From Pusillimonas noertemannii (GTDB lineage Bacteria > Pseudomonadota > Gammaproteobacteria > Burkholderiales > Burkholderiaceae_B): 64,000 nt of DNA. This document shows, in pieces, positions 1-64,000 of this stretch (its first letter is position 1; each line of letters starts with the position of its first letter). The notes beneath the pieces are model-generated. The model had not been told where the DNA came from and searched no databases. It worked only from the letters and a program-made list of their open reading frames with translations. Made by a program: the position numbers and the translations under genes. The DNA lies in the NCBI RefSeq assembly GCF_003096595.1, contig NZ_QEKO01000003.1:372001-436000 (forward strand). Direction: 5' to 3'.

Positions 1-462
1 GCCTACACCTTCTTCGTCATCGGGGTAGCGGTGGCGGTGGGGCTGGCGCTATATGTCCTGCTGCGGCATACGCCCTTTGGCCTCATCGCACGCGGAACCA
101 TGCAAAGCGCCGCCATGGCGTCGGCACTGGGGGTCAACGTCAAGCGAGTCTATTCGGTCACCTTCGGCATAGGCGCCGCGGTTTCCGGTCTGGCGGGCGC
201 AGTGTTCGCGCCGCTGACCGGCGTGCTGCCCATCAGCGGCCTTACCTATATCGCCAAGGCCTTCATCACGGTCATTCTCGGCGGGGCGCTGCCGCTGACC
301 GGCTCGGCCCTGTCGTCCGCCTTGCTCGGAACGGTCAGCCAGGTCACCACCTTTCTCAGCACCTCGGTGTTCGGCGAGGTGATGCTGCTGGTCACGGCCA
401 TCGTGCTGCTGCGCGTGCTGCCCTCGGGCATCACCGGCAGGTTCTTCAAGCGGGGCATCTGA
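1..462 (+). CDS. Branched-chain/urea-type ABC transporter permease, C-terminal part (LivH/UrtB family)
   Basis: This is the 3' end of a gene that begins before the window; the frame is open from the first base and 153 codons are visible. The product is an inner-membrane permease of the LivH family. The visible part has hydrophobic helices and the family's cytoplasmic-loop pattern around SALGVNVKRVYSVTFGIGAA, which contacts the ATPases. The stop overlaps the next start by one base (TGATG), so the genes are cotranscribed. The downstream ATPases look like the urea importer pair UrtD/UrtE, and an amidase follows. I therefore infer an amide or urea substrate rather than leucine, but substrate cannot be read from a permease fragment. 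Confidence 0.85.
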   Translation, partial: AYTFFVIGVAVAVGLALYVLLRHTPFGLIARGTMQSAAMASALGVNVKRVYSVTFGIGAAVSGLAGAVFAPLTGVLPISGLTYIAKAFITVILGGALPLTGSALSSALLGTVSQVTTFLSTSVFGEVMLLVTAIVLLRVLPSGITGRFFKRGI

Positions 463-1466
463 TGCGAGAACTGCTCCGGCCCGCGTTCTGGGCCTCCGCC
501 ATTGCGGCCCTGGTGCTCATCGCGGGCATACCCCTGGTTTCTGAAGTCTATACCCTGTACAACCTTACCGTGTTCGCCGTGCTGGCCATGCTGGCCCTGA
601 GCCTGGGGCTGGTATGGGGCATAGGCGGCATACTGGCGCTGGGCCAATCGGCTTTCTTCGGCATTGGCGCCTACGTATATGCCTTGTTGTCGGTCAATCT
701 GGGCGACAGCACGCTGGCGGTGCCCGCCGCCATGGCCGCCCCGCTGGTGGTGGCGGTTCTGGTGGGCTACTTCACCTTCTTCGGGCGCATCAGCGACGTC
801 TATTTCGCCGTCATTTCGCTGACCATACCGCTGATACTGCTCAGCCTGATCAACAGCGCTTCGGGTCCGGCCTATCAGTTCGGCAAGGCCCATCTGGGCG
901 GCTACAACGGCATACCGGCCGTGCCCCCGCTGAACATGCCGTTCGATCCTTCCGCTGTATTGTCCTTCGAGGGCATGTATTACGTCGCAGCCGCGGCCTT
1001 GCTGGCGGTCTACCTGATTCTGCGGGTGCTGGTCGCCAGCCGTTTCGGCAGGGTGGTGCAGGCCGTGCGCGAAAACGAGCTGCGCGCCGAACTGCTTGGC
1101 TACGATGCGCGGTACTACAAGCTGGGCGTATTTTGCATCGGCGCGGCCATTGCAGGCCTGGCCGGGGCCTTCTACGCCGCCTGGGGCGCATCGGTCGGCC
1201 CCACCGTGTTCTCGCTCGCGTTCACCGCCCAGGCCGTGGTGTGGGTGCTGTTCGGCGGCTTGGGCACTTTGCTGGGCCCCATTGTCGGCTGCTTCCTGGT
1301 GCAGGGCCTGTCCACCTGGCTGGGCAGCGTTTCGCGCGTCAGTCCAGAGATCGCCCTGGGCTTGCTGTTCATCGTCGCCGTGCTGCTGGTGCCCAACGGC
1401 ATCGTGCCATCGATCCGCGATCGCATCCGGTCCCGCCTGGCCCGCGTCCACGGGGGCCGCCCATGA
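462..1466 (+). CDS. ABC transporter permease, LivM/UrtC family
   Basis: This encodes a 334-residue multi-helix inner-membrane permease that pairs with the upstream LivH/UrtB-type protein. The family loop is visible around residues 203-230 (ENELRAELLGYDARYYKLG), followed by a glycine-rich helix. An N-terminal GQSAFFGIGAY stretch is typical of LivM/UrtC. Start and stop both overlap the neighbours (TGATG upstream, ATGA downstream), so translation is likely coupled. It belongs to a permease-permease-ATPase-ATPase-amidase operon. The amide or urea assignment is inferred from the neighbours. Confidence 0.9.
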   Translation: MRELLRPAFWASAIAALVLIAGIPLVSEVYTLYNLTVFAVLAMLALSLGLVWGIGGILALGQSAFFGIGAYVYALLSVNLGDSTLAVPAAMAAPLVVAVLVGYFTFFGRISDVYFAVISLTIPLILLSLINSASGPAYQFGKAHLGGYNGIPAVPPLNMPFDPSAVLSFEGMYYVAAAALLAVYLILRVLVASRFGRVVQAVRENELRAELLGYDARYYKLGVFCIGAAIAGLAGAFYAAWGASVGPTVFSLAFTAQAVVWVLFGGLGTLLGPIVGCFLVQGLSTWLGSVSRVSPEIALGLLFIVAVLLVPNGIVPSIRDRIRSRLARVHGGRP

Positions 1467-2194
1467 GCGTCATTCTTCAGACCAGCGATTTGTGGCGCAC
1501 CTTTGGCGGGGTGGCCGCCGTGGCGGGGGTCGACTTCGAATTGCGCGAGGGTGAACTGCGCTGCCTGATCGGCGCCAACGGCGCCGGAAAAAGCACTTTC
1601 TTCAAGATGCTGACGGGGCAGCTCAAGCCCACGTCCGGACGCATCACCCTCTATGGCAAAGACATCACTCGGCTTCCCTCGTTTGCCATCGCCCGCATGG
1701 GCGTCGGCATCAAGACCCAGGTTCCGAATCTTTTCAATGGCCTGAGCGTGCATGAGAACCTGATGGTTGCCGCGCGTTTCGGGATGCCGGCCCGCGAGGC
1801 AGCCGATGCGGTCGATGCCATGCTCGAGCGCATCCAGATGACTTCGCAGGCGCGCCTTCCCGTCGGCAGCCTGGCGCATGGCCATCGCCAGTGGGTCGAG
1901 CTGGGCATGATTCTTATCAATGATCCCAGGCTGGTGCTGCTCGACGAGCCCGCGGCGGGCATGACGGCGGGCGAGGTCGAGCGCACCATCGCCTTGCTCG
2001 AGGGCATGCGCGGAAAGCGCAGCTTCATCATCGTCGAGCACGACATGCATTTCATTCGCCGCATCGCCGAACGCGTCACGGTATTTCATCGGGGCAGGGT
2101 GCTGGTCGAGGACACCATGGACGAAGTCGTGCGCAACACCGAGGTGCGCGACGCTTATCTGGGGTCGGCGGGCACCAAAAGGGCCTCCACATGA
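1463..2194 (+). CDS. ABC transporter ATP-binding protein, LivG/UrtD family
   Basis: This is a 243-residue cytoplasmic ATPase. Walker A is GANGAGKST (residues 37-45), Walker B ends LVLLDEP (about 157-163), and the switch histidine lies in VEHDMH (H193). The ABC signature is degenerate, LAHGHRQW (137-144) instead of LSGGQ. Urea-transporter UrtD proteins typically carry LSHGQ at this place, which supports a urea/amide role. I chose the ATG at 1463 because it overlaps the upstream stop as ATGA; the same frame stays open much further upstream, but that part lies inside the permease gene. A 17-codon reading frame follows directly. Confidence 0.9.
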   Translation: MSVILQTSDLWRTFGGVAAVAGVDFELREGELRCLIGANGAGKSTFFKMLTGQLKPTSGRITLYGKDITRLPSFAIARMGVGIKTQVPNLFNGLSVHENLMVAARFGMPAREAADAVDAMLERIQMTSQARLPVGSLAHGHRQWVELGMILINDPRLVLLDEPAAGMTAGEVERTIALLEGMRGKRSFIIVEHDMHFIRRIAERVTVFHRGRVLVEDTMDEVVRNTEVRDAYLGSAGTKRAST

Positions 2195-2244
2195 ATAACG
2201 TGAATGGCCGGCGCGCCGGCCGGCGCAAAGGGGCGGAACGATGA
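2191..2244 (+). other. 17-codon mini-ORF with ATGA overlaps on both sides, containing a 16-bp palindrome
   Basis: The 46-base gap between the two ATPase genes is exactly bridged by a small frame, MNNVNGRRAGRRKGAER. Its ATG overlaps the upstream stop (ATGA at 2191-2194) and its TGA overlaps the downstream ATG (ATGA at 2241-2244). Inside it lies the perfect palindrome GGCCGGCGCGCCGGCC (2206-2221), which would form a hairpin in the mRNA. Ribosomes could pass from one ATPase gene to the next through this frame, melting the hairpin. It may be chance; the peptide has no recognised relatives. Confidence 0.35.
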
Positions 2245-2969
2245 ATCCCGAGGCCTTGCTCGATGTGCGTAGCCTGTCGGCCGGATACGGCGCCATACCT
2301 GTGCTGCGCGACGTAAGCTTCCAGGTGGGCGAAGGCGAAATAGTAGGAGTGCTGGGCCACAATGGCATGGGCAAGACCACGCTCATGAAGGCGCTTGTCG
2401 GCCACATTCCCATCACCGGCGGAGGCCTGCTGCTGGGAGGCGTCGAGGTTACCCATGTACCCACGCACAAACGCGCGCGCCTGGGCATGGGTTATGTCTC
2501 GCAGGGCCGCGACATCTTCCCTTCATTGACGGTGCGCGAAAACCTGGCCATCGGCGCGGCGGCATTGGGCCATGATCGCACGGCGGCGGTAGACCAGGCC
2601 GTAGGCGAATTTCCCATTCTGGGCCGCTTGCTCGACCGCAAGGGCGGTGCGCTAAGCGGCGGCGAACAACAGATACTGGCGCTGGCGCGCGCCCTGTGCG
2701 GCCAGCCGCGCCTATTGCTTCTGGACGAACCCACCGAGGGCATACAGCCTTCCATCGTCGATGAGATCGAAGACTATCTGGTGCGCCGGGCCAAAGAATC
2801 CTCCCTGGCTGTGGTGGTCGTAGAGCAGGATGTCGGCTTCATCGCCGCCATGGCGAACCGGGTGCTCTGGCTGCAAAAGGGCACCATCGTCAAAGAGATC
2901 GATCCCGCCCTGCTGTCCGATCCCGACACGGTCGCCGAGTTCTCGGGGCTTGAGGGAAAAGCCGATTGA
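2241..2969 (+). CDS. ABC transporter ATP-binding protein, LivF/UrtE family
   Basis: This is a 242-residue ATPase with Walker A GHNGMGKTT (39-47), signature LSGGEQQ (136-142) and Walker B LLLLDEPTEGIQPSI (156-170). The words QGRDIFPSLTVRENL and DEPTEGIQPSI are characteristic of UrtE-type proteins, which again points to urea or short amides as substrate. It is the last transporter gene of its operon and is followed 72 bases later by an amidase on the same strand. The start is the ATG that overlaps the mini-ORF stop. Confidence 0.9.
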   Translation: MNPEALLDVRSLSAGYGAIPVLRDVSFQVGEGEIVGVLGHNGMGKTTLMKALVGHIPITGGGLLLGGVEVTHVPTHKRARLGMGYVSQGRDIFPSLTVRENLAIGAAALGHDRTAAVDQAVGEFPILGRLLDRKGGALSGGEQQILALARALCGQPRLLLLDEPTEGIQPSIVDEIEDYLVRRAKESSLAVVVVEQDVGFIAAMANRVLWLQKGTIVKEIDPALLSDPDTVAEFSGLEGKAD

Positions 2970-3041
2970 GTTTAGCCTTTGGGCGGAAGTATCCATCAGC
3001 GCTTTGCGCGCGTGGGCACAAAAAAGAAAGGGAGAGAGGCA

Positions 3042-4427
3042 ATGAACGACGATCTGTGGCGCCTGACCGCCACGCGCATGCGTGAGCTTGTCGTCCGCCG
3101 CGAAGTCAGCCGCGAAGAGCTGGTCCGCGCGCACCTGGCACGTATCGAGCAGGTCAATCCCAAGCTGAACGCACTGGTCGAACAGCGCGCCGAGCAGGCC
3201 CTGGCCGAAGCGCGAGAGGCCGACGCCGGCCACGCCGGCCGGACCGACCTGCCGCTCGACGGCATTCCCATCAGCATCAAAGACCACTACGACGTCGCCG
3301 GTATGAAGCACACCGAGGGCCTGCCCGCGATGGCCGACAGACGCTCCACGGTGGACGAGGTCGTGGTGCGGCGCCTGCGCCGGGCCGGCGCCATCGTGGT
3401 GGGCAAGGCCAACCAGCCCGACCTGCAGATACGCTGGAACACCATCAGCCATCTGTATGGCGCCACGCTCAATCCGCGCGATACCTCGCTTAGCGCCGGC
3501 GGCTCTTCCGGCGGCGATGCGGCTGCCGTGGCCTCTGGCATGGCGCCCCTGGGCCTGGGGCTGGACTACGGCGGTTCCATCCGGGTGCCCGCGACATTCT
3601 GCGGCATCTACGGCTTGCGGCCCTCTGCGGGCCGCACACCCGCTTCGTCGACCCTGCCGCCTTTCGACGGCCCGCCCTCGGTCGACCTCATGTCCTGCGT
3701 CGGCCCCCTTGCGCGCTGCGTCGAAGACCTGTGGCTTGCCTACACGGTCATTGCGGGTTCGCATTGGTCCGATCCGGCGACCGTGCCGGTGCCGGTCTCC
3801 CGCTCCGGCGCCAACGGCCGGCGCCCCCGCATTGCCCGCATGCTCGACCAGACCGGCGCGCTGGTTTCCCCCGAGGTTGCCGCCCGGCTCGATGACACCG
3901 CCCATATGCTTGCCGAGGCGGGCTACGAGGTGGTGGACGCGGCCATTCCCCACGCACGCCGCGCCCCCGAATTGTGGGCTGAAATCATCGGCACCGAGCT
4001 CATGCAGACCGGCATGCCCGAGTTCGGGTTCCTGCTGGGCGAAAGCAATCGCCAGCACATCGAAGCCATGTTCTCCATCTACAACCTGGGGTCCGAGGTG
4101 CGCAACTACATCCAGGCCTTCATCGAGCGCCGGCAGGTGCAGCGCGAGGTGGCGCAATGGATGGAGGAACACCCGCTGGTGTTGTGTCCGGTGGCGGGCA
4201 TGGCCGCACCCGCACTCGATTTCGACCATATGCTCGATCGCGAACAGACCCAGAGGCTGTTCGACCGCATGCGCAACATACCGTGGGTCAACTTGCTGGG
4301 GCTGCCCAGCGTGGCGCTGCCCAACGGCATGCAGATAGTCGGCCGCCGGTTCCACGAAGCGCAGGCGCTGGAGGCGGCCGCGGCGGTGCAGCAGGCCATC
4401 GGAGCGGCGTCTGTTGCCGAACCATGA
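3042..4427 (+). CDS. Amidase (amidase signature family)
   Basis: This 461-residue enzyme hydrolyses a carboxamide through the Ser-cisSer-Lys triad. The triad is visible as K80 in ISIKDHYDV, the serine pair S155/S156 in SAGGSSGGD, and the nucleophile S179 in DYGGSIRVPA. The stretch around S179 (GGSIRVPATFCGIYGL) resembles fatty-acid-amide-hydrolase-like members more than GatA. There is no signal peptide, so it is cytoplasmic. The start at 3042 has a purine-rich GGGAGAGAGG ribosome site; an in-frame upstream start at 2979 lacks one. Its place after a urea/amide-type importer suggests that it hydrolyses the imported amide. The substrate is unknown. Confidence 0.88.
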   Translation: MNDDLWRLTATRMRELVVRREVSREELVRAHLARIEQVNPKLNALVEQRAEQALAEAREADAGHAGRTDLPLDGIPISIKDHYDVAGMKHTEGLPAMADRRSTVDEVVVRRLRRAGAIVVGKANQPDLQIRWNTISHLYGATLNPRDTSLSAGGSSGGDAAAVASGMAPLGLGLDYGGSIRVPATFCGIYGLRPSAGRTPASSTLPPFDGPPSVDLMSCVGPLARCVEDLWLAYTVIAGSHWSDPATVPVPVSRSGANGRRPRIARMLDQTGALVSPEVAARLDDTAHMLAEAGYEVVDAAIPHARRAPELWAEIIGTELMQTGMPEFGFLLGESNRQHIEAMFSIYNLGSEVRNYIQAFIERRQVQREVAQWMEEHPLVLCPVAGMAAPALDFDHMLDREQTQRLFDRMRNIPWVNLLGLPSVALPNGMQIVGRRFHEAQALEAAAAVQQAIGAASVAEP

Positions 4428-4508
4428 ACGGCATCCGCACGCGCTTGCAGTGGCAGGAAAGCCGCTTGACGAGCGTGTGCGGCGGGCCGCGCCGCGGCGG
4501 CTGAGGCG

Positions 4509-5384
4509 ATGGAAGGGCCGCCGTTCATTCATTACGAAGGGCGCATGCCGGGCGGCGAATTCCGCTTCGTGCACGTCGAGAAGGTATCGACCCGCATCCG
4601 CAAGTACAACTGGGAGCTTTTTCCGCACCGGCATCGCGATCTGTTCCAGGCTGTACTGGTCGAGTCCGGCCAAGGCCACGTAAGTTTCGATCTCTGGGAA
4701 GAAGCCTTTCATTTCCCCGCCCTGGTGCTGGTGCCTTCGCTGGTCGTCCACAGCTTTCGCTATGCGCCACGCTCTTCGGGCCGCGTGCTGACCCTGTCCG
4801 ACGCATACGTGCGCGAATTGGTGAAGTTCACCGACGAGCCCGTCCTTGAGTCGATGCTGGGCCGTCCCCAGGTGGTGTCCCTTGAAGCAGGTTCTGCCGC
4901 GCTGAGGGAAATAGGCGCGGCGCTGGACGCCATCGCCGAACGCCTTGCCGCCGCGCCGCAGGGGCGGGGCGCCATGCTGTCGGCCAGTGTATTGAGCATA
5001 TTCGGCCATATCACTCAACATTGCCGCGATCTTCCGGTACAGGGGCCCGAGATGCTGCGACGACGCTATCTGTACGACCAATTTCGCGCCTTGCTCGAGC
5101 AGCACTTTCGCGAGCAGCTTTCCGTGGCGCGCTATGCGGCGATGCTGGCGGTTACCGAGCGTACCCTGCACCGCGCCTGCCGCGAGGTTGCCGGCGAGCC
5201 GCCGCTCAAGATCGCCCATCGGCGGCTGGTGCTGGAAGCGCAGCGCCTTCTGCTGTATTCGGCCATGACGGTGGGCGAGGTCTCGTACCACCTGGGCTTC
5301 AAGGATCCATCGAATTTCAGCCGCTTCTTCGTCGAGCACGTGGGAGAGTCGCCCATCATGTTCCGCCGCGCCCGCCTGGGTTGA
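4509..5384 (+). CDS. AraC-family transcriptional regulator
   Basis: This is a 291-residue regulator. The N-terminal half looks like a cupin-type sensor domain (WELFPHRHRDLFQAVLV, with histidines). The C-terminal 100 residues carry two helix-turn-helix motifs, with the AraC hallmark VGEVSYHLGFKDPSNFSRFF near residues 256-275. The architecture resembles PobR-type activators of aromatic-acid genes. It lies 81 bases after the amidase on the same strand and is the likely activator of the transporter-amidase operon or of the next cluster. The effector is unknown. Confidence 0.85.
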   Translation: MEGPPFIHYEGRMPGGEFRFVHVEKVSTRIRKYNWELFPHRHRDLFQAVLVESGQGHVSFDLWEEAFHFPALVLVPSLVVHSFRYAPRSSGRVLTLSDAYVRELVKFTDEPVLESMLGRPQVVSLEAGSAALREIGAALDAIAERLAAAPQGRGAMLSASVLSIFGHITQHCRDLPVQGPEMLRRRYLYDQFRALLEQHFREQLSVARYAAMLAVTERTLHRACREVAGEPPLKIAHRRLVLEAQRLLLYSAMTVGEVSYHLGFKDPSNFSRFFVEHVGESPIMFRRARLG

Positions 5385-5411
5385 TGCCGGCCGTCAATCC
5401 GCCAAACTACG

Positions 5412-5511
5412 GTATACAACAGCCTTTGAAAAAGCCGTTATTTAGCTTTTTAACAGCCAAAACATCAGTGTTTTCCCCAGGTTCGTATACTTTTGTATCT
5501 GGTCGGTATAC
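5412..5511 (+). promoter_or_regulatory. Three GTATAC palindromes upstream of the GntR gene
   Basis: The AT-rich gap before the GntR-family gene contains GTATAC at 5412-5417, 5485-5490 and 5506-5511. The last two are centred 21 bp apart, two helical turns, as expected for dimers binding one face of DNA. FCD-type GntR regulators commonly bind TNGTATACNA-like palindromes, so this is a plausible autoregulatory operator array. No GTATAC is seen in the 108 bases before the binding-protein gene downstream. Confidence 0.45.
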
Positions 5512-5566
5512 ATTACGGCCATCGACCAATCGGCTGGCAGGCCAGCCCTGCACAAGAACCAAAGCA

Positions 5567-6316
5567 ATGACAAAAAATCAACGCCTCGACACCCAGACGG
5601 CCCGGGTAGTGGTTGGCCTGCGTGACATGATTATGAAAGGCGAGCTGCGGGCGGGCGAACGCCTGGTCGAGGCGGCGCTGTCCGATCGCCTGCAGGCCTC
5701 GCGCACGCCGGTCAGGTCGGCCCTGCTCACGCTCGAGCAACAGGGGCTGGTCGAGCGGCTTCGGGGCGGCGGGTACGCCGTGCGTGCGTATACCGCCCGT
5801 GAAATCGCCGAGGCGATTTCGGTCCATGCCTGCCTTGAAGGCATGGCGGCGCGGCTGGTGGCCGAAAAAGGCGTGTCGCGGGGGCTGTCGAACCGCTTGC
5901 AGGCCTGTCTCGAAGAAGGCGACCGCATCGTGGCCGTCGGAAAGCTCAGCATGGAAGACATCGCGGCCTACCTGGCCAACAATGTCCGCTTTCATGGCCT
6001 GATCGTCGACGCGGCCGACAACCAGGTGCTTGGGCAGTCGCTGAAATTCCTCGATCGCATACCGTTCGCGGCCGCCGGCGGCATGCTGCCCTTTCATTCG
6101 ACGCGCGACGATTGCGACGAGGCCATGCGCTTCGCGCAACGGCAGCATCACTCGCTGGTCGAGGCGCTGCGCAACGGGCAGGGTGCCCGGGCACAGGCGC
6201 TGGCCGAAGAGCACCGGCAGATCGCCCTGTTCAATCTGCAGCATGCCACCCAGCACGCCGAAATCGCCGTCGGCATATCCGATGCGCTGCCGGTGCTGCG
6301 CATGGCCTCGCTTTAA
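5567..6316 (+). CDS. GntR-family transcriptional regulator with FCD ligand-binding domain
   Basis: This 249-residue protein has an N-terminal winged helix (about residues 8-75, with the GntR signature ALSDRLQASRTPVRSALLTLEQQGLVERL). An all-helical FCD domain with metal-binding histidine candidates (FHGLIV, QHHSLVEAL) follows. The frame is open far upstream, but the ATG at 5567 starts exactly at the winged helix and follows the AT-rich promoter, so I reject the longer form. It precedes a complete Liv-type importer on the same strand and probably represses it or itself in response to an organic acid. Confidence 0.87.
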   Translation: MTKNQRLDTQTARVVVGLRDMIMKGELRAGERLVEAALSDRLQASRTPVRSALLTLEQQGLVERLRGGGYAVRAYTAREIAEAISVHACLEGMAARLVAEKGVSRGLSNRLQACLEEGDRIVAVGKLSMEDIAAYLANNVRFHGLIVDAADNQVLGQSLKFLDRIPFAAAGGMLPFHSTRDDCDEAMRFAQRQHHSLVEALRNGQGARAQALAEEHRQIALFNLQHATQHAEIAVGISDALPVLRMASL

Positions 6317-6424
6317 GGTTTTATCCAGTCGGCAAAGTCGTCATGTTTCAAGAGGGTCCGGTCGGGCAAGGCCGGTTTCAATGCAGTTTGTCTCTACAAG
6401 TCGAAAACTCAGAGGAGATTCAAA

Positions 6425-7621
6425 ATGACTAAATTCCAGCTTGGACGGCGCACCGTGATCGCGGCCATGGCGGCCGCCATGGCTTTCCCGGCGATCAGCG
6501 CGGCGCAGGCCCAGGGCGATCCCATCCGCATCGGCTACACCATGTCGCGCACCGGCCCCTTCGCCGGCGGGGCACAGGTCTCGCAAGAGCCCAACTACCT
6601 GCTGTGGGCCGAGCAGGTCAATGCCGCGGGCGGGCTTACCGTCGACGGCAAGAAGCGCAAGATCGAGCTCATCGGCTACGACGATCGCAGCGACATCGAA
6701 ACCGCGGTGCGCACCTACCAGAAGATGATGGGCTCCGACAAGCTCGACCTGGTGCTTCCGCCCTGGGGCTCGGGCATGAACTTCGCCATCGCCCCCATCG
6801 CCAATCGCTACGGCTATCCTTTTCTTGCTCCCACGGCCTTGTCGCGCAAGCTTATCGACATGAAGCTGCCGTACTTCTTCTCGCTGCTGCAGCAGCCCGA
6901 CAAGATGATGGACTCTCTGGCCGACATGCTGGCCGACCAGGGCGTCAAGACGGCCGCAACCATCTACATGGACGACCTTTTCGGCCTTGAGAACGTGGCG
7001 GCGCTGCGCACCGCGTTCAAGTCGCACAACATCGAGCTTCTCGAAGACAAAAGCTATCCGCTGGGCGTCAAGGATCTTTCCTCGGTGCTGAAGTCGATCA
7101 AGGCCAAAGAGCCCGACGCCTTCATCGCCATCACGTATCCGCCCGACACCCTGCTGGCCACCTCGCAATCGCGCGAGATCGAATTCAACCCCAAGTACTA
7201 CTACGCTTCGGTGGGCACCGCGTTCCCGCTCTTCAAGCAGCGCATGGGCGACAACACCGAAGGCGTGCTGGGCATGGGCTCATGGAACGCCAAGGTTTCC
7301 GACGGCGCCAAGGCCTACTTCGAGGCCCACGTCGCGCATGCCAACAAAGAGCCCGATCGCTGGGCCAGCGGCCACGCCTGGGCCGGCCTCGAGATCCTGC
7401 AGCAGTCCATCGAAAAGGTCGGCCTCGACCGCAAGGCGCTGCGCGACTATATCGCCTCGAACGAGTTCGACACCATACTGGGCAAGATCAGCTTCAAAGA
7501 TGGCGAGAACGCCACTATTCCCGGAACCGTCAGCCAATGGCAGGGTGACGAGTTCGAAGTGGTATGGCCTGCCGACAGGGCCACGGCCAAGCTGGTTGCG
7601 CCCAAGCCGGCCTGGAAGTAA
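6425..7621 (+). CDS. ABC transporter substrate-binding protein (LivK / aromatic-acid type)
   Basis: This 398-residue periplasmic binding protein has a signal peptide (a twin-arginine pair, then VIAAMAAAMAFPA) with likely cleavage after A29. The mature protein starts like the Liv family (PIRIGYTMSRTGPFAGG). A GAGGAG ribosome site lies 7 bases before the ATG. It delivers ligand to the LivH/LivM permeases encoded next. Members near aromatic-catabolism genes often bind aromatic acids rather than leucine, so the ligand is left open. A stable inverted repeat separates this gene from the permease genes. Confidence 0.9.
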   Translation: MTKFQLGRRTVIAAMAAAMAFPAISAAQAQGDPIRIGYTMSRTGPFAGGAQVSQEPNYLLWAEQVNAAGGLTVDGKKRKIELIGYDDRSDIETAVRTYQKMMGSDKLDLVLPPWGSGMNFAIAPIANRYGYPFLAPTALSRKLIDMKLPYFFSLLQQPDKMMDSLADMLADQGVKTAATIYMDDLFGLENVAALRTAFKSHNIELLEDKSYPLGVKDLSSVLKSIKAKEPDAFIAITYPPDTLLATSQSREIEFNPKYYYASVGTAFPLFKQRMGDNTEGVLGMGSWNAKVSDGAKAYFEAHVAHANKEPDRWASGHAWAGLEILQQSIEKVGLDRKALRDYIASNEFDTILGKISFKDGENATIPGTVSQWQGDEFEVVWPADRATAKLVAPKPAWK

Positions 7622-7651
7622 GCCCGAATGAGCCGATCCGGCTCTTCACGC

Positions 7652-7696
7652 CCGGCCACGCCGCAGCAGGCCAAAGCTTGCCCGCAGCGTGGCCGG
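7652..7696 (+). promoter_or_regulatory. 10-bp inverted repeat between binding-protein and permease genes
   Basis: CCGGCCACGC (7652-7661) pairs perfectly with GCGTGGCCGG (7687-7696) across a 25-base loop, in the 101-base gap after the binding-protein gene. There is no T-run, so it is not a classical terminator. It could stabilise the upstream message or lower downstream transcription, giving more binding protein than permease. A similar arrangement occurs in the third importer cluster near 15063-15099. Confidence 0.4.
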
Positions 7697-7722
7697 CGCG
7701 AACAAAAGCGGACGATTGAACG

Positions 7723-8598
7723 ATGAACCTTTCCCTGATTGCCGACCTGGCCGTAAACGGCCTGGTCATCGGCGGCATCTATGCGGTGGTGGCCATAGGC
7801 CTGAACCTGCAGTACGGCCTGATGCGCATCCTCAACATCGCGCATGGCGAGTTCCTGATGATAGGTGCCTTCGTGATGTTCGCACTGCATACTTCGACCC
7901 AGGTCAACCCCCTGTGGTTCGTGCCGGTGGTCACATTGGCCTGCTTCATTCTGGGCGTGGCGCTGCATGGCCTCGTATTCAAGCGCCTTACCGCCCAGGC
8001 CAAGTCTCTCGACCAAGTCGAAGAGCGCAGCCTCATCATAGGCTTCGGGCTGATGTTCATCCTGCAGAATGCCGCGACCCTCATCTGGGGTTCCGACCTG
8101 CACGGCTACGACTTTCTTAATCACTCGGTCAAGTTCGGCGGCGTGATCGTTACGCAGAACCGCTTGCTGGTCTTGCTGCTGGCGGTGGTGGTCAGCGTTG
8201 GCCTGATCATGCTGTTGCAGCGCACCCTGATAGGCAAGGCGGTGCGCGGCATGCTGCAGTCGCCCCTGGGCGCTCAGCTCGTCGGGGTCGACTCCGCGCG
8301 CATGAATCCGCTGGTGTTCGGCCTGGGCATTGCCATGGCGGGCTTTGCCGGCTCGCTGCTCAGCATGATCTACGAGATTTCCCCTTCCGTGGGCGAGTCC
8401 TACACCATCATGGCGCTCATCGTCATCACGCTTGGCGGGCTGGGCAGCATCGGCGGCAGCTTCATGGCGGCCATGCTGCTGGGGCTGGTCGAAAGCTTCG
8501 GCACGCATTTCACCAACCCGTCGCTCAAGATGATCCTCAGCTACAGCATCTTCGTGCTGGTGCTGATCTTCAAACCCAAGGGATTGTTCGCCAAATGA
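7723..8598 (+). CDS. livH: ABC transporter permease, LivH family
   Basis: This is a 291-residue inner-membrane permease. The N-terminus has the family signature NGLVIGGIYAVVAIGLNLQYGLMRILNIAHGEFLMIGAF, and the cytoplasmic loop (GVDSARMNPLVFGLGIAMAGFAGSL) lies near residue 190. It heads the permease/ATPase block of the second importer and overlaps the next gene by four bases (ATGA at 8595-8598). The symbol denotes family only; the substrate is not necessarily a branched-chain amino acid. Confidence 0.9.
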   Translation: MNLSLIADLAVNGLVIGGIYAVVAIGLNLQYGLMRILNIAHGEFLMIGAFVMFALHTSTQVNPLWFVPVVTLACFILGVALHGLVFKRLTAQAKSLDQVEERSLIIGFGLMFILQNAATLIWGSDLHGYDFLNHSVKFGGVIVTQNRLLVLLLAVVVSVGLIMLLQRTLIGKAVRGMLQSPLGAQLVGVDSARMNPLVFGLGIAMAGFAGSLLSMIYEISPSVGESYTIMALIVITLGGLGSIGGSFMAAMLLGLVESFGTHFTNPSLKMILSYSIFVLVLIFKPKGLFAK

Positions 8599-9509
8599 AA
8601 TCGTTTCTGCCCGCCGTCCTCATCAGCGGAGCGGTGCTGGCCCTTGGGCCCTGGCTGCTGCCGGAGTTCTGGGTCTCGCTGCTGATGACCTGCCTGATGT
8701 ACGTGGTGCTGGCCGTCAGCTGGTCCATGTTCAGCGGCGCCACCCGCTATCTTTCGCTGGCCTCCACGGCCCTGTTCGGGCTGGGCGCCTATACCACCGC
8801 CTGGGGCTATGAAATCCTGCCCTGGCCGTTGCTCATCCTAGTCGGCGCCATGGTGTCGGCGGCGTTTGCCGCGGTGCTGGGCGCCGCGGTGCTGCACCTG
8901 CGCGGCACCTACTTCGCCATTCTTACCTTCGGAATGGGCGAGCTGGTCAAGCACACCATCACCTATATTGAAAAAAGCGCTTTCGGCACGGTGGGGCGGG
9001 TGATCATCGACGTGCCTTCGAACGAGGCCGTCTACTGGACTGTGCTGGTACTGGCCCTGATCACCGTCGTCGCCTTCAAGCTTGTGGCCGACTCGCGCCT
9101 GGGGCTGGCCATGCGCGGCATCGGCCAGGACGAACAGCGCGCCGCCACCTTCGGCGTAAACACGCGCCGCATCAAGGTCATCGGCTTTGCGCTCAGCGCC
9201 GCCTTTGCCGGCGCGGTGGGGGCCGCAATGGCCGTGCGCTGGACATACATCGATCCGCACACCGCCTTCAACCCGCTCATCGGCTTCCAGACCGTTCTCA
9301 TTGCGATGGTCGGGGGCGCATCGACCCTACGTGGACCGGTGATCGCGGCGGTGGCGCTTAGCGTGCTGTCCGACGTGCTGCGGCTGAACTTCCCTTATTT
9401 CTATCTGATACTGCTGGGCACACTGCTTATCCTCAGCGTGCTCTTCATGCCGCGCGGCATCGCGGCGGTCAATTGGGGCAAGTTTCTGGGACGGAGGCAA
9501 GCGCGATGA
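8595..9509 (+). CDS. livM: ABC transporter permease, LivM family
   Basis: This is a 304-residue second permease of the importer. It shows several hydrophobic helices, the LivM pattern GATRYLSLASTALFGLGAYTTAW, and the loop FGVNTRRIKVIGFALSAAFAG around residues 190-210. It overlaps both neighbours by ATGA, so translation is coupled with LivH before it and the ATPase after it. It would form a heterodimeric channel with the LivH protein. Confidence 0.9.
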   Translation: MKSFLPAVLISGAVLALGPWLLPEFWVSLLMTCLMYVVLAVSWSMFSGATRYLSLASTALFGLGAYTTAWGYEILPWPLLILVGAMVSAAFAAVLGAAVLHLRGTYFAILTFGMGELVKHTITYIEKSAFGTVGRVIIDVPSNEAVYWTVLVLALITVVAFKLVADSRLGLAMRGIGQDEQRAATFGVNTRRIKVIGFALSAAFAGAVGAAMAVRWTYIDPHTAFNPLIGFQTVLIAMVGGASTLRGPVIAAVALSVLSDVLRLNFPYFYLILLGTLLILSVLFMPRGIAAVNWGKFLGRRQAR

Positions 9510-10234
9510 GCGAGCTCATACTGGAACTGAAAGGCGTCGACATGCAGTTCGGCGGCCTCAAGGCATTGTCGAACATCAGCATGAGTGTGCGACGCGGCGA
9601 GTTCATCGGCATCATCGGCCCCAACGGGGCCGGCAAGACTACCCTGTTCAACGCCATCAGCGGCGTCATTCCTCCGACCGCGGGCGAGGTCCGCGTGGCG
9701 GGCCGGCCGATGCAGGGCAGGGCGCCCAATGATTATTGCAAGCTTGGCGTGGCGAGAACGTTTCAGACCCCGCGCATTTTCCCCGACATGACGGTACGCG
9801 ACAACGTGCGCTTTGCCCACACCTTTGGCAACGCAAGCGGGCAGGGCATCGAGCTTATAGAGCAAGTGATGCACGCCGTTGGCATGGCCGGCGCTTCGAA
9901 CGAAACGGCGGGCGCCATGCCTCCGGCCAGGCAGCGCCAGCTTGAGATCGCCATGGCACTGGCCACTTCGCCGCGCCTGCTCTTGCTGGACGAGGTGGCG
10001 GCCGGCCTGACAGAGGGCGAGGTCGAAGAGGTGGCCCGGCTGATCCAGCAACTGCGGGGCGACTACGACCTTACCGTCGTCTGGATCGAGCACGCGGTCA
10101 AGACCCTGATGAAGACCGTCGAGCGGGTGGCGGTGCTCAATTTCGGCGAACTCATCGCAGACGGCACCCCCGAGCAGGTCGCCGCCGATCAGAAAGTCAT
10201 CGATGCCTATCTGGGCGAAGAGGAAGCCGCATGA
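9506..10234 (+). CDS. livG: ABC transporter ATP-binding protein, LivG family
   Basis: This is a 242-residue ATPase with Walker A GPNGAGKTT (38-46) and Walker B LLLLDEVAAGL (158-168). The signature motif is replaced by PPARQRQLEIA (139-149), a variation usual for LivG. The ATG at 9506 overlaps the LivM stop by four bases and has a GGAGG site at 9492-9496; the open frame further upstream lies inside livM. It overlaps the livF start by four bases. Confidence 0.9.
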   Translation: MSELILELKGVDMQFGGLKALSNISMSVRRGEFIGIIGPNGAGKTTLFNAISGVIPPTAGEVRVAGRPMQGRAPNDYCKLGVARTFQTPRIFPDMTVRDNVRFAHTFGNASGQGIELIEQVMHAVGMAGASNETAGAMPPARQRQLEIAMALATSPRLLLLDEVAAGLTEGEVEEVARLIQQLRGDYDLTVVWIEHAVKTLMKTVERVAVLNFGELIADGTPEQVAADQKVIDAYLGEEEAA

Positions 10235-10941
10235 GCATTTTGCTTGAGACCCGGGGGCTGGCGGCCGGATACGGCGCGCTGCAGATCATCAAGAACATCG
10301 ACATACGAGTCGAGCATGGAAGCTTCACCGTGGTCGTGGGGCCCAACGGGGCCGGCAAGACCACCCTGATGAGCGCGCTGGCCGGCGTGTTGCCGGTGGC
10401 CGCCGGCGAAATCCGCCTGGACGGCCAGGTGCTCAACACGCTCAGTGTGTCGCAGCGTGTAAAAAGCGGCCTGGTGCTGGTGCCCGAGGGGCGTCACCTG
10501 TTCGGCCAGATGACGGTGCAAGAGAATCTCGAGCTGGGCGGCTATCTTATGACAGCTGCCCAGCGGCGCCAGACCATGGACGAAGTCTGCGCCTTGTTTC
10601 CCCGCCTGGCAGAACGCCGCGACCAGGCCGCCGGCAGCATGAGCGGCGGCGAACAGCAAATGGTCGCGGTGGGGCGTGCGCTGATGGGGCGGCCGCGCTG
10701 CATCTTGCTCGATGAGCCGGCCCTGGGGCTTGCGCCTCGCATGGTGGCCACCCTGTTTCGCATTTTGCGGCAGGTGGCGCAAAACGGAACGGGCGTGCTG
10801 CTGGTAGAGCAGAACGTGCGCCAGGCGCTCAGCATCTGCGATCACGCCTATATCCTGGAGCAGGGGCTCGTGGTGGCCGAGGGCTCGGGGCCGGAGCTTT
10901 TGCAGGGCGAACGCATACGCAAGTCATATCTGGGGCTTTGA
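10231..10941 (+). CDS. livF: ABC transporter ATP-binding protein, LivF family
   Basis: This is a 236-residue ATPase with Walker A GPNGAGKTT (37-45), signature MSGGEQQ (137-143), Walker B CILLDEPALGLAP (157-169) and the LivF word VPEGRHLFGQMTVQENL. It pairs with the LivG protein to power the second importer and is the last gene of that operon. Its stop codon lies inside a perfect 19-bp tandem duplication. No strong terminator was seen before the next gene. Confidence 0.9.
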   Translation: MSILLETRGLAAGYGALQIIKNIDIRVEHGSFTVVVGPNGAGKTTLMSALAGVLPVAAGEIRLDGQVLNTLSVSQRVKSGLVLVPEGRHLFGQMTVQENLELGGYLMTAAQRRQTMDEVCALFPRLAERRDQAAGSMSGGEQQMVAVGRALMGRPRCILLDEPALGLAPRMVATLFRILRQVAQNGTGVLLVEQNVRQALSICDHAYILEQGLVVAEGSGPELLQGERIRKSYLGL

Positions 10942-10965
10942 TTTGCATCTGGGGCTTTGATTTGC
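10928..10965 (+). repeat. Perfect 19-bp tandem duplication across the livF stop codon
   Basis: The unit ATCTGGGGCTTTGATTTGC occurs at 10928-10946 and again immediately at 10947-10965. The livF TGA (10939-10941) lies in the first copy. The protein end (SYLGL) is unaffected because the first copy already supplies the stop. It looks like a recent slippage or repair duplication. Confidence 0.9.
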
Positions 10966-11066
10966 ACAGACAGGCCGGGTGCAAGGGGCTTGTCCGTGCC
11001 TTCTCGTCTCGTTCCGCAGAACGTTGCTAGAATAAATACGATTTCTGGCATGGACGAGACATAGCA

Positions 11067-11591
11067 ATGAACAAAGAGGCTGCCGATCAGGCTCCGACCG
11101 AACTCTACGAGCAACCCGGGCACTTGCTGCGCCGGGCGCATCAGATTTCCGCCTCGATATTCCATGACGAACTCGGTACCCGGGTAACGCCTATCCAGTA
11201 CGCCATTTTGCGCATTCTCGTCGAGCATCCGGGCATCGACCAGGTTTCGCTGGCCGGGCTCGTGGCCATCGATACTTCCACGGCGGCCAGCGTGGCCATA
11301 CGGCTCGAAGAAAAGAAGCTGCTCATCCGCTACCTCGACCCCAACAACCGGCGCCAGAGGGCCTTGTACGTCACCGACGCGGGAAGGGCGCTGATGCAAA
11401 GCACGGTACCGGCCATTTCGCGGCTGCATCATCGTATTTTCGAAGGTTTCACGCCCGAGGAAGAAAACCAGTTCATGTCCTTGCTGCACAAGCTGGTGCA
11501 TATCAACAACTCCAAGAGCCGGGCGCCGCTTTCGCGCCGCAAGCCCGCGCCGCCGGCCGAGCACTCGGCTCCCGAGCAAACCGAAACCTGA
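11067..11591 (+). CDS. MarR-family transcriptional regulator (probable VanR-type repressor)
   Basis: This is a 174-residue winged-helix regulator. MarR features are visible: HELGT-like first helices, VSLAGLVAIDTSTAASVAIRLEEKKLLIRYLDPNNRRQRALYVTDAGRAL (recognition helix and wing). It sits directly upstream of vanA on the same strand, 104 bases away. That gap contains a promoter and a 16-bp palindrome. I infer that it represses vanAB and possibly the transporter and is released by vanillate or a similar phenolic acid. The C-terminus is proline-, arginine- and alanine-rich and probably disordered. Confidence 0.85.
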   Translation: MNKEAADQAPTELYEQPGHLLRRAHQISASIFHDELGTRVTPIQYAILRILVEHPGIDQVSLAGLVAIDTSTAASVAIRLEEKKLLIRYLDPNNRRQRALYVTDAGRALMQSTVPAISRLHHRIFEGFTPEEENQFMSLLHKLVHINNSKSRAPLSRRKPAPPAEHSAPEQTET

Positions 11592-11618
11592 CCCCTTAAT
11601 ACTAGGGTAAACCCCTGG

Positions 11619-11672
11619 TTGCATCGACATGCGTGTGAAGTAAAATTTTGGTATAGATTCAGTGTACTGAAT
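11619..11672 (+). promoter_or_regulatory. Candidate vanA promoter with MarR-type operator palindrome
   Basis: TTGCAT (11619-11624) and TAAAAT (11641-11646) are spaced 16 bases and could be the -35 and -10 elements. Just downstream, near the expected transcription start, lies ATTCAGT-GT-ACTGAAT (11657-11672), seven-base arms with a two-base spacer. A MarR dimer bound there would block RNA polymerase. The link to the adjacent regulator is an inference. Confidence 0.5.
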
Positions 11673-11695
11673 GTGAATTTTCCAACGAGGCCATC

Positions 11696-12745
11696 ATGTT
11701 CCCGAAAAACACCTGGTATGTAGCCTGTACCCCGGACGAAATCGAATCCAAGCCGCTGGGACGGCAGATCTGCGGCGAGCGCATCGCGTTCTATCGCGGC
11801 CACGAAGGCAAGGTGTGCGCGGTCGAAGATTTCTGCCCCCATCGCGGCGCAGCGCTGTCGCTGGGCTATGTAGACGGCGGCAACCTGGTGTGCGGCTATC
11901 ACGGTCTGGTCATGGGCTGCGACGGCAAGGTGGTTTCCATGCCCATGCAGCGTGTCGCGGGCTTTCCCTGTGTCAAAAGCTATCCCGTCATCGAGCGCTA
12001 TGGCTTTATCTGGGTCTGGCCGGGCGATGCGGCCCAGGCCGACGAGTCGCTTCTGCCTCATCTCGAGTGGGCCGAAAGCCCCGAGTGGGCATACGGGGGC
12101 GGCCTGTACCATATCAATTGCGATTACCGCCTGATGATCGACAACCTCATGGATCTCACTCACGAGACCTATGTGCACACCACCAGCATCGGCCAGGACG
12201 AAATCGACGAATCGCCCGTGCATACCAAGGTCGAGGGCGACACCGTCATTACCAGCCGCTACATGGAAAACATCATGGCGCCCCCGTTCTGGCGCGCGGC
12301 TCTGCGCTACAACGACCTGGCCGATGACGTTCCGGTCGATCGCTGGCAGATCTCCCGCTTTACGCCGCCCAGCCATATTCTGATCGACGTCGGGGTGGCG
12401 CATGCGGGCAAGGGTGGCTTCGAGGCCGACCCGGCCCACAAGGCCGCGGCCATCGTGGTTGATTTCATCACGCCCGAAACCGAGACCTCTCATTGGTACT
12501 TCTGGGGCATGGCGCGCAACTTCAAACCCAACGATCCGGAGCTTACCAAGGCAATCCGCGACGGACAGGGTAAAATATTCGGCGAGGATCTCGAAGTCCT
12601 GGAAGCGCAGCAGCGCAACCTCCGGGCAAATCCCGACCGCCGACTGCTCATGCTAAACATCGATACGGGTGGCGTACAATCGCGCCGCATCCTGGATCGC
12701 CTGGTGCAGGCCGAGCAGCAGCAAGCCACCGCCGAGCCCGCCTGA
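11696..12745 (+). CDS. vanA: Vanillate O-demethylase oxygenase subunit
   Basis: This 349-residue Rieske non-haem iron oxygenase removes the methyl group of vanillate as formaldehyde, giving protocatechuate. The Rieske cluster ligands are C47/H49 and C66/H69 (CPHR and CGYHG). The mononuclear iron site is DNLMDLTHETYVH with H156 and H161. The opening words MFPKNTWYVACTPDEI are typical of VanA. It is followed 76 bases later by vanB, its reductase, and then by a Liv-type importer. A second VanA-like gene at 58721-59758 lacks such a partner. Confidence 0.92.
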   Translation: MFPKNTWYVACTPDEIESKPLGRQICGERIAFYRGHEGKVCAVEDFCPHRGAALSLGYVDGGNLVCGYHGLVMGCDGKVVSMPMQRVAGFPCVKSYPVIERYGFIWVWPGDAAQADESLLPHLEWAESPEWAYGGGLYHINCDYRLMIDNLMDLTHETYVHTTSIGQDEIDESPVHTKVEGDTVITSRYMENIMAPPFWRAALRYNDLADDVPVDRWQISRFTPPSHILIDVGVAHAGKGGFEADPAHKAAAIVVDFITPETETSHWYFWGMARNFKPNDPELTKAIRDGQGKIFGEDLEVLEAQQRNLRANPDRRLLMLNIDTGGVQSRRILDRLVQAEQQQATAEPA

Positions 12746-12821
12746 TCTAAGTATTGTCACATGCGGGGCCGGCATTCCGGCCCGCAGCAATGCGGGTAGA
12801 ACCGCAAATATAGAATATCTA

Positions 12822-13778
12822 ATGAGTCAACTCACCGTTAAAGTAGTCAATAAGGTGCAGGAAGCCGAGGAGATAGTCAGTCTGGAGCTGGCTAGTGTTG
12901 ATGGCAAACCTCTTCCTTCCTTCAGCGCCGGCGCCCATATCGACGTGCATATTCGCGACGGGCTCATCCGCCAGTACTCCCTGCTCAATGATTCGGCCGA
13001 ACAGCATCGCTATGTAATCGGCGTGCTGCGCGACCCCGAGTCGCGCGGCGGCTCCATTGCCGTGCACGACGACATCAATCAGGGCGATACCATCCAGATC
13101 AGTTCGCCCAAGAACCACTTCGAACTCGTCCAGGCCAAGCGCACCCTGTTGTTCGCCGGCGGCATCGGGGTCACCCCCATCCTGTGCATGGCGCGCCGTC
13201 TCAGCCATATCGGCGCCGATTTCGAAATGCACTACAACTCCCGCTCTCCCGAGCGCATGGCCTTCCGCGAGGCCATCAGCAACGCGGCGTTTGCCGACAA
13301 GGTGCATTTCCACTTCGACAATGGCGAAGACAGCCAGAAGCTCGACCTGGCCCCCTTGCTGGCCAACCCGCAGGCCGACACCCACTTGTACGTGTGCGGC
13401 CCCACGGGCTACATCGACTTCGTCGTCAATACCGCCAAGCAGGCGGGCTGGCCTTCCGACCACGTGCACCTCGAGTACTTCGGCGCCGCCGAAGTCGACA
13501 CCAGCGGCGACACCTCGTTCGAGGTCAAGATCGCCAGCACCGGCCAGGTCTTTGCCATTCCGGCAGACAAGCCCATCACGCAGGTGCTCGATGAAGCCGG
13601 CGTCTTTATCCCCGTGTCATGTGAAGAAGGCGTTTGCGGCACCTGCCTGACCCGTGTGCTCGAAGGCACGCCCGACCACCGCGATCTTTATCTCACCGAC
13701 GCCGAGCACGAGGCCAACGATCAATTCACGCCGTGCTGCTCGCGCTCCAAGAGCCCCCTGCTGGTGCTTGATATTTAA
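12822..13778 (+). CDS. vanB: Vanillate O-demethylase reductase subunit
   Basis: This 318-residue reductase passes electrons from NAD(P)H through FMN and a plant-type 2Fe-2S cluster to VanA. Visible in order are the flavin-binding RQYSLLND (50-57), the nucleotide-binding GGIGVTPI (113-120) and CGPTGYID (192-199), and the ferredoxin ligands C267, C272, C275 and C305. The ATG at 12822 begins the family's usual N-terminus; the frame is open upstream, but that part lies in vanA and the gap. It is the only oxygenase reductase in the window and could also serve other Rieske oxygenases. Confidence 0.92.
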   Translation: MSQLTVKVVNKVQEAEEIVSLELASVDGKPLPSFSAGAHIDVHIRDGLIRQYSLLNDSAEQHRYVIGVLRDPESRGGSIAVHDDINQGDTIQISSPKNHFELVQAKRTLLFAGGIGVTPILCMARRLSHIGADFEMHYNSRSPERMAFREAISNAAFADKVHFHFDNGEDSQKLDLAPLLANPQADTHLYVCGPTGYIDFVVNTAKQAGWPSDHVHLEYFGAAEVDTSGDTSFEVKIASTGQVFAIPADKPITQVLDEAGVFIPVSCEEGVCGTCLTRVLEGTPDHRDLYLTDAEHEANDQFTPCCSRSKSPLLVLDI

Positions 13779-13830
13779 GGTTTTTTCAACGGCCCCGTCA
13801 CGCGCGGGGCCACCCCTCAGAGAGTCTCAG

Positions 13831-15021
13831 ATGTCCCGTAGAAACGTGAACGCCCAGCGCCGGCAAGTGGTACTGGGCGGAGCGGCTATGGCCGCCAGCG
13901 GCATGCTGCCAGCGGTCAGCCACGCCGCCGAGCCGGTCAAGGTCGGCCTTATCGTTCCCATGTCCGGCCCGTTCGCTTCGACCGGTCGCCAGATCGACGC
14001 AGCGGTCAAGCTGTACCAGAAGAAGCACGGCGACACCGTCGCCGGCCGCAAGGTCGAGGTCATTCTCAAGGACGACGGGGGCGTGGCGCCCGACGTTACC
14101 AAGCGCATAGCCCAAGAGCTCGTCACCCGCGAAGGGGTCCAGGTGCTGGCCGGATTCGGCCTGACGCCGCTGGCGTTTGCGGCTTCGCCCATCGCCACTC
14201 AGGCCAAGACCCCGATGATCGTCATGGCGGCGGCCACTTCCGTCATCGTCAAGCGTTCACCCTACGTCGTCCGTACGGGCTTCACGCTGCCGCAGGTTAC
14301 CTCTCCGATGGCCGACTGGGCCTTGAAGAACGGCATCGAATCGGCCATTACCTTTGTCAGCGACTACGGTCCGGGCATCGACGCCGAGAAGGTGTTCATC
14401 AAGACCTTCACCGCGGGCGGCGGCAAGATCGACTCCAGCATTCGCACGCCCCTGCTCAATCCCGACTACGCTCCTTTCCTGAAGCGGGTCAAGGACAGCA
14501 AGCCCCAGGCCCTTTTCGTGTTCGTGCCATCGGGCGAGGGCGCCAACGTGCTCAAGCAGTTCAACGAGCGCGGCCTGGCCCAAGACGGCATCCGCCTGAT
14601 CTGCACCGGCGACGTGCTCGACGACGACCTCATGGTCAGCATCGGGCCGGTCTCCCAGGGCGTGGTCAGCAGCCATCACTACTCGGCTGCCCATCCTTCG
14701 CCCGAAAACAAAGAGTATGTCGAGGGCTTCCAGCGCGACAATGGCGGCCATCGGCCCAATTTTCACTCGGTCGGCGGCTACGACGGCATGCATTTGCTGT
14801 ACGAGGCCTTAAAAAAGACCAACGGCGACGCAAATGGCGATAAACTATTGGCGGCCATGAAAGGCTTGTCCTGGAATAGTGTCCGCGGCCCCGTCACCAT
14901 CGATCCGGACACGCGCGACATCGTCCAAGACGTCTACATCCGCAGGGCCGAGCAGGTCGAAGGCCAGATGTGGAACGTCGAGTTCGATAAAATCGCACAA
15001 TTCAAAGATCCGGGCGTTTAA
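13831..15021 (+). CDS. ABC transporter substrate-binding protein, probable aromatic-acid binder
   Basis: This 396-residue periplasmic protein has a twin-arginine-like leader (AQRRQVVLGGAAMAASGML) and cleavage around SHA-AEP near residue 32. The mature part starts VKVGLIVPMSGPFASTG, as in the LivK/aromatic-acid branch. It lies 52 bases after vanB on the same strand, so vanillate or a related methoxylated acid is the likely ligand. The frame is open upstream, but the ATG at 13831 is the first that precedes the leader. Confidence 0.88.
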   Translation: MSRRNVNAQRRQVVLGGAAMAASGMLPAVSHAAEPVKVGLIVPMSGPFASTGRQIDAAVKLYQKKHGDTVAGRKVEVILKDDGGVAPDVTKRIAQELVTREGVQVLAGFGLTPLAFAASPIATQAKTPMIVMAAATSVIVKRSPYVVRTGFTLPQVTSPMADWALKNGIESAITFVSDYGPGIDAEKVFIKTFTAGGGKIDSSIRTPLLNPDYAPFLKRVKDSKPQALFVFVPSGEGANVLKQFNERGLAQDGIRLICTGDVLDDDLMVSIGPVSQGVVSSHHYSAAHPSPENKEYVEGFQRDNGGHRPNFHSVGGYDGMHLLYEALKKTNGDANGDKLLAAMKGLSWNSVRGPVTIDPDTRDIVQDVYIRRAEQVEGQMWNVEFDKIAQFKDPGV

Positions 15022-15232
15022 GCCGGCCGGCCTGGCTACATCAGCGCATCACAAATAGAATTCGCCCCGGGCCTCGGCTTGGCCGTCACCGCTCGGGGCA
15101 TAGCTGTTCTTCGTTACAGTGATTCCGGTTTCGATACTTTTAGTCAATCTCAACAATGGGGAGTGCATTCATCATGCCGCATACGTTTGCCGATAGCGGA
15201 CAGGTGTTCCGCTGGAGCACAGGGTGGCCGCC
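15022..15232 (+). promoter_or_regulatory. Gap between binding-protein and permease genes, with a hairpin at 15063-15099
   Basis: No gene is seen in these 211 bases. GCCCCG (15063-15068) can pair with CGGGGC (15094-15099) around a GC-rich loop. The rest is less GC-rich and could hold a weak secondary promoter. Like the repeat at 7652-7696, it may set the ratio between binding protein and permeases. Confidence 0.3.
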
Positions 15233-16099
15233 ATGCTAGGAAACCTGCTTGGCGTACTGTTTGACGGTGTTGCCTACGGCAGCCTGCTCTTTCTGATCAG
15301 CGTAGGCCTGTCGGTAACCATGGGCCTCATGAACTTCATCAACCTGGCTCACGGCGCATTCGCCATGGTCGGCGGCTTCGTAACCGTCGAGCTCATGCGG
15401 CAGCTTGGCGTGCCTTTCCTGGCCACCTTGCCGCTGGCCTTCATCGCCGCCGCCATCGTGGGCTTCGTGCTCGAACGCACCTTGTACCGCAGGCTCTACC
15501 GGGCCGATCCCCTCGACCAGGTGCTGTTTTCCATCGGTCTTACCTTCATGGTGATCGCAGCGGGCATCTACTTCTGGGGTCCGTCGCAACAGCCGGTCCA
15601 CCTGCCTGATTGGCTGCGTGGGCAGGTCTCGGTGTTTGGCGTCGGGCTGGGCATCTATCGCCTCTTCCTGATCGCGGTCGTCGTCGTGGTTACGGCTGCC
15701 CTGTTCCTGCTCATCGAGCGTACCCGCCTGGGTGCGCAGATTCGCGCCTCGGTCGACAACCAAGAGGCCTCGGCGGGCCTGGGCATCAACGTCAGCCGCG
15801 TGTTCAGCGTAACGTTCGCCCTGGGTTCCGGCCTGGGCGGGCTGGGCGGCGCGTTGGGCATCGACGTGCTTGGCCTCGATCCCACCTTCCCGCTCAAGTA
15901 CATGGTGTACTTCCTCATCGTCGTGGCCGTGGGCGGCGCCGGCACCATCAGTGGCCCCTTGCTGGCGGCCATCGTGCTGGGCGTCTTCGACGTGGCGGGT
16001 AAATACTATGTTCCCTCTCTGGGGGCATTCGTGATTTACGCGTTGATGGTCGTGTTGCTCATTCTCTTCCCCTCCGGACTCATCTCGAGGCGCTCATGA
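15233..16099 (+). CDS. livH: ABC transporter permease, LivH family
   Basis: This is a 288-residue inner-membrane permease with the LivH N-terminal pattern GVAYGSLLFLISVGLSVTMGLMNFINLAHGAFAMVGGF. The loop GINVSRVFSVTFALGSGLGGLGGAL lies near residue 185. I prefer the ATG at 15233 (AGGG eight bases upstream); a GTG three codons earlier, at 15224, with GGAG seven bases upstream is equally possible. It overlaps the next gene by four bases. It forms the channel of the van-linked importer with the following LivM. Confidence 0.88.
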   Translation: MLGNLLGVLFDGVAYGSLLFLISVGLSVTMGLMNFINLAHGAFAMVGGFVTVELMRQLGVPFLATLPLAFIAAAIVGFVLERTLYRRLYRADPLDQVLFSIGLTFMVIAAGIYFWGPSQQPVHLPDWLRGQVSVFGVGLGIYRLFLIAVVVVVTAALFLLIERTRLGAQIRASVDNQEASAGLGINVSRVFSVTFALGSGLGGLGGALGIDVLGLDPTFPLKYMVYFLIVVAVGGAGTISGPLLAAIVLGVFDVAGKYYVPSLGAFVIYALMVVLLILFPSGLISRRS

Positions 16100-17127
16100 C
16101 GAAATCAACTCTTTTATCTTCGCTGTCCATTTCGGACAAGCTGCCGGCGCCCCGTGTGCCCAATGCCAAGTGGACGAAGTACGAAATCATCTTCTGGCTG
16201 CTGCCTTTCGTCGCATTCTTCCTGTTCCAGGGCTACCTGGTGCTGGCCAGCCAGATCATGATTCTCGGCCTGTTCGCGCTTTCCCTGGATCTTATCCTTG
16301 GGTATGCGGGCATTGTTTCGTTGGGCCATGCGGCGTTCTTCGGCCTCGGAGCCTATACCGCCGGCCTGCTGTCGGTGCACGGCTGGGGCGAACCCATCAG
16401 CGGCATGCTGGCGGGCGCGATCGTGGCGGCCATATTCGGCTTTCTGACCAGCTTCCTGGTGGTGCGCGGGCATGACCTCACCCGTCTGATGGTCACCCTG
16501 GGCATCTGCCTCATGCTCTACGAAATCGCCAACAAGGCTGCCTTCATCACGGGCGGGGTCGATGGCCTGTGGGGCATCCAGATGTGGAAGCTGCTGGGCA
16601 TCTTCGAGTTCGATCTGCAAGGCAAGACCGGCTTCTTCTACAGTTTCGCAGTCTTGTTCATTGTGTTCGTGCTGGTTCGGCGCATTGCGCGATCAACCTT
16701 CGGGCTCAGCCTCATCGGCATCCGCGAAGGGGGCAAGCGCATGCCGGCAATCGGCGCCAACATCAACCGCCGTCTCATCGCCGTCTATACGCTGGGCGCG
16801 GGCCTTGCCGGCATTGCCGGGGCGCTTCTGGCCCAGACCACCCAGTTCGTGGGTCTCGATTCGCTCGGTTTCGTGCGTTCGGCCGACCTGCTCATCATCC
16901 TGGTGCTGGGCGGCACCGGCCGCCTTTACGGCGCGCTGATCGGCGCACTGGTGTTCATGATCGCGCAGGATCAAATCGCAAACGTGAACCCCGTGTACTG
17001 GCAATTCTGGATCGGCCTGTTCCTTATCATCATCGTCATGGTGGGGCGTGGCGGCATACTGGGCGCTTTCGACGCCTGGCGTGAACGGCGCCGCGCCCGT
17101 GCAGCAAACGCAGGAGGCCGGGCATGA
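16096..17127 (+). CDS. livM: ABC transporter permease, LivM family
   Basis: This is a 343-residue permease with a longer polar N-terminus (about 35 residues) before the first membrane helix. LivM features include LGYAGIVSLGHAAFFGLGAYTAGLL near residue 70 and the loop GANINRRLIAVYTLGAGLAGIAGALLA near 216-242. ATGA overlaps connect it to both neighbours. The C-terminus is arginine- and alanine-rich. Confidence 0.9.
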   Translation: MTKSTLLSSLSISDKLPAPRVPNAKWTKYEIIFWLLPFVAFFLFQGYLVLASQIMILGLFALSLDLILGYAGIVSLGHAAFFGLGAYTAGLLSVHGWGEPISGMLAGAIVAAIFGFLTSFLVVRGHDLTRLMVTLGICLMLYEIANKAAFITGGVDGLWGIQMWKLLGIFEFDLQGKTGFFYSFAVLFIVFVLVRRIARSTFGLSLIGIREGGKRMPAIGANINRRLIAVYTLGAGLAGIAGALLAQTTQFVGLDSLGFVRSADLLIILVLGGTGRLYGALIGALVFMIAQDQIANVNPVYWQFWIGLFLIIIVMVGRGGILGAFDAWRERRRARAANAGGRA

Positions 17128-17879
17128 ACACCACTCTCCGTACTGAGGGCATCTCCAAGCAGTGGGGCGCCTTCAAGGCAAACAGCGACATCTCGCTTAC
17201 CTTCGAACCGGGCGGCCGGCACGCGCTGATCGGCCCCAACGGCGCGGGCAAGACCACCTTCATCAACCTGCTTACGGGCGCGTTGCAGCCTACCTCGGGC
17301 AAGGTCTTCTTCGGCGATCAGGACATCACGTCGCGCTCGCAGCACGAGCGCGTCAAGATGGGCATGACACGCACCTTCCAGATCAATACCTTGTTCCTGG
17401 GGCTTACGGTGCTTGAATCGGTCGTGTTGGCCATCAGCGAACGCGACGGCCTGTACCGCAACTGGTTCCGCACCGTGGCCCAGCAAACAGAGGCCATCGA
17501 CGAAGCGCTGGCCTTGCTTGCCACCTTGCGTCTCGACCGCGATATCAACACCGTTACGCGCAACCTGCCCTATGGCAAGCAGCGCCTGGTCGAGATCGCC
17601 CTGGCGCTGGCCACCAAGCCCAAGGTGTTGTTGCTGGATGAACCCGCCGCCGGCATTCCGTCCACCGACAGCGCCGAACTCTTCGAGGTCATATCCCAGT
17701 TGCCGCGCGACGTCACGGTCGTGTTCATCGAGCACGACATGGGCCTGGTGTTCCGCTTTGCCGAGCGCATTACCGTGCTGGTGGGCGGCAAGGTCCTGAC
17801 CGAGGGCACGCCGGCCGAAATCTCGGCTGACCAACGTGTGAAAGAAGTCTATTTGGGCGAGGCAGCGCATGACGAATAA
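17124..17879 (+). CDS. livG: ABC transporter ATP-binding protein, LivG family
   Basis: This is a 251-residue ATPase with Walker A GPNGAGKTT (about 37-45) and Walker B VLLLDEPAAGIPS. The place of the signature motif is taken by LPYGKQRLVEIA, as is common in LivG. The family word MTRTFQINTLFLGLTVLESV is present. It ends 11 bases inside the next gene, so the two ATPases are translationally linked. Confidence 0.9.
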   Translation: MNTTLRTEGISKQWGAFKANSDISLTFEPGGRHALIGPNGAGKTTFINLLTGALQPTSGKVFFGDQDITSRSQHERVKMGMTRTFQINTLFLGLTVLESVVLAISERDGLYRNWFRTVAQQTEAIDEALALLATLRLDRDINTVTRNLPYGKQRLVEIALALATKPKVLLLDEPAAGIPSTDSAELFEVISQLPRDVTVVFIEHDMGLVFRFAERITVLVGGKVLTEGTPAEISADQRVKEVYLGEAAHDE

Positions 17880-18582
17880 AGGAAGCGATTTGCTCGTAAT
17901 GGAGCACGTAACGGCGGGCTATGGCGAAGCCGTGGTACTCGAAGACGTCTCGCTCACGATCAAGGAAGGCGAGAGCCTGGCCTTGCTCGGACGAAACGGC
18001 ATGGGCAAGACCACCTTGCTGCTTACCATGATGGGCCTGACCCAGCTGCACAAGGGCAAGCTCTTCTGGAAGGGCAGCGACATCACCGACGTCACCACCT
18101 ACAAGCGGGCCCAGGCCGGCCTGGGGTGGGTTCCCCAAGAGCGGCACATGTATCCGTCGCTTTCGGTCGAAGAACACCTGACAGTGGTGGCGCGCCCGGG
18201 CGAATGGACGGTCCCCAAGATATACCAGCTGTTTCCCCGCTTGCAAGAGCGGCGCAACAACATGGGCAACCAGCTGTCCGGCGGCGAACAGCAGATGCTG
18301 GCCATCGCACGCGCGCTCATGGTCAATCCGCGCCTGCTGCTGCTTGACGAACCCATGGAAGGGCTTGCCCCCATCATCGTCCAGGAACTGCTGGGCGTCG
18401 TAGGGCGCCTCGTCAAGGAAAGCGGCTTGTCGGTGATTATCGTCGAGCAGCATGCGCGCATGGCGCTCGAGCTTACCGAGCGGGTGATCGTCCTTGATCG
18501 CGGCCGCATCGTGCACGATTCCGACAGCCAGGAACTTCTCGACGACGACGCCAAGCTCCAGCGTCTTGTGGCGGTGGCGTAA
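17869..18582 (+). CDS. livF: ABC transporter ATP-binding protein, LivF family
   Basis: This is a 237-residue ATPase with Walker A GRNGMGKTT, signature LSGGEQQ, Walker B LLLLDEPMEGLAP and the LivF word VPQERHMYPSLSVEEHL. It is the last gene of the van-linked importer. Its stop is followed within 20 bases by a strong terminator, which marks the end of the proposed vanAB-transporter transcript. Confidence 0.9.
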   Translation: MTNKGSDLLVMEHVTAGYGEAVVLEDVSLTIKEGESLALLGRNGMGKTTLLLTMMGLTQLHKGKLFWKGSDITDVTTYKRAQAGLGWVPQERHMYPSLSVEEHLTVVARPGEWTVPKIYQLFPRLQERRNNMGNQLSGGEQQMLAIARALMVNPRLLLLDEPMEGLAPIIVQELLGVVGRLVKESGLSVIIVEQHARMALELTERVIVLDRGRIVHDSDSQELLDDDAKLQRLVAVA

Positions 18583-18600
18583 AGCAGCCTGCCCACATGC

Positions 18601-18635
18601 AAAGGCCCTGCCTGGTTTCGGCAGGGCCTTTTTTT
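18601..18635 (+). terminator. Rho-independent terminator of the van-linked importer operon
   Basis: A perfect 12-bp stem, AAAGGCCCTGCC (18601-18612) with GGCAGGGCCTTT (18620-18631), closes a seven-base loop and runs into a T-tract to 18635. On the opposite strand the stem is preceded by A's, so it could also end transcription of the converging GGDEF/EAL gene. Confidence 0.92.
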
Positions 18636-18730
18636 GCGGCCTGGCGCCTGTCGACACTAAAAAGACAGTCGCATAAGCAGGCAAATCGCTGACCGTAAAG
18701 ACTCTGGGGCAATACCGGCTTTTGCCCGCC

Positions 18731-21643
18731 TCAACAGCGGTTTTCTTCCAGCCAGGCGTCCGCATCGGCAGCCGCGATGGGCCGGGAAATGAGGTAGCCC
18801 TGGGCGAAGTCGCAGCCCAGCTGCAAAAGCCGCATGAGGCTGCGTTGGTCTTCGACCCCTTCGGCGGTAACGCTGACCTTGAGGTTGTGCGCCAGGCCGA
18901 TGATCGAATCGACGATGGTCTGGCTTTCTTTGTCGTTGTCCATTTCGCGGATGAAGGACTGGTCGATCTTCAGGTTGTCGACCGGCAGCTTGTGCAGGTA
19001 CGAGAGCGACGAGTGGCCGGTGCCGAAATCGTCGATGGCGATGCGCACGCCTATGGCGCGGATGCGGTGAAGCACGCTGAGGGAACGCGTGGCGTCGACC
19101 ATGATGGCGCTTTCGGTGATCTCGACCTCAAGATAGTGGGCGGGCACGTTGTGGCGGGCCAGCAGCTTCTGGATCTGAGTAGGGAACTCGGGGTTGAGGA
19201 GATTGCGCGCCGATACATTCACGCTGATGCTTGCATGATGACCCTTGCTGTGCCACTGGCTGCATTGTTCCAGGGCCCTGTCGAGCACCCACAAGGTAAG
19301 CGGATGGATCAGGTCGCTGTATTCGGCAACCGGCATGAAGTGCCCCGGCGGAACCAGGCCCTTGCTGGGGTGTTTCCAGCGCAGCAATGCTTCGAATCCA
19401 ACCGTGCGCCGGCGGCGCAGGCTGATCTGCGGCTGGAAGTGCAGGAACAGCTCGTCGGAATCGAGGGCATGGCGCAGATCGGACAAAAGCAGCAGGCGAT
19501 TGGGTGTGCGTTCATGCTGCGACGCGTCGAAGAAAGCGAAGCCGGTGCCTTCGCGCTCGGCGCGATGCATGGCGCTGTCGGCATTGCGCATGAGGACGTC
19601 GGGTTCAAGGCCGGAAACCGGATACTCGGCAATGCCGATGCTGGCGCTGATCTGCATCTCGGTGCCGTCGAGTTCGGCCGGACGGCGGATTTCGTTGAGT
19701 ATTTCCTGGACCAGGTCGCGTATGGGCATGGTCAGGTCTGGTTGCCGGAACAGCAGGGCGAACTCGTCGCCGCTGGAGCGGCCGACGTCGCCCTTGTCGC
19801 CGATGAGATTGCGCAGGCGCTGGGCCACGGTGCGCAATAAATTGTCGCCGATGTGATGGCCGAAGGTGCTGTTTATTTCCTTGAACCCGTGCAGGGTCAG
19901 GTTCATGACATAGAAGCGCTGGTTGCTTGCCGCCGCCGCGCTGAGCGCGTTGTCGATGCGCGCGGTGAACACCTCGCGCTTGTACAGGCCGGTGAGTACG
20001 TCATGCCTGGATTGGTAGCGAAGCGCTTCGTGGTGGCGATTGTGCTCGATGGCCATTGAAGCGACCTCGGTAGCCATCTTGCTGAACTGCAGGTCTTCCA
20101 TGCCCGGGGGGCCGGGTTTGTGAAAATACACGGCCAGCGAGCCGACCACCTTGCCGTCGGCCGCAAGGATGGGATGCGACCAGCAGGCGCGCAGTTCATT
20201 GACAAGAGCCAGGTCGCGCAGCGATTCCCAGGCGGGGTCGGTGGCGATGTCGGGGGTGACGACCACACGGTTCTGCGCCATGGCGCTGCCGCAGGTGCCG
20301 GTTTCGTCATCGCAGCACAGCTGTGCGAGCGCCTGTGCGTAGCTGTCCGGCAAAGAGGGGGCTATGCACGACTGGATGTGCTCGCCATCGGGCGCCAGCA
20401 ACAGGATGGAGACGATGCCGCCCTCGATCTGCGCCTGGGTGACCTGGGTAAGGGCGCGCAAAGTGTCGTCGAGCGGCTGGTTCTGCGCGATCATCTGCAG
20501 GATCTTGTTCTGGCCCAGCTGGCGCTGCAGCGACTGCGCCCATTGGGCTTCCTGGCGGCCCAGCGCCTTGGCCATGTGGTCGAGCTGGCTGGCGATCTCG
20601 ATGAACTCTTGTCCGGACACCATGCTGGTTACCCGGGTGTCGTACTTGCCCTGGCTCAAGCGCTTTGCCGCCGCGGCCAGATAGCGCACATTGCGGCCCA
20701 CGATGGCCTGTATGCCCACCCAGCCCAGGATCAGGGTCAGCAGCCCCAGCAGCAACGCCAGTGCACCGCTTATCCAGAAAGTGCGGTACATCTTCGCCAT
20801 GGCCGTTGCAGTGGGGTGCTGATAAATGACCGTAAAGGCGCCGGGGTCTTCTTCGGTTCCGGTGCGGGCGTGGCTGACGAGCCACTCGCTTCCGTCGCTG
20901 CGCTTCAGAATGCCGGAGCCCTGATAGTTGCGGGACAGCAGTTCTTGCAGCGGGACGTCGGCCAGGGTCTGGCCGATTTCAATGTCTGCCCGGGGCGGCA
21001 TGCTGTTAAGGACCACGCCGTTTCGATCAAGAATGGTGATGATGGATTCGTCGGAGTGCTGGGCGGCATGGCGGGCGCGGACCATCGAAGTAATGTCCAG
21101 CGAGGCATACAGCACCACCCATGGCAGACCGTCGGGTGTGCGCAGGGCGGTCGCGACCAGAATCACGGGCTGGCCCGAGATTCTGCCCACGTGATAGTCG
21201 CTGACGATCAGTCCTGTTTCGTAGAGCGCGCGCTGAAAGTACTCGCGGTCGGAAAAATTGACGGTACGTAAAGCCTCGGGGTCTTGCAGGCCCGAACACA
21301 GGCTTTCTCCGGTTACCGACATCAGGCCGATGTCATGGTAGTCGGTCTGCTCTTTGAGCAGATTGCGCATGTATTTATGGCACAGGGGCCAGTTTTTCTC
21401 GGCGATCAGGGGCATGTTGGCAATTGCCGAGAACATATTGCGGGTACTGCTGAACAGCCAGCTTTCATCATGCGCCGCCAATTGCACGAAACGTTCTGTG
21501 TTTTCGGTGCTGTATTCAGTAAGATAGCCGCGCTGTTCGTAGACGTAGAACACCAACCCCGCAAGCGAAGGTAGGACAGCAACGCATATTACGAGGAACA
21601 TGCGTACGTAAATGCTTTTTAACGCGTCCTTGCGCCACAACAT
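18731..21643 (-). CDS. Membrane-bound GGDEF-EAL protein with periplasmic sensor, HAMP and GAF domains
   Basis: This is a cyclic-di-GMP turnover protein of about 970 residues. In order it has a membrane helix, a large periplasmic Cache-like sensor region, a second helix near residues 290-310, a HAMP segment, a GAF domain, GGDEF and EAL. All EAL catalytic words are visible: EALLRW, NVSARNLL, EVEITES, IDDFGTG, KIDQSFI, AEGVED. The GGDEF site reads SGDEF, and the inhibitory RxxD site is DxxD, so the cyclase may be weak or lack product inhibition. The ATG at 21643 has AGGAG nine bases upstream; the longer frame from 21691 does not. Net phosphodiesterase activity is my inference. Confidence 0.88.
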   Translation of the reverse strand: MLWRKDALKSIYVRMFLVICVAVLPSLAGLVFYVYEQRGYLTEYSTENTERFVQLAAHDESWLFSSTRNMFSAIANMPLIAEKNWPLCHKYMRNLLKEQTDYHDIGLMSVTGESLCSGLQDPEALRTVNFSDREYFQRALYETGLIVSDYHVGRISGQPVILVATALRTPDGLPWVVLYASLDITSMVRARHAAQHSDESIITILDRNGVVLNSMPPRADIEIGQTLADVPLQELLSRNYQGSGILKRSDGSEWLVSHARTGTEEDPGAFTVIYQHPTATAMAKMYRTFWISGALALLLGLLTLILGWVGIQAIVGRNVRYLAAAAKRLSQGKYDTRVTSMVSGQEFIEIASQLDHMAKALGRQEAQWAQSLQRQLGQNKILQMIAQNQPLDDTLRALTQVTQAQIEGGIVSILLLAPDGEHIQSCIAPSLPDSYAQALAQLCCDDETGTCGSAMAQNRVVVTPDIATDPAWESLRDLALVNELRACWSHPILAADGKVVGSLAVYFHKPGPPGMEDLQFSKMATEVASMAIEHNRHHEALRYQSRHDVLTGLYKREVFTARIDNALSAAAASNQRFYVMNLTLHGFKEINSTFGHHIGDNLLRTVAQRLRNLIGDKGDVGRSSGDEFALLFRQPDLTMPIRDLVQEILNEIRRPAELDGTEMQISASIGIAEYPVSGLEPDVLMRNADSAMHRAEREGTGFAFFDASQHERTPNRLLLLSDLRHALDSDELFLHFQPQISLRRRRTVGFEALLRWKHPSKGLVPPGHFMPVAEYSDLIHPLTLWVLDRALEQCSQWHSKGHHASISVNVSARNLLNPEFPTQIQKLLARHNVPAHYLEVEITESAIMVDATRSLSVLHRIRAIGVRIAIDDFGTGHSSLSYLHKLPVDNLKIDQSFIREMDNDKESQTIVDSIIGLAHNLKVSVTAEGVEDQRSLMRLLQLGCDFAQGYLISRPIAAADADAWLEENRC

Positions 21644-21945
21644 CGCCCGGATTCTCCTGTAGGCCGAGTCTGCGCTCGGTAGCCGTAGCATAATTGTAAA
21701 TATTATTACGTTTTGTTTGCTCGGTTCAGGCTGCTAGTTTACGGGTTTTTTGGCGTTTGTCTTGAGCATTTCGAATACCTGCATGCAAGCTTTGGATAAA
21801 AAAGGAAAATACTACTTCATCAACGGCTTTTCCATGGGTTTATCCACAATATCTGTGGACAAGCTGTTGTAGCGGCGCCGAGAAAGCGAAGATATCATCT
21901 TTGCCTTGGCGCCGTTTCGGCCCAACTGCAGTCAAAGGCGGAACC
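21644..21945. other. 302-base divergent intergenic region with two DnaA-box-like sequences
   Basis: No gene is seen. The region is AT-rich and separates the GGDEF/EAL gene (leftward) from the MscS gene (rightward), so it should hold both promoters. TTATCCACA at 21840-21848 is a perfect DnaA-box consensus. TGTGGACAA at 21854-21862 is a one-mismatch copy in the opposite orientation five bases away. Together they also form an imperfect hairpin. With only two boxes and no dnaA or dnaN nearby, it is not an origin. Confidence 0.5.
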
Positions 21946-22773
21946 ATGAATGAATCAATGAGCGTGTGGGCCCTGTGGCTGCCACACATTGAAGCAGTCG
22001 TCATACGGCTGACCGTTGCAATAATCATCCTGCTCATAGGCTGGGGGGTATCGGTGCTGGCCGGCCGGGCGGTGCGCAAGCTGGCCGCGCGCTCCAGCCG
22101 GGTCGATCCCACCATCGTGCCCATGGCGCATACCGTTACCGTATGGGCCATACGCATCATCGTGCTCATTGCGGTGCTTGCCAAACTGGGCGTACAGACA
22201 GCCAGCATCATTGCAATGCTGGGTGCGGCCGGCCTGGCCGTGGGCTTGGCGCTGCAAGGAACCCTGCAAAATATTGCGGCGGGCATCATGCTGCTTGCCC
22301 TGCGCCCTTTGCGAGCCGGCGAATCGGTATCGGTGGTCGGCAAGGCCGACGGCACGGTTGAAGAGGTGGGCCTGTTCCTTAGCCGCTTCCGCCAGGCCGA
22401 CGGCACGCAAATCACCCTGCCCAACAGCCTGGTCTGGGGCAACCCCATCGTCAACCTCAGCCGCAACGGGTCGCGGCGCATCGACGTCCAGGTAGGCATT
22501 CTTTATGGCCAGGACATCGTCCAGGCCCTGCAGGCCGCCCGTTCTTTGATAGAAAGCCATCCCCTGGTGCTCGATTCGCCGGCTCCCGCCGTCTTCACGG
22601 GCGAGAGCCGGGTAAGTACCGTCGTGATCGTCGTCCAGGCCTGGGCGCGGGCCGGCGACTACGGCGCTTTGCTCAATGACATCCGGCGCGATCTGCCCAG
22701 CCGGCTGCAGGAAGCCGGCTTCAAGATGCCGGACCATGCCTATGGGCCGGCGGCCGGGGCCCAGGGCGCATAG
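21946..22773 (+). CDS. mscS: Small-conductance mechanosensitive channel, MscS family
   Basis: This 275-residue inner-membrane channel opens on hypo-osmotic shock. It is about the size of E. coli MscS. Three N-terminal hydrophobic segments end in the pore helix GAAGLAVGLALQGTLQNIAAG (near residues 92-112). The beta domain (RAGESVSVVGKADGTVEEV, TQITLPNSLVWGNPIVN) and the C-terminal alpha/beta part follow. The ATG at 21946 is the first plausible start, and the C-terminus is Gly/Ala-rich. Confidence 0.9.
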   Translation: MNESMSVWALWLPHIEAVVIRLTVAIIILLIGWGVSVLAGRAVRKLAARSSRVDPTIVPMAHTVTVWAIRIIVLIAVLAKLGVQTASIIAMLGAAGLAVGLALQGTLQNIAAGIMLLALRPLRAGESVSVVGKADGTVEEVGLFLSRFRQADGTQITLPNSLVWGNPIVNLSRNGSRRIDVQVGILYGQDIVQALQAARSLIESHPLVLDSPAPAVFTGESRVSTVVIVVQAWARAGDYGALLNDIRRDLPSRLQEAGFKMPDHAYGPAAGAQGA

Positions 22774-22805
22774 CGGCAACGCCGCCGCGAGGTTGGGGTG
22801 GGTGG

Positions 22806-23609
22806 TCAGCCTCGGCGGTTCGCGGCGCGTATCATCGCCGTGCATACGCCCCGCATCATGTCGACTTCGTCTTGTGACAGCTGATTGCGCGTAAACAGGT
22901 GCCGCATGCGGGGCATGAGCTTCTTGGGATGCGCAGGGTCGAGAAATTCGATCGAAACCAGGGCTTCCTGCCAGTGGGCCATGAGCGCCTGGACTTTTTC
23001 GTTGGGGGCGGGCAGGCTGCCGGCCGTGGCGGCCTGCTTGTCGGTGCGCGGGACAAGCGGTTCGCCCAGGCCGCTGACAAGGGCATAGCGCAGTTCCCAG
23101 GCCGCCAGCTGCAGGGCCTGAGCGACATTCAGCGAGCTGTACTGGGGGTTGGCGGGAATATGGCAGATGCGCTGGCACAGGGCAATGTCGTGGTTGGTCA
23201 GGCCCGAGCGCTCGGTGCCCAGCACGACGGCGATGCGGCCATCGACATGTTCGGCCAGATGTGCCCTGCCGGCGTCGGCCGCCTGGCGTATGTCGCATAC
23301 TAGCGGGCCCAGGTCGCGCGGCCGTGCCGTCAGGGCAAAGGCAAGCGTGGTGCCGGCCAGGGCCTCGCTTAGCGTAGGATGAACCCGGGCGCCGGCCAGC
23401 ACGTCGGTGGCGCCGCTGGCCAGCGCCTGCGCCTCGGGCTGGTTGATTATGTCTTCATGGCGGGGCGCCACCAGGCTCAGTTTCTGGAAGCCCATGGTCT
23501 TGATGGCTCGAGCCGCCGCGCCGACATTGCCGGGGTGGCTGGGCTGTACCATGATGAATTCAATGCGCTCGAAGGGCGGGGCGCCGTCGCCGACTGGGAA
23601 TAGGCTCAT
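22806..23609 (-). CDS. trmJ: tRNA (cytidine/uridine-32-2'-O)-methyltransferase
   Basis: This 267-residue SPOUT-class enzyme methylates the ribose at position 32 of tRNA with S-adenosylmethionine. Visible are the N-terminal MVQPSHPGNVGAAARAIKTMG (20-40), the knot motif VLGTERSGLTNHDI (129-142) and NPQYSSLNVAQALQL (154-168), and a C-terminal helical extension typical of TrmJ. It is divergent from suhB, a pairing also known next to trmJ in other proteobacteria. Confidence 0.92.
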   Translation of the reverse strand: MSLFPVGDGAPPFERIEFIMVQPSHPGNVGAAARAIKTMGFQKLSLVAPRHEDIINQPEAQALASGATDVLAGARVHPTLSEALAGTTLAFALTARPRDLGPLVCDIRQAADAGRAHLAEHVDGRIAVVLGTERSGLTNHDIALCQRICHIPANPQYSSLNVAQALQLAAWELRYALVSGLGEPLVPRTDKQAATAGSLPAPNEKVQALMAHWQEALVSIEFLDPAHPKKLMPRMRHLFTRNQLSQDEVDMMRGVCTAMIRAANRRG

Positions 23610-23667
23610 TTAGAACAATCTGCCTGTGTCATTTAAAATAGGCGGTTTAAAGGTAATACGGACACAT

Positions 23668-24459
23668 ATGCACCCGATGCTCAACACCGCCATCAAGGCG
23701 GCACGCCGCGCCGGCACAATCATCAACCGGGCCAGCCTCGATCTCGAGCGCTTGCAGGTGGCGCGCAAGGGACCCAAGGATTATGTCACGGAAGTCGACC
23801 GCGCCGTAGAAGACGCCATCATCGAAGTCCTGCGCACGGCCTATCCCGACCATGCATTCCTGGGCGAAGAGTCGGGTGCCCATCCTGCCGCGGGCGCCAA
23901 GCCCGATGCAACGCCCGAATTCCAATGGATCATCGACCCGCTGGACGGCACCACAAACTTCATTCATGGTTTTCCGGTGTATGCGGTATCAATCGCCCTG
24001 GCCCATAGGGGCCAGGTCACGCAGGCCGTCATCTTCGACCCCAATCGCAACGAACTGTTTACGGCCAGCCGGGGCGGCGGGGCCTTCCTGAACGATCGCC
24101 GCATACGCGTTTCGGGCCAGAGCCGCTATCACGATGCCCTGATCGGCGCCCACGTGCCCAGGTCCGCCAGCGACCTCACCGTCGCAGGGCGCTTTTCCCA
24201 GCTGCTGGCCGAGTGTGCCAGCGCGCGGCGCATGGGCGCAACGGTGCTTGACCTTGCCTATGTGGCCAGCGGGCGCCTCGATGGTTTCTGCGGCGCCAAT
24301 CTCAAGCGCTGGGACATGGCCGCCGGCAGCCTGCTGGTGCTCGAGGCGGGCGGCCTCATCGCCGACTTCGAAGGCGAACAGGGCTGGATGCAGTCGGGCA
24401 GCGTGCTGGCTGCAAGCCCCAAGGTCTTTACGCAGATGCTCGCCCACCTGCAAGGCTGA
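23668..24459 (+). CDS. suhB: Inositol-1-monophosphatase family protein
   Basis: This is a 263-residue magnesium-dependent phosphatase of the SuhB family. The metal ligands are visible in GEESG (E67/E68), IIDPLDGTTNF (D90, D93) and LKRWDMAAGSLLVLEAGG near residue 215. SuhB in enteric bacteria also acts in ribosomal RNA antitermination complexes. The ATG at 23668 is chosen; the open frame upstream has no better start. Confidence 0.92.
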   Translation: MHPMLNTAIKAARRAGTIINRASLDLERLQVARKGPKDYVTEVDRAVEDAIIEVLRTAYPDHAFLGEESGAHPAAGAKPDATPEFQWIIDPLDGTTNFIHGFPVYAVSIALAHRGQVTQAVIFDPNRNELFTASRGGGAFLNDRRIRVSGQSRYHDALIGAHVPRSASDLTVAGRFSQLLAECASARRMGATVLDLAYVASGRLDGFCGANLKRWDMAAGSLLVLEAGGLIADFEGEQGWMQSGSVLAASPKVFTQMLAHLQG

Positions 24460-24536
24460 CGCACTCGCCAACGCACTGTTACGTGCGCGCAATCAAATGC
24501 CTCTATGATGCTCATACCGCATAAAGGAGTCTGTTG

Positions 24537-26117
24537 ATGGAGTGGATGCTCGACCCGTCGGCCTGGGTTGGCTTGCTGACGCTGGTCGTCCTCGAGATCG
24601 TCCTGGGCATCGACAATCTCATCTTCATCGCCATTCTGGTCGACAAGCTGCCGCCGAAGCTGCGCGACCGCGCACGCGTCATGGGCCTGTCGCTTGCGCT
24701 CGTCATGCGCCTGGGCCTGCTCACGGTGATGTCCTGGCTCATCAAGCTCACCGCGCCGCTGGTCTTTTTGGGCCCGCTGGAGTTTTCAGGCCGCGACCTC
24801 ATCCTCATCATCGGCGGCTTCTTCCTGCTGTTCAAGGGCACGATCGAGCTGCACGATCGCATCGAGGGGCACAACGAGCACGGCACGGGCGAGCGGCTGC
24901 ACGCCAGTTTCGGGCTCATCGTGACGCAGATCGTCGTTCTCGACGCGGTGTTTTCGCTTGATGCCGTCATTACCGCAGTGGGCATGGTCGACCATCTGCC
25001 GGTCATGATGATCGCCGTGGTGATAGCCATGGGGATCATGCTGTTCGCCTCCAAGCCGCTCACGGTTTTCGTCAATGCCCATCCTACGGTGGTGGTGCTC
25101 TGCCTGGGCTTTTTGCTGACGATCGGTTTTTCGCTCGTCGCCGAGGGCTTCGGCTTTGCGATCCCGAAAGGCTATCTGTATGCCGCCATCGGCTTTTCGG
25201 TGCTGATCGAATCGTTCAACCAGCTGGCCCGCCGCAACGTGCGGCGCCTGGAGTCGCGCCGGCCGATGCGTGAACGCACCGCCGAAGGCATTATGTACAT
25301 GCTGGGCAAACGCCCGCTGGCCAGCGCCGAGCAGCCGGCCTACCAGGAAAACGTGCCCGGGCAGCAGGTGTTCGGCGACACGGAACGCAATATGGTCAGT
25401 GGCGTGCTGACACTGGCCGATCGCAGCATCCATTCCATCATGACGCCGCGCAACGACATTTCGTGGCTGAATCTCGACGACGACACCGAGACGCTGCGCC
25501 GGCAGCTCGATGGCTCGCCGCACAGCTTTTTTCCCGTGTGCCGGGGCGCGCTGGACGAGGTCGTGGGCATAGGACGGGCCAAAGAACTCATCGCCGATCT
25601 GATCACCCACGGCGCAATCCGCCTTTCCAGGCTGCGTGATCCCATCATCGTGCACGAGTCCATCGGCATCCTCAAGGTCATGGAGACGCTCAAGCGCGCC
25701 AGGGGGCAACTGGTGCTCGTTACCAACGAATTCGGCGCCATCGAAGGGGTGGTGACGCCCATCGATGTTTTCGAGGCGATTGCGGGCGAGTTCCCCGACG
25801 AAGACGAACAGCCCGACATCGTCCAGATAGACGATGACCACTGGCGGGTGGACGGCGCGGCCGATCTGCATCACCTTGAACAGGTCCTCAATGCCGATGG
25901 GCTGGTGGGCGACGACGAAGTCTATTCCACACTGGCCGGCTATCTGCTCGAGCGTTTCGGCCATCTTCCCGCCGCCGGCGACAGCTGCGTACTTCAGCAG
26001 CCGCATGCGTCGTTCCGCTTTACCGTAGAGCGTATCGACGGACGGCGCATCGCGGCCGTGGCCATCGAGCGTGTGCTTTATAGCCAGCCCGAAGATGGCG
26101 CCGATGACGCAAGCTAG
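24537..26117 (+). CDS. TerC-family membrane protein with CBS pair and CorC/HlyC C-terminal domain
   Basis: This is a 526-residue protein like E. coli YoaE/YegH. Residues 1-230 form a TerC-type membrane domain with the acidic motifs [12 protein letters not shown] and [15 protein letters not shown]. Two CBS repeats (about 290-420, including [11 protein letters not shown]) and a CorC_HlyC domain (about 440-520) follow. Metal ion transport or efflux is the usual proposal, without firm proof. AAGGAG lies seven bases before the ATG at 24537; a TTG one codon earlier is less likely. Confidence 0.87.
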
Positions 26118-26147
26118 GCCCGAGTGCCCGGCACAATTGTTTTGTCA

Positions 26148-26197
26148 GGCCGCCCGCCGGGGCGGCCGGGATGGCTCCGTACTTGTTTTTCGGAGCC
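26148..26197 (+). promoter_or_regulatory. Two consecutive hairpins between the TerC-type gene and uppP
   Basis: The first is a perfect eight-base stem GGCCGCCC/GGGCGGCC with a four-base loop (26148-26167). The second is GGCTCCG/CGGAGCC with an 11-base T-rich loop (26173-26197), followed by TGTTTT. The first may end the upstream message without a T-run. The second lies 19 bases before the uppP start and could act as a weak terminator or attenuator. Confidence 0.45.
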
Positions 26198-26216
26198 TGT
26201 TTTCTAGCGAGAGGTT

Positions 26217-27065
26217 ATGACGGAAAGTGCGTGGTTTTATCTGAAGGCCCTGGTTCTGGGTCTTGTCGAGGGTTTTACAGAGTTCATCCCGGTATCGAGC
26301 ACGGCCCACCTGCTGATCCTGGGCGACTGGATCAATTTCTCTTCGGGCGACAACAAGGTCTTCGAGGTCGTCATCCAGTTCGGCTCCATATTGGCCGTGA
26401 TGTGGATATTCAGGGGCCGGTTGTGGCAGCTGGCGCGCGGCGTACTGTCGGGCGAGCGTGAAGAATTGATGTTCGCCCGCAACCTGGCCATTGCCTTCCT
26501 GCCGGCCGCCGTGATTGGCGCCCTGGCCATCGGCTTCATCAAGTCGCTGTTCCACCATCCGGGCATCTTCGTGGCCACCCTGGTGGTGGGTGGCCTGATC
26601 ATGCTGTGGGTGGAGCGCAAGCCGCACTTCGCCAAGCACGCGGATGATACGGTGGCCTCGCAGCATGCCACGGCATACAGCCTGGAGCAGATCACCTGGA
26701 AACAGGCGCTGGTGGTGGGTTTCGCCCAATGCGTGGCCATGGTGCCGGGTACGTCGCGCTCGGGGGCGACCATCATCGGGGGCATGTTGGCGGGCATACA
26801 ACGCAAGACCGCCACCGAGTTCTCGTTCTTTCTCGCCATGCCCACCATGCTGGCCGCCACGGTGTACGACTTCTACAAGCACGGCGCCGTTTTGTCCGAC
26901 CAGCAGTTGCTGGGCATTGTCATCGGCTTCGTGGCGGCCTTCGTCAGCGCCATGATCGTCGTGCGCGCGGTGCTCAATTTCGTTGCGCGGCATACCTATC
27001 GGCCGTTTGCCTGGTATCGCATAGGGCTGGGCGCGGTGGTTCTTGCGTGGTTGTACTTCCGATAG
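26217..27065 (+). CDS. uppP: Undecaprenyl-diphosphatase
   Basis: This is a 282-residue multi-helix membrane phosphatase that recycles undecaprenyl diphosphate to the monophosphate carrier for peptidoglycan and other envelope polymers. It also confers bacitracin resistance. The catalytic region VEGFTEFIPVSSTAHL (17-31) and the second conserved site PGTSRSGATIIGGMLAG (about 178-194) are intact. A GAGAGG ribosome site precedes the ATG. Length is normal for BacA/UppP. Confidence 0.95.
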   Translation: MTESAWFYLKALVLGLVEGFTEFIPVSSTAHLLILGDWINFSSGDNKVFEVVIQFGSILAVMWIFRGRLWQLARGVLSGEREELMFARNLAIAFLPAAVIGALAIGFIKSLFHHPGIFVATLVVGGLIMLWVERKPHFAKHADDTVASQHATAYSLEQITWKQALVVGFAQCVAMVPGTSRSGATIIGGMLAGIQRKTATEFSFFLAMPTMLAATVYDFYKHGAVLSDQQLLGIVIGFVAAFVSAMIVVRAVLNFVARHTYRPFAWYRIGLGAVVLAWLYFR

Positions 27066-27147
27066 CCTGGTCGCGAGCGTCGCTTTCTTCGGCGGTATGG
27101 CGGAAAGGCGTCCTGCCGCGGGGCGCCGCCGCCAAACAGGCGGACGT

Positions 27148-27912
27148 CTAGGTGAAATGGCGCAGGTGTATGCCCTTGTCGTCGATGACCGCCCAGCCGC
27201 CGCGGCAGGCGCCGTGGTCGTAGTCCCAGTCGGGCAGCACCACCCGAAAGCGCGTCGCGCCCTCGACCTGTAAGGTATGCGTAGCGGGCCGGTGGGTGTG
27301 CCCATGAACCATGGCCACGGCGCCAGTGCGTTGAAACGCCTCATGTACCGCCTGGGGCGTTACATCCATGATCTCCGGAGCTTTTCCGGCATGCGAGGCC
27401 ATGCTGCGGCGTCGCGCCCATTCGGCGATGCCCTGGCGCCGCGCCAGGCTCAGGCTCAGGAAAGCCCGCTGGATAACAGGGTTGTGGACAATGCGCTTGA
27501 AGCGCTGGTAGCCTACGTCGGCCGTGCAGTATTCATCCCCATGGCTGACCAGAACCAGGCCCTGCGCGGTTTGAAGGCAAACGGGCTCGTCAAGCAGCCT
27601 TGCCCCCAAATGGTCGCTCAGCGCGCGCCCGATCAGAAAGTCGCGATTGCCGCGGCCCAGCCATAACGGCAGTGCGGCGGCGGCCCGGGCCAGGGCGTCC
27701 AGGACTTCCCGCAGCCAGGCCGGGGGCGCGCGAAGCGCCAGGTCGTCGCCGATCCACGCATCGAAGATGTCGCCGCATAAAAACAAGGCATCCGCCTGGG
27801 CGCATGCCTGATCGAGAAACCGCAGGAAAGCGTCGCGGGTGCCGGGAGTGGCGGGGCCCAGATGCATGTCGGAGGCCAGCCACACCGTACCCGGCAGGGC
27901 TATGCTATTCAA
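27148..27912 (-). CDS. lpxH: UDP-2,3-diacylglucosamine diphosphatase
   Basis: This about 254-residue calcineurin-like phosphoesterase hydrolyses UDP-2,3-diacylglucosamine to lipid X in lipid A synthesis. Metal-site words in order are [31 protein letters not shown] and HGHTHRPA. The start is uncertain: no in-frame ATG exists between the cyclophilin stop and the DMHLG motif. A TTG at 27912 overlaps the cyclophilin end by eight bases; a GTG at 27885 is the alternative. The two genes appear to be translationally coupled. Confidence 0.88.
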
Positions 27913-28552
27913 CGACGGTCGCTTTCTCGATGACGACGTCTTGCACCGGCACGTCTTGGTGGAAGCCCTTGGTTCCGGTTTTGACGCCCTTGATCTGCTC
28001 GACGACCTCGGTGCCCTCGACCACCTTGCCGAACACGGCATAGCCCCAGCCATTGGGCGTGGGCGAGGTGAAGTTGAGGAAGTCGTTGTCGGCCACGTTG
28101 ATGAAGAACTGCGCGGTGGCCGAGTGCGGGTCGCTGGTGCGCGCCATGGCCAGGGTGTAGCGGTCGTTCTTGAGGCCGTTGTTGGCTTCGTTCTCGACGG
28201 GTTCGTGAGTGGACTTCTGCTTCATGCCCGCTTCGAAGCCGCCGCCCTGGATCATGAAGTTGTTGATGACGCGATGAAAGACCGTGCCGTCGTAGAAGCC
28301 TTCCTTCACATAGGTCAGGAAGTTGTCGACGGTTTTGGGCGCTTTTTCGGCATCGAGCTGGATGACCATGTCGCCCATGCTGGTCTGGAGTTTTACGCGT
28401 GGAGTGGTGCTCATGGATTGACCTTCTGTGGAAGTGGATGAGGCGGCCTGCGATGCCCCGACCGGACCGAAGGCCAGGGCGGCGGCAACAAAGAGGCTGG
28501 AAAGGCGCGCCGATGGGATCAGGACGCGGTGGATCATGGATTTGACTGGCAT
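27905..28552 (-). CDS. Cyclophilin-type peptidyl-prolyl cis-trans isomerase
   Basis: This 215-residue protein catalyses proline isomerisation during folding. The first about 36 residues form a signal peptide ([21 protein letters not shown]), then a short Ser/Thr linker. The catalytic domain, very like cytoplasmic PpiB, has [30 protein letters not shown] and [11 protein letters not shown]. An internal ATG at residue 47 ([11 protein letters not shown]) has AAGG eight bases upstream and would give a leaderless 169-residue PpiB. Both a periplasmic and a cytoplasmic form may be made. Confidence 0.9.
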
Positions 28553-28581
28553 GGCATGAAAGGCAGTTGAGAGGCGCCGGC

Positions 28582-29349
28582 TTAGCGGCGCAGAATTTCG
28601 GCCGTTTGCTCTGCGGCTTGGCGGGCCCCGGGCGCGCCCGGGGCGTTTTCGAAAGAGCGGCGGGCCTGCATGAGCCGCACCCAGCCCATATTGGCCTGGG
28701 CTGCCGGGTAGGCGGGATTGGCGGCCAGCGCCATCTGCAGGGCGTCGTGGGCCATGTCGAGCTTGCCCAGCGATACGTATTCCACCGCCAGGTTGTTCCA
28801 GGGTTCGGGAAGTTCCGGAAACTGGGTGGTCATGTTAAGGTAGTGCCGGATGGCGTCGTTATGCCGCCCCAGACCCGACAGGGCGCGTCCGCGCAAAAAC
28901 AGCAACTGCACGTCGTTGGCCATGGCCATCTCGGCTTCGCGCTGGGCAATGCGCCGGTCGATGACATCCAGCGCTTCGGCGTACTGGCCGCTGTCCATCA
29001 TGGCCGAAATGCGGTCGGTAATTTGCGACGGCGTCATGGGTATCGATGTATCGACCCCCGGGCTCATGGCCTGAAGCAAACGGGCAAGGCCTTTCCAGCC
29101 GCCTTCGCGCGGCGGCGGGTCGTCGAATAGTTTTTCGCCCGGTGCCGCCGGAACGGCAACCACTACGGTGGGGCCCAGTTGCTGCGCAATATCTGCATTG
29201 CCGGTTTGCCCGGTGGCCGACAGCGAAGCGTCCAGGTTCACATGGGGCTCGACGCCGCTTGCAGCCCTTTGCGCATGGGCCGTGGCGGCTGCCGTCGTGC
29301 CGGCCAGCAGCAGTGCCATCGCCAGGAGTCTACAAATGTGTTGATGCAC
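28582..29349 (-). CDS. TPR-repeat protein, exported
   Basis: This is a tetratricopeptide-repeat protein of about 255 residues with a signal peptide ([22 protein letters not shown]) and about three TPRs in the C-terminal half ([64 protein letters not shown]). I prefer the GTG at 29349 because it sets the signal peptide at the N-terminus. An ATG ten codons later (29319) and the long form from 29472, with an arginine-rich leader, are alternatives. It is divergent from cysS. Function is unknown beyond protein-protein scaffolding in the periplasm. Confidence 0.75.
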
Positions 29350-29543
29350 GGGCCGGTACCTATGGGTCAGTGGTGGGTCGGAAGCACAGCGTACGGGCAA
29401 GCGCGCACTTGCTATACTTATCGACCGCCATTTTAGCCTTGGTTGGGATTCGAACAAAACCCGGCCCCGCACCCATGGCCACGTCTGCGATACGATGGCT
29501 GGGCAAGGGCGCGCGCTTAACGGATTATTTCTTTTGACTGGGC

Positions 29544-30995
<1,452 letters not shown>

Positions 30996-31003
30996 GGGCA
31001 GGC

Positions 31004-31642
31004 ATGGCGGACGTTTCTACAATCGAAGACAAACCGCATTTCTGGGACGAGGCATCGGCCCAGCTCATGCGGCGCGATCGCATCCTGAAAAAGGTCATTC
31101 CCCAGCATCGCTCCGAGTGGCTGGTCGCCTCGTCGACTCCCTTCATGACGCTGGCCCGTGCCATTGTGGGCCAGCAGGTGTCCACCAAGGCGGCCGACGC
31201 CACCTGGGTGCGCTTCACCGAGCGTTGCGGACGCCGCCCGGCGCCGGCCAAGGTGGCCGCCATTTCATTAGACGAACTGCGCGAACTTGGGTTGTCGAGG
31301 CGCAAGTGCGAGTACATAGTCGACCTTGCCACGCACTTCGCCGAGAAAAAGCTGCGCCCAGCCGCCTGGGCGAGCATGGACGACGAGGCCGTGATCGCCG
31401 ATCTTTGCGCCATACGGGGCATAGGGCGATGGACAGCCGAGATGTTCCTCATCTTCAGCCTGCAGCGTCCCGACGTGCTGCCTCTTGACGACGTCGGCCT
31501 GCTCAAGGCAATTTCGCTACACTATTTCAGTGGCGAGCCCGTTTCCCGCTTCGAGGCGCGCGAGGTTGCGCAGGCCTGGGCGCCGTGGCGCACCGTTGCC
31601 ACCTGGTACCTGTGGCGCAGCCTAAGCGTAGCTCCAAAATAA
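31004..31642 (+). CDS. DNA-3-methyladenine glycosylase (AlkA-like HhH-GPD family)
   Basis: This 212-residue base-excision repair enzyme removes alkylated purines. The helix-hairpin-helix LCAIRGIGRWTAEMFLI (134-150) and the catalytic aspartate in PLDDVGL (D162/D163) are present. It is the short AlkA form without the N-terminal domain. AGGGG six bases before the ATG at 31004 favours this start over the ATG at 30980 that overlaps cysS. Confidence 0.88.
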   Translation: MADVSTIEDKPHFWDEASAQLMRRDRILKKVIPQHRSEWLVASSTPFMTLARAIVGQQVSTKAADATWVRFTERCGRRPAPAKVAAISLDELRELGLSRRKCEYIVDLATHFAEKKLRPAAWASMDDEAVIADLCAIRGIGRWTAEMFLIFSLQRPDVLPLDDVGLLKAISLHYFSGEPVSRFEAREVAQAWAPWRTVATWYLWRSLSVAPK

Positions 31643-31692
31643 CCGCAACCTGAACCGACCTTGCGTCTTTTCCCACCGGACAACAAGCTCTT

Positions 31693-32658
31693 ATGCGTAA
31701 TACCTTCCTAGAATTCGAACAGCCGCTGGCCGAACTCGAAAACAAGATCGAGCAGCTGCGCTTCGTGCAGGCAGACTCGGCCGTGGACATCTCGGACGAG
31801 GTCGCGCGCCTGCAGCAAAAAAGCCAGACGCTCGCGAAGAATATTTACGCCAAGCTCACGCCGTGGCAAACGGCCCTGGTGGCGCGCCATCCGCAACGGC
31901 CCTACACCCTCGACTACGTGCGCGAGATCTTCACCGATTTCCACGAGCTGCACGGCGACCGCATGTATGCCGACGACCTGTCCATCGTCGGCGGGCTGGC
32001 CCGCTTCCAGGGCACCCCCTGCATGGTGATAGGCCACCAGAAGGGGCGCGACACCAAAGAGCGCGCCATGCGCAATTTCGGCATGCCGCGGCCCGAGGGC
32101 TATCGCAAGGCCTTGCGCCTTATGCGTCTGGCCGAGAAGTTCAGCCTGCCGGTGTTCACCTTTGTCGACACGCCCGGCGCCTACCCCGGCATCGGCGCTG
32201 AAGAGCGCGGCCAGTCCGAGGCCATCGGCCACAACCTGTACGCCATGGCCGAGCTCAAGGTGCCCATCATCTCCACCATCATCGGCGAGGGCGGCTCGGG
32301 CGGCGCGCTGGCCATCGCGGTGGGCGACGTGGTGATGATGCTGCAGTATTCCACCTATGCGGTCATTTCCCCCGAAGGCTGCGCCTCCATCCTGTGGCGC
32401 AGCGCCGACAAGGCCTCGGTGGCGGCCGAAGCCCTGGCCATCACCGCACCCAGGCTCAAAGAGTTGGGCCTGGTCGACCGTGTCGTCAGCGAGCCCGTGG
32501 GCGGCGCGCATCGTGATCCGGTCGTCATGGCCAGGCAGCTCGGCCGCGCCTTGTCCGATGCCTTGCGCCAGGTATCGGGCTTGACCCCTCAGCAGCTCAT
32601 CGACCAGCGCCTTGAGCGGCTCATGACCTATGGCCGCTACCAAGAGGCCCGTGCCTGA
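31693..32658 (+). CDS. accA: Acetyl-CoA carboxylase carboxyltransferase subunit alpha
   Basis: This 321-residue cytoplasmic subunit, together with AccD, transfers CO2 from carboxybiotin to acetyl-CoA, the first step of fatty-acid synthesis. The family opening [19 protein letters not shown], the acyl-CoA site around [17 protein letters not shown] and [17 protein letters not shown] are visible. Length is standard. Its last 29 bases overlap the tilS start. Confidence 0.96.
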
Positions 32659-33694
32659 CTCCACTTCGTCCGGGAAAAAATCCGGCAAGCCCGCCGGCTT
32701 GCCATTCGGCTCGCCGGCCCTGCTGTCGGCCATAGACCGGGCCCTTGCATCGCTGGACCCGACGCCGCGGGCGGTGGGCGTCGCGGTCAGCGGCGGGGCC
32801 GACTCGGCCATGCTTGCCGTGCACGCGGCGGAGGTCGCCAGGCAGCGCGGCATCGCCCTGCATTTTCTTCATGTCCATCACGGCCTGCAGCTGATTGCCG
32901 ACGACTGGCGCGGGCAGGTGCACGACCTGGCCCAACTGCTGGCCGTGCCGTGCCATAGCATGCGCGTTCAGGTTGATCCCGCCGGCGACGGCATCGAATC
33001 GGCCGCGCGCACGGCTCGCTACCGTGCCTTGGCGGCCCTGGCCGAGCGGGCGGGCGTCGGCCATGTATTGCTGGCCCACCATCAGGACGACCAGGCCGAG
33101 ACCGTGCTGCTGCGCCTGTTGCGCGGTGCGGGACCCCAGGGGCTTGGCGCCATGGCGCCGCAAATGCATAGGGACGGCCTCGTCTACCTGCGGCCCTGGC
33201 TGGACGTAAGCCGGGCCAGCATCTTGCGGCTGGCCGACGAATTTCGCCGCGTGGCGGGCTGGAAGCCTGTGCACGACCCTACCAATGCCGAAGACCGCTA
33301 CACCCGTTCGGCGGTGCGCGAGCGCCTGACCCCCCAGCTGGACGACCGCTGGCCCGGCTGGCAGGCCACGCTTGCGCGCCATGCGCGCCAAAGCCGTGAA
33401 GCTTCGCAGGTACTGCAAGAAGTGGCGACGCAAGACCTGGCCGGACTGGAGCCCTCGCAGGACGGCCGCAGTTTCTCGCTGGCCCGCTGGCGCGAGCTTT
33501 CTCAGGCGCGCCAGGCGCTTGTCCTGAGGCACTGGCTGGCCGCCCAGGGGCTGCGCATGCCTACCGACGCCCGCCTTGCCGAACTGATGCGCCAGATGCG
33601 CGGCCTGCATGCGCTGGGGCACGACCGCCAGATGCAGGTCAAGCATGGCGATGCGCTGATTCGCTGCGTCCGGGGCCGCGTGCTGGTAGAATAA
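32630..33694 (+). CDS. tilS: tRNA(Ile)-lysidine synthase
   Basis: This 354-residue enzyme attaches lysine to C34 of the minor isoleucine tRNA so that it reads AUA. The ATP-binding P-loop is VSGGADSAM (S54-S59), followed by HVHHGL and [20 protein letters not shown], all family hallmarks. The ATG at 32630 lies inside accA; a later internal start is possible because the first about 25 residues are low-complexity. It is cotranscribed with accA and lysC follows. Confidence 0.93.
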
Positions 33695-33767
33695 CTGGTT
33701 TGCTTTGCGGCAACTTGCAAAGTATTTCCATTGATTCAATCAGGGCAAAAAGGCAGGACAGAAGATC

Positions 33768-35045
33768 ATGTCCCTTATCGTTCATAAATACGGCGGCACC
33801 TCGATGGGCTCCATCGAACGCATCCAGAATGTCGCCCGGCGGGTGGCCAAATGGCATGCCGCCGGTCATCAGGTGGTGGTCGTTCCGTCGGCGATGTCGG
33901 GCGAAACCAATCGTCTTCTGGGCTTGGCCAAAGAGCTTAGCCCCAACCCCGACGGACGCGAGCTCGACATGCTTGCCGCCACCGGCGAACAGGCAAGCAG
34001 CGCCTTGCTGGCCATGGCGCTTCAGGCGCAGGGCGTGTCGGCGCGCAGCTATACCGGCTGGCAGGTGCCCGTGCGCACCGATTCAGCCTACACCAAGGCC
34101 CGCATCCGTTCCATCGAAGACGCCCGTATCCGCGCCGATCTCGACGCCGGGCGCGTCGTCATCGTCACGGGCTTCCAGGGCATAGACGAGCAGGGCCACA
34201 TCACCACGCTGGGCCGCGGCGGTTCAGACACCTCGGCGGTGGCCGTGGCGGCGGCCCTCAAGGCCCAAGAGTGCCTGATCTTCACCGATGTCGACGGCGT
34301 CTACACCACCGACCCGCGCGTCGTACCCGAGGCCCGCCGCATGCGCGTCATGTCCTTCGAAGAAATGCTCGAGATGGCTTCCCTGGGCTCCAAGGTGCTG
34401 CAAATACGCGCCGTCGAGTTCGCGGGCAAGTACCGGGTGCCGGTGCGCGTGCTGTCGTCGCTTACCGACCCATTGATTCCGCTCGACGAAGAAATGACGT
34501 CGGGCACTTTAATTACTTTCGAGGAAGACCAAAAAATGGAATCCGCTGTTGTTTCGGGCATTGCTTTCAGCCGTGACGAGGCCAAGATGACATTGCTGGC
34601 TGTTCCGGACACGCCGGGCGTGGCCTATTCCATCCTCGGCCCGGTTGCCGCTGCCAACATCGACATCGACATGATCGTGCAGAACCAGTCTGTGCGCGGC
34701 ACCACCGACTTCTCGTTCACCGTCAACCGCAACGATCACCATCGCACCCTCGAGCTGCTCAAGAACCAGGTCGCGCCGTCGGTGGGCGCACAAGAGGTCG
34801 TGGCCGACGGCGAGGTCTGCAAGGTGTCCATCGTCGGCATCGGCATGCGCAGCCACGTGGGTGTCGCCAGCCTGATGTTCCGTACCCTCAGCGAAGAGGG
34901 CATCAACATCCAGATGATCAGCACCAGCGAGATCAAGACCTCCGTCGTCATCAACGACAAGTACATGGAACTTGCCGTGCGTGCCCTGCACAAGGCCTTC
35001 GGCCTTGACCAGGAAGCCTCGGCCATAGACGAAGCTTCGGCCTGA
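33768..35045 (+). CDS. lysC: Aspartate kinase
   Basis: This 425-residue enzyme phosphorylates aspartate, the first step to lysine, threonine, methionine and diaminopimelate. KYGGTS (7-12) marks the kinase site, and GRGGSDTSAVAVAAAL and TDVDGVYTTDPR follow. Two ACT domains lie in the C-terminal part (about 265-410) and give feedback control. The type is the alpha2/beta2 form of actinobacteria and beta/gamma-proteobacteria; an internal start could make a separate beta chain. Confidence 0.95.
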   Translation: MSLIVHKYGGTSMGSIERIQNVARRVAKWHAAGHQVVVVPSAMSGETNRLLGLAKELSPNPDGRELDMLAATGEQASSALLAMALQAQGVSARSYTGWQVPVRTDSAYTKARIRSIEDARIRADLDAGRVVIVTGFQGIDEQGHITTLGRGGSDTSAVAVAAALKAQECLIFTDVDGVYTTDPRVVPEARRMRVMSFEEMLEMASLGSKVLQIRAVEFAGKYRVPVRVLSSLTDPLIPLDEEMTSGTLITFEEDQKMESAVVSGIAFSRDEAKMTLLAVPDTPGVAYSILGPVAAANIDIDMIVQNQSVRGTTDFSFTVNRNDHHRTLELLKNQVAPSVGAQEVVADGEVCKVSIVGIGMRSHVGVASLMFRTLSEEGINIQMISTSEIKTSVVINDKYMELAVRALHKAFGLDQEASAIDEASA

Positions 35046-35077
35046 TCTCCATGGGCGGGCCCGGCGCAGAAGACCTC

Positions 35078-35147
35078 GTTCGTGCGGTTTTTGGTTCTGG
35101 GCTTCGCACGTTTTTCGGGCCCAGCTTCGCGCGGTTTTCGGGCGCTG
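35078..35147 (+). repeat. Imperfect threefold 23-24-bp repeat downstream of lysC
   Basis: Three adjacent segments (35078-35100, 35101-35123, 35124-35147) share the pattern TTCGNNCGGTTTTTCGGGC with substitutions. They lie in the 187-base gap between lysC and tRNA-Ser and encode nothing evident. They may be remnants of terminator-like sequence. Confidence 0.5.
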
Positions 35148-35211
35148 CCCGATGCGCAGGCGATCAGCGCCAAGCCCCGCGCCTGAAGGCTTTTTGCCCC
35201 ATATCTTGTGC

Positions 35212-35217
35212 TAGAAT
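35212..35217 (+). promoter_or_regulatory. Candidate -10 element of the tRNA-Ser promoter
   Basis: TAGAAT lies 15 bases before the mature tRNA 5' end, a normal distance for a tRNA promoter. The -35 box is poor (a TTTTTG lies 15 bases upstream). Confidence 0.4.
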
Positions 35218-35232
35218 AGCGGACTTGTATCC

Positions 35233-35325
35233 GGAGACGTGGCCGAGAGGTTGAAGGTACTCCCCTGCTAAGGGAGCATGCGGCTTATACCCGCATCGAG
35301 GGTTCGAATCCCTCCGTCTCCGCCA
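35233..35325 (+). tRNA. tRNA-Ser (anticodon GCT)
   Basis: This is a 93-base class II tRNA including an encoded CCA. The acceptor stem GGAGACG (35233-35239) pairs with CGTCTCC (35315-35321). The anticodon loop CTGCTAA gives anticodon GCT at 35267-35269, reading AGC/AGU. The long variable arm and TTCGAATC of the T-arm are present. It stands at the boundary between the conserved backbone and an accessory stretch. Confidence 0.97.
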
Positions 35326-35328
35326 GTT

Positions 35329-35360
35329 AACCCCTTGGTTTCCAAGGGGTTTCTTTTTTT
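35329..35360 (+). terminator. Rho-independent terminator of tRNA-Ser
   Basis: A perfect ten-base stem AACCCCTTGG/CCAAGGGGTT (35329-35338 and 35342-35351) with a TTT loop is followed by a T-rich run to 35360. It begins four bases after the CCA end of the tRNA. Confidence 0.92.
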
Positions 35361-35390
35361 AAGGCACCGTACCGAGGCCGAGGTGCTGGT

Positions 35391-35855
35391 CTAGCGCTTG
35401 AGAAACATACGTTGGTCGTACATGAAGTCGAATTGCGCGTCGATGGTTACCTTCGCGATGGCCGGATGGGCGGGATTGATGACAATGTTGCGCTCGAGCG
35501 GCAATACGGCCGACGGCACAATAAGCCCCAGGTGCTGCGCGCTACGCAGCCACTTCGTTCCATAGGCCATGCTGGCGCGATCGGGCGGAATCACTGCCCA
35601 ATCTTCGGGCAGCGTGCGCGGATTCGGCTCGAGATACAAGTTCGCGTCGTCGGGCAATATGAAGCGTGTGATCTTCAGGGGAAGAGCAGGGTAGCGGTTC
35701 GTATGCACGAATGTTTCCAGGCTGCAGATGCCTGGTGAAAGCCCCATATAGACGGCGGGCACGTCCACGTCATTCCAGCGGCCGCCATCGAGCGCCGCCC
35801 CTTTGCCTGTCAAATCTCGCGCTCTTTTGGCCTTGGTGATTCTCCAGGCGATCAT
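35391..35855 (-). CDS. RES-domain toxin of a RES/Xre toxin-antitoxin pair
   Basis: This is a 154-residue RES-family protein; characterised members deplete NAD+ by ADP-ribosyl or phosphorolysis-type chemistry. The family arginine, glutamate and serine pattern is suggested by IAWRITKAKRARDLTGKGAAL-GGRWN, SLETFVH and the later serine-containing region. The start codon overlaps the antitoxin stop (TAATG). The frame stays open six codons further upstream, but the ATG at 35855 fits coupling and the family N-terminus. Toxin activity is inferred from family. Confidence 0.85.
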   Translation of the reverse strand: MIAWRITKAKRARDLTGKGAALDGGRWNDVDVPAVYMGLSPGICSLETFVHTNRYPALPLKITRFILPDDANLYLEPNPRTLPEDWAVIPPDRASMAYGTKWLRSAQHLGLIVPSAVLPLERNIVINPAHPAIAKVTIDAQFDFMYDQRMFLKR

Positions 35856-36325
35856 TAAACGACGCCGCCCCATTCCAAGGCATTCAGGATTCGGCGCACC
35901 TGGCGGGCGCCGATCGACGTCTCGCAGTGCATGACGGGCGCGTTTCCATTCAGAGCCGGGTTAGGCGTTGCCATCCATTCCGAGGCTGCAGCGGCATCTT
36001 CGAAGACCTCTTCGGCCATTAAGGCGATGGCGGCGATCCGGTCCAGCCGCTCCGAGGCGACCGCGTCCAGCGGCTTGGCATCTTTGCGCCGCCGCTCGAA
36101 TGTGGCCACAGACAGGTTCAACAGCGTCCCGATGTTTTGCGAGGTCAGCCGGAACGTCTGCTTGGCCGCATTGGCCATCTCGAAGTTAAAGCCTGCCTTG
36201 ATGCTTTGGATGCGGTCTGACTCGCTCATCGTCCCCAGCTTGTGCGCCATCTTCCAAAAGGCGTGGGCAGGCGGTCGGCCGGGCTGCTTGGGTGATGACC
36301 TGCTTTGGTCGGAGAGGGTGGACAT
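35855..36325 (-). CDS. Xre/MbcA/ParS-type antitoxin (DUF2384) of the RES pair
   Basis: This is a 156-residue antitoxin. The N-terminal half carries a helix-turn-helix (LTSQNIGTLLNLSVATFERRRKDAKPLDAVASERLDRI). The C-terminal half has the DUF2384 toxin-binding region (ASEWMATPNPALNGNAPVMHCETSIGARQVRRILNALEWG). It lies immediately upstream of the toxin and presumably represses the pair. The upstream gap contains an AT-rich promoter and the palindrome TCAATTGA at 36344-36351. Confidence 0.87.
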   Translation of the reverse strand: MSTLSDQSRSSPKQPGRPPAHAFWKMAHKLGTMSESDRIQSIKAGFNFEMANAAKQTFRLTSQNIGTLLNLSVATFERRRKDAKPLDAVASERLDRIAAIALMAEEVFEDAAAASEWMATPNPALNGNAPVMHCETSIGARQVRRILNALEWGGVV

Positions 36326-36443
36326 AATGGCCTCGTTGAATCGTCAATTGATGGTTTTTATTTTATCAAAAGACGAATATAGTGGCAATGTATCGAAGAA
36401 GGGGTGTCCGCCTCATACTGACCCTTTCACTGAAGGAGCCTTC

Positions 36444-37115
36444 ATGAAAAACAGACGGCTGGAGCGGTTTCGCCGCATGGCGCAGCAATATCATCGGAAC
36501 AAGCGTGGCGACCAATTCGACGATGGGGTCCTTGTGCGTCATGTCTACGATGGAATCGATCCGGACGCCTTGTCATGGTGGGACGATCTGGCCTTCATCC
36601 AGGGCGATCGGCGCGTGAATGTGGCTTGGCAACATCCACGTCATGTCTTTCAAGAGTCTATCGTTGCCGCCGCGCTCGAGGCGACCGAACCTTTTCGTAA
36701 AGAAGAAGAGGGAGGCCTTTTTGGGAGCTCAAGCAAGATATACAAAAAAGTGGGGCGCAGCCGCAAGAAGGTTCGCTACTACACCCATGAGCCTTCACCC
36801 GATAGGCAAGTCTGGCTTGAAGCGGTCAGGCGCGAAGAGGCACGCTTGAGCCAGGAAGCCGAGTTTGCGGTGCAGCCTTCGATCAAGGTCGAATGGTTGA
36901 ATTGGTGCCGGTTTGTGAGCATCGTGGCACCCGTCGAAGTGCGTAATGTGCCAGAACTGAAGAAGCTGGCCGCTCTGGTTCGCCTTCTTCTCAAGGGGGA
37001 AACCACATTGAAGCATGAGTTCCCAGGTTACTGTTACGGGCGAAAGCAATGGAAGGATGAAGGCCTGGCGGATCAGGCCGTAAGAACTGTCTCGCATCGC
37101 GTCTTGATGAATTGA
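36444..37115 (+). CDS. Hypothetical protein, unrecognised
   Basis: This is a 223-residue protein I do not recognise. AAGGAG lies five bases before the ATG at 36444, so it is a real gene; the frame is open upstream but runs antisense through the antitoxin. It is rich in Arg, Lys, Glu and Trp, starts with a basic helix (MKNRRLERFRRMAQQYHRNKRG) and has no membrane segment or signal peptide. A conserved-looking aromatic cluster (VEWLNWCRFVSIVAP) sits near residues 150-165. It lies between two toxin-antitoxin pairs in the accessory stretch. A nucleic-acid-binding role is only a guess from charge. Confidence 0.7.
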   Translation: MKNRRLERFRRMAQQYHRNKRGDQFDDGVLVRHVYDGIDPDALSWWDDLAFIQGDRRVNVAWQHPRHVFQESIVAAALEATEPFRKEEEGGLFGSSSKIYKKVGRSRKKVRYYTHEPSPDRQVWLEAVRREEARLSQEAEFAVQPSIKVEWLNWCRFVSIVAPVEVRNVPELKKLAALVRLLLKGETTLKHEFPGYCYGRKQWKDEGLADQAVRTVSHRVLMN

Positions 37116-37278
37116 TCCGGTATCCGGCGGTGTTGCTGGTGAACGCCATGTCGCCGCATGCTCTGTGTCATCGTCATTGCCTGAGCATGCCGTAGCCGGC
37201 CTGTAGCGTCGCCCGGGTACCGATGCGTTGGAGCAATCAATAATCAGGAACAGCGATAGTGGCTCAGATCCTTGTCAT

Positions 37279-37309
37279 TTGATATCAATAAATATAAAAC
37301 GATATCAAT
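37279..37309 (+). promoter_or_regulatory. Candidate FitA operator: repeated GATATCAAT
   Basis: GATATCAAT occurs at 37281-37289 and 37301-37309, 20 bp apart. The first copy lies in the palindrome TTGATATCAA (37279-37288). This is about 27-57 bases before the antitoxin start, where FitAB/VapBC pairs autoregulate through ribbon-helix-helix binding. Confidence 0.5.
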
Positions 37310-37335
37310 GAGATCTGATTGATAAGGAGGCTGTC

Positions 37336-37593
37336 ATGGCGAACGTCACCGTCAGAAATCTACCGGATGAGGTGCATCGCGCGCTGCGTGTGCGGGCAGC
37401 CCATCATGGCCGCAGCACCGAGGCCGAAATCCGAGACATTCTGGAAAACGCAGTCCGCCCACCCCAGCGCGTCAGACTCGGTTCGCTGCTTGCGTCCATA
37501 GCCCGCGAGGCAGGCGGGTTGAGCGAGGCCGAGGCTGAGCGCCTTAACCAACTGCGTGACAAGACGCCCGCCGAGCCGCTGAGGTTCGAATGA
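37336..37593 (+). CDS. FitA-like ribbon-helix-helix antitoxin
   Basis: This is an 85-residue antitoxin. The N-terminal ribbon-helix-helix (MANVTVRNLPDEVHRALRVRAAHHGRSTEAEIRDILENAV) is the FitA/VapB-type DNA-binding domain, and the C-terminal tail would block the PIN toxin. AAGGAGG lies six bases before the ATG. It overlaps the toxin start by four bases (ATGA). It appears intact while its partner is frameshifted. Confidence 0.9.
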   Translation: MANVTVRNLPDEVHRALRVRAAHHGRSTEAEIRDILENAVRPPQRVRLGSLLASIAREAGGLSEAEAERLNQLRDKTPAEPLRFE

Positions 37594-38014
37594 TCGTTCT
37601 CGATACCAACGTCATTTCCGAGTTGTGGAAGGTCGAGCCGAATCCCAACGTGCTGACGTGGATCGACGCTCAGGCCATTGAAACACTCTATCTGTCCGCT
37701 GCCACCGTGGCCGAGCTGCGCTACGGTCTTGCGACGATGCCCAAGGGCAAGCGCCGCACGATCTACCAAGAGCGCATGGAGAAAGAGGTTTTGCCGGCCT
37801 TTGCGGGCCGTGTGCTGGCCTTCGATCTGGACACGTCCAGGACCTATGCTGACTTGATGGCGCTGGCGAGGACCAAGGCAAAGCTATCGGCCAGGCGGAT
37901 GGCTACATTGCGGCCACGGCCGCTGCACACGGCCTGATCGTTGCGACCCGTGACACAAGTCCCTTTGAAGCCGGAGGACTTGAGGCCATCAATCCGTGGC
38001 TGGAATCGCCATAA
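37590..38014 (+). pseudogene. FitB/VapC-like PIN-domain toxin, frameshifted
   Basis: As it stands, the frame makes only 115 residues and stops at 37937. The N-terminus is a normal PIN domain (MIVLDTNVISELWK, with D5; VAELRYG with E42). Downstream, another frame continues the family's C-terminus GQADGYIAATAAAHGLIVATRD up to a stop at 38014. Adding one base in the A-run at 37880-37882 restores a full-length protein of about 141 residues. The shift removes the C-terminal acidic metal ligands, so the toxin should be inactive unless this is a sequencing error or programmed slippage. Confidence 0.82.
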
Positions 38015-38105
38015 TCGCCAAAGATGCCGACGCGGCTGCCTTGATTCCGATACAAGGTGGGGGGATATTGATCGTATTGTCCAGGACCGTTCCTTAGCTT
38101 CGTAT

Positions 38106-38753
38106 TCAGTTTTCTTGCCTTGCTGTTCTGGCGGGCTTTCTGATCTTGCCTGCGACGGTCGGCAGCACGGACAGGAATATGATGCCCAGCAACACGGCAT
38201 TGAGATTGTCGCCAATGAAGGGAACGTTGCCGAGCAGATAGCCGGCGCCGATCAGGCCGACCACCCATAGCAGGCCGCCAATAATGTTGTATTTCAGGAA
38301 AGTGCGGTATTGCATGCGTCCCAGCGCAGCGCAGAACGGGGCCAGCGTACGCACGATCGGCACAAAGCGGGCCAATACGACCGCCTTGCCCCCATGACGC
38401 TCGAAAAAAGCGTGTGTCCGGGCAATGTGCTCGGGCTTCAAGAAACGCAGTCGGTGCGCATCGACGGTACGTCTGCGTACTGCAGTTCCCAATGCATAGT
38501 TCAAGGCGTCTCCGGCGATCGCCGCAATGACTAGTACAGGAATCAGAATGGGCAGATGCATCACGTGTTGAGCCGCAAGCGTCCCTGCAATGAACAACAG
38601 CGAGTCGCCCGGAAGGAAGGGAGCAACGACGATTCCGGTTTCTATGAAAATAACGGCGAAAAGCACGGCATAGGCCAGAACAGCATGGTTGTCGGCCAAT
38701 ATTTTCAGGTATGTGTCGAGATGAAGAACCCAGTCGATAAGAACGTTGAGCAT
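38106..38753 (-). CDS. DedA-family membrane protein
   Basis: This is a 215-residue inner-membrane protein of the DedA/SNARE-associated family, now regarded as phospholipid or undecaprenyl-phosphate translocases needed for envelope homeostasis. Visible are the re-entrant motif FIETGIVVAPFLPGDSLLF (near residues 36-54) and GGKAVVLARFVPIVRTLAPFCAALG (near 120-144), both family hallmarks, plus terminal hydrophobic helices. It ends with a basic tail. It stands alone on the minus strand. Confidence 0.9.
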   Translation of the reverse strand: MLNVLIDWVLHLDTYLKILADNHAVLAYAVLFAVIFIETGIVVAPFLPGDSLLFIAGTLAAQHVMHLPILIPVLVIAAIAGDALNYALGTAVRRRTVDAHRLRFLKPEHIARTHAFFERHGGKAVVLARFVPIVRTLAPFCAALGRMQYRTFLKYNIIGGLLWVVGLIGAGYLLGNVPFIGDNLNAVLLGIIFLSVLPTVAGKIRKPARTARQEN

Positions 38754-38913
38754 AAGATTGTTTATCAGGAATGATACGAACGGCGTCGCACGAGTCCTCC
38801 GGAGCTGTACTCACGCCGAACGGTGAAAGTTCCCGAACGCTACTTTATCCGGGAGGAGCCGAGCATTTCTCTGGAGTATGTCATAGTCGGCCGCAACATG
38901 GCCGTTGCGACAG

Positions 38914-39672
38914 TCATAGCCTTCCAATCCGCATGTTGATAGGCCAGACGATGGCGCGCTGAATGTTTTCATCACCCCACGCCGATGAAATGTCGTTGGC
39001 AAAGCCAAGAAGCAATTCTTCACGCCCGGCTTCCTTGGCGCTGCGAACCGCTGACCAGGTAAGCAGGTAGCCCAAGAACTGGCTCAGGCGCCAATGGACC
39101 CTGATTTCAAAAGGGGGCGCTGCCAGTTCCTCAAATGGAAAGTCGATGGTTGCATAGCCGGTGTCGACGAGCTTTCGCTCCGCAGGCCAATAGGGACCAA
39201 TCTCATTCCAGTAGAACCTCTGGAATCGTTCGTTCAGGGCGGATTCCAGATTGAGGACGCCGTAGCTGACCAGCGCCAGAACACCGTCTGGCGCGGCGGC
39301 TCGTCTTGCCTCTTGGTAAAAGCTGGGCAGATTGAACCAATGCGCTGCCTGCGCGGCGGTGATCAGGCTTGCGGAACCGTCGGACAGCGGCAATTGTTCG
39401 GCCGGTGCGCATTGATAGGTGATGCGCTTGCCGGGAATGGCATTCGCAATCTGGTCGGCGCTGGGGTCCAGTCCGACCACTGCATCGAAATGGGAAGCCA
39501 GAAGCTGCGTCAGTTGTCCGTTGCCGCATCCGACATCGACCGCCATGCGATTGTCCGGGGCGACCGAAGCGAGAAAAGCGGCGAGTTCTGGCGGATATTC
39601 GGGGCGGAAGCGTGCATACGCTCGGCCGCCTTGCTCGAACCAGTTCCGGATCGGATCAGCGTTGCTTGGCAT
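38914..39672 (-). CDS. Class I SAM-dependent methyltransferase
   Basis: This is a 252-residue cytoplasmic protein with the SAM-binding motif VDVGCGNGQLTQLLA (45-59), an acidic residue at the end of the second strand (VVGLDPSADQ) and AAQAAHWFN, typical of the methyltransferase type 11 / trans-aconitate methyltransferase-like group. The substrate is unknown. It is divergent from the aspartoacylase-like gene across 93 AT-rich bases. Confidence 0.85.
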   Translation of the reverse strand: MPSNADPIRNWFEQGGRAYARFRPEYPPELAAFLASVAPDNRMAVDVGCGNGQLTQLLASHFDAVVGLDPSADQIANAIPGKRITYQCAPAEQLPLSDGSASLITAAQAAHWFNLPSFYQEARRAAAPDGVLALVSYGVLNLESALNERFQRFYWNEIGPYWPAERKLVDTGYATIDFPFEELAAPPFEIRVHWRLSQFLGYLLTWSAVRSAKEAGREELLLGFANDISSAWGDENIQRAIVWPINMRIGRL

Positions 39673-39765
39673 TGGTGTGGCCTTTTGTTACACAAAACTA
39701 TTAGCACTAATGTAAATTGCCCTAATCCACGCTTAACGGCGTTTCCCGTCGACAAAGGACCCATC

Positions 39766-40956
39766 ATGCCGGATAACACCCTTGAACGTATCGATCGACG
39801 CGACTTCATGATCGCCTCCATCGCAACGGTAGGCGCATCGGCGGCTTTTGTTGCCGGCGCCGCCAATGCGAAGGAGACCTCGGCGGCATCCATCGGCCCA
39901 AGCCCGGGAACAGTCTATACCGGTGAAATTCAGGGAAAGAAAATCGTCAGTGCGCTCGACGTGAACGACCTTGAACCAGGCAAGAAGCATCTTTTGTATT
40001 TTCAGGGTGTGCAGACGCCCACTGGACATCATTGGCATGTATCGGTGACTGTCGCCAAGGGCGCGAAGCCGGGCAAGCGCCTTGTGCTGACAAGCGGGGT
40101 CCATGGCGACGAGATGAGTTCGATACATACGGTCCAGACCGTAATGAACCAGCTCGATCCGGCGCAGATGTCGGGCACGGTAATGGCGGTCACCGACGTG
40201 TCCCGCCCGGCCCTCGAAACCATGCAACGGCGGTGGCCGGTTCAGGGCCAAGGCCTCGATCTGATCAACATGAATCGGGAATGGCCCGGAAACGAGAATG
40301 GCCCGACCGCGCCGAGCCGCCATGCCGGCTTGTTGTTCAACCGGCTGCTGCGGCCGAATGCCGACGCCGCGATCGATTTCCACACCGGCACAACCGGATT
40401 CGAACTCAGCGCATTCAACATCGGCGAGATCGACAGGCCCGACGTCAAGGCGATGCTGGATCTCTACCCCGTCGGCCAGATATTCAACATGCCGAAAGCC
40501 GCGTATCCCACGGTCTTGCACAATGCGTTCATCGACGTGGGAGTCCCTGCCTTCACACCAGAGATCGGCGCGGCGCGCATCCTGAACCCCGAGATGATCG
40601 AACGGTTCGTTGAAGGAACGATGAACGTCATCAAGCATCTCGGCATCGTCGCCGGACCGCTGGGCCGCACCGGCAAAGACATGACGGTTTTTATCGGCAA
40701 CAGCGGATTCCCCGTTCTGGCCAGAGCGGGCGGGATCGTCGAAAATCTGGTCAAGCTCGGCGACAAGGTCGAAGCCGGACAGAAGGTGGCCATTCAGCGC
40801 AACAACTTCGGCGAGGTGGTTGCAGAATATACAAGCGAGGTAGCTGGCGAGGTGCTGGGCCTGCGCACCGATGCTCTAGCCGAACCCGGCAACCCCTTGC
40901 TGTTGGTCCTGTTCAACAGAGCCACGCCAGGCAGCGTCGAGTTCGATCCCTATTAA
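39766..40956 (+). CDS. Tat-exported succinylglutamate desuccinylase/aspartoacylase-family zinc hydrolase
   Basis: This 396-residue enzyme has a twin-arginine signal (DRRDFMIASIATVGASAAFVAGAANA, residues 10-35), so it folds before export to the periplasm. The zinc site is H113 and E116 in SGVHGDE with H206 in DFHTG, and the catalytic glutamate is probably E266 in TPEIGAA. NREWPG (170-175) is the substrate-binding arginine region. A C-terminal lipoyl-like beta domain (ARAGGIVENLVKLGDKVEAGQKV) follows. It should cleave an N-acyl amino acid or similar amide. The frame is open upstream, but the Tat signal fixes the start. Confidence 0.86.
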   Translation: MPDNTLERIDRRDFMIASIATVGASAAFVAGAANAKETSAASIGPSPGTVYTGEIQGKKIVSALDVNDLEPGKKHLLYFQGVQTPTGHHWHVSVTVAKGAKPGKRLVLTSGVHGDEMSSIHTVQTVMNQLDPAQMSGTVMAVTDVSRPALETMQRRWPVQGQGLDLINMNREWPGNENGPTAPSRHAGLLFNRLLRPNADAAIDFHTGTTGFELSAFNIGEIDRPDVKAMLDLYPVGQIFNMPKAAYPTVLHNAFIDVGVPAFTPEIGAARILNPEMIERFVEGTMNVIKHLGIVAGPLGRTGKDMTVFIGNSGFPVLARAGGIVENLVKLGDKVEAGQKVAIQRNNFGEVVAEYTSEVAGEVLGLRTDALAEPGNPLLLVLFNRATPGSVEFDPY

Positions 40957-40994
40957 ACCGGCGAGGTTGGGCGATGCCTTGGTTCGCTATCATT

Positions 40995-41025
40995 GCGCAG
41001 GGCTGCCGTATGGCAGGCCCTGCGC
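40995..41025. terminator. Bidirectional terminator-like hairpin between convergent genes
   Basis: GCGCAGGGCTGCC (40995-41007) pairs with GGCAGGCCCTGCGC (41012-41025) in a 13-bp stem with one bulged G and a GTAT loop. It sits between the aspartoacylase-like gene and the autotransporter gene, which converge. No long T-run follows on either strand. Confidence 0.55.
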
Positions 41026-41031
41026 TGGTCT

Positions 41032-44000
41032 TTAGAAAAGGGTGCGCAGCACAGCCCTGGCGGTGTGCGACGAACCCTGGTTCGCCAAAGAACCCGAATA
41101 GCCTATGCCAAACTGGGTGGCGGGCGAAAGCCGCCAGTCGAGGTTGAGGTCAAGCAGGGCGGCGTCTTTGGCCAACGGCGCACCCTGTATGGCATAAGCG
41201 GCTCCTCCTTGGGCAAACGCCAGCGTCGATTCGACGTCGCGCTTGCTGAGGGCATGCTGCCATCCCAGCTTGGCGCTGACGACGACAGGCTTGGCCTGGC
41301 CCAGCACAAAGCTGCCTTTCACGCCCAGAGTCGACCAGGCATAGTTGCGCGAGCGGCGTTCGCCACGCAAGGCCAGGCTGCCCCCGCTCTCGTCGAAGGC
41401 ATCGTTCTTGAGCCACAGCGCGTTCACACCGACAAAAGGCTCGACGACCTGGCCGGCCGCCAAGTGCAAGGGGTAGCCCACTTCGCCAAACAGTGTCGTG
41501 GCCTTGCCACCGTACTTGGCCGAGAGGTGATCCGACAGGCTGCTCACAGCCACATTGCGCGAGGTCTTGAAATCCAGGTCGCTGTAGCCGGCGCCGGCGC
41601 GCAAAGCCAAGGCCCCTACGCGGGCACCGGCATAGATCGACGCTGAAAGCGCCTTGATGTCGGCATTGGAGTTGCGTTCCCGCACGCTGACGTCCGATGT
41701 GGCGTAGCTGGCCGCCACCCCGACGCGCAGGGGGCCCAGGTCGGTATCCACGCCCAAGCTCAAGCCGCCTGCATCGCGCACGCTGACCTTGGCGCTGTTA
41801 TCGTTGCCGCGCAGGTCGGCCAGTGCGCCATTGGCCTGCACCCAAAGCTGGGTGCCTTCGGCATGGACGTCCAGGCGATCCAGGGCGGTGCGCCGCAGTG
41901 TTTCGCTTTGCTGCGCCGCGGCGCTGAGCGTCGACGCGTGCACTTCGCCGGACAAGGCGTCAAAGGCCTGGCGGGCCCCCTCTGCAGTGCTTGTTACCAG
42001 GGCCTGGTACACCGGGCTGCCCACGGCAAAGGCGCTGTTGATCGCTTCGGCCGTCGCGCGCTGATTGGGTGTCTCGGCCATCTGCGAGAAGGCCACGTCA
42101 TTGCGGGTCAAGGCCAGGGTAACTGTATTGGGGGCATATGCCAGGCTGGGGCTCAGGAAGGCAAAGTTGCTGGTGGCGTTCTCGAAGCGCCCCGACACCC
42201 CGCCGCCCGCATCCAGTATCAGGTAGCTGGTATAGGGTTTGTAGTCGCCCGCTTCGGCCAGTACCTGAACCGTGCCGCCGTTCAACAGGGCCCGGCCCGT
42301 AGCCAGGATCTTGTCGCTGTTGCCGGCGGCATCCACCTCGATGGCGTAAACCGATCCGGCATCGAATTGCACGTCGTGGTTCACGCGCAAGGTACCGATG
42401 GAGTTGCCCGGAGCCACAGTGCCGCCCTGGCGCGCAATGATGGAGCCAGCCATGCCGCTGCCGCCCAGGGTAGCCGAATTCTGCACGAAGACGGCGCCCG
42501 GCAGCCGGCCGTTGAGCGTCAGCCGGCCGCCATGGACGTTGACCTGGCCGCTGAAGGTGCTGACGCCCGTCAGATTGAGCGTCGCGGGGCCATTCTTGTT
42601 GAAAGTGCCTGCGCCCGAGAGGCTGCCGCCGAAGCTGCTGTCATTGTTCTGGTTGACCGTCAGGTTTCCCGTTTCCCCCAAAGCCAGTTCGCCGCCGCCG
42701 CCGCTCAGGCCGGCGACCGTCTGGGTCTTGCCGCTGAGATCGAAGACTCCGCCTTCGATCAATAGGTCCGTGCGCGGATCCAATTGCGCCGCCAGGCTGA
42801 TGGCGCCTCCCTGCACGACGGTGGACCCTTGATAATGGTAATCGCCGGATAGCTTCAGCACGCCGTTGCCTCGCTTGACGATGCCTCCGCTACCGGACAG
42901 GGCGCCGGTATAGTCGTAATCGCCGACCTGATCGAAAACCAGCGTGCCATTGTTGACGGCATTGCCCGTCAGGCTGCCGTTGCTTGCATCATTGCCCACC
43001 TGCAGCAGGCCGTCGGCCTCGATCTGTACGGTGCCGCCCAGCGCGCCTGTCAGCAGCACCGTGCCCGCCTGAATGGCGGTGTTGCCGCTGAAGCCGCTGC
43101 TGTCGCCCTGCAAGGTGGTGTTGCCGGCCAGGAACTCGATGCTGCCCGTGCCGGAAATGCCCGGCGCAAAGACATAGTCGCTATTGCTATGGTTGAACAC
43201 CAGCCTGGCGTCGCCCGCCCCCATGGCCACGCCATTGCCTGCTTGAACGCTGCCCGCCGCGGCGGCGGCCTCGCCGGCCTGAGCGCCGATGACGAGTGTG
43301 CCTTGGCTGCCCGCGTCGGCGGCGATCTTCAGCTGATTGGCCACTGACAGGGCTGAGCCTTCTCGCACGATGACTGCGCCTTGGCCTTGATGGCCGATGC
43401 GCATGCCGTTCGTCTCCAGTTGCCCTCCGGCCGTGACTGATAGCAAAGCGTTATCCACATTGAGGTCGGCGGCGCCGAGTTTGCCGGTCAGCCCCAATGC
43501 TCCGCCATGCAGATTGACGGTACCTGTGAAACCGCTGCTGTCGCCTGCCAGTACCGTTGTCCCTGCAAGGACATCCACTGTGCCATGGCCCGAAATGCCG
43601 GGGGCCAGCGTGTAATCGGTAGCCGTGTGGTTGAGTACCAGCTTGCCGGTGCCGTCTCCGAAGACAATGCCTCTGGTCGTGATGATATTGCCCGCGCCTG
43701 TGGCGGCCTGGTCGGCCGCGGCGCCGATGTTGAGGGTGCCTGTCGAGCCCGCGGCGTAGGCGATGCGAACGCCGCCGGCCGCTTCGTCGCGCAAAGTGGC
43801 GCCGTTGGACACGGTGGCCGTTCCCGTGCCGTAATAACCCACCATCGTGTAGTTGTTGGAACGCGCCACGGTGCCGGCGCCATCCAGGGTCAGCGTGCCT
43901 ATTCCCGTGTTGTTAACGCCAAGAATCGTAGTGCTGGCATCGGCCGATCCGCCCTCGCTGAGGGCCAGCGTACCCTCGCCGGAGTAGCCTATCGCCATGT

Positions 44001-44946
44001 AGTCGGTGTTCGTCGTTCCCAGGCTGGAAACCTGGCTGCCGGCGCCCTTGATTTCGACATGGCCGACCCCTGTGGCGTTCCATCCTATCCTGAGCGCCCC
44101 TTGCTCAATCGTCACGACGGCGCCGTCGGCCACCTCCAGCGTACCCATGCCGGACTGGCCCACTGTTACATGGTTGCTTGTCACCTGCCAGGATGTCCCT
44201 TCGCCTTCCACCGTGGCTTGGCCGATGGCCCTTCCACTGAGGCCGATGGAAGTCGAGCCAGTCGTTGCAGCGGCGCCGTCGGACAGCAGGAAAGTGCCTT
44301 CGCCCGAACTGCCTATGTTTAGCCCATGGCTGCTGAAGGAACTGCTGTGGCCAGTGACATTGAGTGTGCCATGGCTGTTGTCGCTGATGTCGTCGCCGAA
44401 TGTGCCTAGCGTCACGTTCGCATTGGCAATCGCAGAACCGCCGTTGACGATATTGAGCGTCCCGGCACCGTAATGTCCTACCGTCAGATGCGACGCGATT
44501 AGCTCTGCAGTGTTTCCGTCTACCGTCACCACCCCGGTTTCTTGCGTGATATTGGGTACGCTGCTGTTATTCGTGCCGTTACCAATGGTGAGGCTGTCTG
44601 TTGTCAATTTCCCGCCATCCTGGACTCTCAGGGACGAGCCGCCCACACTGCCGACGAATATGCCGTTGGCCTCTGCGCCTGGCATAGAGATGATGGGTTG
44701 AGTTGAGGGGGAGGGGGTGTTGATCAATACATATGTAGGTGAGCCCAAGGTAGGCAGAATACCGTCGGACCAGTTGGACGTGTCGTCCCAGGCACTGCTG
44801 GTGGTCCCCTCCCATATAGCCGTCGTAATGGGCACAGCCCAAGAGGTCGAGTGCAGGGCCATGGCCAGTAATGAGTATTGCAACCCTTTTTTTGAGTATT
44901 GGATGCTTCGCGTTTTGCTTCGGATGATTCGTTTGCCTTTTTTCAT
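41032..44946 (-). CDS. Autotransporter (type Va secretion) outer-membrane beta-barrel protein
   Basis: This is a 1304-residue protein. An extended, basic signal region (residues 1-37, ending HSTSWA) is followed by a long glycine/threonine-rich passenger of beta-helix type with repeated VGxxGxGTLxVxxGA units. It also has two copies of an about 89-residue module (about 403-491 and 549-638). A linker near 950-1020 leads to the C-terminal 12-strand autotransporter barrel (about 1035-1304), ending in phenylalanine (RTLF). Passenger repeats like GSGGIVKRGNGVLKLSGDY match autotransporter-associated repeats. No protease triad or RGD was noticed; adhesion or aggregation is the likely role. Confidence 0.92.
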   Translation of the reverse strand: MKKGKRIIRSKTRSIQYSKKGLQYSLLAMALHSTSWAVPITTAIWEGTTSSAWDDTSNWSDGILPTLGSPTYVLINTPSPSTQPIISMPGAEANGIFVGSVGGSSLRVQDGGKLTTDSLTIGNGTNNSSVPNITQETGVVTVDGNTAELIASHLTVGHYGAGTLNIVNGGSAIANANVTLGTFGDDISDNSHGTLNVTGHSSSFSSHGLNIGSSGEGTFLLSDGAAATTGSTSIGLSGRAIGQATVEGEGTSWQVTSNHVTVGQSGMGTLEVADGAVVTIEQGALRIGWNATGVGHVEIKGAGSQVSSLGTTNTDYMAIGYSGEGTLALSEGGSADASTTILGVNNTGIGTLTLDGAGTVARSNNYTMVGYYGTGTATVSNGATLRDEAAGGVRIAYAAGSTGTLNIGAAADQAATGAGNIITTRGIVFGDGTGKLVLNHTATDYTLAPGISGHGTVDVLAGTTVLAGDSSGFTGTVNLHGGALGLTGKLGAADLNVDNALLSVTAGGQLETNGMRIGHQGQGAVIVREGSALSVANQLKIAADAGSQGTLVIGAQAGEAAAAAGSVQAGNGVAMGAGDARLVFNHSNSDYVFAPGISGTGSIEFLAGNTTLQGDSSGFSGNTAIQAGTVLLTGALGGTVQIEADGLLQVGNDASNGSLTGNAVNNGTLVFDQVGDYDYTGALSGSGGIVKRGNGVLKLSGDYHYQGSTVVQGGAISLAAQLDPRTDLLIEGGVFDLSGKTQTVAGLSGGGGELALGETGNLTVNQNNDSSFGGSLSGAGTFNKNGPATLNLTGVSTFSGQVNVHGGRLTLNGRLPGAVFVQNSATLGGSGMAGSIIARQGGTVAPGNSIGTLRVNHDVQFDAGSVYAIEVDAAGNSDKILATGRALLNGGTVQVLAEAGDYKPYTSYLILDAGGGVSGRFENATSNFAFLSPSLAYAPNTVTLALTRNDVAFSQMAETPNQRATAEAINSAFAVGSPVYQALVTSTAEGARQAFDALSGEVHASTLSAAAQQSETLRRTALDRLDVHAEGTQLWVQANGALADLRGNDNSAKVSVRDAGGLSLGVDTDLGPLRVGVAASYATSDVSVRERNSNADIKALSASIYAGARVGALALRAGAGYSDLDFKTSRNVAVSSLSDHLSAKYGGKATTLFGEVGYPLHLAAGQVVEPFVGVNALWLKNDAFDESGGSLALRGERRSRNYAWSTLGVKGSFVLGQAKPVVVSAKLGWQHALSKRDVESTLAFAQGGAAYAIQGAPLAKDAALLDLNLDWRLSPATQFGIGYSGSLANQGSSHTARAVLRTLF

Positions 44947-45235
44947 GCGTGCCCCTTAGTGTCAGCATAATCTTCGTGTTGGCGTAATTTTTGGTGCCGA
45001 TTGCATAGCGGACCCGTGGAATCGGCGAAAAATTTTACAGTTCGAAGTTACATAAAGATATAAAAATGTTAGAAAATGATGGAAATTCCTTATCCAGTTT
45101 TGGCCAGTGGGTGCACCTTTTGGTGCGCGCTTAGCATGGCTTGGCCAGGCGGCCATTGGGAAACGATGACGGCCAAGGCTTAAGCGATAATTGAGCAATG
45201 GCGGCAGGTCGCCGCGGCAAGGAAAGGACGCCATC
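44947..45235. other. Divergent intergenic region upstream of the autotransporter and metallopeptidase genes
   Basis: No gene is seen in these 289 bases. The part near 45030-45090 is strongly AT-rich and probably holds the autotransporter promoter (TAAAAT on the minus strand near 45035). A small GCACC-TTTT-GGTGC hairpin lies at 45113-45126. AAGGAAAGG before 45236 is the ribosome site of the metallopeptidase. Confidence 0.4.
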
Positions 45236-46087
45236 ATGCGATTAGGTAATTCACGCCAAAGCAGCAATGTGGAAGATCGCCGTGGCCAGCGCATGCGCTT
45301 GGGCGGGCGCGGCGGCAAGATCGGCCTGGGCACCATCGTGCTTGCGCTGGTGGCCATGTACTTCGGCATAGACCCCAGCGTGGTCCTGCAAAACGCCACA
45401 GAGCCGGTTGAAACGCAAACCACCGTGTCCGTGCCGGCTGACACCCCCGAGATCCAGTTCGTTTCCAGAGTGCTGGCCGATACCGAAGACGTCTGGGGCG
45501 CGGTGTTCAGGCAGCAGGGGGCGGGAGCCTATCAGGAACCCAAGCTGGTCCTGTTCACCGGCGCTACTCCGACAGCCTGCGGTACGGGGCAGTCGGCCAT
45601 GGGCCCTTTTTATTGTCCGGGCGACAGCAAGGTGTACCTGGACCTGAGCTTCTTCCAGGAAATGGCGCAACAGCTGGATTCACCCGGCGACTTTGCCCAG
45701 GCTTATGTCATTGCGCATGAGGTCGCCCATCATGTGCAGCATTTGCTGGGTGTTACCGACCAGGTCGACGAGGCCCGGCGCGGTGCCGGCGCCGCGGCCG
45801 CCAACCAGTTGTCGGTTCGGGTGGAGCTGCAGGCCGACTGCCTGGCCGGCGTCTGGGCGAATCACTCCAACACCCAGCGCGGCACGCTCGAGCCGGGCGA
45901 CATCGAAGAGGGCCTGAACGCGGCCAGCGCCATCGGCGACGACACGCTGCAAAAGCGTGCGCAAGGCTATGTCGTGCCCGATTCGTTCACGCACGGAACC
46001 TCGGCCCAGCGGGTGCGCTGGTTCAAGCGCGGTTTCGAAAGCGGCGATCCGGGGCAGTGCAATACGTTCAACGCTCAAGCGCTCTAA
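45236..46087 (+). CDS. YpfJ-family neutral zinc metallopeptidase
   Basis: This is a 283-residue protein with one N-terminal membrane anchor (residues 28-44) and a periplasmic domain. The zinc-binding HEVAHH (161-166) and the later ELQADCLAGVWA, which supplies the glutamate/aspartate, are intact. GPFYCPGDSKVYLDLSFF is typical of the family. The physiological substrate is unknown. The frame is open further upstream, but the ATG at 45236 has the ribosome site. Confidence 0.9.
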   Translation: MRLGNSRQSSNVEDRRGQRMRLGGRGGKIGLGTIVLALVAMYFGIDPSVVLQNATEPVETQTTVSVPADTPEIQFVSRVLADTEDVWGAVFRQQGAGAYQEPKLVLFTGATPTACGTGQSAMGPFYCPGDSKVYLDLSFFQEMAQQLDSPGDFAQAYVIAHEVAHHVQHLLGVTDQVDEARRGAGAAAANQLSVRVELQADCLAGVWANHSNTQRGTLEPGDIEEGLNAASAIGDDTLQKRAQGYVVPDSFTHGTSAQRVRWFKRGFESGDPGQCNTFNAQAL

Positions 46088-46205
46088 GGCTGAAGTCTTG
46101 TCTCGAGGGTGCCTGGAAGCGTGCAAGTTCATCAAGCTTGCTTGAATCGGCCAAGTTCCGCGTTGCAAAGCTCGCTCGGCTCGATTCCAGCGGGGCGCGA
46201 ATGCA

Positions 46206-46928
46206 CTATGTGGTGGGTAAATTCAGTGCGGACGCCTTGGCGCGTCGCACCCATAGTTGCCACGGGCGGTCCAGGTGATCGTTCATCGCCTCAGTCGTGC
46301 CATCGCACTCGCCATCAGACAGGAATATGGGTTCCCCCAATGCGAGGGATTGAGCCTGAAGTCGGGCGTTTACTTCGGTGTATATAGCTCGATACACAGC
46401 TTGCTTGATGGATTCGCCCACCGCCACGCTTCCATGCCCCCGCATAAGGGCGACATTCTTGCTTCCTAGCGTATTGGCCAGGGCTTTGCCCAGCTTCTGG
46501 CTGGTGACAAGAAGACTTGAGCTTTCACCGATGAAATCCCGGATTTCATAGATCGGAGTTTTATTGCCCAAGAAACCGCTCATGTGGCACACAGGCCGCA
46601 GGCGGGTACCCGTCACTCCAAAGGGAATGACGGTGGGGGAATGGCTATGTACCACGCAATGTACATCGGGCCTTGCTTTATAGATCTCGCTGTGTATGAA
46701 GCGTTCAACATAAGTTCGCCGGTTCCGCTCGTCGTGCACAAGGCCGTCGAGGTCGACCTCAAGAATATCGTCTTCGGAGACCGTAGCCGGGGCGATCGAG
46801 CGAGCGATATAGAAGCGCCCAGGGTTTGATGGATTTCTTACACTGACGTGTCCGAAACCATCGAGGACGCCTTCGTTGAACAAAATGTGATTGGCCAGGA
46901 CGAGGTCCGTTAGTACTTCAGTCTGCAT
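46206..46928 (-). CDS. Class II aldolase/adducin-family protein (possible hydroxy-aromatic decarboxylase)
   Basis: This is a 240-residue zinc enzyme of the class II aldolase fold. The metal histidines are H94 and H96 (VVHSHSP) and H165 (MRGHGSV), preceded by the family helix YVERFIHSEIYKARPDV. Members include fuculose-phosphate aldolase, ribulose-phosphate epimerase and the 3,4-dihydroxyphthalate decarboxylase of some phthalate pathways. It is the last gene of the eight-gene minus-strand operon. In that context a decarboxylase or aldolase acting on a ring-derived acid is likely, but the substrate is unproven. Confidence 0.82.
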   Translation of the reverse strand: MQTEVLTDLVLANHILFNEGVLDGFGHVSVRNPSNPGRFYIARSIAPATVSEDDILEVDLDGLVHDERNRRTYVERFIHSEIYKARPDVHCVVHSHSPTVIPFGVTGTRLRPVCHMSGFLGNKTPIYEIRDFIGESSSLLVTSQKLGKALANTLGSKNVALMRGHGSVAVGESIKQAVYRAIYTEVNARLQAQSLALGEPIFLSDGECDGTTEAMNDHLDRPWQLWVRRAKASALNLPTT

Positions 46929-46963
46929 GCTTTACCCCTTGGGTCAGGATGTTAAGGCGGAGG

Positions 46964-47893
46964 TCATTTCAATGGACGCTCGGCGACACCCGCTCGTCGC
47001 TGAGCCTCGGCCAAATATGAAGCCTCGACATATTTCTCTGGTTGGGAGTCTTTGGAAACCTGGACATTTCGATCTCTTCGCATCATTTCCAGAGCGGTTT
47101 CGATAGATTGGCGCTCAAGCCTCAAGTCGGAAGGCAGTGCTTCGCCGGAAACATGGTCCTGCCATGCACGCTCGAGATATCGACGATCGATCTTCATGTG
47201 TTTTTCGGCAATGGCAATTGACGCGTCGCGATTCTCAAACAGCCATTGGGATGCCTGGATGGAGCCTTGCAGAAATCGTATGAGCGTTTCGCTATTGGCT
47301 TGCGCCCATGACGAACGCACGTTTACGGAATTGAACTGAAAGTAGGGAATCCACTGGGACACCGGTCCGAGGTTGTTGAAACCAGCGTCTTCCGCCATAT
47401 AGTTGTGCGGATCGGTTTGCATTGCGGCGTCGATTTTCCGTTCGAGAAGACGTTCGTGTCGGGGCGGAACCACACCGGCTTCGACGATCTTGTAGTCTTC
47501 AGGGTAGCGAAGACCTTCTCGTTCGAGAATGTCGATGAATAAAGAAGAGGTTCCTCCGCTCAGAGCAGACACACCCATTGTTTTGCCGCGTAAATCCTTC
47601 AGCGTTTTTATTTCGGGCTGAGTAATCAGAGAATGAGTGAGGCGGTTGACGTTTCCCCCCACCATCCGTAATTCTCCGCCTGCTTCGACGTCATGAATGA
47701 CGTGCTCAGGTGAGCCAATTCCGATGTCGACCTGTGCCGCCTTGAGCGCCTTGGTAAGGGGGTCTATTCCGCCAGAAATGGTGAACTGGACGTCGAGTCC
47801 CAATTCCCGATACCACCCGTTTTCGTGTGCCGCCCAATAAGGCACATAAAAGAAAGCGGGAACAACAATGCCTACATGCAAAGCTGTATTCAT
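46964..47893 (-). CDS. NMT1/SsuA-like periplasmic-binding-fold protein without a signal peptide
   Basis: This is a 309-residue protein of the NMT1/THI5-like fold. It starts MNTALHVGIVVPAFFYVPYWAAHENGWYRELGLDVQF and has the family word DLRGKTMGVSALSGGTSSL. There is no signal peptide, and none fits: only 24 bases separate it from the upstream gene, and AGAGGA precedes the ATG. It may be a cytoplasmic enzyme of this fold, as 4,5-dihydroxyphthalate decarboxylase is. Otherwise it is a binding protein that has lost export. It lies between the maleate-isomerase-like and aldolase-like genes. Confidence 0.78.
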   Translation of the reverse strand: MNTALHVGIVVPAFFYVPYWAAHENGWYRELGLDVQFTISGGIDPLTKALKAAQVDIGIGSPEHVIHDVEAGGELRMVGGNVNRLTHSLITQPEIKTLKDLRGKTMGVSALSGGTSSLFIDILEREGLRYPEDYKIVEAGVVPPRHERLLERKIDAAMQTDPHNYMAEDAGFNNLGPVSQWIPYFQFNSVNVRSSWAQANSETLIRFLQGSIQASQWLFENRDASIAIAEKHMKIDRRYLERAWQDHVSGEALPSDLRLERQSIETALEMMRRDRNVQVSKDSQPEKYVEASYLAEAQRRAGVAERPLK

Positions 47894-47917
47894 GCTTTTG
47901 ATCCTCTGGAAAGAAAA

Positions 47918-48649
47918 TTAGAGTACGAGTAAACGGCCGAAACCGAATATAGGGTCGGAGATTCCGATAGTCCGTAAGCAGTGCCACATGGCAGCGGTAT
48001 TGCTGGTAATGACGGGGCGCCCCAGCGCGCCTTCCAGCGTGTGAATGGCTTCTGCGGTTCGGACTGCCGTGCAACTCATCAAATACGCATCGGCATCGGC
48101 GGATTGATTGTCGAGTGCAAGTGAGATCCACTGATCGGGTGTAATTGCCATCATTTCTGTTACCGTCGCGCACGGTATGCAGGCACTTCGAACGATTTCG
48201 AAGCCCGTTGAGCTGAGAAAGCTTTCTTCCTTGGCATTGATATGCTCTGGATACGGCGACAGCATGACGATTTTTCGCGCGGTCAGCGCCCGCAAAGCCG
48301 CGACAATTGCCTGTGAAGTGGCTAATGCAAGTACGTCGCTTGTATCCGAAATGCGCTGGATAATCGAGGCCTCCAGGTCCTTGCTGTAGGTTGAGACGGC
48401 CGTGCAGTGAAACAAGACCATCGTCGGATCCACATCTGCAAGCAAGGTCGTCGCCGATTCGACGTCACGTGCCATTTCCAGCAATTCTTTTTCCGAAGTG
48501 CCGGTCAGTCCGAGACGCGTTACATGGATAGAGACGCCAGATGGCAGCATTGCGGCAAACTGGGCCTCGGCTGCGCGATTTCCAGAAGGAAGTATCACGC
48601 CGATCCGGGCACGGGTTCCGTAATTAATGGCGGCGTTATATGTGCTCAT
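47918..48649 (-). CDS. Asp/Glu racemase superfamily enzyme, maleate cis-trans isomerase-like
   Basis: This is a 243-residue cytoplasmic enzyme. Two catalytic-type cysteines are visible, C82 in LFHCTAVST and C193 in LMSCTAVRT, as in maleate isomerase and hydantoin/aspartate racemases. Arylmalonate decarboxylases keep only one. RIGVILPSGNRAAEAQF is a typical maleate-isomerase start. The ATG at 48649 is preferred to a TTG one codon earlier. The operon context suggests isomerisation of a ring-cleavage dicarboxylate. Confidence 0.82.
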   Translation of the reverse strand: MSTYNAAINYGTRARIGVILPSGNRAAEAQFAAMLPSGVSIHVTRLGLTGTSEKELLEMARDVESATTLLADVDPTMVLFHCTAVSTYSKDLEASIIQRISDTSDVLALATSQAIVAALRALTARKIVMLSPYPEHINAKEESFLSSTGFEIVRSACIPCATVTEMMAITPDQWISLALDNQSADADAYLMSCTAVRTAEAIHTLEGALGRPVITSNTAAMWHCLRTIGISDPIFGFGRLLVL

Positions 48650-48742
48650 CAAAGGTTGTTCCTACCGGGGTTGATGACAGCGGGGCCACGCGGCGGCGAG
48701 AAGTACCCGCCGGCCGCGGTTTGCGCGCCAGGCGCAAAGGCT

Positions 48743-49852
48743 TCAGTCTTGTATCTTGGAATAAATTTCGCGGTTGAGCAGGGCGGCGAAGGCGTCGGGG
48801 TTGCCTTCAGCCTCGGCAGCCAGTTTGTTCCATTTCTCCAATGTCGCTATGTGATCCCTAACGATGCGCTCGGCATCGGCCGAGCCTCCTTGAGAAATGA
48901 TGTCTTGGGCAACTGCCTTCGGCTCTTTTTGACGAAAGGCGGACATGATTTCTTCAAACCTGGCATCTGGCTTCCAGAAGTTGATACCTTTCTGAACGGC
49001 GGCTTCACGCGCTTTATCTTCGTCCGCCGCATAAGCACTGTTCAGCTTGGCGAGATGCTTCGGAATCAGCTGCATCAATGTTTTTCGGTCTTCGGGACTG
49101 AGTTTTGCAAGGGAGGCTTTGTTGAATACGAACTGCCCGATGGCGTGATAGCTGCCAAACGGTTCGTCAATGACACCTTTAACCATATTGATCAGACCCA
49201 GGGTGTTCAGCCATGACAGCGTGCCCACCGCGCAATCGATTACCCCTTGCTGCATGGCGGCGGGAATCTCGCTTGCTGGCAATGAAACTGCGGTGGCCCC
49301 TAGCTCGCTGATCATGCGCATCGCGAAGCCTCCGGTCACCCGAACTTTTTTGCCCTGTAGATCGTCCACGCTCGAGATGGGTTGGCGGCACATCATATGC
49401 CAGGGCGAGGCGCCAATACCACCTAGCCAGACGGCTTTGTAATTGGCCAGGTCTTCTTTGCATTCGGCGCAGTTGAACATGATTGTTTCATTCGTCGCGC
49501 CGGTTGCTGCCCAAAAATTCGATGCAAAGGGCAAGAGCTCGGGCAGCATGGCCACATGCGGTATTTCGCTGGCATTGAGAGTCGGAATAATGAAGCCCGC
49601 GTCTACCACACCATCGCGAATGCCGGAAAGGGTGGCTTGTCCGCCCAGCATTTGCCCTCCAACAAATACCTGGCCTTTGACGCGACCGTCGGTCGCGGTT
49701 TTCAGTTCGGCGAAAAACTCTTGAATGCCCTTTGATTCAAGTGCCAGAGGAGGCATGAAGGTGTTGTAGCGAAGTGTTTGCGCCGTGCCTACCATGGGCA
49801 GGCATATGGCGGCCGCAGTTGCGGCGATCTTTACTATTTTCTTGAGTTTCAT
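48743..49852 (-). CDS. dctP: TRAP transporter substrate-binding protein (DctP family)
   Basis: This is a 369-residue periplasmic protein with a signal peptide (KIAATAAAICLPMVGTA, cleavage after about residue 24). The DctP fold is recognisable from LQGKKVRVTGGFAMRMISELGATAVSLPASEIPAAMQQGVIDCAVG near the middle, including the conserved arginine that binds carboxylates. AGGAG lies eight bases before the ATG. It follows DctM in the same operon and should bind an organic acid, plausibly the aromatic or ring-cleaved acid that the island degrades. Confidence 0.9.
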   Translation of the reverse strand: MKLKKIVKIAATAAAICLPMVGTAQTLRYNTFMPPLALESKGIQEFFAELKTATDGRVKGQVFVGGQMLGGQATLSGIRDGVVDAGFIIPTLNASEIPHVAMLPELLPFASNFWAATGATNETIMFNCAECKEDLANYKAVWLGGIGASPWHMMCRQPISSVDDLQGKKVRVTGGFAMRMISELGATAVSLPASEIPAAMQQGVIDCAVGTLSWLNTLGLINMVKGVIDEPFGSYHAIGQFVFNKASLAKLSPEDRKTLMQLIPKHLAKLNSAYAADEDKAREAAVQKGINFWKPDARFEEIMSAFRQKEPKAVAQDIISQGGSADAERIVRDHIATLEKWNKLAAEAEGNPDAFAALLNREIYSKIQD

Positions 49853-49875
49853 TGAGATGTCTCCTGTGCGTATTT

Positions 49876-51186
49876 TTAGTGAATTCCTAGCAGTCGGGGC
49901 AGGAATAGGGTTATATCGGGGAAAACGGCCATGATGGCGATAATGCCTAGATCCGCGACCATGAACCAGGCGACTCCGCGGAAAATGGTACCCAGAGGTA
50001 CGTCAGGAACCAGCGACTTCACGGCGAAGACGTTTAGTCCTACAGGCGGTGTCATCAATCCAATTTCAATAAGCTTCACAATCAGGATTCCCATGAGAAC
50101 CATGTCCAGCTGCGCGTTATTGAAGATGGGTATGAATATGGGAAGGGTCAGAAACAATACACCCAGGGGGTCCAGAAACATGCCCAGGACAAGATAGATG
50201 ATGGCTACGAAAAGAATGACGGCATAAGGGGATACTCCGGCGTCCTTCATGACTTCGGTCAGAAACTCGGGCAACCCGCTGAAGCTCATGAATCGGGTCA
50301 GCAGCACGGCGCCAATTACTATGAAGAAGATGGAAGCGGTACTCGTCAACGTATCCCACAGAGCGTTTTTCAGTTTTCTCCATGTCATCTGCTTGCGTAC
50401 GAGGGCCAAAAGAAACGTCAGTGCCGCGCCGAACGCCCCTGCTTGCGTCGGCGTTACGATGCCGATGTACAGGGCTCCCACAACCCCGAGCACCAAGACC
50501 GGAAGAGGCCAAATGCTGGCCAGAGCCTTCATCCGTTCGGACCACGATGCGTCTGCTTCGACTCGCGGGGCCAAATCAGGCCTGAGCCAGACCCGGATGA
50601 TGACAATTCCGGCAAAGACTAAAGCGGTGATTATTCCCGGGACGATGGCCGCAATGAAGAGGCTCAGAATCGGCACCTCGGCGAAGATACCGATGAGGAT
50701 CATGATTACGCTGGGCGGAATCAGAGACCCGAGTGTGCCGGCCGAAGCGACTACACCACAGGCCAGGCCATTGTCATAGCCATAGCGGCGCATCTCGGGC
50801 AGTGCGATTTTTCCAATTGTGACCGTGGTTGCCAAGCTGGACCCCGAGGCGGCGGCAAAACCTGCACAAGCGAAGTTGGTGGATACCGCCAAGCCACCCG
50901 GCAGCCATGAAAGCCATAGACGTGCAGCGTCGAAGAGTGTTGTAGTAAGGCCCGAATGAAAGGCGAGCGTTCCCATCAACAAGAACATCGGAATGGCGGA
51001 TAGCTCCCAACTGGCGATCGTGTCGTATGTTGAATAGCTGAGCATGCTGAAAGCAACGTCCCAGCTCACCAAGGACGCTATGCCACCGATCGCCACCACG
51101 GCGAGAGACAGTCCGATTGGGACTCTGATTGATATCAATAGCAGTGCCGCTGCTATGCCACAAAAGCCTATGCCGATTGGACTCAT
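49876..51186 (-). CDS. dctM: TRAP transporter large permease subunit (DctM family)
   Basis: This is a 436-residue, about 12-helix inner-membrane protein. Family features include the early FLLMGTLAFHSGLTTTLFDAARLWLSWLPGGLAVSTNFACAGFAAASGSS segment and LIPPSVIMILIGIFAEVPI, which contributes to the sodium and substrate sites. Its start overlaps the DctQ stop by four bases. With DctP and DctQ it forms a sodium-driven carboxylate importer. Confidence 0.92.
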   Translation of the reverse strand: MSPIGIGFCGIAAALLLISIRVPIGLSLAVVAIGGIASLVSWDVAFSMLSYSTYDTIASWELSAIPMFLLMGTLAFHSGLTTTLFDAARLWLSWLPGGLAVSTNFACAGFAAASGSSLATTVTIGKIALPEMRRYGYDNGLACGVVASAGTLGSLIPPSVIMILIGIFAEVPILSLFIAAIVPGIITALVFAGIVIIRVWLRPDLAPRVEADASWSERMKALASIWPLPVLVLGVVGALYIGIVTPTQAGAFGAALTFLLALVRKQMTWRKLKNALWDTLTSTASIFFIVIGAVLLTRFMSFSGLPEFLTEVMKDAGVSPYAVILFVAIIYLVLGMFLDPLGVLFLTLPIFIPIFNNAQLDMVLMGILIVKLIEIGLMTPPVGLNVFAVKSLVPDVPLGTIFRGVAWFMVADLGIIAIMAVFPDITLFLPRLLGIH

Positions 51187-51788
51187 ATCGATGTATCCGT
51201 AGTTGCGGGTAAGCTCCGGGATACGGAGTCGTCGGGATGGCCGTGACTATTGCCCTGAGATGCGTCCTGGTGTTCTTGGTTCCAGTTTTTTACACGCAGA
51301 ATGTCCTTCGCCAAAGACACTAATGCTTGGGCGACGATCAGCACACCTGAAAAAACGGGAATCCATCTGGACGGCCAAGTTGGAATGAAATAAGTGGACG
51401 TCTGGAACTGCTCGTTGATGGCGGTCATGCGCATGGCCTCCAAACTACTTTGCCAGGCTAATGCCGCGCCAAAAGCGCCCATCAAAACCCAAGTCAGGCA
51501 CTGGCACAATAGTTGCATGCGTTCAGAGAAACGTTCCGAGAGCAGTTCCGCGACAATGTGTTTATCCGCCGCCTGTATGAACGCCAGGGGCAGAAAGACC
51601 ACGGCCACCATGTAATAGCGTGACACGATCTCCACAGTTCCTTCGACAGGCTGCCTGGCCGCGTACGACATGATGACGTCAAGGGTTGTATGCACGACCA
51701 TCAGGCCCAATAAAAGGCTTCCGATGAGCATGATGCAATAGTTGATGTGTTCGAGTAGGGATGAGGGGGTGGGGGTTCTACAGTTCAT
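51183..51788 (-). CDS. dctQ: TRAP transporter small permease subunit (DctQ family)
   Basis: This is a 201-residue protein with four hydrophobic helices and a polar C-terminal tail of about 40 residues. The pattern VVHTTLDVIMSYAARQPVEGTVEIVSRYYMVAVVFLPLAFIQAADKHIVAELL is typical of DctQ. It overlaps dctM by ATGA. The 117 bases between it and the amidohydrolase gene upstream contain no gene. Confidence 0.87.
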   Translation of the reverse strand: MNCRTPTPSSLLEHINYCIMLIGSLLLGLMVVHTTLDVIMSYAARQPVEGTVEIVSRYYMVAVVFLPLAFIQAADKHIVAELLSERFSERMQLLCQCLTWVLMGAFGAALAWQSSLEAMRMTAINEQFQTSTYFIPTWPSRWIPVFSGVLIVAQALVSLAKDILRVKNWNQEHQDASQGNSHGHPDDSVSRSLPATTDTSI

Positions 51789-51905
51789 GGCTCTGTCCCC
51801 CTGAACGGCGCCTTTTCATGCGTGGCATGTTGTCTCCTGGTAGTTTCTATTTATTGCTTTGCACCCTTGTGGGCGACTTCTTTCTTTTTGTGGCTACACT
51901 TCGCT

Positions 51906-52817
51906 CTAAAACTGATAGAGCTCAGTGGGGTTGTCAACGAATATGCGATTGCGCGTGGATTCGTCCGGCACCCAGGTTGTCATCAGGTCAAGCAAGTCTG
52001 TCGTATTGGGCATCCGGCCTTTGAAAGACACGTGAGGCCAGTCGCTTGCCCACACCAACCTGTCGGGACGACTCGCCACCAGGGCTTGTACATACGGAAG
52101 CATGTCGAGGTAGGGCGGCGGCTCATGAGACATGCGATATCCGCACGAAAGCTTGACCCAGCACCGTCCTGTGCCGACAAGGCGTAATAGGGTCTGGAAA
52201 CCTGGCTGGGCCACGCCCCGTTCCGGCCGTATTGACCCGATGTGGTCGATTACGATATCGGTAGGCAGGCTCATCAGCACTTCTTCCATCTGTGCAAGAG
52301 GCGCCTGCCCGCCGTCGTCCATGACATGCAGTTGTACATGCCAACCCAATGGTGCGATCTTGCGAGCCAAAAGCGGCATTTCTTCTATTGGCACGGCGCC
52401 TGCGTGGCCTATGTTGTAACGAACACCTCGCACGCCGCGATGGTGGAGTTGGCGTAGGTCGGATTCCGGAATATCCGCTCTTAATGCCACGATTACGCGC
52501 GTGGGTATGCCGAGTTCGTCAGCGGCGTCCAGGTGCCTGGAGTTATCTGTGCCATAGCCGCTGGGCTGGACCAGTACGGCGCGCTCCACACCCAGCGTAT
52601 CCGCAAGCCGGCGCAAGGTAGCGGGCAGTGCTTCCGGAACATCGAACGAGCGGGTATTGGCAACCTGGTACTTTGATTCAGGCCCATATACATGAACATG
52701 GCAGTCTGTCGTGCCCGGAGGGCAGTGCAGCAGAGGCATGCGCGGATCCGGATCGGGCGGCTGGCATAACGGCAACGCATCCGCCCGGAAATCTTGGCCC
52801 GAAGCCTGATTGCTCAT
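51906..52817 (-). CDS. Amidohydrolase-superfamily lactonase, LigI-like
   Basis: This is a 303-residue TIM-barrel metal hydrolase. The first metal motif is TDCHVHVYGP (H40, H42), later VIDHIGS, and the active-site aspartate is in VWASDWPH. The protein follows the order of 2-pyrone-4,6-dicarboxylate lactonase LigI (VQPSGYGTDN, RGVRGVRYNI, GWHVQLHV). It is probably a lactonase or decarboxylase on a ring-derived acid. The ATG at 52817 overlaps the cupin stop (ATGA). No protocatechuate 4,5-dioxygenase is encoded nearby, so the substrate need not be the LigI one. Confidence 0.82.
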   Translation of the reverse strand: MSNQASGQDFRADALPLCQPPDPDPRMPLLHCPPGTTDCHVHVYGPESKYQVANTRSFDVPEALPATLRRLADTLGVERAVLVQPSGYGTDNSRHLDAADELGIPTRVIVALRADIPESDLRQLHHRGVRGVRYNIGHAGAVPIEEMPLLARKIAPLGWHVQLHVMDDGGQAPLAQMEEVLMSLPTDIVIDHIGSIRPERGVAQPGFQTLLRLVGTGRCWVKLSCGYRMSHEPPPYLDMLPYVQALVASRPDRLVWASDWPHVSFKGRMPNTTDLLDLMTTWVPDESTRNRIFVDNPTELYQF

Positions 52818-53329
52818 TCGAACCACCTGTCGTCATGCAGTTCGTACGGCGTTTCCTTGTTTTTTTCAGAGTATCCGTCGAAGGGCTGGTTGTCGATATC
52901 GATACGCGCCAGTATGTCCGCGTTGGGGTCCAGTGCTGCGCCGACGCGCAGCATGACCAAGGGCTCGTCTTCTTTGGCGGTGAAACGATAGAACGCGCCG
53001 CTGGGAACGAGCACACAGTCGTTTTTACCTACCTCGCGTCGCTCGTCTCTGGGTCCGTAGAAGACGGCGCCTCCCTGCAGCACCACAAACACGTGATCTT
53101 CGTTCGTATGGGCGTGGATTTCATTTTCGCCGCCGCTGGCATATGTCTTCAGCACGACATTCATGTATTTCGACGCACCCAGAACTTGGTTCGTGCGGCC
53201 TACTTTGGGCAATTTCGCACGTATGTGGAAGAAGCTGGGGGTGGTCTTCTGGGCCATGCGCCGCATGGCTTCGTCCCACTCTGCTGCGCTGTTCGCGATG
53301 GGCGCCAAAGTTGTTTCTGTGCTGTCCAT
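52814..53329 (-). CDS. Single-domain cupin protein
   Basis: This is a 171-residue cupin. Motif 1 is GGENEIHAHTNEDHVFVVLQGG (H72, H74, H79) and motif 2 is GKNDCVLVPSGAFYRFTA, in which the usual second histidine is replaced by Phe/Tyr. It may bind a metal and act as a dioxygenase or isomerase, or it may sense or sequester ligand. It is the first gene of the eight-gene operon divergent from the LysR gene. Confidence 0.8.
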   Translation of the reverse strand: MDSTETTLAPIANSAAEWDEAMRRMAQKTTPSFFHIRAKLPKVGRTNQVLGASKYMNVVLKTYASGGENEIHAHTNEDHVFVVLQGGAVFYGPRDERREVGKNDCVLVPSGAFYRFTAKEDEPLVMLRVGAALDPNADILARIDIDNQPFDGYSEKNKETPYELHDDRWFE

Positions 53330-53411
53330 AGTGTCTCCGGGTAGGAAGTAAAAGGCCCCTTGTTGAACCGGGCCTAAAAGGCATATTCATGTCGTTATGT
53401 CGTTCATTCTA

Positions 53412-53427
53412 GATATTTGCTAATATC
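53412..53427. promoter_or_regulatory. Candidate LysR-binding palindrome in the divergent cupin/lysR promoter
   Basis: GATATT-TGCT-AATATC (perfect six-base arms, four-base spacer) contains a T-N11-A core, the classical LysR-box form. It lies about 40 bases before the LysR start and about 85 bases before the cupin start, inside the AT-rich divergent gap. Confidence 0.5.
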
Positions 53428-53464
53428 AAACAAGACTATTTTGTCTATTCGATGCATCGAAAAA

Positions 53465-54376
53465 ATGAATACAGAAAAGATGGATTTGAATCTGCTATTG
53501 GAGTTCGAGGCGCTCTTCGAAACCCGAAGCGTTACGAAGGCCAGCGAGCTTCTTGGCATCAGCCAGCCGTCAATGAGTCACGCCCTTGGGAAAATGAGAG
53601 AGGCGTTCAACGACCCTTTATTCGTCAGAGTCAAGAACGAGATGCAGCCAACGCCTCGTGCGCTGGCTATCAGTGGCCCCATCCATAGAACACTCGAACT
53701 GGCGCGAAACCAGATATTTCGAAGCCACGAGTTCGTGCCAGGACGAGCCAACAAGACATTTATTCTGTGTATGACCGATTTGGGGGCAGCTTCCTACTTG
53801 CCTCAGATTGTCAATGTCGTGAACAAGCATGCACCCGGCGTGCAGATTCGAACCATATCCCCCACAATTGAAAAGCAAACAGAGTGGCTGGAGTCCGGAT
53901 CGGTTGATCTGGCGATCGGCTATTTTCCGGACATTACGACCGCGGGCGTTTTTCAGCAGCACTTGCTGAGCAATACGGGCTTCACTTGTATAGCCAATAT
54001 TGATAACCCTTACATAGAAAATCGTATCTGCACCATGGACAGTTTCTTGAGCGCGCCGCACGTTTCGGTTCGAACCGAAGGGCGTAGCCAAGAGGTGATC
54101 GAACAGGCGATGAGCCGCCTACATATATATCGGCGCATAACCTTGACGGTGCCGCATTACTTGAGCCTATTGACGTTGGTTGCCAACACAGAGCTCATGG
54201 CCGTGATTCCGAACGATCTTGTGCCAGCCTTCGAGGCGCAAAAAAACATTGCGGTGTATCCACTTCCGTTTCCGAGCCCCCGCGTCGAGATCAAGCAGAT
54301 ATGGCATCAGAAATTCCATTTTGACGCCGCCAGCCAGTGGATCAGGGAAATGGTCAGGCAAGCGTTGCAGAAGTGA
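53465..54376 (+). CDS. LysR-family transcriptional regulator
   Basis: This is a 303-residue regulator with an N-terminal winged helix (DLNLLLEFEALFETRSVTKASELLGISQPSMSHALGKMREAF) and a type 2 periplasmic-binding effector domain. The N-terminal sequence resembles the NodD/NahR/LinR branch, common for aromatic-catabolism regulators. The ATG at 53465 is preferred; an ATG five codons later (53480) is possible. It is divergent from the cupin-TRAP operon and probably activates it when its aromatic inducer is present. Confidence 0.88.
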   Translation: MNTEKMDLNLLLEFEALFETRSVTKASELLGISQPSMSHALGKMREAFNDPLFVRVKNEMQPTPRALAISGPIHRTLELARNQIFRSHEFVPGRANKTFILCMTDLGAASYLPQIVNVVNKHAPGVQIRTISPTIEKQTEWLESGSVDLAIGYFPDITTAGVFQQHLLSNTGFTCIANIDNPYIENRICTMDSFLSAPHVSVRTEGRSQEVIEQAMSRLHIYRRITLTVPHYLSLLTLVANTELMAVIPNDLVPAFEAQKNIAVYPLPFPSPRVEIKQIWHQKFHFDAASQWIREMVRQALQK

Positions 54377-54411
54377 AATAGCATGCCCAGGGTTCGTGAG
54401 GGTTGGCATTA

Positions 54412-54469
54412 ACCGATACACGCCATCTTGTAATGCATTAAAGGCTTATTTCTAGAAGCGTGTATCGGT
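54412..54469. repeat. Perfect 12-bp inverted repeat with 34-base spacer between convergent genes
   Basis: ACCGATACACGC (54412-54423) and GCGTGTATCGGT (54458-54469) are perfect reverse complements. The spacer contains a ten-base palindrome TAATGCATTA (54431-54440). The element fills the gap between the LysR stop and the decarboxylase stop. It may be a bidirectional terminator with a long loop, a protein-binding site, or the remains of an inserted element. Confidence 0.55.
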
Positions 54470-54484
54470 CAAGCGGCTTTGGCT

Positions 54485-55474
54485 TCAGATTTTTACGGTC
54501 TCATAGGTTGAGGGATGAAAAATTTCATCTACGCTCATAAGACGGTGCGACAGTCCTTGTCCGTGGTGATGCCGCACGAAGGCTTCCAGAGTCTTGCGGT
54601 TGGGTGAGACCCCATACGACCAGTAGTCTTCGCCCATCAGCGATTTGGCTGCCTTCAGCTGTTCTTCGACGAAGGGTAGCGTGACTTTCGTCGCGGACGT
54701 GTCCGCCAGTTGCTTGAGCGCCCTGGACTTGGCTTGTTCGAACGCTTTGTATGCCGCATTGGCCAGCCATGGATGCTGCTCCAACAGCGGCTTGCGAATG
54801 CCCACCACATGCATGATGGGAAAAATCCCGGTGCGCTTGAAGTAGTCTTTGGCGGTCGCCGTCGGGTCAGGAAATAGCCAGCCCACATTGGGATTTCTGG
54901 AGGCGGCTCCGGCAGGAGGGCGGGGCGCGATGAACCCGTCCAGTTCACCATCGCTCAGCATCTGGGATATTGTCTTCCCTTCGGGCGCATTCTCCAGCCG
55001 GATGCCTTCCGGCAATTGGAGCTTGATTTTTTCGGGCCTGCCCGGTTCTTCGATACCTCCACGTACCCAAGTGACACTCGACGGGGCGATGCCATAGTCG
55101 TCTTCCAGAAGCGCCCGCGCCCAGACGATCGCGGTCAACTGATATTCTGGGATTCCTATGCGTTTCCCTTTTAGATCTTCCGGCCGTTTTATAAGGTCGG
55201 TGCGGACGTAAATGGAAGTGTGGCGAAACGCACGCGATAAGAAAACGGGAATCGCGACATAGTCGTTTTGCCCCTGTGACGCCTTGACCAGATAGCTGGA
55301 AAACGACATTTCGCTGATGTCGAACTCCTTGTTTCTGAACGCGCGAAAGAATATTTCTTCGGGTGATAGTGTCATGTACACAGGATCGACCCCGTCGATC
55401 TGCACGTTTCCATCCAGCAACGCACGCGTACGATCATAGTCGCCCAAGGCGACGGACAATTGCAGCTTGGACAA
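54485..55474 (-). CDS. 4,5-dihydroxyphthalate decarboxylase-like protein (NMT1 fold)
   Basis: This is a 329-residue cytoplasmic protein of the Pht5 family, which removes one carboxylate of 4,5-dihydroxyphthalate to give protocatechuate. The start KLQLSVALGDYDRTRALLDG, FDISEMSFSSYLVKASQG and KGKRIGIPEYQLTAIVWARALLEDDYGI are family words. It is often mis-annotated as an ABC binding protein, but it has no signal peptide. AAGGAG precedes the ATG, and the oxygenase gene ends one base before this start. With the dioxygenase and dehydrogenase it makes a complete phthalate-to-protocatechuate core. A close phthalate analogue is possible. Confidence 0.85.
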   Translation of the reverse strand: MSKLQLSVALGDYDRTRALLDGNVQIDGVDPVYMTLSPEEIFFRAFRNKEFDISEMSFSSYLVKASQGQNDYVAIPVFLSRAFRHTSIYVRTDLIKRPEDLKGKRIGIPEYQLTAIVWARALLEDDYGIAPSSVTWVRGGIEEPGRPEKIKLQLPEGIRLENAPEGKTISQMLSDGELDGFIAPRPPAGAASRNPNVGWLFPDPTATAKDYFKRTGIFPIMHVVGIRKPLLEQHPWLANAAYKAFEQAKSRALKQLADTSATKVTLPFVEEQLKAAKSLMGEDYWSYGVSPNRKTLEAFVRHHHGQGLSHRLMSVDEIFHPSTYETVKI

Positions 55475-55475
55475 T

Positions 55476-56801
55476 TTATGCTCCTTGTATCTGGGCTGAG
55501 TGATTGGCTTGCTTGTTATCCTGCGCGGAGGTGTCCCAGACGGGGTTCACCTCGAACGATCTCCAGTCGGACCCTTTAGGCACCATTGTCTGGAAGGAGC
55601 AGATTTCTTTGGGAATGGCCCTGGCCCCCGTGCCGATGGCTTCGCCGCTTTCCTGGAAAGTACGTACGGCCTTCAGCATCTGCTTGCGGAACTCAACGAC
55701 GGCAATGTCACTCGCGCCAAGGTGGTCTGCGCTTCGATTCGTGATGGCGCCCATGGTGCACCACATGGCCACGTCCTGGTTTGGAAAGCCTGTTATTCCG
55801 GTGAAATTTCCTGCTTTCATGGCTTCGCGATCTTGCCAGAAATTATTCTCGCGATTGCGCAAGGGGCGATAGGCATGGTCGAGATCCTCGCCCACGGTCT
55901 GCCCAAGGAACTTGCGCCATGCCGCGGTGTCAGGCGTTTGTTTCGGATGCCCCCAGGCGATGAAGTAAAACACGGTCGTCGTATCGTCCGCGGGAACATT
56001 GATATTGGCGACGTTATACAAGTTATTGGGCGGTATGAGTGCGGTTGCAGGGGCCACAAACACGGTTGACCGTACATAATCGTTGAGATCGGCATTGTGT
56101 ATGGGCTTGCGGATGGCCGCATAGCGAAAGCCGTAGGACCCACGATCGATTTGCATCCGGGGCGCCTTGTCGTTCGATGGCCGGAGCCAAGTGCTTTCAG
56201 TGGCTTCGGCGCCCGCCGCATCGGCCGTGGGAACCATATCCGACGAATGCAGACTCGAGCTATGAGCCGAATCGATTGCGCCCTCTAGCACCTGGGCCCA
56301 ATTACAAGGCAGCACGACTTTGGCGATGGTGACTTTGGTATCGGCTGTCGGCGCCCAGGCTGGCGGCTGAAACTCGGTCATGGTCTCGGGCGGTCCCATG
56401 TACGCCCATACTATGCCGCCCCATTCCTTGGCGGGGTAGGCGGGGTGCTTGATTCCTGTGGCCATGCGGTTGCCGGCGGGCTCCGAAACCATTTCAAGAA
56501 TGTTGCCCTGGATGTCGAATTTCCAGCCGTGGTAAAGGCAACGTAGACCGTCTTCTTCATTGCGTCCGAGCACCAGCGAGGCTCCCCGATGCGGACAATG
56601 CTCGCCGATTACGCCCACGCGGCCCGACGTGTTGCGAAATACCACCAGTTCTTCGCCGAATGCCTGCGCCCGAACCGGTGTGCCATCGGGCTCCATGACT
56701 TCTTCGATCAAACAGATCGGCGTCCAATGTCGCCGCATCAATTGCCCCATGGGTGCATTGCCTGTGACACGGCATAAAAGGTCGTTTTCCTCGGGGGTCA
56801 T
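55476..56801 (-). CDS. Rieske oxygenase, phthalate 4,5-dioxygenase-like alpha subunit
   Basis: This is a 441-residue ring-hydroxylating oxygenase. The Rieske ligands are C69/H71 (CPHRGAS) and C88/H91 (CLYHGWKFD). The iron site is in EGAIDSAHSSSLHSSD. PMGQLMRRHWTPICLIEEV and GRNEEDGLRCLYHGWKFD are typical of the phthalate dioxygenase (Pht3/OphA2) group, which works as alpha subunits only with a separate reductase. That reductase is not encoded next to it. AGGAG precedes the ATG. It is divergent from the dehydrogenase gene across two operator-like palindromes. Confidence 0.87.
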   Translation of the reverse strand: MTPEENDLLCRVTGNAPMGQLMRRHWTPICLIEEVMEPDGTPVRAQAFGEELVVFRNTSGRVGVIGEHCPHRGASLVLGRNEEDGLRCLYHGWKFDIQGNILEMVSEPAGNRMATGIKHPAYPAKEWGGIVWAYMGPPETMTEFQPPAWAPTADTKVTIAKVVLPCNWAQVLEGAIDSAHSSSLHSSDMVPTADAAGAEATESTWLRPSNDKAPRMQIDRGSYGFRYAAIRKPIHNADLNDYVRSTVFVAPATALIPPNNLYNVANINVPADDTTTVFYFIAWGHPKQTPDTAAWRKFLGQTVGEDLDHAYRPLRNRENNFWQDREAMKAGNFTGITGFPNQDVAMWCTMGAITNRSADHLGASDIAVVEFRKQMLKAVRTFQESGEAIGTGARAIPKEICSFQTMVPKGSDWRSFEVNPVWDTSAQDNKQANHSAQIQGA

Positions 56802-56848
56802 CTTTGTTTCTCCTGGTTGGCGTATGGCAGTATTGACTGCTCATAATG

Positions 56849-56894
56849 TTAGATATCTAATCTTCTTTAATGTAATATTATTAGATATCTAATA
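56849..56894. promoter_or_regulatory. Twin TTAGATATCTAA palindromes in the divergent phthalate-type promoter
   Basis: The identical 12-bp palindrome TTAGATATCTAA occurs at 56849-56860 and 56881-56892. The second extends to a 16-bp perfect palindrome, 56879-56894. Centres are 32 bp apart, three helical turns. The pair lies between the oxygenase (leftward) and dehydrogenase (rightward) genes. A MarR regulator is encoded just downstream at 58146 and is the likely binder. Confidence 0.65.
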
Positions 56895-56920
56895 TAAATT
56901 CAATATTCAGGATCCAGGCC

Positions 56921-58117
56921 ATGTCAAAAATTCCTATAGGAATAGGGGTCGTGGGGCTAGGGCGGGCTTTCGTACTTATGCTGCCCACCTTTGTGAAGGA
57001 CGATCGGGTAAGGCTGGTGGCGGCCGCCGACCCTCGGCCCCAAGCACGCGCGCGGTTCACTCAGGATTTTGGCGGCGCTTCGTACGAGACTATTGAGCAG
57101 CTATGCGCTGACCCCAATGTGGAACTCGTGTATATTGCTTCGCCGCATCAATTTCATGCCGAGCATGTCGAGATTGCCGCCGCCGCGGGCAAAGCGATGC
57201 TGGTCGAAAAGCCCATGGCTATCACGCTGGACGAATGCACGCGCATTGTGGACGTCGTCAGGCAAAGCAAGACGATCCTGGTCGTAGGACATTCGCACAG
57301 TTTCGACGGTCCGGTGCAGCATGCGGCAAGAGTGCTGGAGGCGGGCTCGTATGGACAAGTGCGGATGCTCAACGCGCTCAATTACACTGATTTCATGTAT
57401 CGCCCACGCCGACCGGAGGAACTGGATACCGCGCAGGGAGGAGGGGTGGTGTTCAGCCAAGCCGCGCATCAGGTCGACGTGGCCCGGGCGCTGCTGGGCG
57501 GCATGGTCGATTCGGTCATCGCCCGGACGGGACGATGGGACGAAAGCCGTCCTACTGAAGGTGCCTACGGCGCGATGCTCAACTTCGAAGGCGGTGCGTT
57601 CGCCATGTTGACATACAGCGGCTACGCTCACTATGACAGCGACGAACTCATGGAGGGCGTTGGCGAAATGGGTTTTCTCAAGGAGCGCTGCGGGCACGAG
57701 CAGGCGCGCCGGCGGCTGGCCAGGCTTGATTCCGTGGATGAAGGCCATCTCAAGCAGGAAAGCGGCTACGGTGGAGAGCATTATCGCGCCGACGACAGGC
57801 CTCCGGCGCCTTTCCATCAACATTTTGGCCACGCAGTGATATCGACCGATAAGGCGGACATCAGACTGACCCCCAGCGGCCTTATGATATATAGCGATCA
57901 CGAGCGTCATTTCGAGCCGACGCCTCATCGGCCCGTGCCACGCTGCGAAGTGATTGACGAGATCTGGAACGCATTGCGGCATGGGCGTGCTCCCATGCAC
58001 GATGCTCAATGGGCGCGGGCGACTACCGAGGTTTGCCTGGCCATGCTGGAATCAGGCCGAAGTGGGGCCGCCGTACCCATGAGGTTTCAGGTTCCGGCGT
58101 TATTCAGCGCAATTTGA
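56921..58117 (+). CDS. Gfo/Idh/MocA oxidoreductase, phthalate 4,5-cis-dihydrodiol dehydrogenase-like
   Basis: This is a 398-residue NAD(P)-dependent dehydrogenase. The Rossmann motif is GVVGLGRAF (9-17), the catalytic lysine region is EKPMA (96-100), and FDGPVQHAARV and GGGVVFSQAAHQVDVARALLGG follow. The start IGIGVVGLGRAFVLMLPTF and the length match Pht4-type enzymes, which oxidise the cis-dihydrodiol of phthalate to 4,5-dihydroxyphthalate. It is divergent from the matching oxygenase and followed by a MarR gene. Confidence 0.87.
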   Translation: MSKIPIGIGVVGLGRAFVLMLPTFVKDDRVRLVAAADPRPQARARFTQDFGGASYETIEQLCADPNVELVYIASPHQFHAEHVEIAAAAGKAMLVEKPMAITLDECTRIVDVVRQSKTILVVGHSHSFDGPVQHAARVLEAGSYGQVRMLNALNYTDFMYRPRRPEELDTAQGGGVVFSQAAHQVDVARALLGGMVDSVIARTGRWDESRPTEGAYGAMLNFEGGAFAMLTYSGYAHYDSDELMEGVGEMGFLKERCGHEQARRRLARLDSVDEGHLKQESGYGGEHYRADDRPPAPFHQHFGHAVISTDKADIRLTPSGLMIYSDHERHFEPTPHRPVPRCEVIDEIWNALRHGRAPMHDAQWARATTEVCLAMLESGRSGAAVPMRFQVPALFSAI

Positions 58118-58145
58118 CGAGCCGTTAGATTCGGCCAAGGTACGC

Positions 58146-58691
58146 ATGGACACTCAAAAATATCCTACGGCAGAGCGGAAAGACTGGCGCGACGCCATTC
58201 CTCAGGATCGTCTTGCTCATTTATTGAAAGATGCCCGAAGAGCGATGGAAAGAGCGCTGCAGATCCGCCTGATCGACCATTCGGTATCGTTCGGGCATTG
58301 GACGTTCTTGCGCATCTTGTGGGAGCACGATGGGCTCACGCAACGCGAGCTTTCCGAACTGGCGGGCATGGCGGCGCCAACCACGTTTGCGGCGATCAAT
58401 GCCATGGAGTCGCTGGGATACGTGAGCCGCAAGCAGAAGGCGGGCAACCGCAAGAACGTTTATGTGCACCTGACCGGCAAAGGCAAGGAGCTGAAGGCCA
58501 AACTGCTTCCGCTTGCGGAAGAAATCAACGCTATAGCGATTAATGAACTGGAGCTCGACGAGGTTCTGATCGCACGAAAAGTCCTGCTCAAGATCACCGC
58601 GAATCTCAACGCGTACGAGAATGAATTACTAGAGTCGGAGAATCGGCGTGTGCCTTCCACCCGCCAGTTGGGAAGGTTGTATACGGCCTAG
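58146..58691 (+). CDS. MarR-family transcriptional regulator
   Basis: This is a 181-residue winged-helix protein. The core is HWTFLRILWEHDGLTQRELSELAGMAAPTTFAAINAMESLGYVSRKQKAGNRKNVYVHLTGKGKEL, with recognition helix and wing. It lies 28 bases after the dehydrogenase on the same strand, so it is cotranscribed with it. It is the natural candidate to bind the twin palindromes at 56849-56894 and be released by a phthalate-type ligand. Confidence 0.88.
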   Translation: MDTQKYPTAERKDWRDAIPQDRLAHLLKDARRAMERALQIRLIDHSVSFGHWTFLRILWEHDGLTQRELSELAGMAAPTTFAAINAMESLGYVSRKQKAGNRKNVYVHLTGKGKELKAKLLPLAEEINAIAINELELDEVLIARKVLLKITANLNAYENELLESENRRVPSTRQLGRLYTA

Positions 58692-58720
58692 GCCCTGCGC
58701 CGTCTTGGAGCGATTTGTGG

Positions 58721-59758
58721 TCAGGAGACATCCAAGGCCTGTTCGCTCTGCGTGGGCTCTTGTTCGTTCATCACGAGTTCATCGATTAGTTTACGCGCTT
58801 GGATGGGGCCGGCGTCAGTGCGAAGCGCAACCGGAAACGGCGAATCGGCCAGATTGCGTTGTTGTGCTTCGAGCACGACCTTGTCCTGATCGAACGTATA
58901 GTAGATCTGCTCTTGGATGTAAGCCGTCAACGCCTCGTCGTCATGCTGGTAGGCTCGCGCGATACCCCAGAAATAATGCGAACTGGTGTCGGTTTCGGGC
59001 GTGATCAGATTAAGAATACGCCGCTCCAGCGCCTGATCGCGCGATCCATCGTGGGGATAAGAACCGTTTTCGATGACGTTGAAAGAAGGCGGCTGAAAAA
59101 TCGTGGTGTGCCACCGATTTATATTGCTGGTGAATCCGGTTGCCTTGACATAGAACGGTGGTGGTTCGCAATTCAGGATTTCGCGGCTGACCAGAACCTT
59201 GCCATTTTTGACAGTGGCTGTGACGGGAGCTTCGGCGACGGCATCGTTGCCGATGGTGTCATCATGGACGTACGATTCATGCGACAGGTCCAGCAGATTG
59301 TCGTTTAGCAACTGGTAGTTGGCATTGACATGATGGTAGCCGGTGCAAACGGTCCAGTCAGGGTCTACCAGCCAGTGGAAATCAGGAACCGCGTCGGGGT
59401 CTGCACGGCGCGGGTCGCCCATCCAGATCCAGATCAGGTTATAGCGCTCAACAACCGGAAAGGTCGCCGCGCGTGCTTTGGCTGGTATCCGGTCCTGGCA
59501 TGGAATGCGCGCACAGGAGCCGTCAGGATTGATTTGCATGCCGTGGTAGGTGCAGCGGATGGTGTCGTCAATCAGCATGCCCAGAGATAGTGGGACAGCG
59601 CGATGCGGGCAGCGATCTTCCAGGGCCACCGCTTTGCCTTCATTCGTTCTGAACAAGACCAGAGGCTGGTTCAACAGCGTGCGGGCGAGTAGCTGCCGGC
59701 CGACGTCTTGCGCAAATGCGGCAACATACCAAAAATTCTTGGGTGCAGTTAGGTTCAT
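58721..59758 (-). CDS. Rieske oxygenase, vanillate O-demethylase-like oxygenase subunit
   Basis: This is a 345-residue VanA-family oxygenase. The Rieske ligands are C50/H52 (CPHRAVP) and C69/H72 (CTYHGMQ), and the iron site is DNLLDLSHESYVH. The start PKNFWYVAAFAQDV fits the O-demethylase branch, so the substrate may be a methoxylated aromatic acid. AGGAG lies eight bases before the ATG at 59758, which I prefer to the ATG at 59776. No reductase gene adjoins it; VanB at 12822 might serve. It is divergent from the IclR gene. Confidence 0.87.
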   Translation of the reverse strand: MNLTAPKNFWYVAAFAQDVGRQLLARTLLNQPLVLFRTNEGKAVALEDRCPHRAVPLSLGMLIDDTIRCTYHGMQINPDGSCARIPCQDRIPAKARAATFPVVERYNLIWIWMGDPRRADPDAVPDFHWLVDPDWTVCTGYHHVNANYQLLNDNLLDLSHESYVHDDTIGNDAVAEAPVTATVKNGKVLVSREILNCEPPPFYVKATGFTSNINRWHTTIFQPPSFNVIENGSYPHDGSRDQALERRILNLITPETDTSSHYFWGIARAYQHDDEALTAYIQEQIYYTFDQDKVVLEAQQRNLADSPFPVALRTDAGPIQARKLIDELVMNEQEPTQSEQALDVS

Positions 59759-59835
59759 GCGAATTTCTCCTGCCATCTGGTTTTTAATAATGTAGAATCA
59801 TTTTAGCAGTTTTGATTTTTATCAGGCAATGTCAA
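59759..59835. promoter_or_regulatory. Divergent promoter region between the VanA-like gene and the IclR gene
   Basis: This short AT-rich gap contains AATG-TAGAAT-CATT (59789-59802), an imperfectly symmetric site that an IclR dimer could bind. TAGAAT inside it could also serve as a -10 box. Confidence 0.3.
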
Positions 59836-60714
59836 ATGACGAGCAAGACTAAATTTTCGGTTCAGCCGCGAACCAGTTCCTCAGCCGCCCGCGTCGCTTT
59901 GGTCAACGCAGAAGCAGCGGCTGTCGAGTCGGGCACCCGGAAGGGAATCCAATCTGTGGATGTGGGCTACAAGCTGCTGCATGCTTTGCAAGTCAGCGAT
60001 CGGCCCCTCAGCCTGACGGCGCTATCCGAGGCGACGGGCATGACTCCAAGCAAATGCCATGGTTATCTATCGAGTTTTATGCGTGTCGGCCTGATCGCGC
60101 AGAAAGAAAGCGGGGGCTTGTATGACCTGGGCCCGTCGGCACTGCAGTTGGGGCTCACTGCCCTGGAGCGTATCGACGCGCTGCAAGAAGCCCGTGAAGC
60201 GATGGTGCTGCTACGTGAACGTTTGCAAGAGACCATCGTGCTTTCCATATGGGGTAATCATGGCCCCACTATTGTCTACAAGCAGGAAGGACCGCGATGG
60301 TCGCCCTTGAGCGTGCGCGTGGGTACAGTGTTGCCGGTGCTTTCTGCGACGGGAATGGTGCTGCTATCTGGCCGGCAACGCGAGGCGGTCGACGCCCTGA
60401 TCACGAAGGAATGGGAAGGCACGCCTTCGGACAGTCCCTGGAAAGTCGATTCCGTCGAAGAAATTCACACGCTGCTTGAACGAATCCGTATCAAGCGAGT
60501 CGCCAAGGGACGCGGCAACATTTTCCCAGGTTATTCGGGTATTTGTTCTCCTATCTATGATCACGAGGGTAGTGTTTGTGCCGCTTTGATGGTAATGGGC
60601 GAAGTGCCCCAGTTTGACCGCAGTGAAAACGGATCAAATGCCGACATCTTGCGCCGTGCGGCCGAGGATGTCTCCCGCCGTATAGGATGGCGGGGCGGAA
60701 ATAACAAGAAATAA
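59836..60714 (+). CDS. IclR-family transcriptional regulator
   Basis: This is a 292-residue protein. After a 40-residue polar leader comes the winged helix (VGYKLLHALQVSDRPLSLTALSEATGMTPSKCHGYLSSFMRVGLIAQ) and a C-terminal IclR effector domain (VLPVLSATGMVLLSG, ICSPIYDHEGSVCAALMVMG). The ATG at 59836 is preferred to a TTG eight codons upstream. It is divergent from the VanA-like gene and 65 bases upstream of the SDR/aldehyde dehydrogenase pair. It may control both. Confidence 0.87.
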   Translation: MTSKTKFSVQPRTSSSAARVALVNAEAAAVESGTRKGIQSVDVGYKLLHALQVSDRPLSLTALSEATGMTPSKCHGYLSSFMRVGLIAQKESGGLYDLGPSALQLGLTALERIDALQEAREAMVLLRERLQETIVLSIWGNHGPTIVYKQEGPRWSPLSVRVGTVLPVLSATGMVLLSGRQREAVDALITKEWEGTPSDSPWKVDSVEEIHTLLERIRIKRVAKGRGNIFPGYSGICSPIYDHEGSVCAALMVMGEVPQFDRSENGSNADILRRAAEDVSRRIGWRGGNNKK

Positions 60715-60779
60715 GCAGCCATATATTGCATGCGCTGGCGTGGCCTTCACGTCGATGCTATACGAAATAGGAGAGTTCG

Positions 60780-61547
60780 ATGAGTGGTGGAGCAAGGCTA
60801 AAGGGTCGGGTTGCTGTAATAACCGGTGCGGCTCAAGGCATCGGAGCCGAATATGCGCGAGCCCTGGCAGCCGAAGGCGCGGCAGTTGTGGTCGCTGACA
60901 TTCAGGACGCGGAGCCAGTGGCCAGGGCGATCAACGAAGCAGGAGGCAAAGCCCTTGCAGTCGCCTGCGATGTAACCGATTCAGAATCGGTCGGGAGAAT
61001 GGTCGCAGATACGCTTCAGCATTTCGGGAAGCTGGATATCCTGGTGAACAACGCTGCGCTGTTCGGCAAACTATCGCGTAAGCCGTTCGATCAAATCGAG
61101 TCCGATGAATGGGACCGGATGATGGCGGTCAATGTGCGTGGCGCATTCGAGTGCGTCAAGGCGGCAGTGCCGGCAATGCGGCGCCAGCAGTACGGAAAGA
61201 TCGTCAACATTGCGTCGGGCACGGTGTTCAAAGGCCAGACGATGCTTTTGCATTATGTGACTTCCAAGGGCGCCATTGTTGCCATGTCGCGCAGCTTGGC
61301 CCGCGAGTTGGGAAATGACGGTATCCGTGTCAATACATTGGCTCCTGGTCTCGTGATGAGCGAAAACGTGTTGAACAATCCGGAATGGGCCGGCGCGGCG
61401 TCGCAGAATACAGTCAACACACGAGCAATCAAGCGCGACTCTGTGCCGGAAGACATGTGTGGAACATTGATTTACCTTTGCGCGCCCGACAGCGACTTTG
61501 TCACTGGCCAGGTGCTGGTGGTAGATGGCGGCGCAGTAATGCACTAG
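60780..61547 (+). CDS. Short-chain dehydrogenase/reductase
   Basis: This is a 255-residue classical SDR. The cofactor motif is TGAAQGIG (15-22), with D40 favouring NAD and NNAA at 90-93. The catalytic residues are S146, Y159 and K163 (YVTSK). AGGAG precedes the ATG. It is followed 26 bases later by an aldehyde dehydrogenase, suggesting a two-step alcohol to aldehyde to acid oxidation. The substrate is unknown. Confidence 0.88.
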   Translation: MSGGARLKGRVAVITGAAQGIGAEYARALAAEGAAVVVADIQDAEPVARAINEAGGKALAVACDVTDSESVGRMVADTLQHFGKLDILVNNAALFGKLSRKPFDQIESDEWDRMMAVNVRGAFECVKAAVPAMRRQQYGKIVNIASGTVFKGQTMLLHYVTSKGAIVAMSRSLARELGNDGIRVNTLAPGLVMSENVLNNPEWAGAASQNTVNTRAIKRDSVPEDMCGTLIYLCAPDSDFVTGQVLVVDGGAVMH

Positions 61548-61573
61548 AGCAACCTATAAAGAGTGTGCAAATC

Positions 61574-63040
61574 ATGAGCAATGTCATCAAGCTGGATATG
61601 CTGATCAATAACTCCAGCGTCAGATCGTCGGATTATCTCAAGGTGTACGATCCAGGCCGGCTGTCCGAGCTGGTTGGCGAGGTGGCCGTGGGAACGGCTC
61701 GACATGCGGACGAAGCAGTTGTCGCGGCCCATGCGGCATTCCAGTCATGGCGGAACGCGCCGGTATCCGAGCGTATCGAGCGACTGATGGCTGCCGCCGA
61801 TGCGGTGGAACATATCTCGGACCAGCTTTCAACTACATTGGTGCGCGAACAGGGCATGTTGCTGCGCGAAACACAGCGCGACGTCAACAATGGCATCAAG
61901 AGCCTGCGCGAAGTAGCTGAACTGGCCAAGGGCTTTCTGACTCCGGAGCAATTCGAAGACGACGACAGCCTGGTGCGTGTGGAAAAGGTGCCCCGTGGGG
62001 TCGTCGCTGCAATTGTGCCGTGGAACGCTCCCATGGGGCTTACCATGGGCAAAGTAGGCCCCGCGCTTGTCACGGGCAACACTGTGGTCGTCAAGCCGTC
62101 GTCTTTTGCGCCGCTCGCGGTGTCCCAGGCTCTTAAAGTAATGTCCACTTTCTTTCCCCCCGGTGCCATCAATGTGGTGTACGGAGAGACTGATGTCGCA
62201 ACCACCCTGACGCATCATCCCCAAGTGCGTCAGATATCGTTTACGGGTGGAACGACGACCGGAAGGGCGGTGATGGCGGCCGCCGCCCAGTCGATAAAAA
62301 ACCTCAACCTGGAGCTGGGCGGCAACGACCCGGCCATTATTCTGGACGATGCGGACCCTGCGCTGGTAGCGCCTGAATTGATCAAGGGCATTTTTCCCCG
62401 TTCGGGGCAGGTCTGTTATGCGATCAAGCGTGTATATGTGCCGACAGCCATGATGCCAGCGTTCTTCGAAAGCTTGTGCGCTGTAGCCGACCGCTATCAA
62501 GTAGGTTATGGCCTGGATCCGCGATCTACCTTTGCGCCAATGAATAATCGCGGCCAGTACGACTTTGTGCGCGGGCTGATCGAACGAAGCAGAAAGGCCG
62601 GCGCCACCGTGAGCGAACTGGGAGCCAAGCTGGAACCCGGCGAGTGGGACAATGGCCTTTATGTGTTGCCTACCATCATAAAAGATCTATCCCCTACCGA
62701 TGAGCTGGTGATTTCCGAGCAGTTCGGCCCCGTTGTTCCTTTAGTGGCCTACGATTCCGAAGAGCAAGCGCTGAATATGGCGAATAACACCGAGTACGGT
62801 TTGGCGTCGTCCATCTGGACTAGCGATCCGGATCGCGGCTTGCGCATGTCGGGCCGGATAGAGGCGGGTGTGACCTTTATAAACAGCCACGCCCGTACGG
62901 CGCTGGGGGAACGTCATATGCCGTTCGGGGGCGTCAAGCAAAGCGGTATTGGCCGTGTGCGCACCAGCGTCGGCCTCGCTGAATATATTGAATATCACGC
63001 CGTCAGCTTGAACAAGACAAGCTGCAGGGCGGCAGTCTGA
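61574..63040 (+). CDS. NAD(P)-dependent aldehyde dehydrogenase
   Basis: This is a 488-residue enzyme. The catalytic residues are E247 (LELGGNDPA) and C281 (RSGQVCYAIKR), with PWNAPMG and FTGGTTTGR of the cofactor site. The sequence is closest in style to aromatic/aliphatic aldehyde dehydrogenases. The frame is open upstream, but the ATG at 61574 starts the usual N-terminus. It could oxidise an aromatic aldehyde or the formaldehyde-like product of demethylation; the former fits the SDR partner better. Confidence 0.88.
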   Translation: MSNVIKLDMLINNSSVRSSDYLKVYDPGRLSELVGEVAVGTARHADEAVVAAHAAFQSWRNAPVSERIERLMAAADAVEHISDQLSTTLVREQGMLLRETQRDVNNGIKSLREVAELAKGFLTPEQFEDDDSLVRVEKVPRGVVAAIVPWNAPMGLTMGKVGPALVTGNTVVVKPSSFAPLAVSQALKVMSTFFPPGAINVVYGETDVATTLTHHPQVRQISFTGGTTTGRAVMAAAAQSIKNLNLELGGNDPAIILDDADPALVAPELIKGIFPRSGQVCYAIKRVYVPTAMMPAFFESLCAVADRYQVGYGLDPRSTFAPMNNRGQYDFVRGLIERSRKAGATVSELGAKLEPGEWDNGLYVLPTIIKDLSPTDELVISEQFGPVVPLVAYDSEEQALNMANNTEYGLASSIWTSDPDRGLRMSGRIEAGVTFINSHARTALGERHMPFGGVKQSGIGRVRTSVGLAEYIEYHAVSLNKTSCRAAV

Positions 63041-63045
63041 ACCAT

Positions 63046-63076
63046 GGCCCTGCCGCCGCGCAGGCAGCTCAGGGCC
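63046..63076. terminator. Terminator-like hairpin between convergent genes
   Basis: GGCCCTG (63046-63052) pairs with CAGGGCC (63070-63076), extendable by three more pairs including one T-G wobble. It lies between the aldehyde dehydrogenase and the converging ABC ATPase. It has no T-run. Confidence 0.35.
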
Positions 63077-63088
63077 GTGGGGCCACCG

Positions 63089-63874
63089 TCAGTTGGCCTG
63101 AGCCGACTCGGCGGTGAACTGGCTAAGCGATTGTTCACATGCCGCCAAGACGCGTGTTTCGACCTCATGGAGCGCTTCGCTGCCGTAGATTCGGGGGCGA
63201 GGTAAATCGATGCTGATGACGGAAGCAATGCGGGTCGGCTTGGGAGTATAGACAAGTATCCGGTCGGCCAAATAACAGGCTTCAATAATGTCATGAGTCA
63301 CGAAAACGACGGTGCGCCTATCACGCATCCAAGTGGAAACCAGTTCAGACCGCAATTTTCGGGCCGTCATTTCGTCCAGTGCGCCAAAAGGCTCGTCCAT
63401 CAACAGCAGGTCGGGATTTCTAATGTACGAACGCGCAATACTGACCCGGTTCTGCATCCCCCCGGAAATCTGGTGCATGTAGAATTTTTCATATCCGGTC
63501 AGGTTCATCAGCTCAAGCACGTCGGCGATACGTTTTTTTTCGTTGGGTACCGGCCGCCCGGTTTCGGCGCGCAGGGCGAACTGCAGGTTTTCCTCAACGG
63601 TTCGCCATGGCATCAGGCGGGGTTGCTGAAATATATAGCCATAGTTGGGTTGTTTCTGGTGGACGCAAACGCCGTCTACCGCGATTTCACCTTCGGTTGC
63701 GTCCAGCAGGCCGGCGATGCAGTTCAGTGTGACGGATTTTCCAGACCCTGATGGACCGAGCAGGCAGACGAACTCGCCATCGTCGACGTTAAGCGTAATG
63801 TCATCAATGACTGTCAGCGGGCCCTCGTTCGTGTCGAACTTCTTCGTTAAATTGCGGATTTCAATATTGCTCAT
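63089..63874 (-). CDS. ABC transporter ATP-binding protein, taurine/nitrate/sulfonate type (SsuB/TauB family)
   Basis: This is a 261-residue ATPase with Walker A GPSGSGKS (40-47), QQPRLMPWRTVEENL (Q-loop, typical of SsuB/TauB/NrtD), signature ISGGMQNR (136-143) and Walker B LLLMDEPFGALDEMT. It is encoded nine bases after the permease fragment on the same strand. The binding protein is probably beyond the window. Such importers next to phthalate genes may carry aromatic acids. Confidence 0.9.
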   Translation of the reverse strand: MSNIEIRNLTKKFDTNEGPLTVIDDITLNVDDGEFVCLLGPSGSGKSVTLNCIAGLLDATEGEIAVDGVCVHQKQPNYGYIFQQPRLMPWRTVEENLQFALRAETGRPVPNEKKRIADVLELMNLTGYEKFYMHQISGGMQNRVSIARSYIRNPDLLLMDEPFGALDEMTARKLRSELVSTWMRDRRTVVFVTHDIIEACYLADRILVYTPKPTRIASVISIDLPRPRIYGSEALHEVETRVLAACEQSLSQFTAESAQAN

Positions 63875-63883
63875 GCCTGCCCT

Positions 63884-64000
63884 TTAGTTTTTCTTCCAGC
63901 GTGTAGCGAATAGCTCTAGCGGAGTAATGAATATGCGGTCCGAGAGCATCATCAAGAAGACCAGCCAGATCGTCCAGGCGAAGAGCTCGGTCGGGCGGCT
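63884..64000 (-). CDS. ABC transporter permease, C-terminal fragment (SsuC/TauC family)
   Basis: Only the last 38 codons are in the window, read leftward from the right edge. They show a membrane helix (LFAWTIWLVFLMMLSDRIFI) and the usual short basic C-terminus ATRWKKN. It immediately precedes the ATPase gene, as permease genes do in this family. Confidence 0.75.
   Translation of the reverse strand, partial: SRPTELFAWTIWLVFLMMLSDRIFITPLELFATRWKKN

Follow-up and report, generated by a model that had tools for sequence, protein, structure and literature searches.

A known operator of the kind discussed here is that of SlyA, a MarR-family protein for which the consensus TTAGCAAGCTAA has been proposed (PMC5797941); this consensus does not appear in the main text of a second report (PMC6401476), which places W34 and H38 among the SlyA ligand sites. 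For phthalate isomers, the described regulators OphR (Rhodococcus DK17), IphR and TphR (Comamonas E6) belong to the IclR family, with motifs such as the OphR motif CGCGTACGCG (PMC8222616). MarR genes have also been reported in this setting, namely one named phtR beside the phthalate genes of Sphingobium yanoikuyae SHJ (PMC6051330) and one conserved beside the pht genes of Thalassospira (PMC9604089); the available text of these two reports defines no binding site for either protein. BpsR of Bordetella, again of MarR type, has 6-hydroxynicotinic acid as its ligand (PMC6837509). In the open-access literature we found no description of the operator considered here, although subscription papers may hold one, and no paper there has TTAGATATCTAA together with a MarR protein.

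The 64,000-nucleotide stretch of Pusillimonas noertemannii DNA analyzed here (the window) contains two exact copies of the palindrome TTAGATATCTAA, at 56849–56860 and 56881–56892, which we call putative operators 1 and 2. Both lie in a 119-bp gap (56802–56920) flanked by an ATG on the reverse strand (56801) and an ATG on the forward strand (56921), operator 1 being 47 bp before the start of an oxygenase gene and operator 2 being 28 bp before that of a dehydrogenase gene. Their centers are 32 bp apart, or 3.05 turns at 10.5 bp, in agreement with the earlier note, which had described two identical 12-bp palindromes three helical turns apart; the span given there, 56849–56894, starts correctly and ends 2 bp beyond the second copy. 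An exact 12-mer search located TTAGATATCTAA nowhere else in the 4,203,487-bp genome and gave no hit for the reversed control. The shorter pattern TTAG-N4-CTAA occurs five times in the 4.2 Mb, compared with 24 occurrences of its reversed control; two of the five are those in the gap, and one lies beside a paralogous oxygenase/MarR/dehydrogenase module.

With up to two mismatches allowed, the window has two copies of TTAGATATCTAA against 0.36 expected, and as 6 of 100 shuffles reached two or more, the copy number by itself is unremarkable at this tolerance. The window holds 36 distinct perfect 12-bp palindromes, of which four occur twice, and only TTAGATATCTAA has its copies close together. Because the gap has a GC content of 32% within a window of 60%, chance was tested inside the gap. 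An AT-rich promoter gap can yield palindromes without function, and 1,453 of 20,000 dinucleotide shuffles of the gap contained some 12-bp palindrome at least once; the same palindrome appeared twice in only 6 of the 20,000, however, and TTAG-N4-CTAA was seen at least once in 105 and twice in none.

The genes on either side support the phthalate-type label that had been given to them. On the reverse strand, a Rieske oxygenase of phthalate type (55476–56801; Pfam LigXa_C and Rieske domains) matched three PDB entries with the title Rieske domain protein (7fjl, 7v25 and 7v28; E 1.3e-224) and one named as the alpha subunit of a putative phthalate 4,5-dioxygenase (7fhr; E 1.5e-65). A 4,5-dihydroxyphthalate decarboxylase of the ophC/pht5 type (54485–55474, same strand; PDB 9jp7, E 1.4e-163) begins 1 bp past the oxygenase stop. 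On the forward strand, the gene at 56921–58117 encodes a Gfo/Idh/MocA oxidoreductase according to Pfam, and its homologues recur near oxygenase and MarR genes; from its family and neighbors it is probably the phthalate cis-dihydrodiol dehydrogenase (ophB/pht4 type). The MarR-family regulator (58146–58691, forward strand; Pfam MarR) follows 28 bp past the dehydrogenase stop, in keeping with its earlier placement in a predicted rightward transcript. Oxygenase, decarboxylase and dehydrogenase together form an o-phthalate 4,5-dioxygenase cluster, the dehydrogenase by family and position only, and given the structure matches of the first two and the family of the third, the phthalate-type label is correct. 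Beside the cluster, no dioxygenase reductase was found; the nearest homologue in the window (42%), at 12825–13775, adjoins a VanA-like oxygenase (11702–12742) far from the phthalate genes.

If the palindromes matter for these genes, they should recur before the same genes elsewhere. We scanned the best 80 of 147 confirmed MarR-related stretches, with MarR identities of 54 to 71%, and could locate an oxygenase or reductase start in 71 of the 80; eight had no oxygenase or reductase match (L022, L028, L035, L049, L052, L074, L091 and L092) and one further locus was lost through the identity and gene-start limits. The 300 bp before an oxygenase or reductase start contained TTAG-N4-CTAA in 67 of these 71 loci, while the reversed motif was present in none and the best other of the 256 half-sites in 25. 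The four loci without it consist of L061, which has 0 bp upstream, and three clear misses: L015 and L032, where both MarR and oxygenase are present and the 300 bp upstream contain no TTAG-N4-CTAA, and L027, which has only TTATATATCTAA. The divergent oxygenase/dehydrogenase pair of the window, with nothing in between, was counted by eye on the map in nine of the 80 loci (L014, L033, L045, L046, L077, L079, L083, L088 and L090), and the gap carries TTAG-N4-CTAA in all nine, eight having one copy of exactly TTAGATATCTAA and L014 two copies of TTAGAGATCTAA. A search for the same site before homologous gene pairs, which the earlier note had put forward as a check, thus has a positive outcome, and the idea of one regulator serving both transcripts gains support from the conservation in the divergent pairs and in the larger set.

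For the oxygenase alone, 91 loci (the best 80 of 147 and 11 more) gave 75 upstream regions in 27 clusters, the clustering being meant to absorb the duplicates that the 91 include (L112 and L074, for example). The motif was found in 50 of the 75 regions and in 25 of the 27 clusters, a cluster being counted when at least half of its members had it, whereas the next half-site among the six best listed reached 16 regions and 1 cluster; TTAG and CTAA separated by a spacer other than four were found 0 to 1 times in these regions. In 45 of the 50 regions the nearest motif is 30 to 100 bp before the oxygenase start. The two remaining clusters are L106, which has only TTAGAGATATAA before the oxygenase, and a 22-member Caballeronia-type cluster, in which the reductase comes first and 21 of the 22 regions pass the joint oxygenase/reductase count, the motif being 70 bp before the leading reductase in L016. 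Such conservation of the half-sites already disfavors the reading of the pair as chance palindromes without function, which, together with the shuffles of the gap, we consider extremely improbable. Within 300 bp upstream of the other genes the motif is rare (dehydrogenase, 9 of 80; MarR gene, 2 of 87; decarboxylase, 0 of 40), and its place is therefore at the head of the transcript for the oxygenase or reductase. A second site, towards the rightward transcript, is present in some loci; in L072, for instance, the sites are at 5573 and 5691, and a reductase–dehydrogenase run starts at 5762.

By our count, a related sequence, TTCGATATCTAA, one base off the operator, stands at about position -200 relative to the MarR match in 23 of the 80 loci (best 80 of 147); it is found at L016:7790 and similarly placed in further loci of the Caballeronia type. 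A transporter-like ORF of L016, recognized by eye, points away from it on the other strand, and TTCGATATCTAA is perhaps a weaker operator for the transporter and the MarR gene itself.

The shape of the motif was derived from 66 distinct sites, in which the eight outer bases TTAG/CTAA are the search definition and the other positions are free. At the free positions, the base at -1 is C in 60 sites, the first middle base is A in 59 and the last T in 38, and the base after CTAA is G in 40; the remaining middle bases drift. Middles forming a perfect palindrome occur in 14 of the 66, compared with about 4 expected. Both sites of the window have the form of the SlyA-class operator, TTAG, four bases and CTAA, and neither has the usual C flank on either strand. 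The closest MarR homologue among the best 80 of 147 (71%) belongs to Eoetvoesiella caeni (L014), which keeps the 32-bp pair with both aligned copies altered alike, to TTAGAGATCTAA, and differs at one base in the stretch between them (56868–56880 of the window). A spacing of three turns was rejected as a general rule, since 32 bp recurs in that one locus and 33 bp in one Neptuniibacter plasmid locus (L122), while 68 to 209 bp separate the sites in 18 further regions that have two ahead of the oxygenase, and L086 has, elsewhere in the locus, two sites with a separation of 15 bp. The three-turn pairing is a local feature.

The motif is also carried by plasmids. An oxygenase homologue is present in 67 plasmid records, of which 15 make up our plasmid loci. 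Among the first 13 of these, 12 have TTAG-N4-CTAA at a cluster head, L118 and L122 being the two gammaproteobacterial ones; pCAR3 (L123) is the only one of the 13 in which none was found. The sphingomonad loci L123, L131 and L132 encode MarRs of 36 to 37% and have no motif before the oxygenase, although L132 has one ahead of a ferredoxin gene, at a distance of 11 bp. The plasmid phthalate locus L126 carries an exact TTAGCAAGCTAA, and that of T. lucentensis (L127) combines a 49% MarR with TTAGATATCTAA. No match to the window's MarR was found in the stretch fetched for four of the 12 motif-bearing loci (L121, L122, L124 and L125); the annotated MarR of L124 is cut at the stretch edge, and L125 has a LysR instead. 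The decarboxylase and dehydrogenase of that cluster, on an Acidovorax plasmid (L125:6328–11261), were matched in several pieces. A nadC gene (nicotinate-nucleotide diphosphorylase) is annotated within the stretches covered for 7 of the 15 plasmid loci (L115, L117, L123, L125, L127, L131 and L132).

In a search of 399 genomes from the order, 10 had the MarR (E ≤ 1e-25) and at least 8 had the oxygenase (E ≤ 1e-120), the 8 found being all among the 10; the oxygenase number is a lower bound, as that search missed the oxygenase of genome G002 (61%). The best MarR relatives in two congeners are 44% and 32% identical and show no paired pattern. The oxygenase matches in L098 and L100 (genomes G137 and G175) were reported with one in-frame TAG, which may be real or may be the natural stop lying within the aligned range.

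The protein at 58146–58691 has a MarR winged-helix domain (PF01047, E 1e-10, 41.8 bits against a cut-off of 24.6), and its AlphaFold2 model (mean pLDDT 87.0, pTM 0.73) is predicted to have the MarR fold. Nearly all of the 50 structure matches listed for the model are titled MarR family or carry the names of its members (SlyA, OhrR, HucR, MepR), and a few are titled only regulator; the model aligned to the SlyA–DNA complex 3q5f with a TM score of 0.87 by target length at about 20% identity. Assignment to a named NCBIfam MarR model failed, as none of the 10 listed, HpaR, OhrR and FabT included, was reached and the best score was 49.9 bits against 240. All 31 aligned sequences share residues W52 and R56, which in a comparison by spacing resemble W34 and H38 of SlyA. 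Judged by this spacing and by the alignment to 2fbh, W52 would correspond to SlyA W34, and one may speculate that an arginine in place of histidine would be favorable for a diacid like phthalate.

The sequence evidence makes this adjoining MarR very probably the protein for which the two palindromes are landing sites. Three other proteins could compete for them: the LysR at 53417–54376, the IclR at 59812–60714 and a MarR paralogue encoded elsewhere in the genome (G000:C2:625576). The phthalate cluster of L125 shows that the motif can stand with a LysR, one that is 56% identical to the window's, where no match to the window's MarR is seen; OphR, the phthalate regulator of Rhodococcus DK17, is of the IclR type (PMC8222616); and TTAGGTACCTAA lies upstream of the paralogous MarR (47%), within the module of that protein, so that cross-binding is conceivable. 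Against these points, a tblastn search at 1e-10 of the best 80 of 147 loci found homologues of the window's LysR in 1 of 80 (34%) and of its IclR in 0 of 80, by which both were rejected as conserved partners; the window's LysR is divergent to a cupin gene (52814–53329), which would be its more natural target, and the OphR motif is unlike TTAGATATCTAA. Identity with an IclR-type phthalate regulator was also rejected, the regulator being a MarR and its site unlike that of OphR. We consider binding by one of these other regulators unlikely.

Taking the adjoining MarR as the binding protein, we think it likely, with good though not full confidence, that it represses both divergent transcripts through the two operators and is released by phthalate or an early intermediate. 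One dimer would bind each TTAG-N4-CTAA, placing two dimers three turns from each other on one face of the DNA, where they would cover overlapping divergent promoters and keep both the leftward oxygenase–decarboxylase and the rightward dehydrogenase–MarR transcripts off; binding of phthalate or an early intermediate would take the dimer off the DNA and allow both transcripts to start. The candidate promoters are weak matches: for the rightward transcript TAGATA-17-TAATAT, with -35 from 56850 and -10 from 56873, and for the leftward one TTGAAT-17-TAATAT, with -35 from 56903 and -10 from 56880. The hexamers are partly inside the operators and therefore not independent of them; both candidates have counterparts at matching places in L014, and a stricter sigma-70 scan of 56700–57000 found no promoter. 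In this arrangement operator 1 would cover the -35 of the rightward promoter, the spacer of the leftward promoter would contain operator 2, and the AT-rich stretch at 56868–56880, aligned with L014, may be a -10 region shared by both promoters.

The same sites could instead be bound by the MarR as an activator or anti-silencer, as SlyA acts at some genes: with the same operator class, SlyA antagonizes H-NS at fimB and hlyE (PMC5797941) and counter-silences pagC (PMC6401476), and the low GC content of the gap counts in favor of such a role. The gap resembles, however, the divergent slyA–ydhIJK region, where the in vitro repression of both genes by SlyA is weakened by salicylate (PMC6401476), and sites near both start codons and over the candidate promoters would suit occlusion. 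Activation in place of simple repression therefore appears improbable to us. Under repression, the circuit would limit itself because marR is in the rightward transcript. Such autoregulation may apply in the window, and most strongly wherever marR closely trails the dehydrogenase; as the motif precedes the MarR gene in only 2 of 87 cases, control of marR is without direct support in most relatives.

The paralogous module in the same genome (L114:7834–11327, on G000:C2) encodes a Rieske oxygenase, a MarR and a Gfo/Idh/MocA protein that are 30, 47 and 39% identical to those of the window, with TTAGGTACCTAA at 9215 between oxygenase and MarR, and is probably another such switch for an aromatic acid. 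A single TTAGCTTGCTAA, the SlyA consensus on the other strand, is found between two ORFs at L129:1501 (G000:C1:718184 of the same genome), with no phthalate gene seen in the surrounding 3-kb stretch. o-Phthalate has its source in phthalate-ester plasticizers. We give about even odds that alpha-, beta- and some gammaproteobacteria sense o-phthalate mainly through this MarR clade, its code C-TTAG-A-NN-T-CTAA-G having spread with the genes on chromosomes and plasmids. If so, the fixed TTAG/CTAA with drifting middles, and the TTAGGTACCTAA of the paralogue, would point to a family of related switches that serve similar aromatic diacids. If the MarR has such a short and well-defined operator, the 66 distinct natural site contexts would allow an immediate test of how it reads DNA.

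Compared with the known systems, the locus is closest to SlyA and its slyA–ydhIJK region in combining a TTAG-N4-CTAA operator, a MarR-family protein and divergent genes (PMC5797941, PMC6401476); judged by its bases, the operator class of the window's palindromes is that of SlyA, and the inhibition of SlyA by salicylate (PMC6401476) would be the expected parallel for the predicted release by ligand. It differs from SlyA in a protein identity of about 20%, in a catabolic neighborhood in place of efflux and virulence genes, and in having two operators 32 bp apart. With Sphingobium phtR and the Thalassospira MarR it shares a MarR gene within an o-phthalate cluster (PMC6051330, PMC9604089). OphR, IphR and TphR are likewise regulators of phthalate-isomer catabolism but belong to another protein family and have other motifs (PMC8222616), and BpsR, a MarR repressor touching an aromatic-acid pathway and a structural match to our model (6pcp; PMC6837509), is about 20% identical and serves another pathway. 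The proposed switch is of an ordinary kind, and a description of its landing site was not found in the open-access literature.
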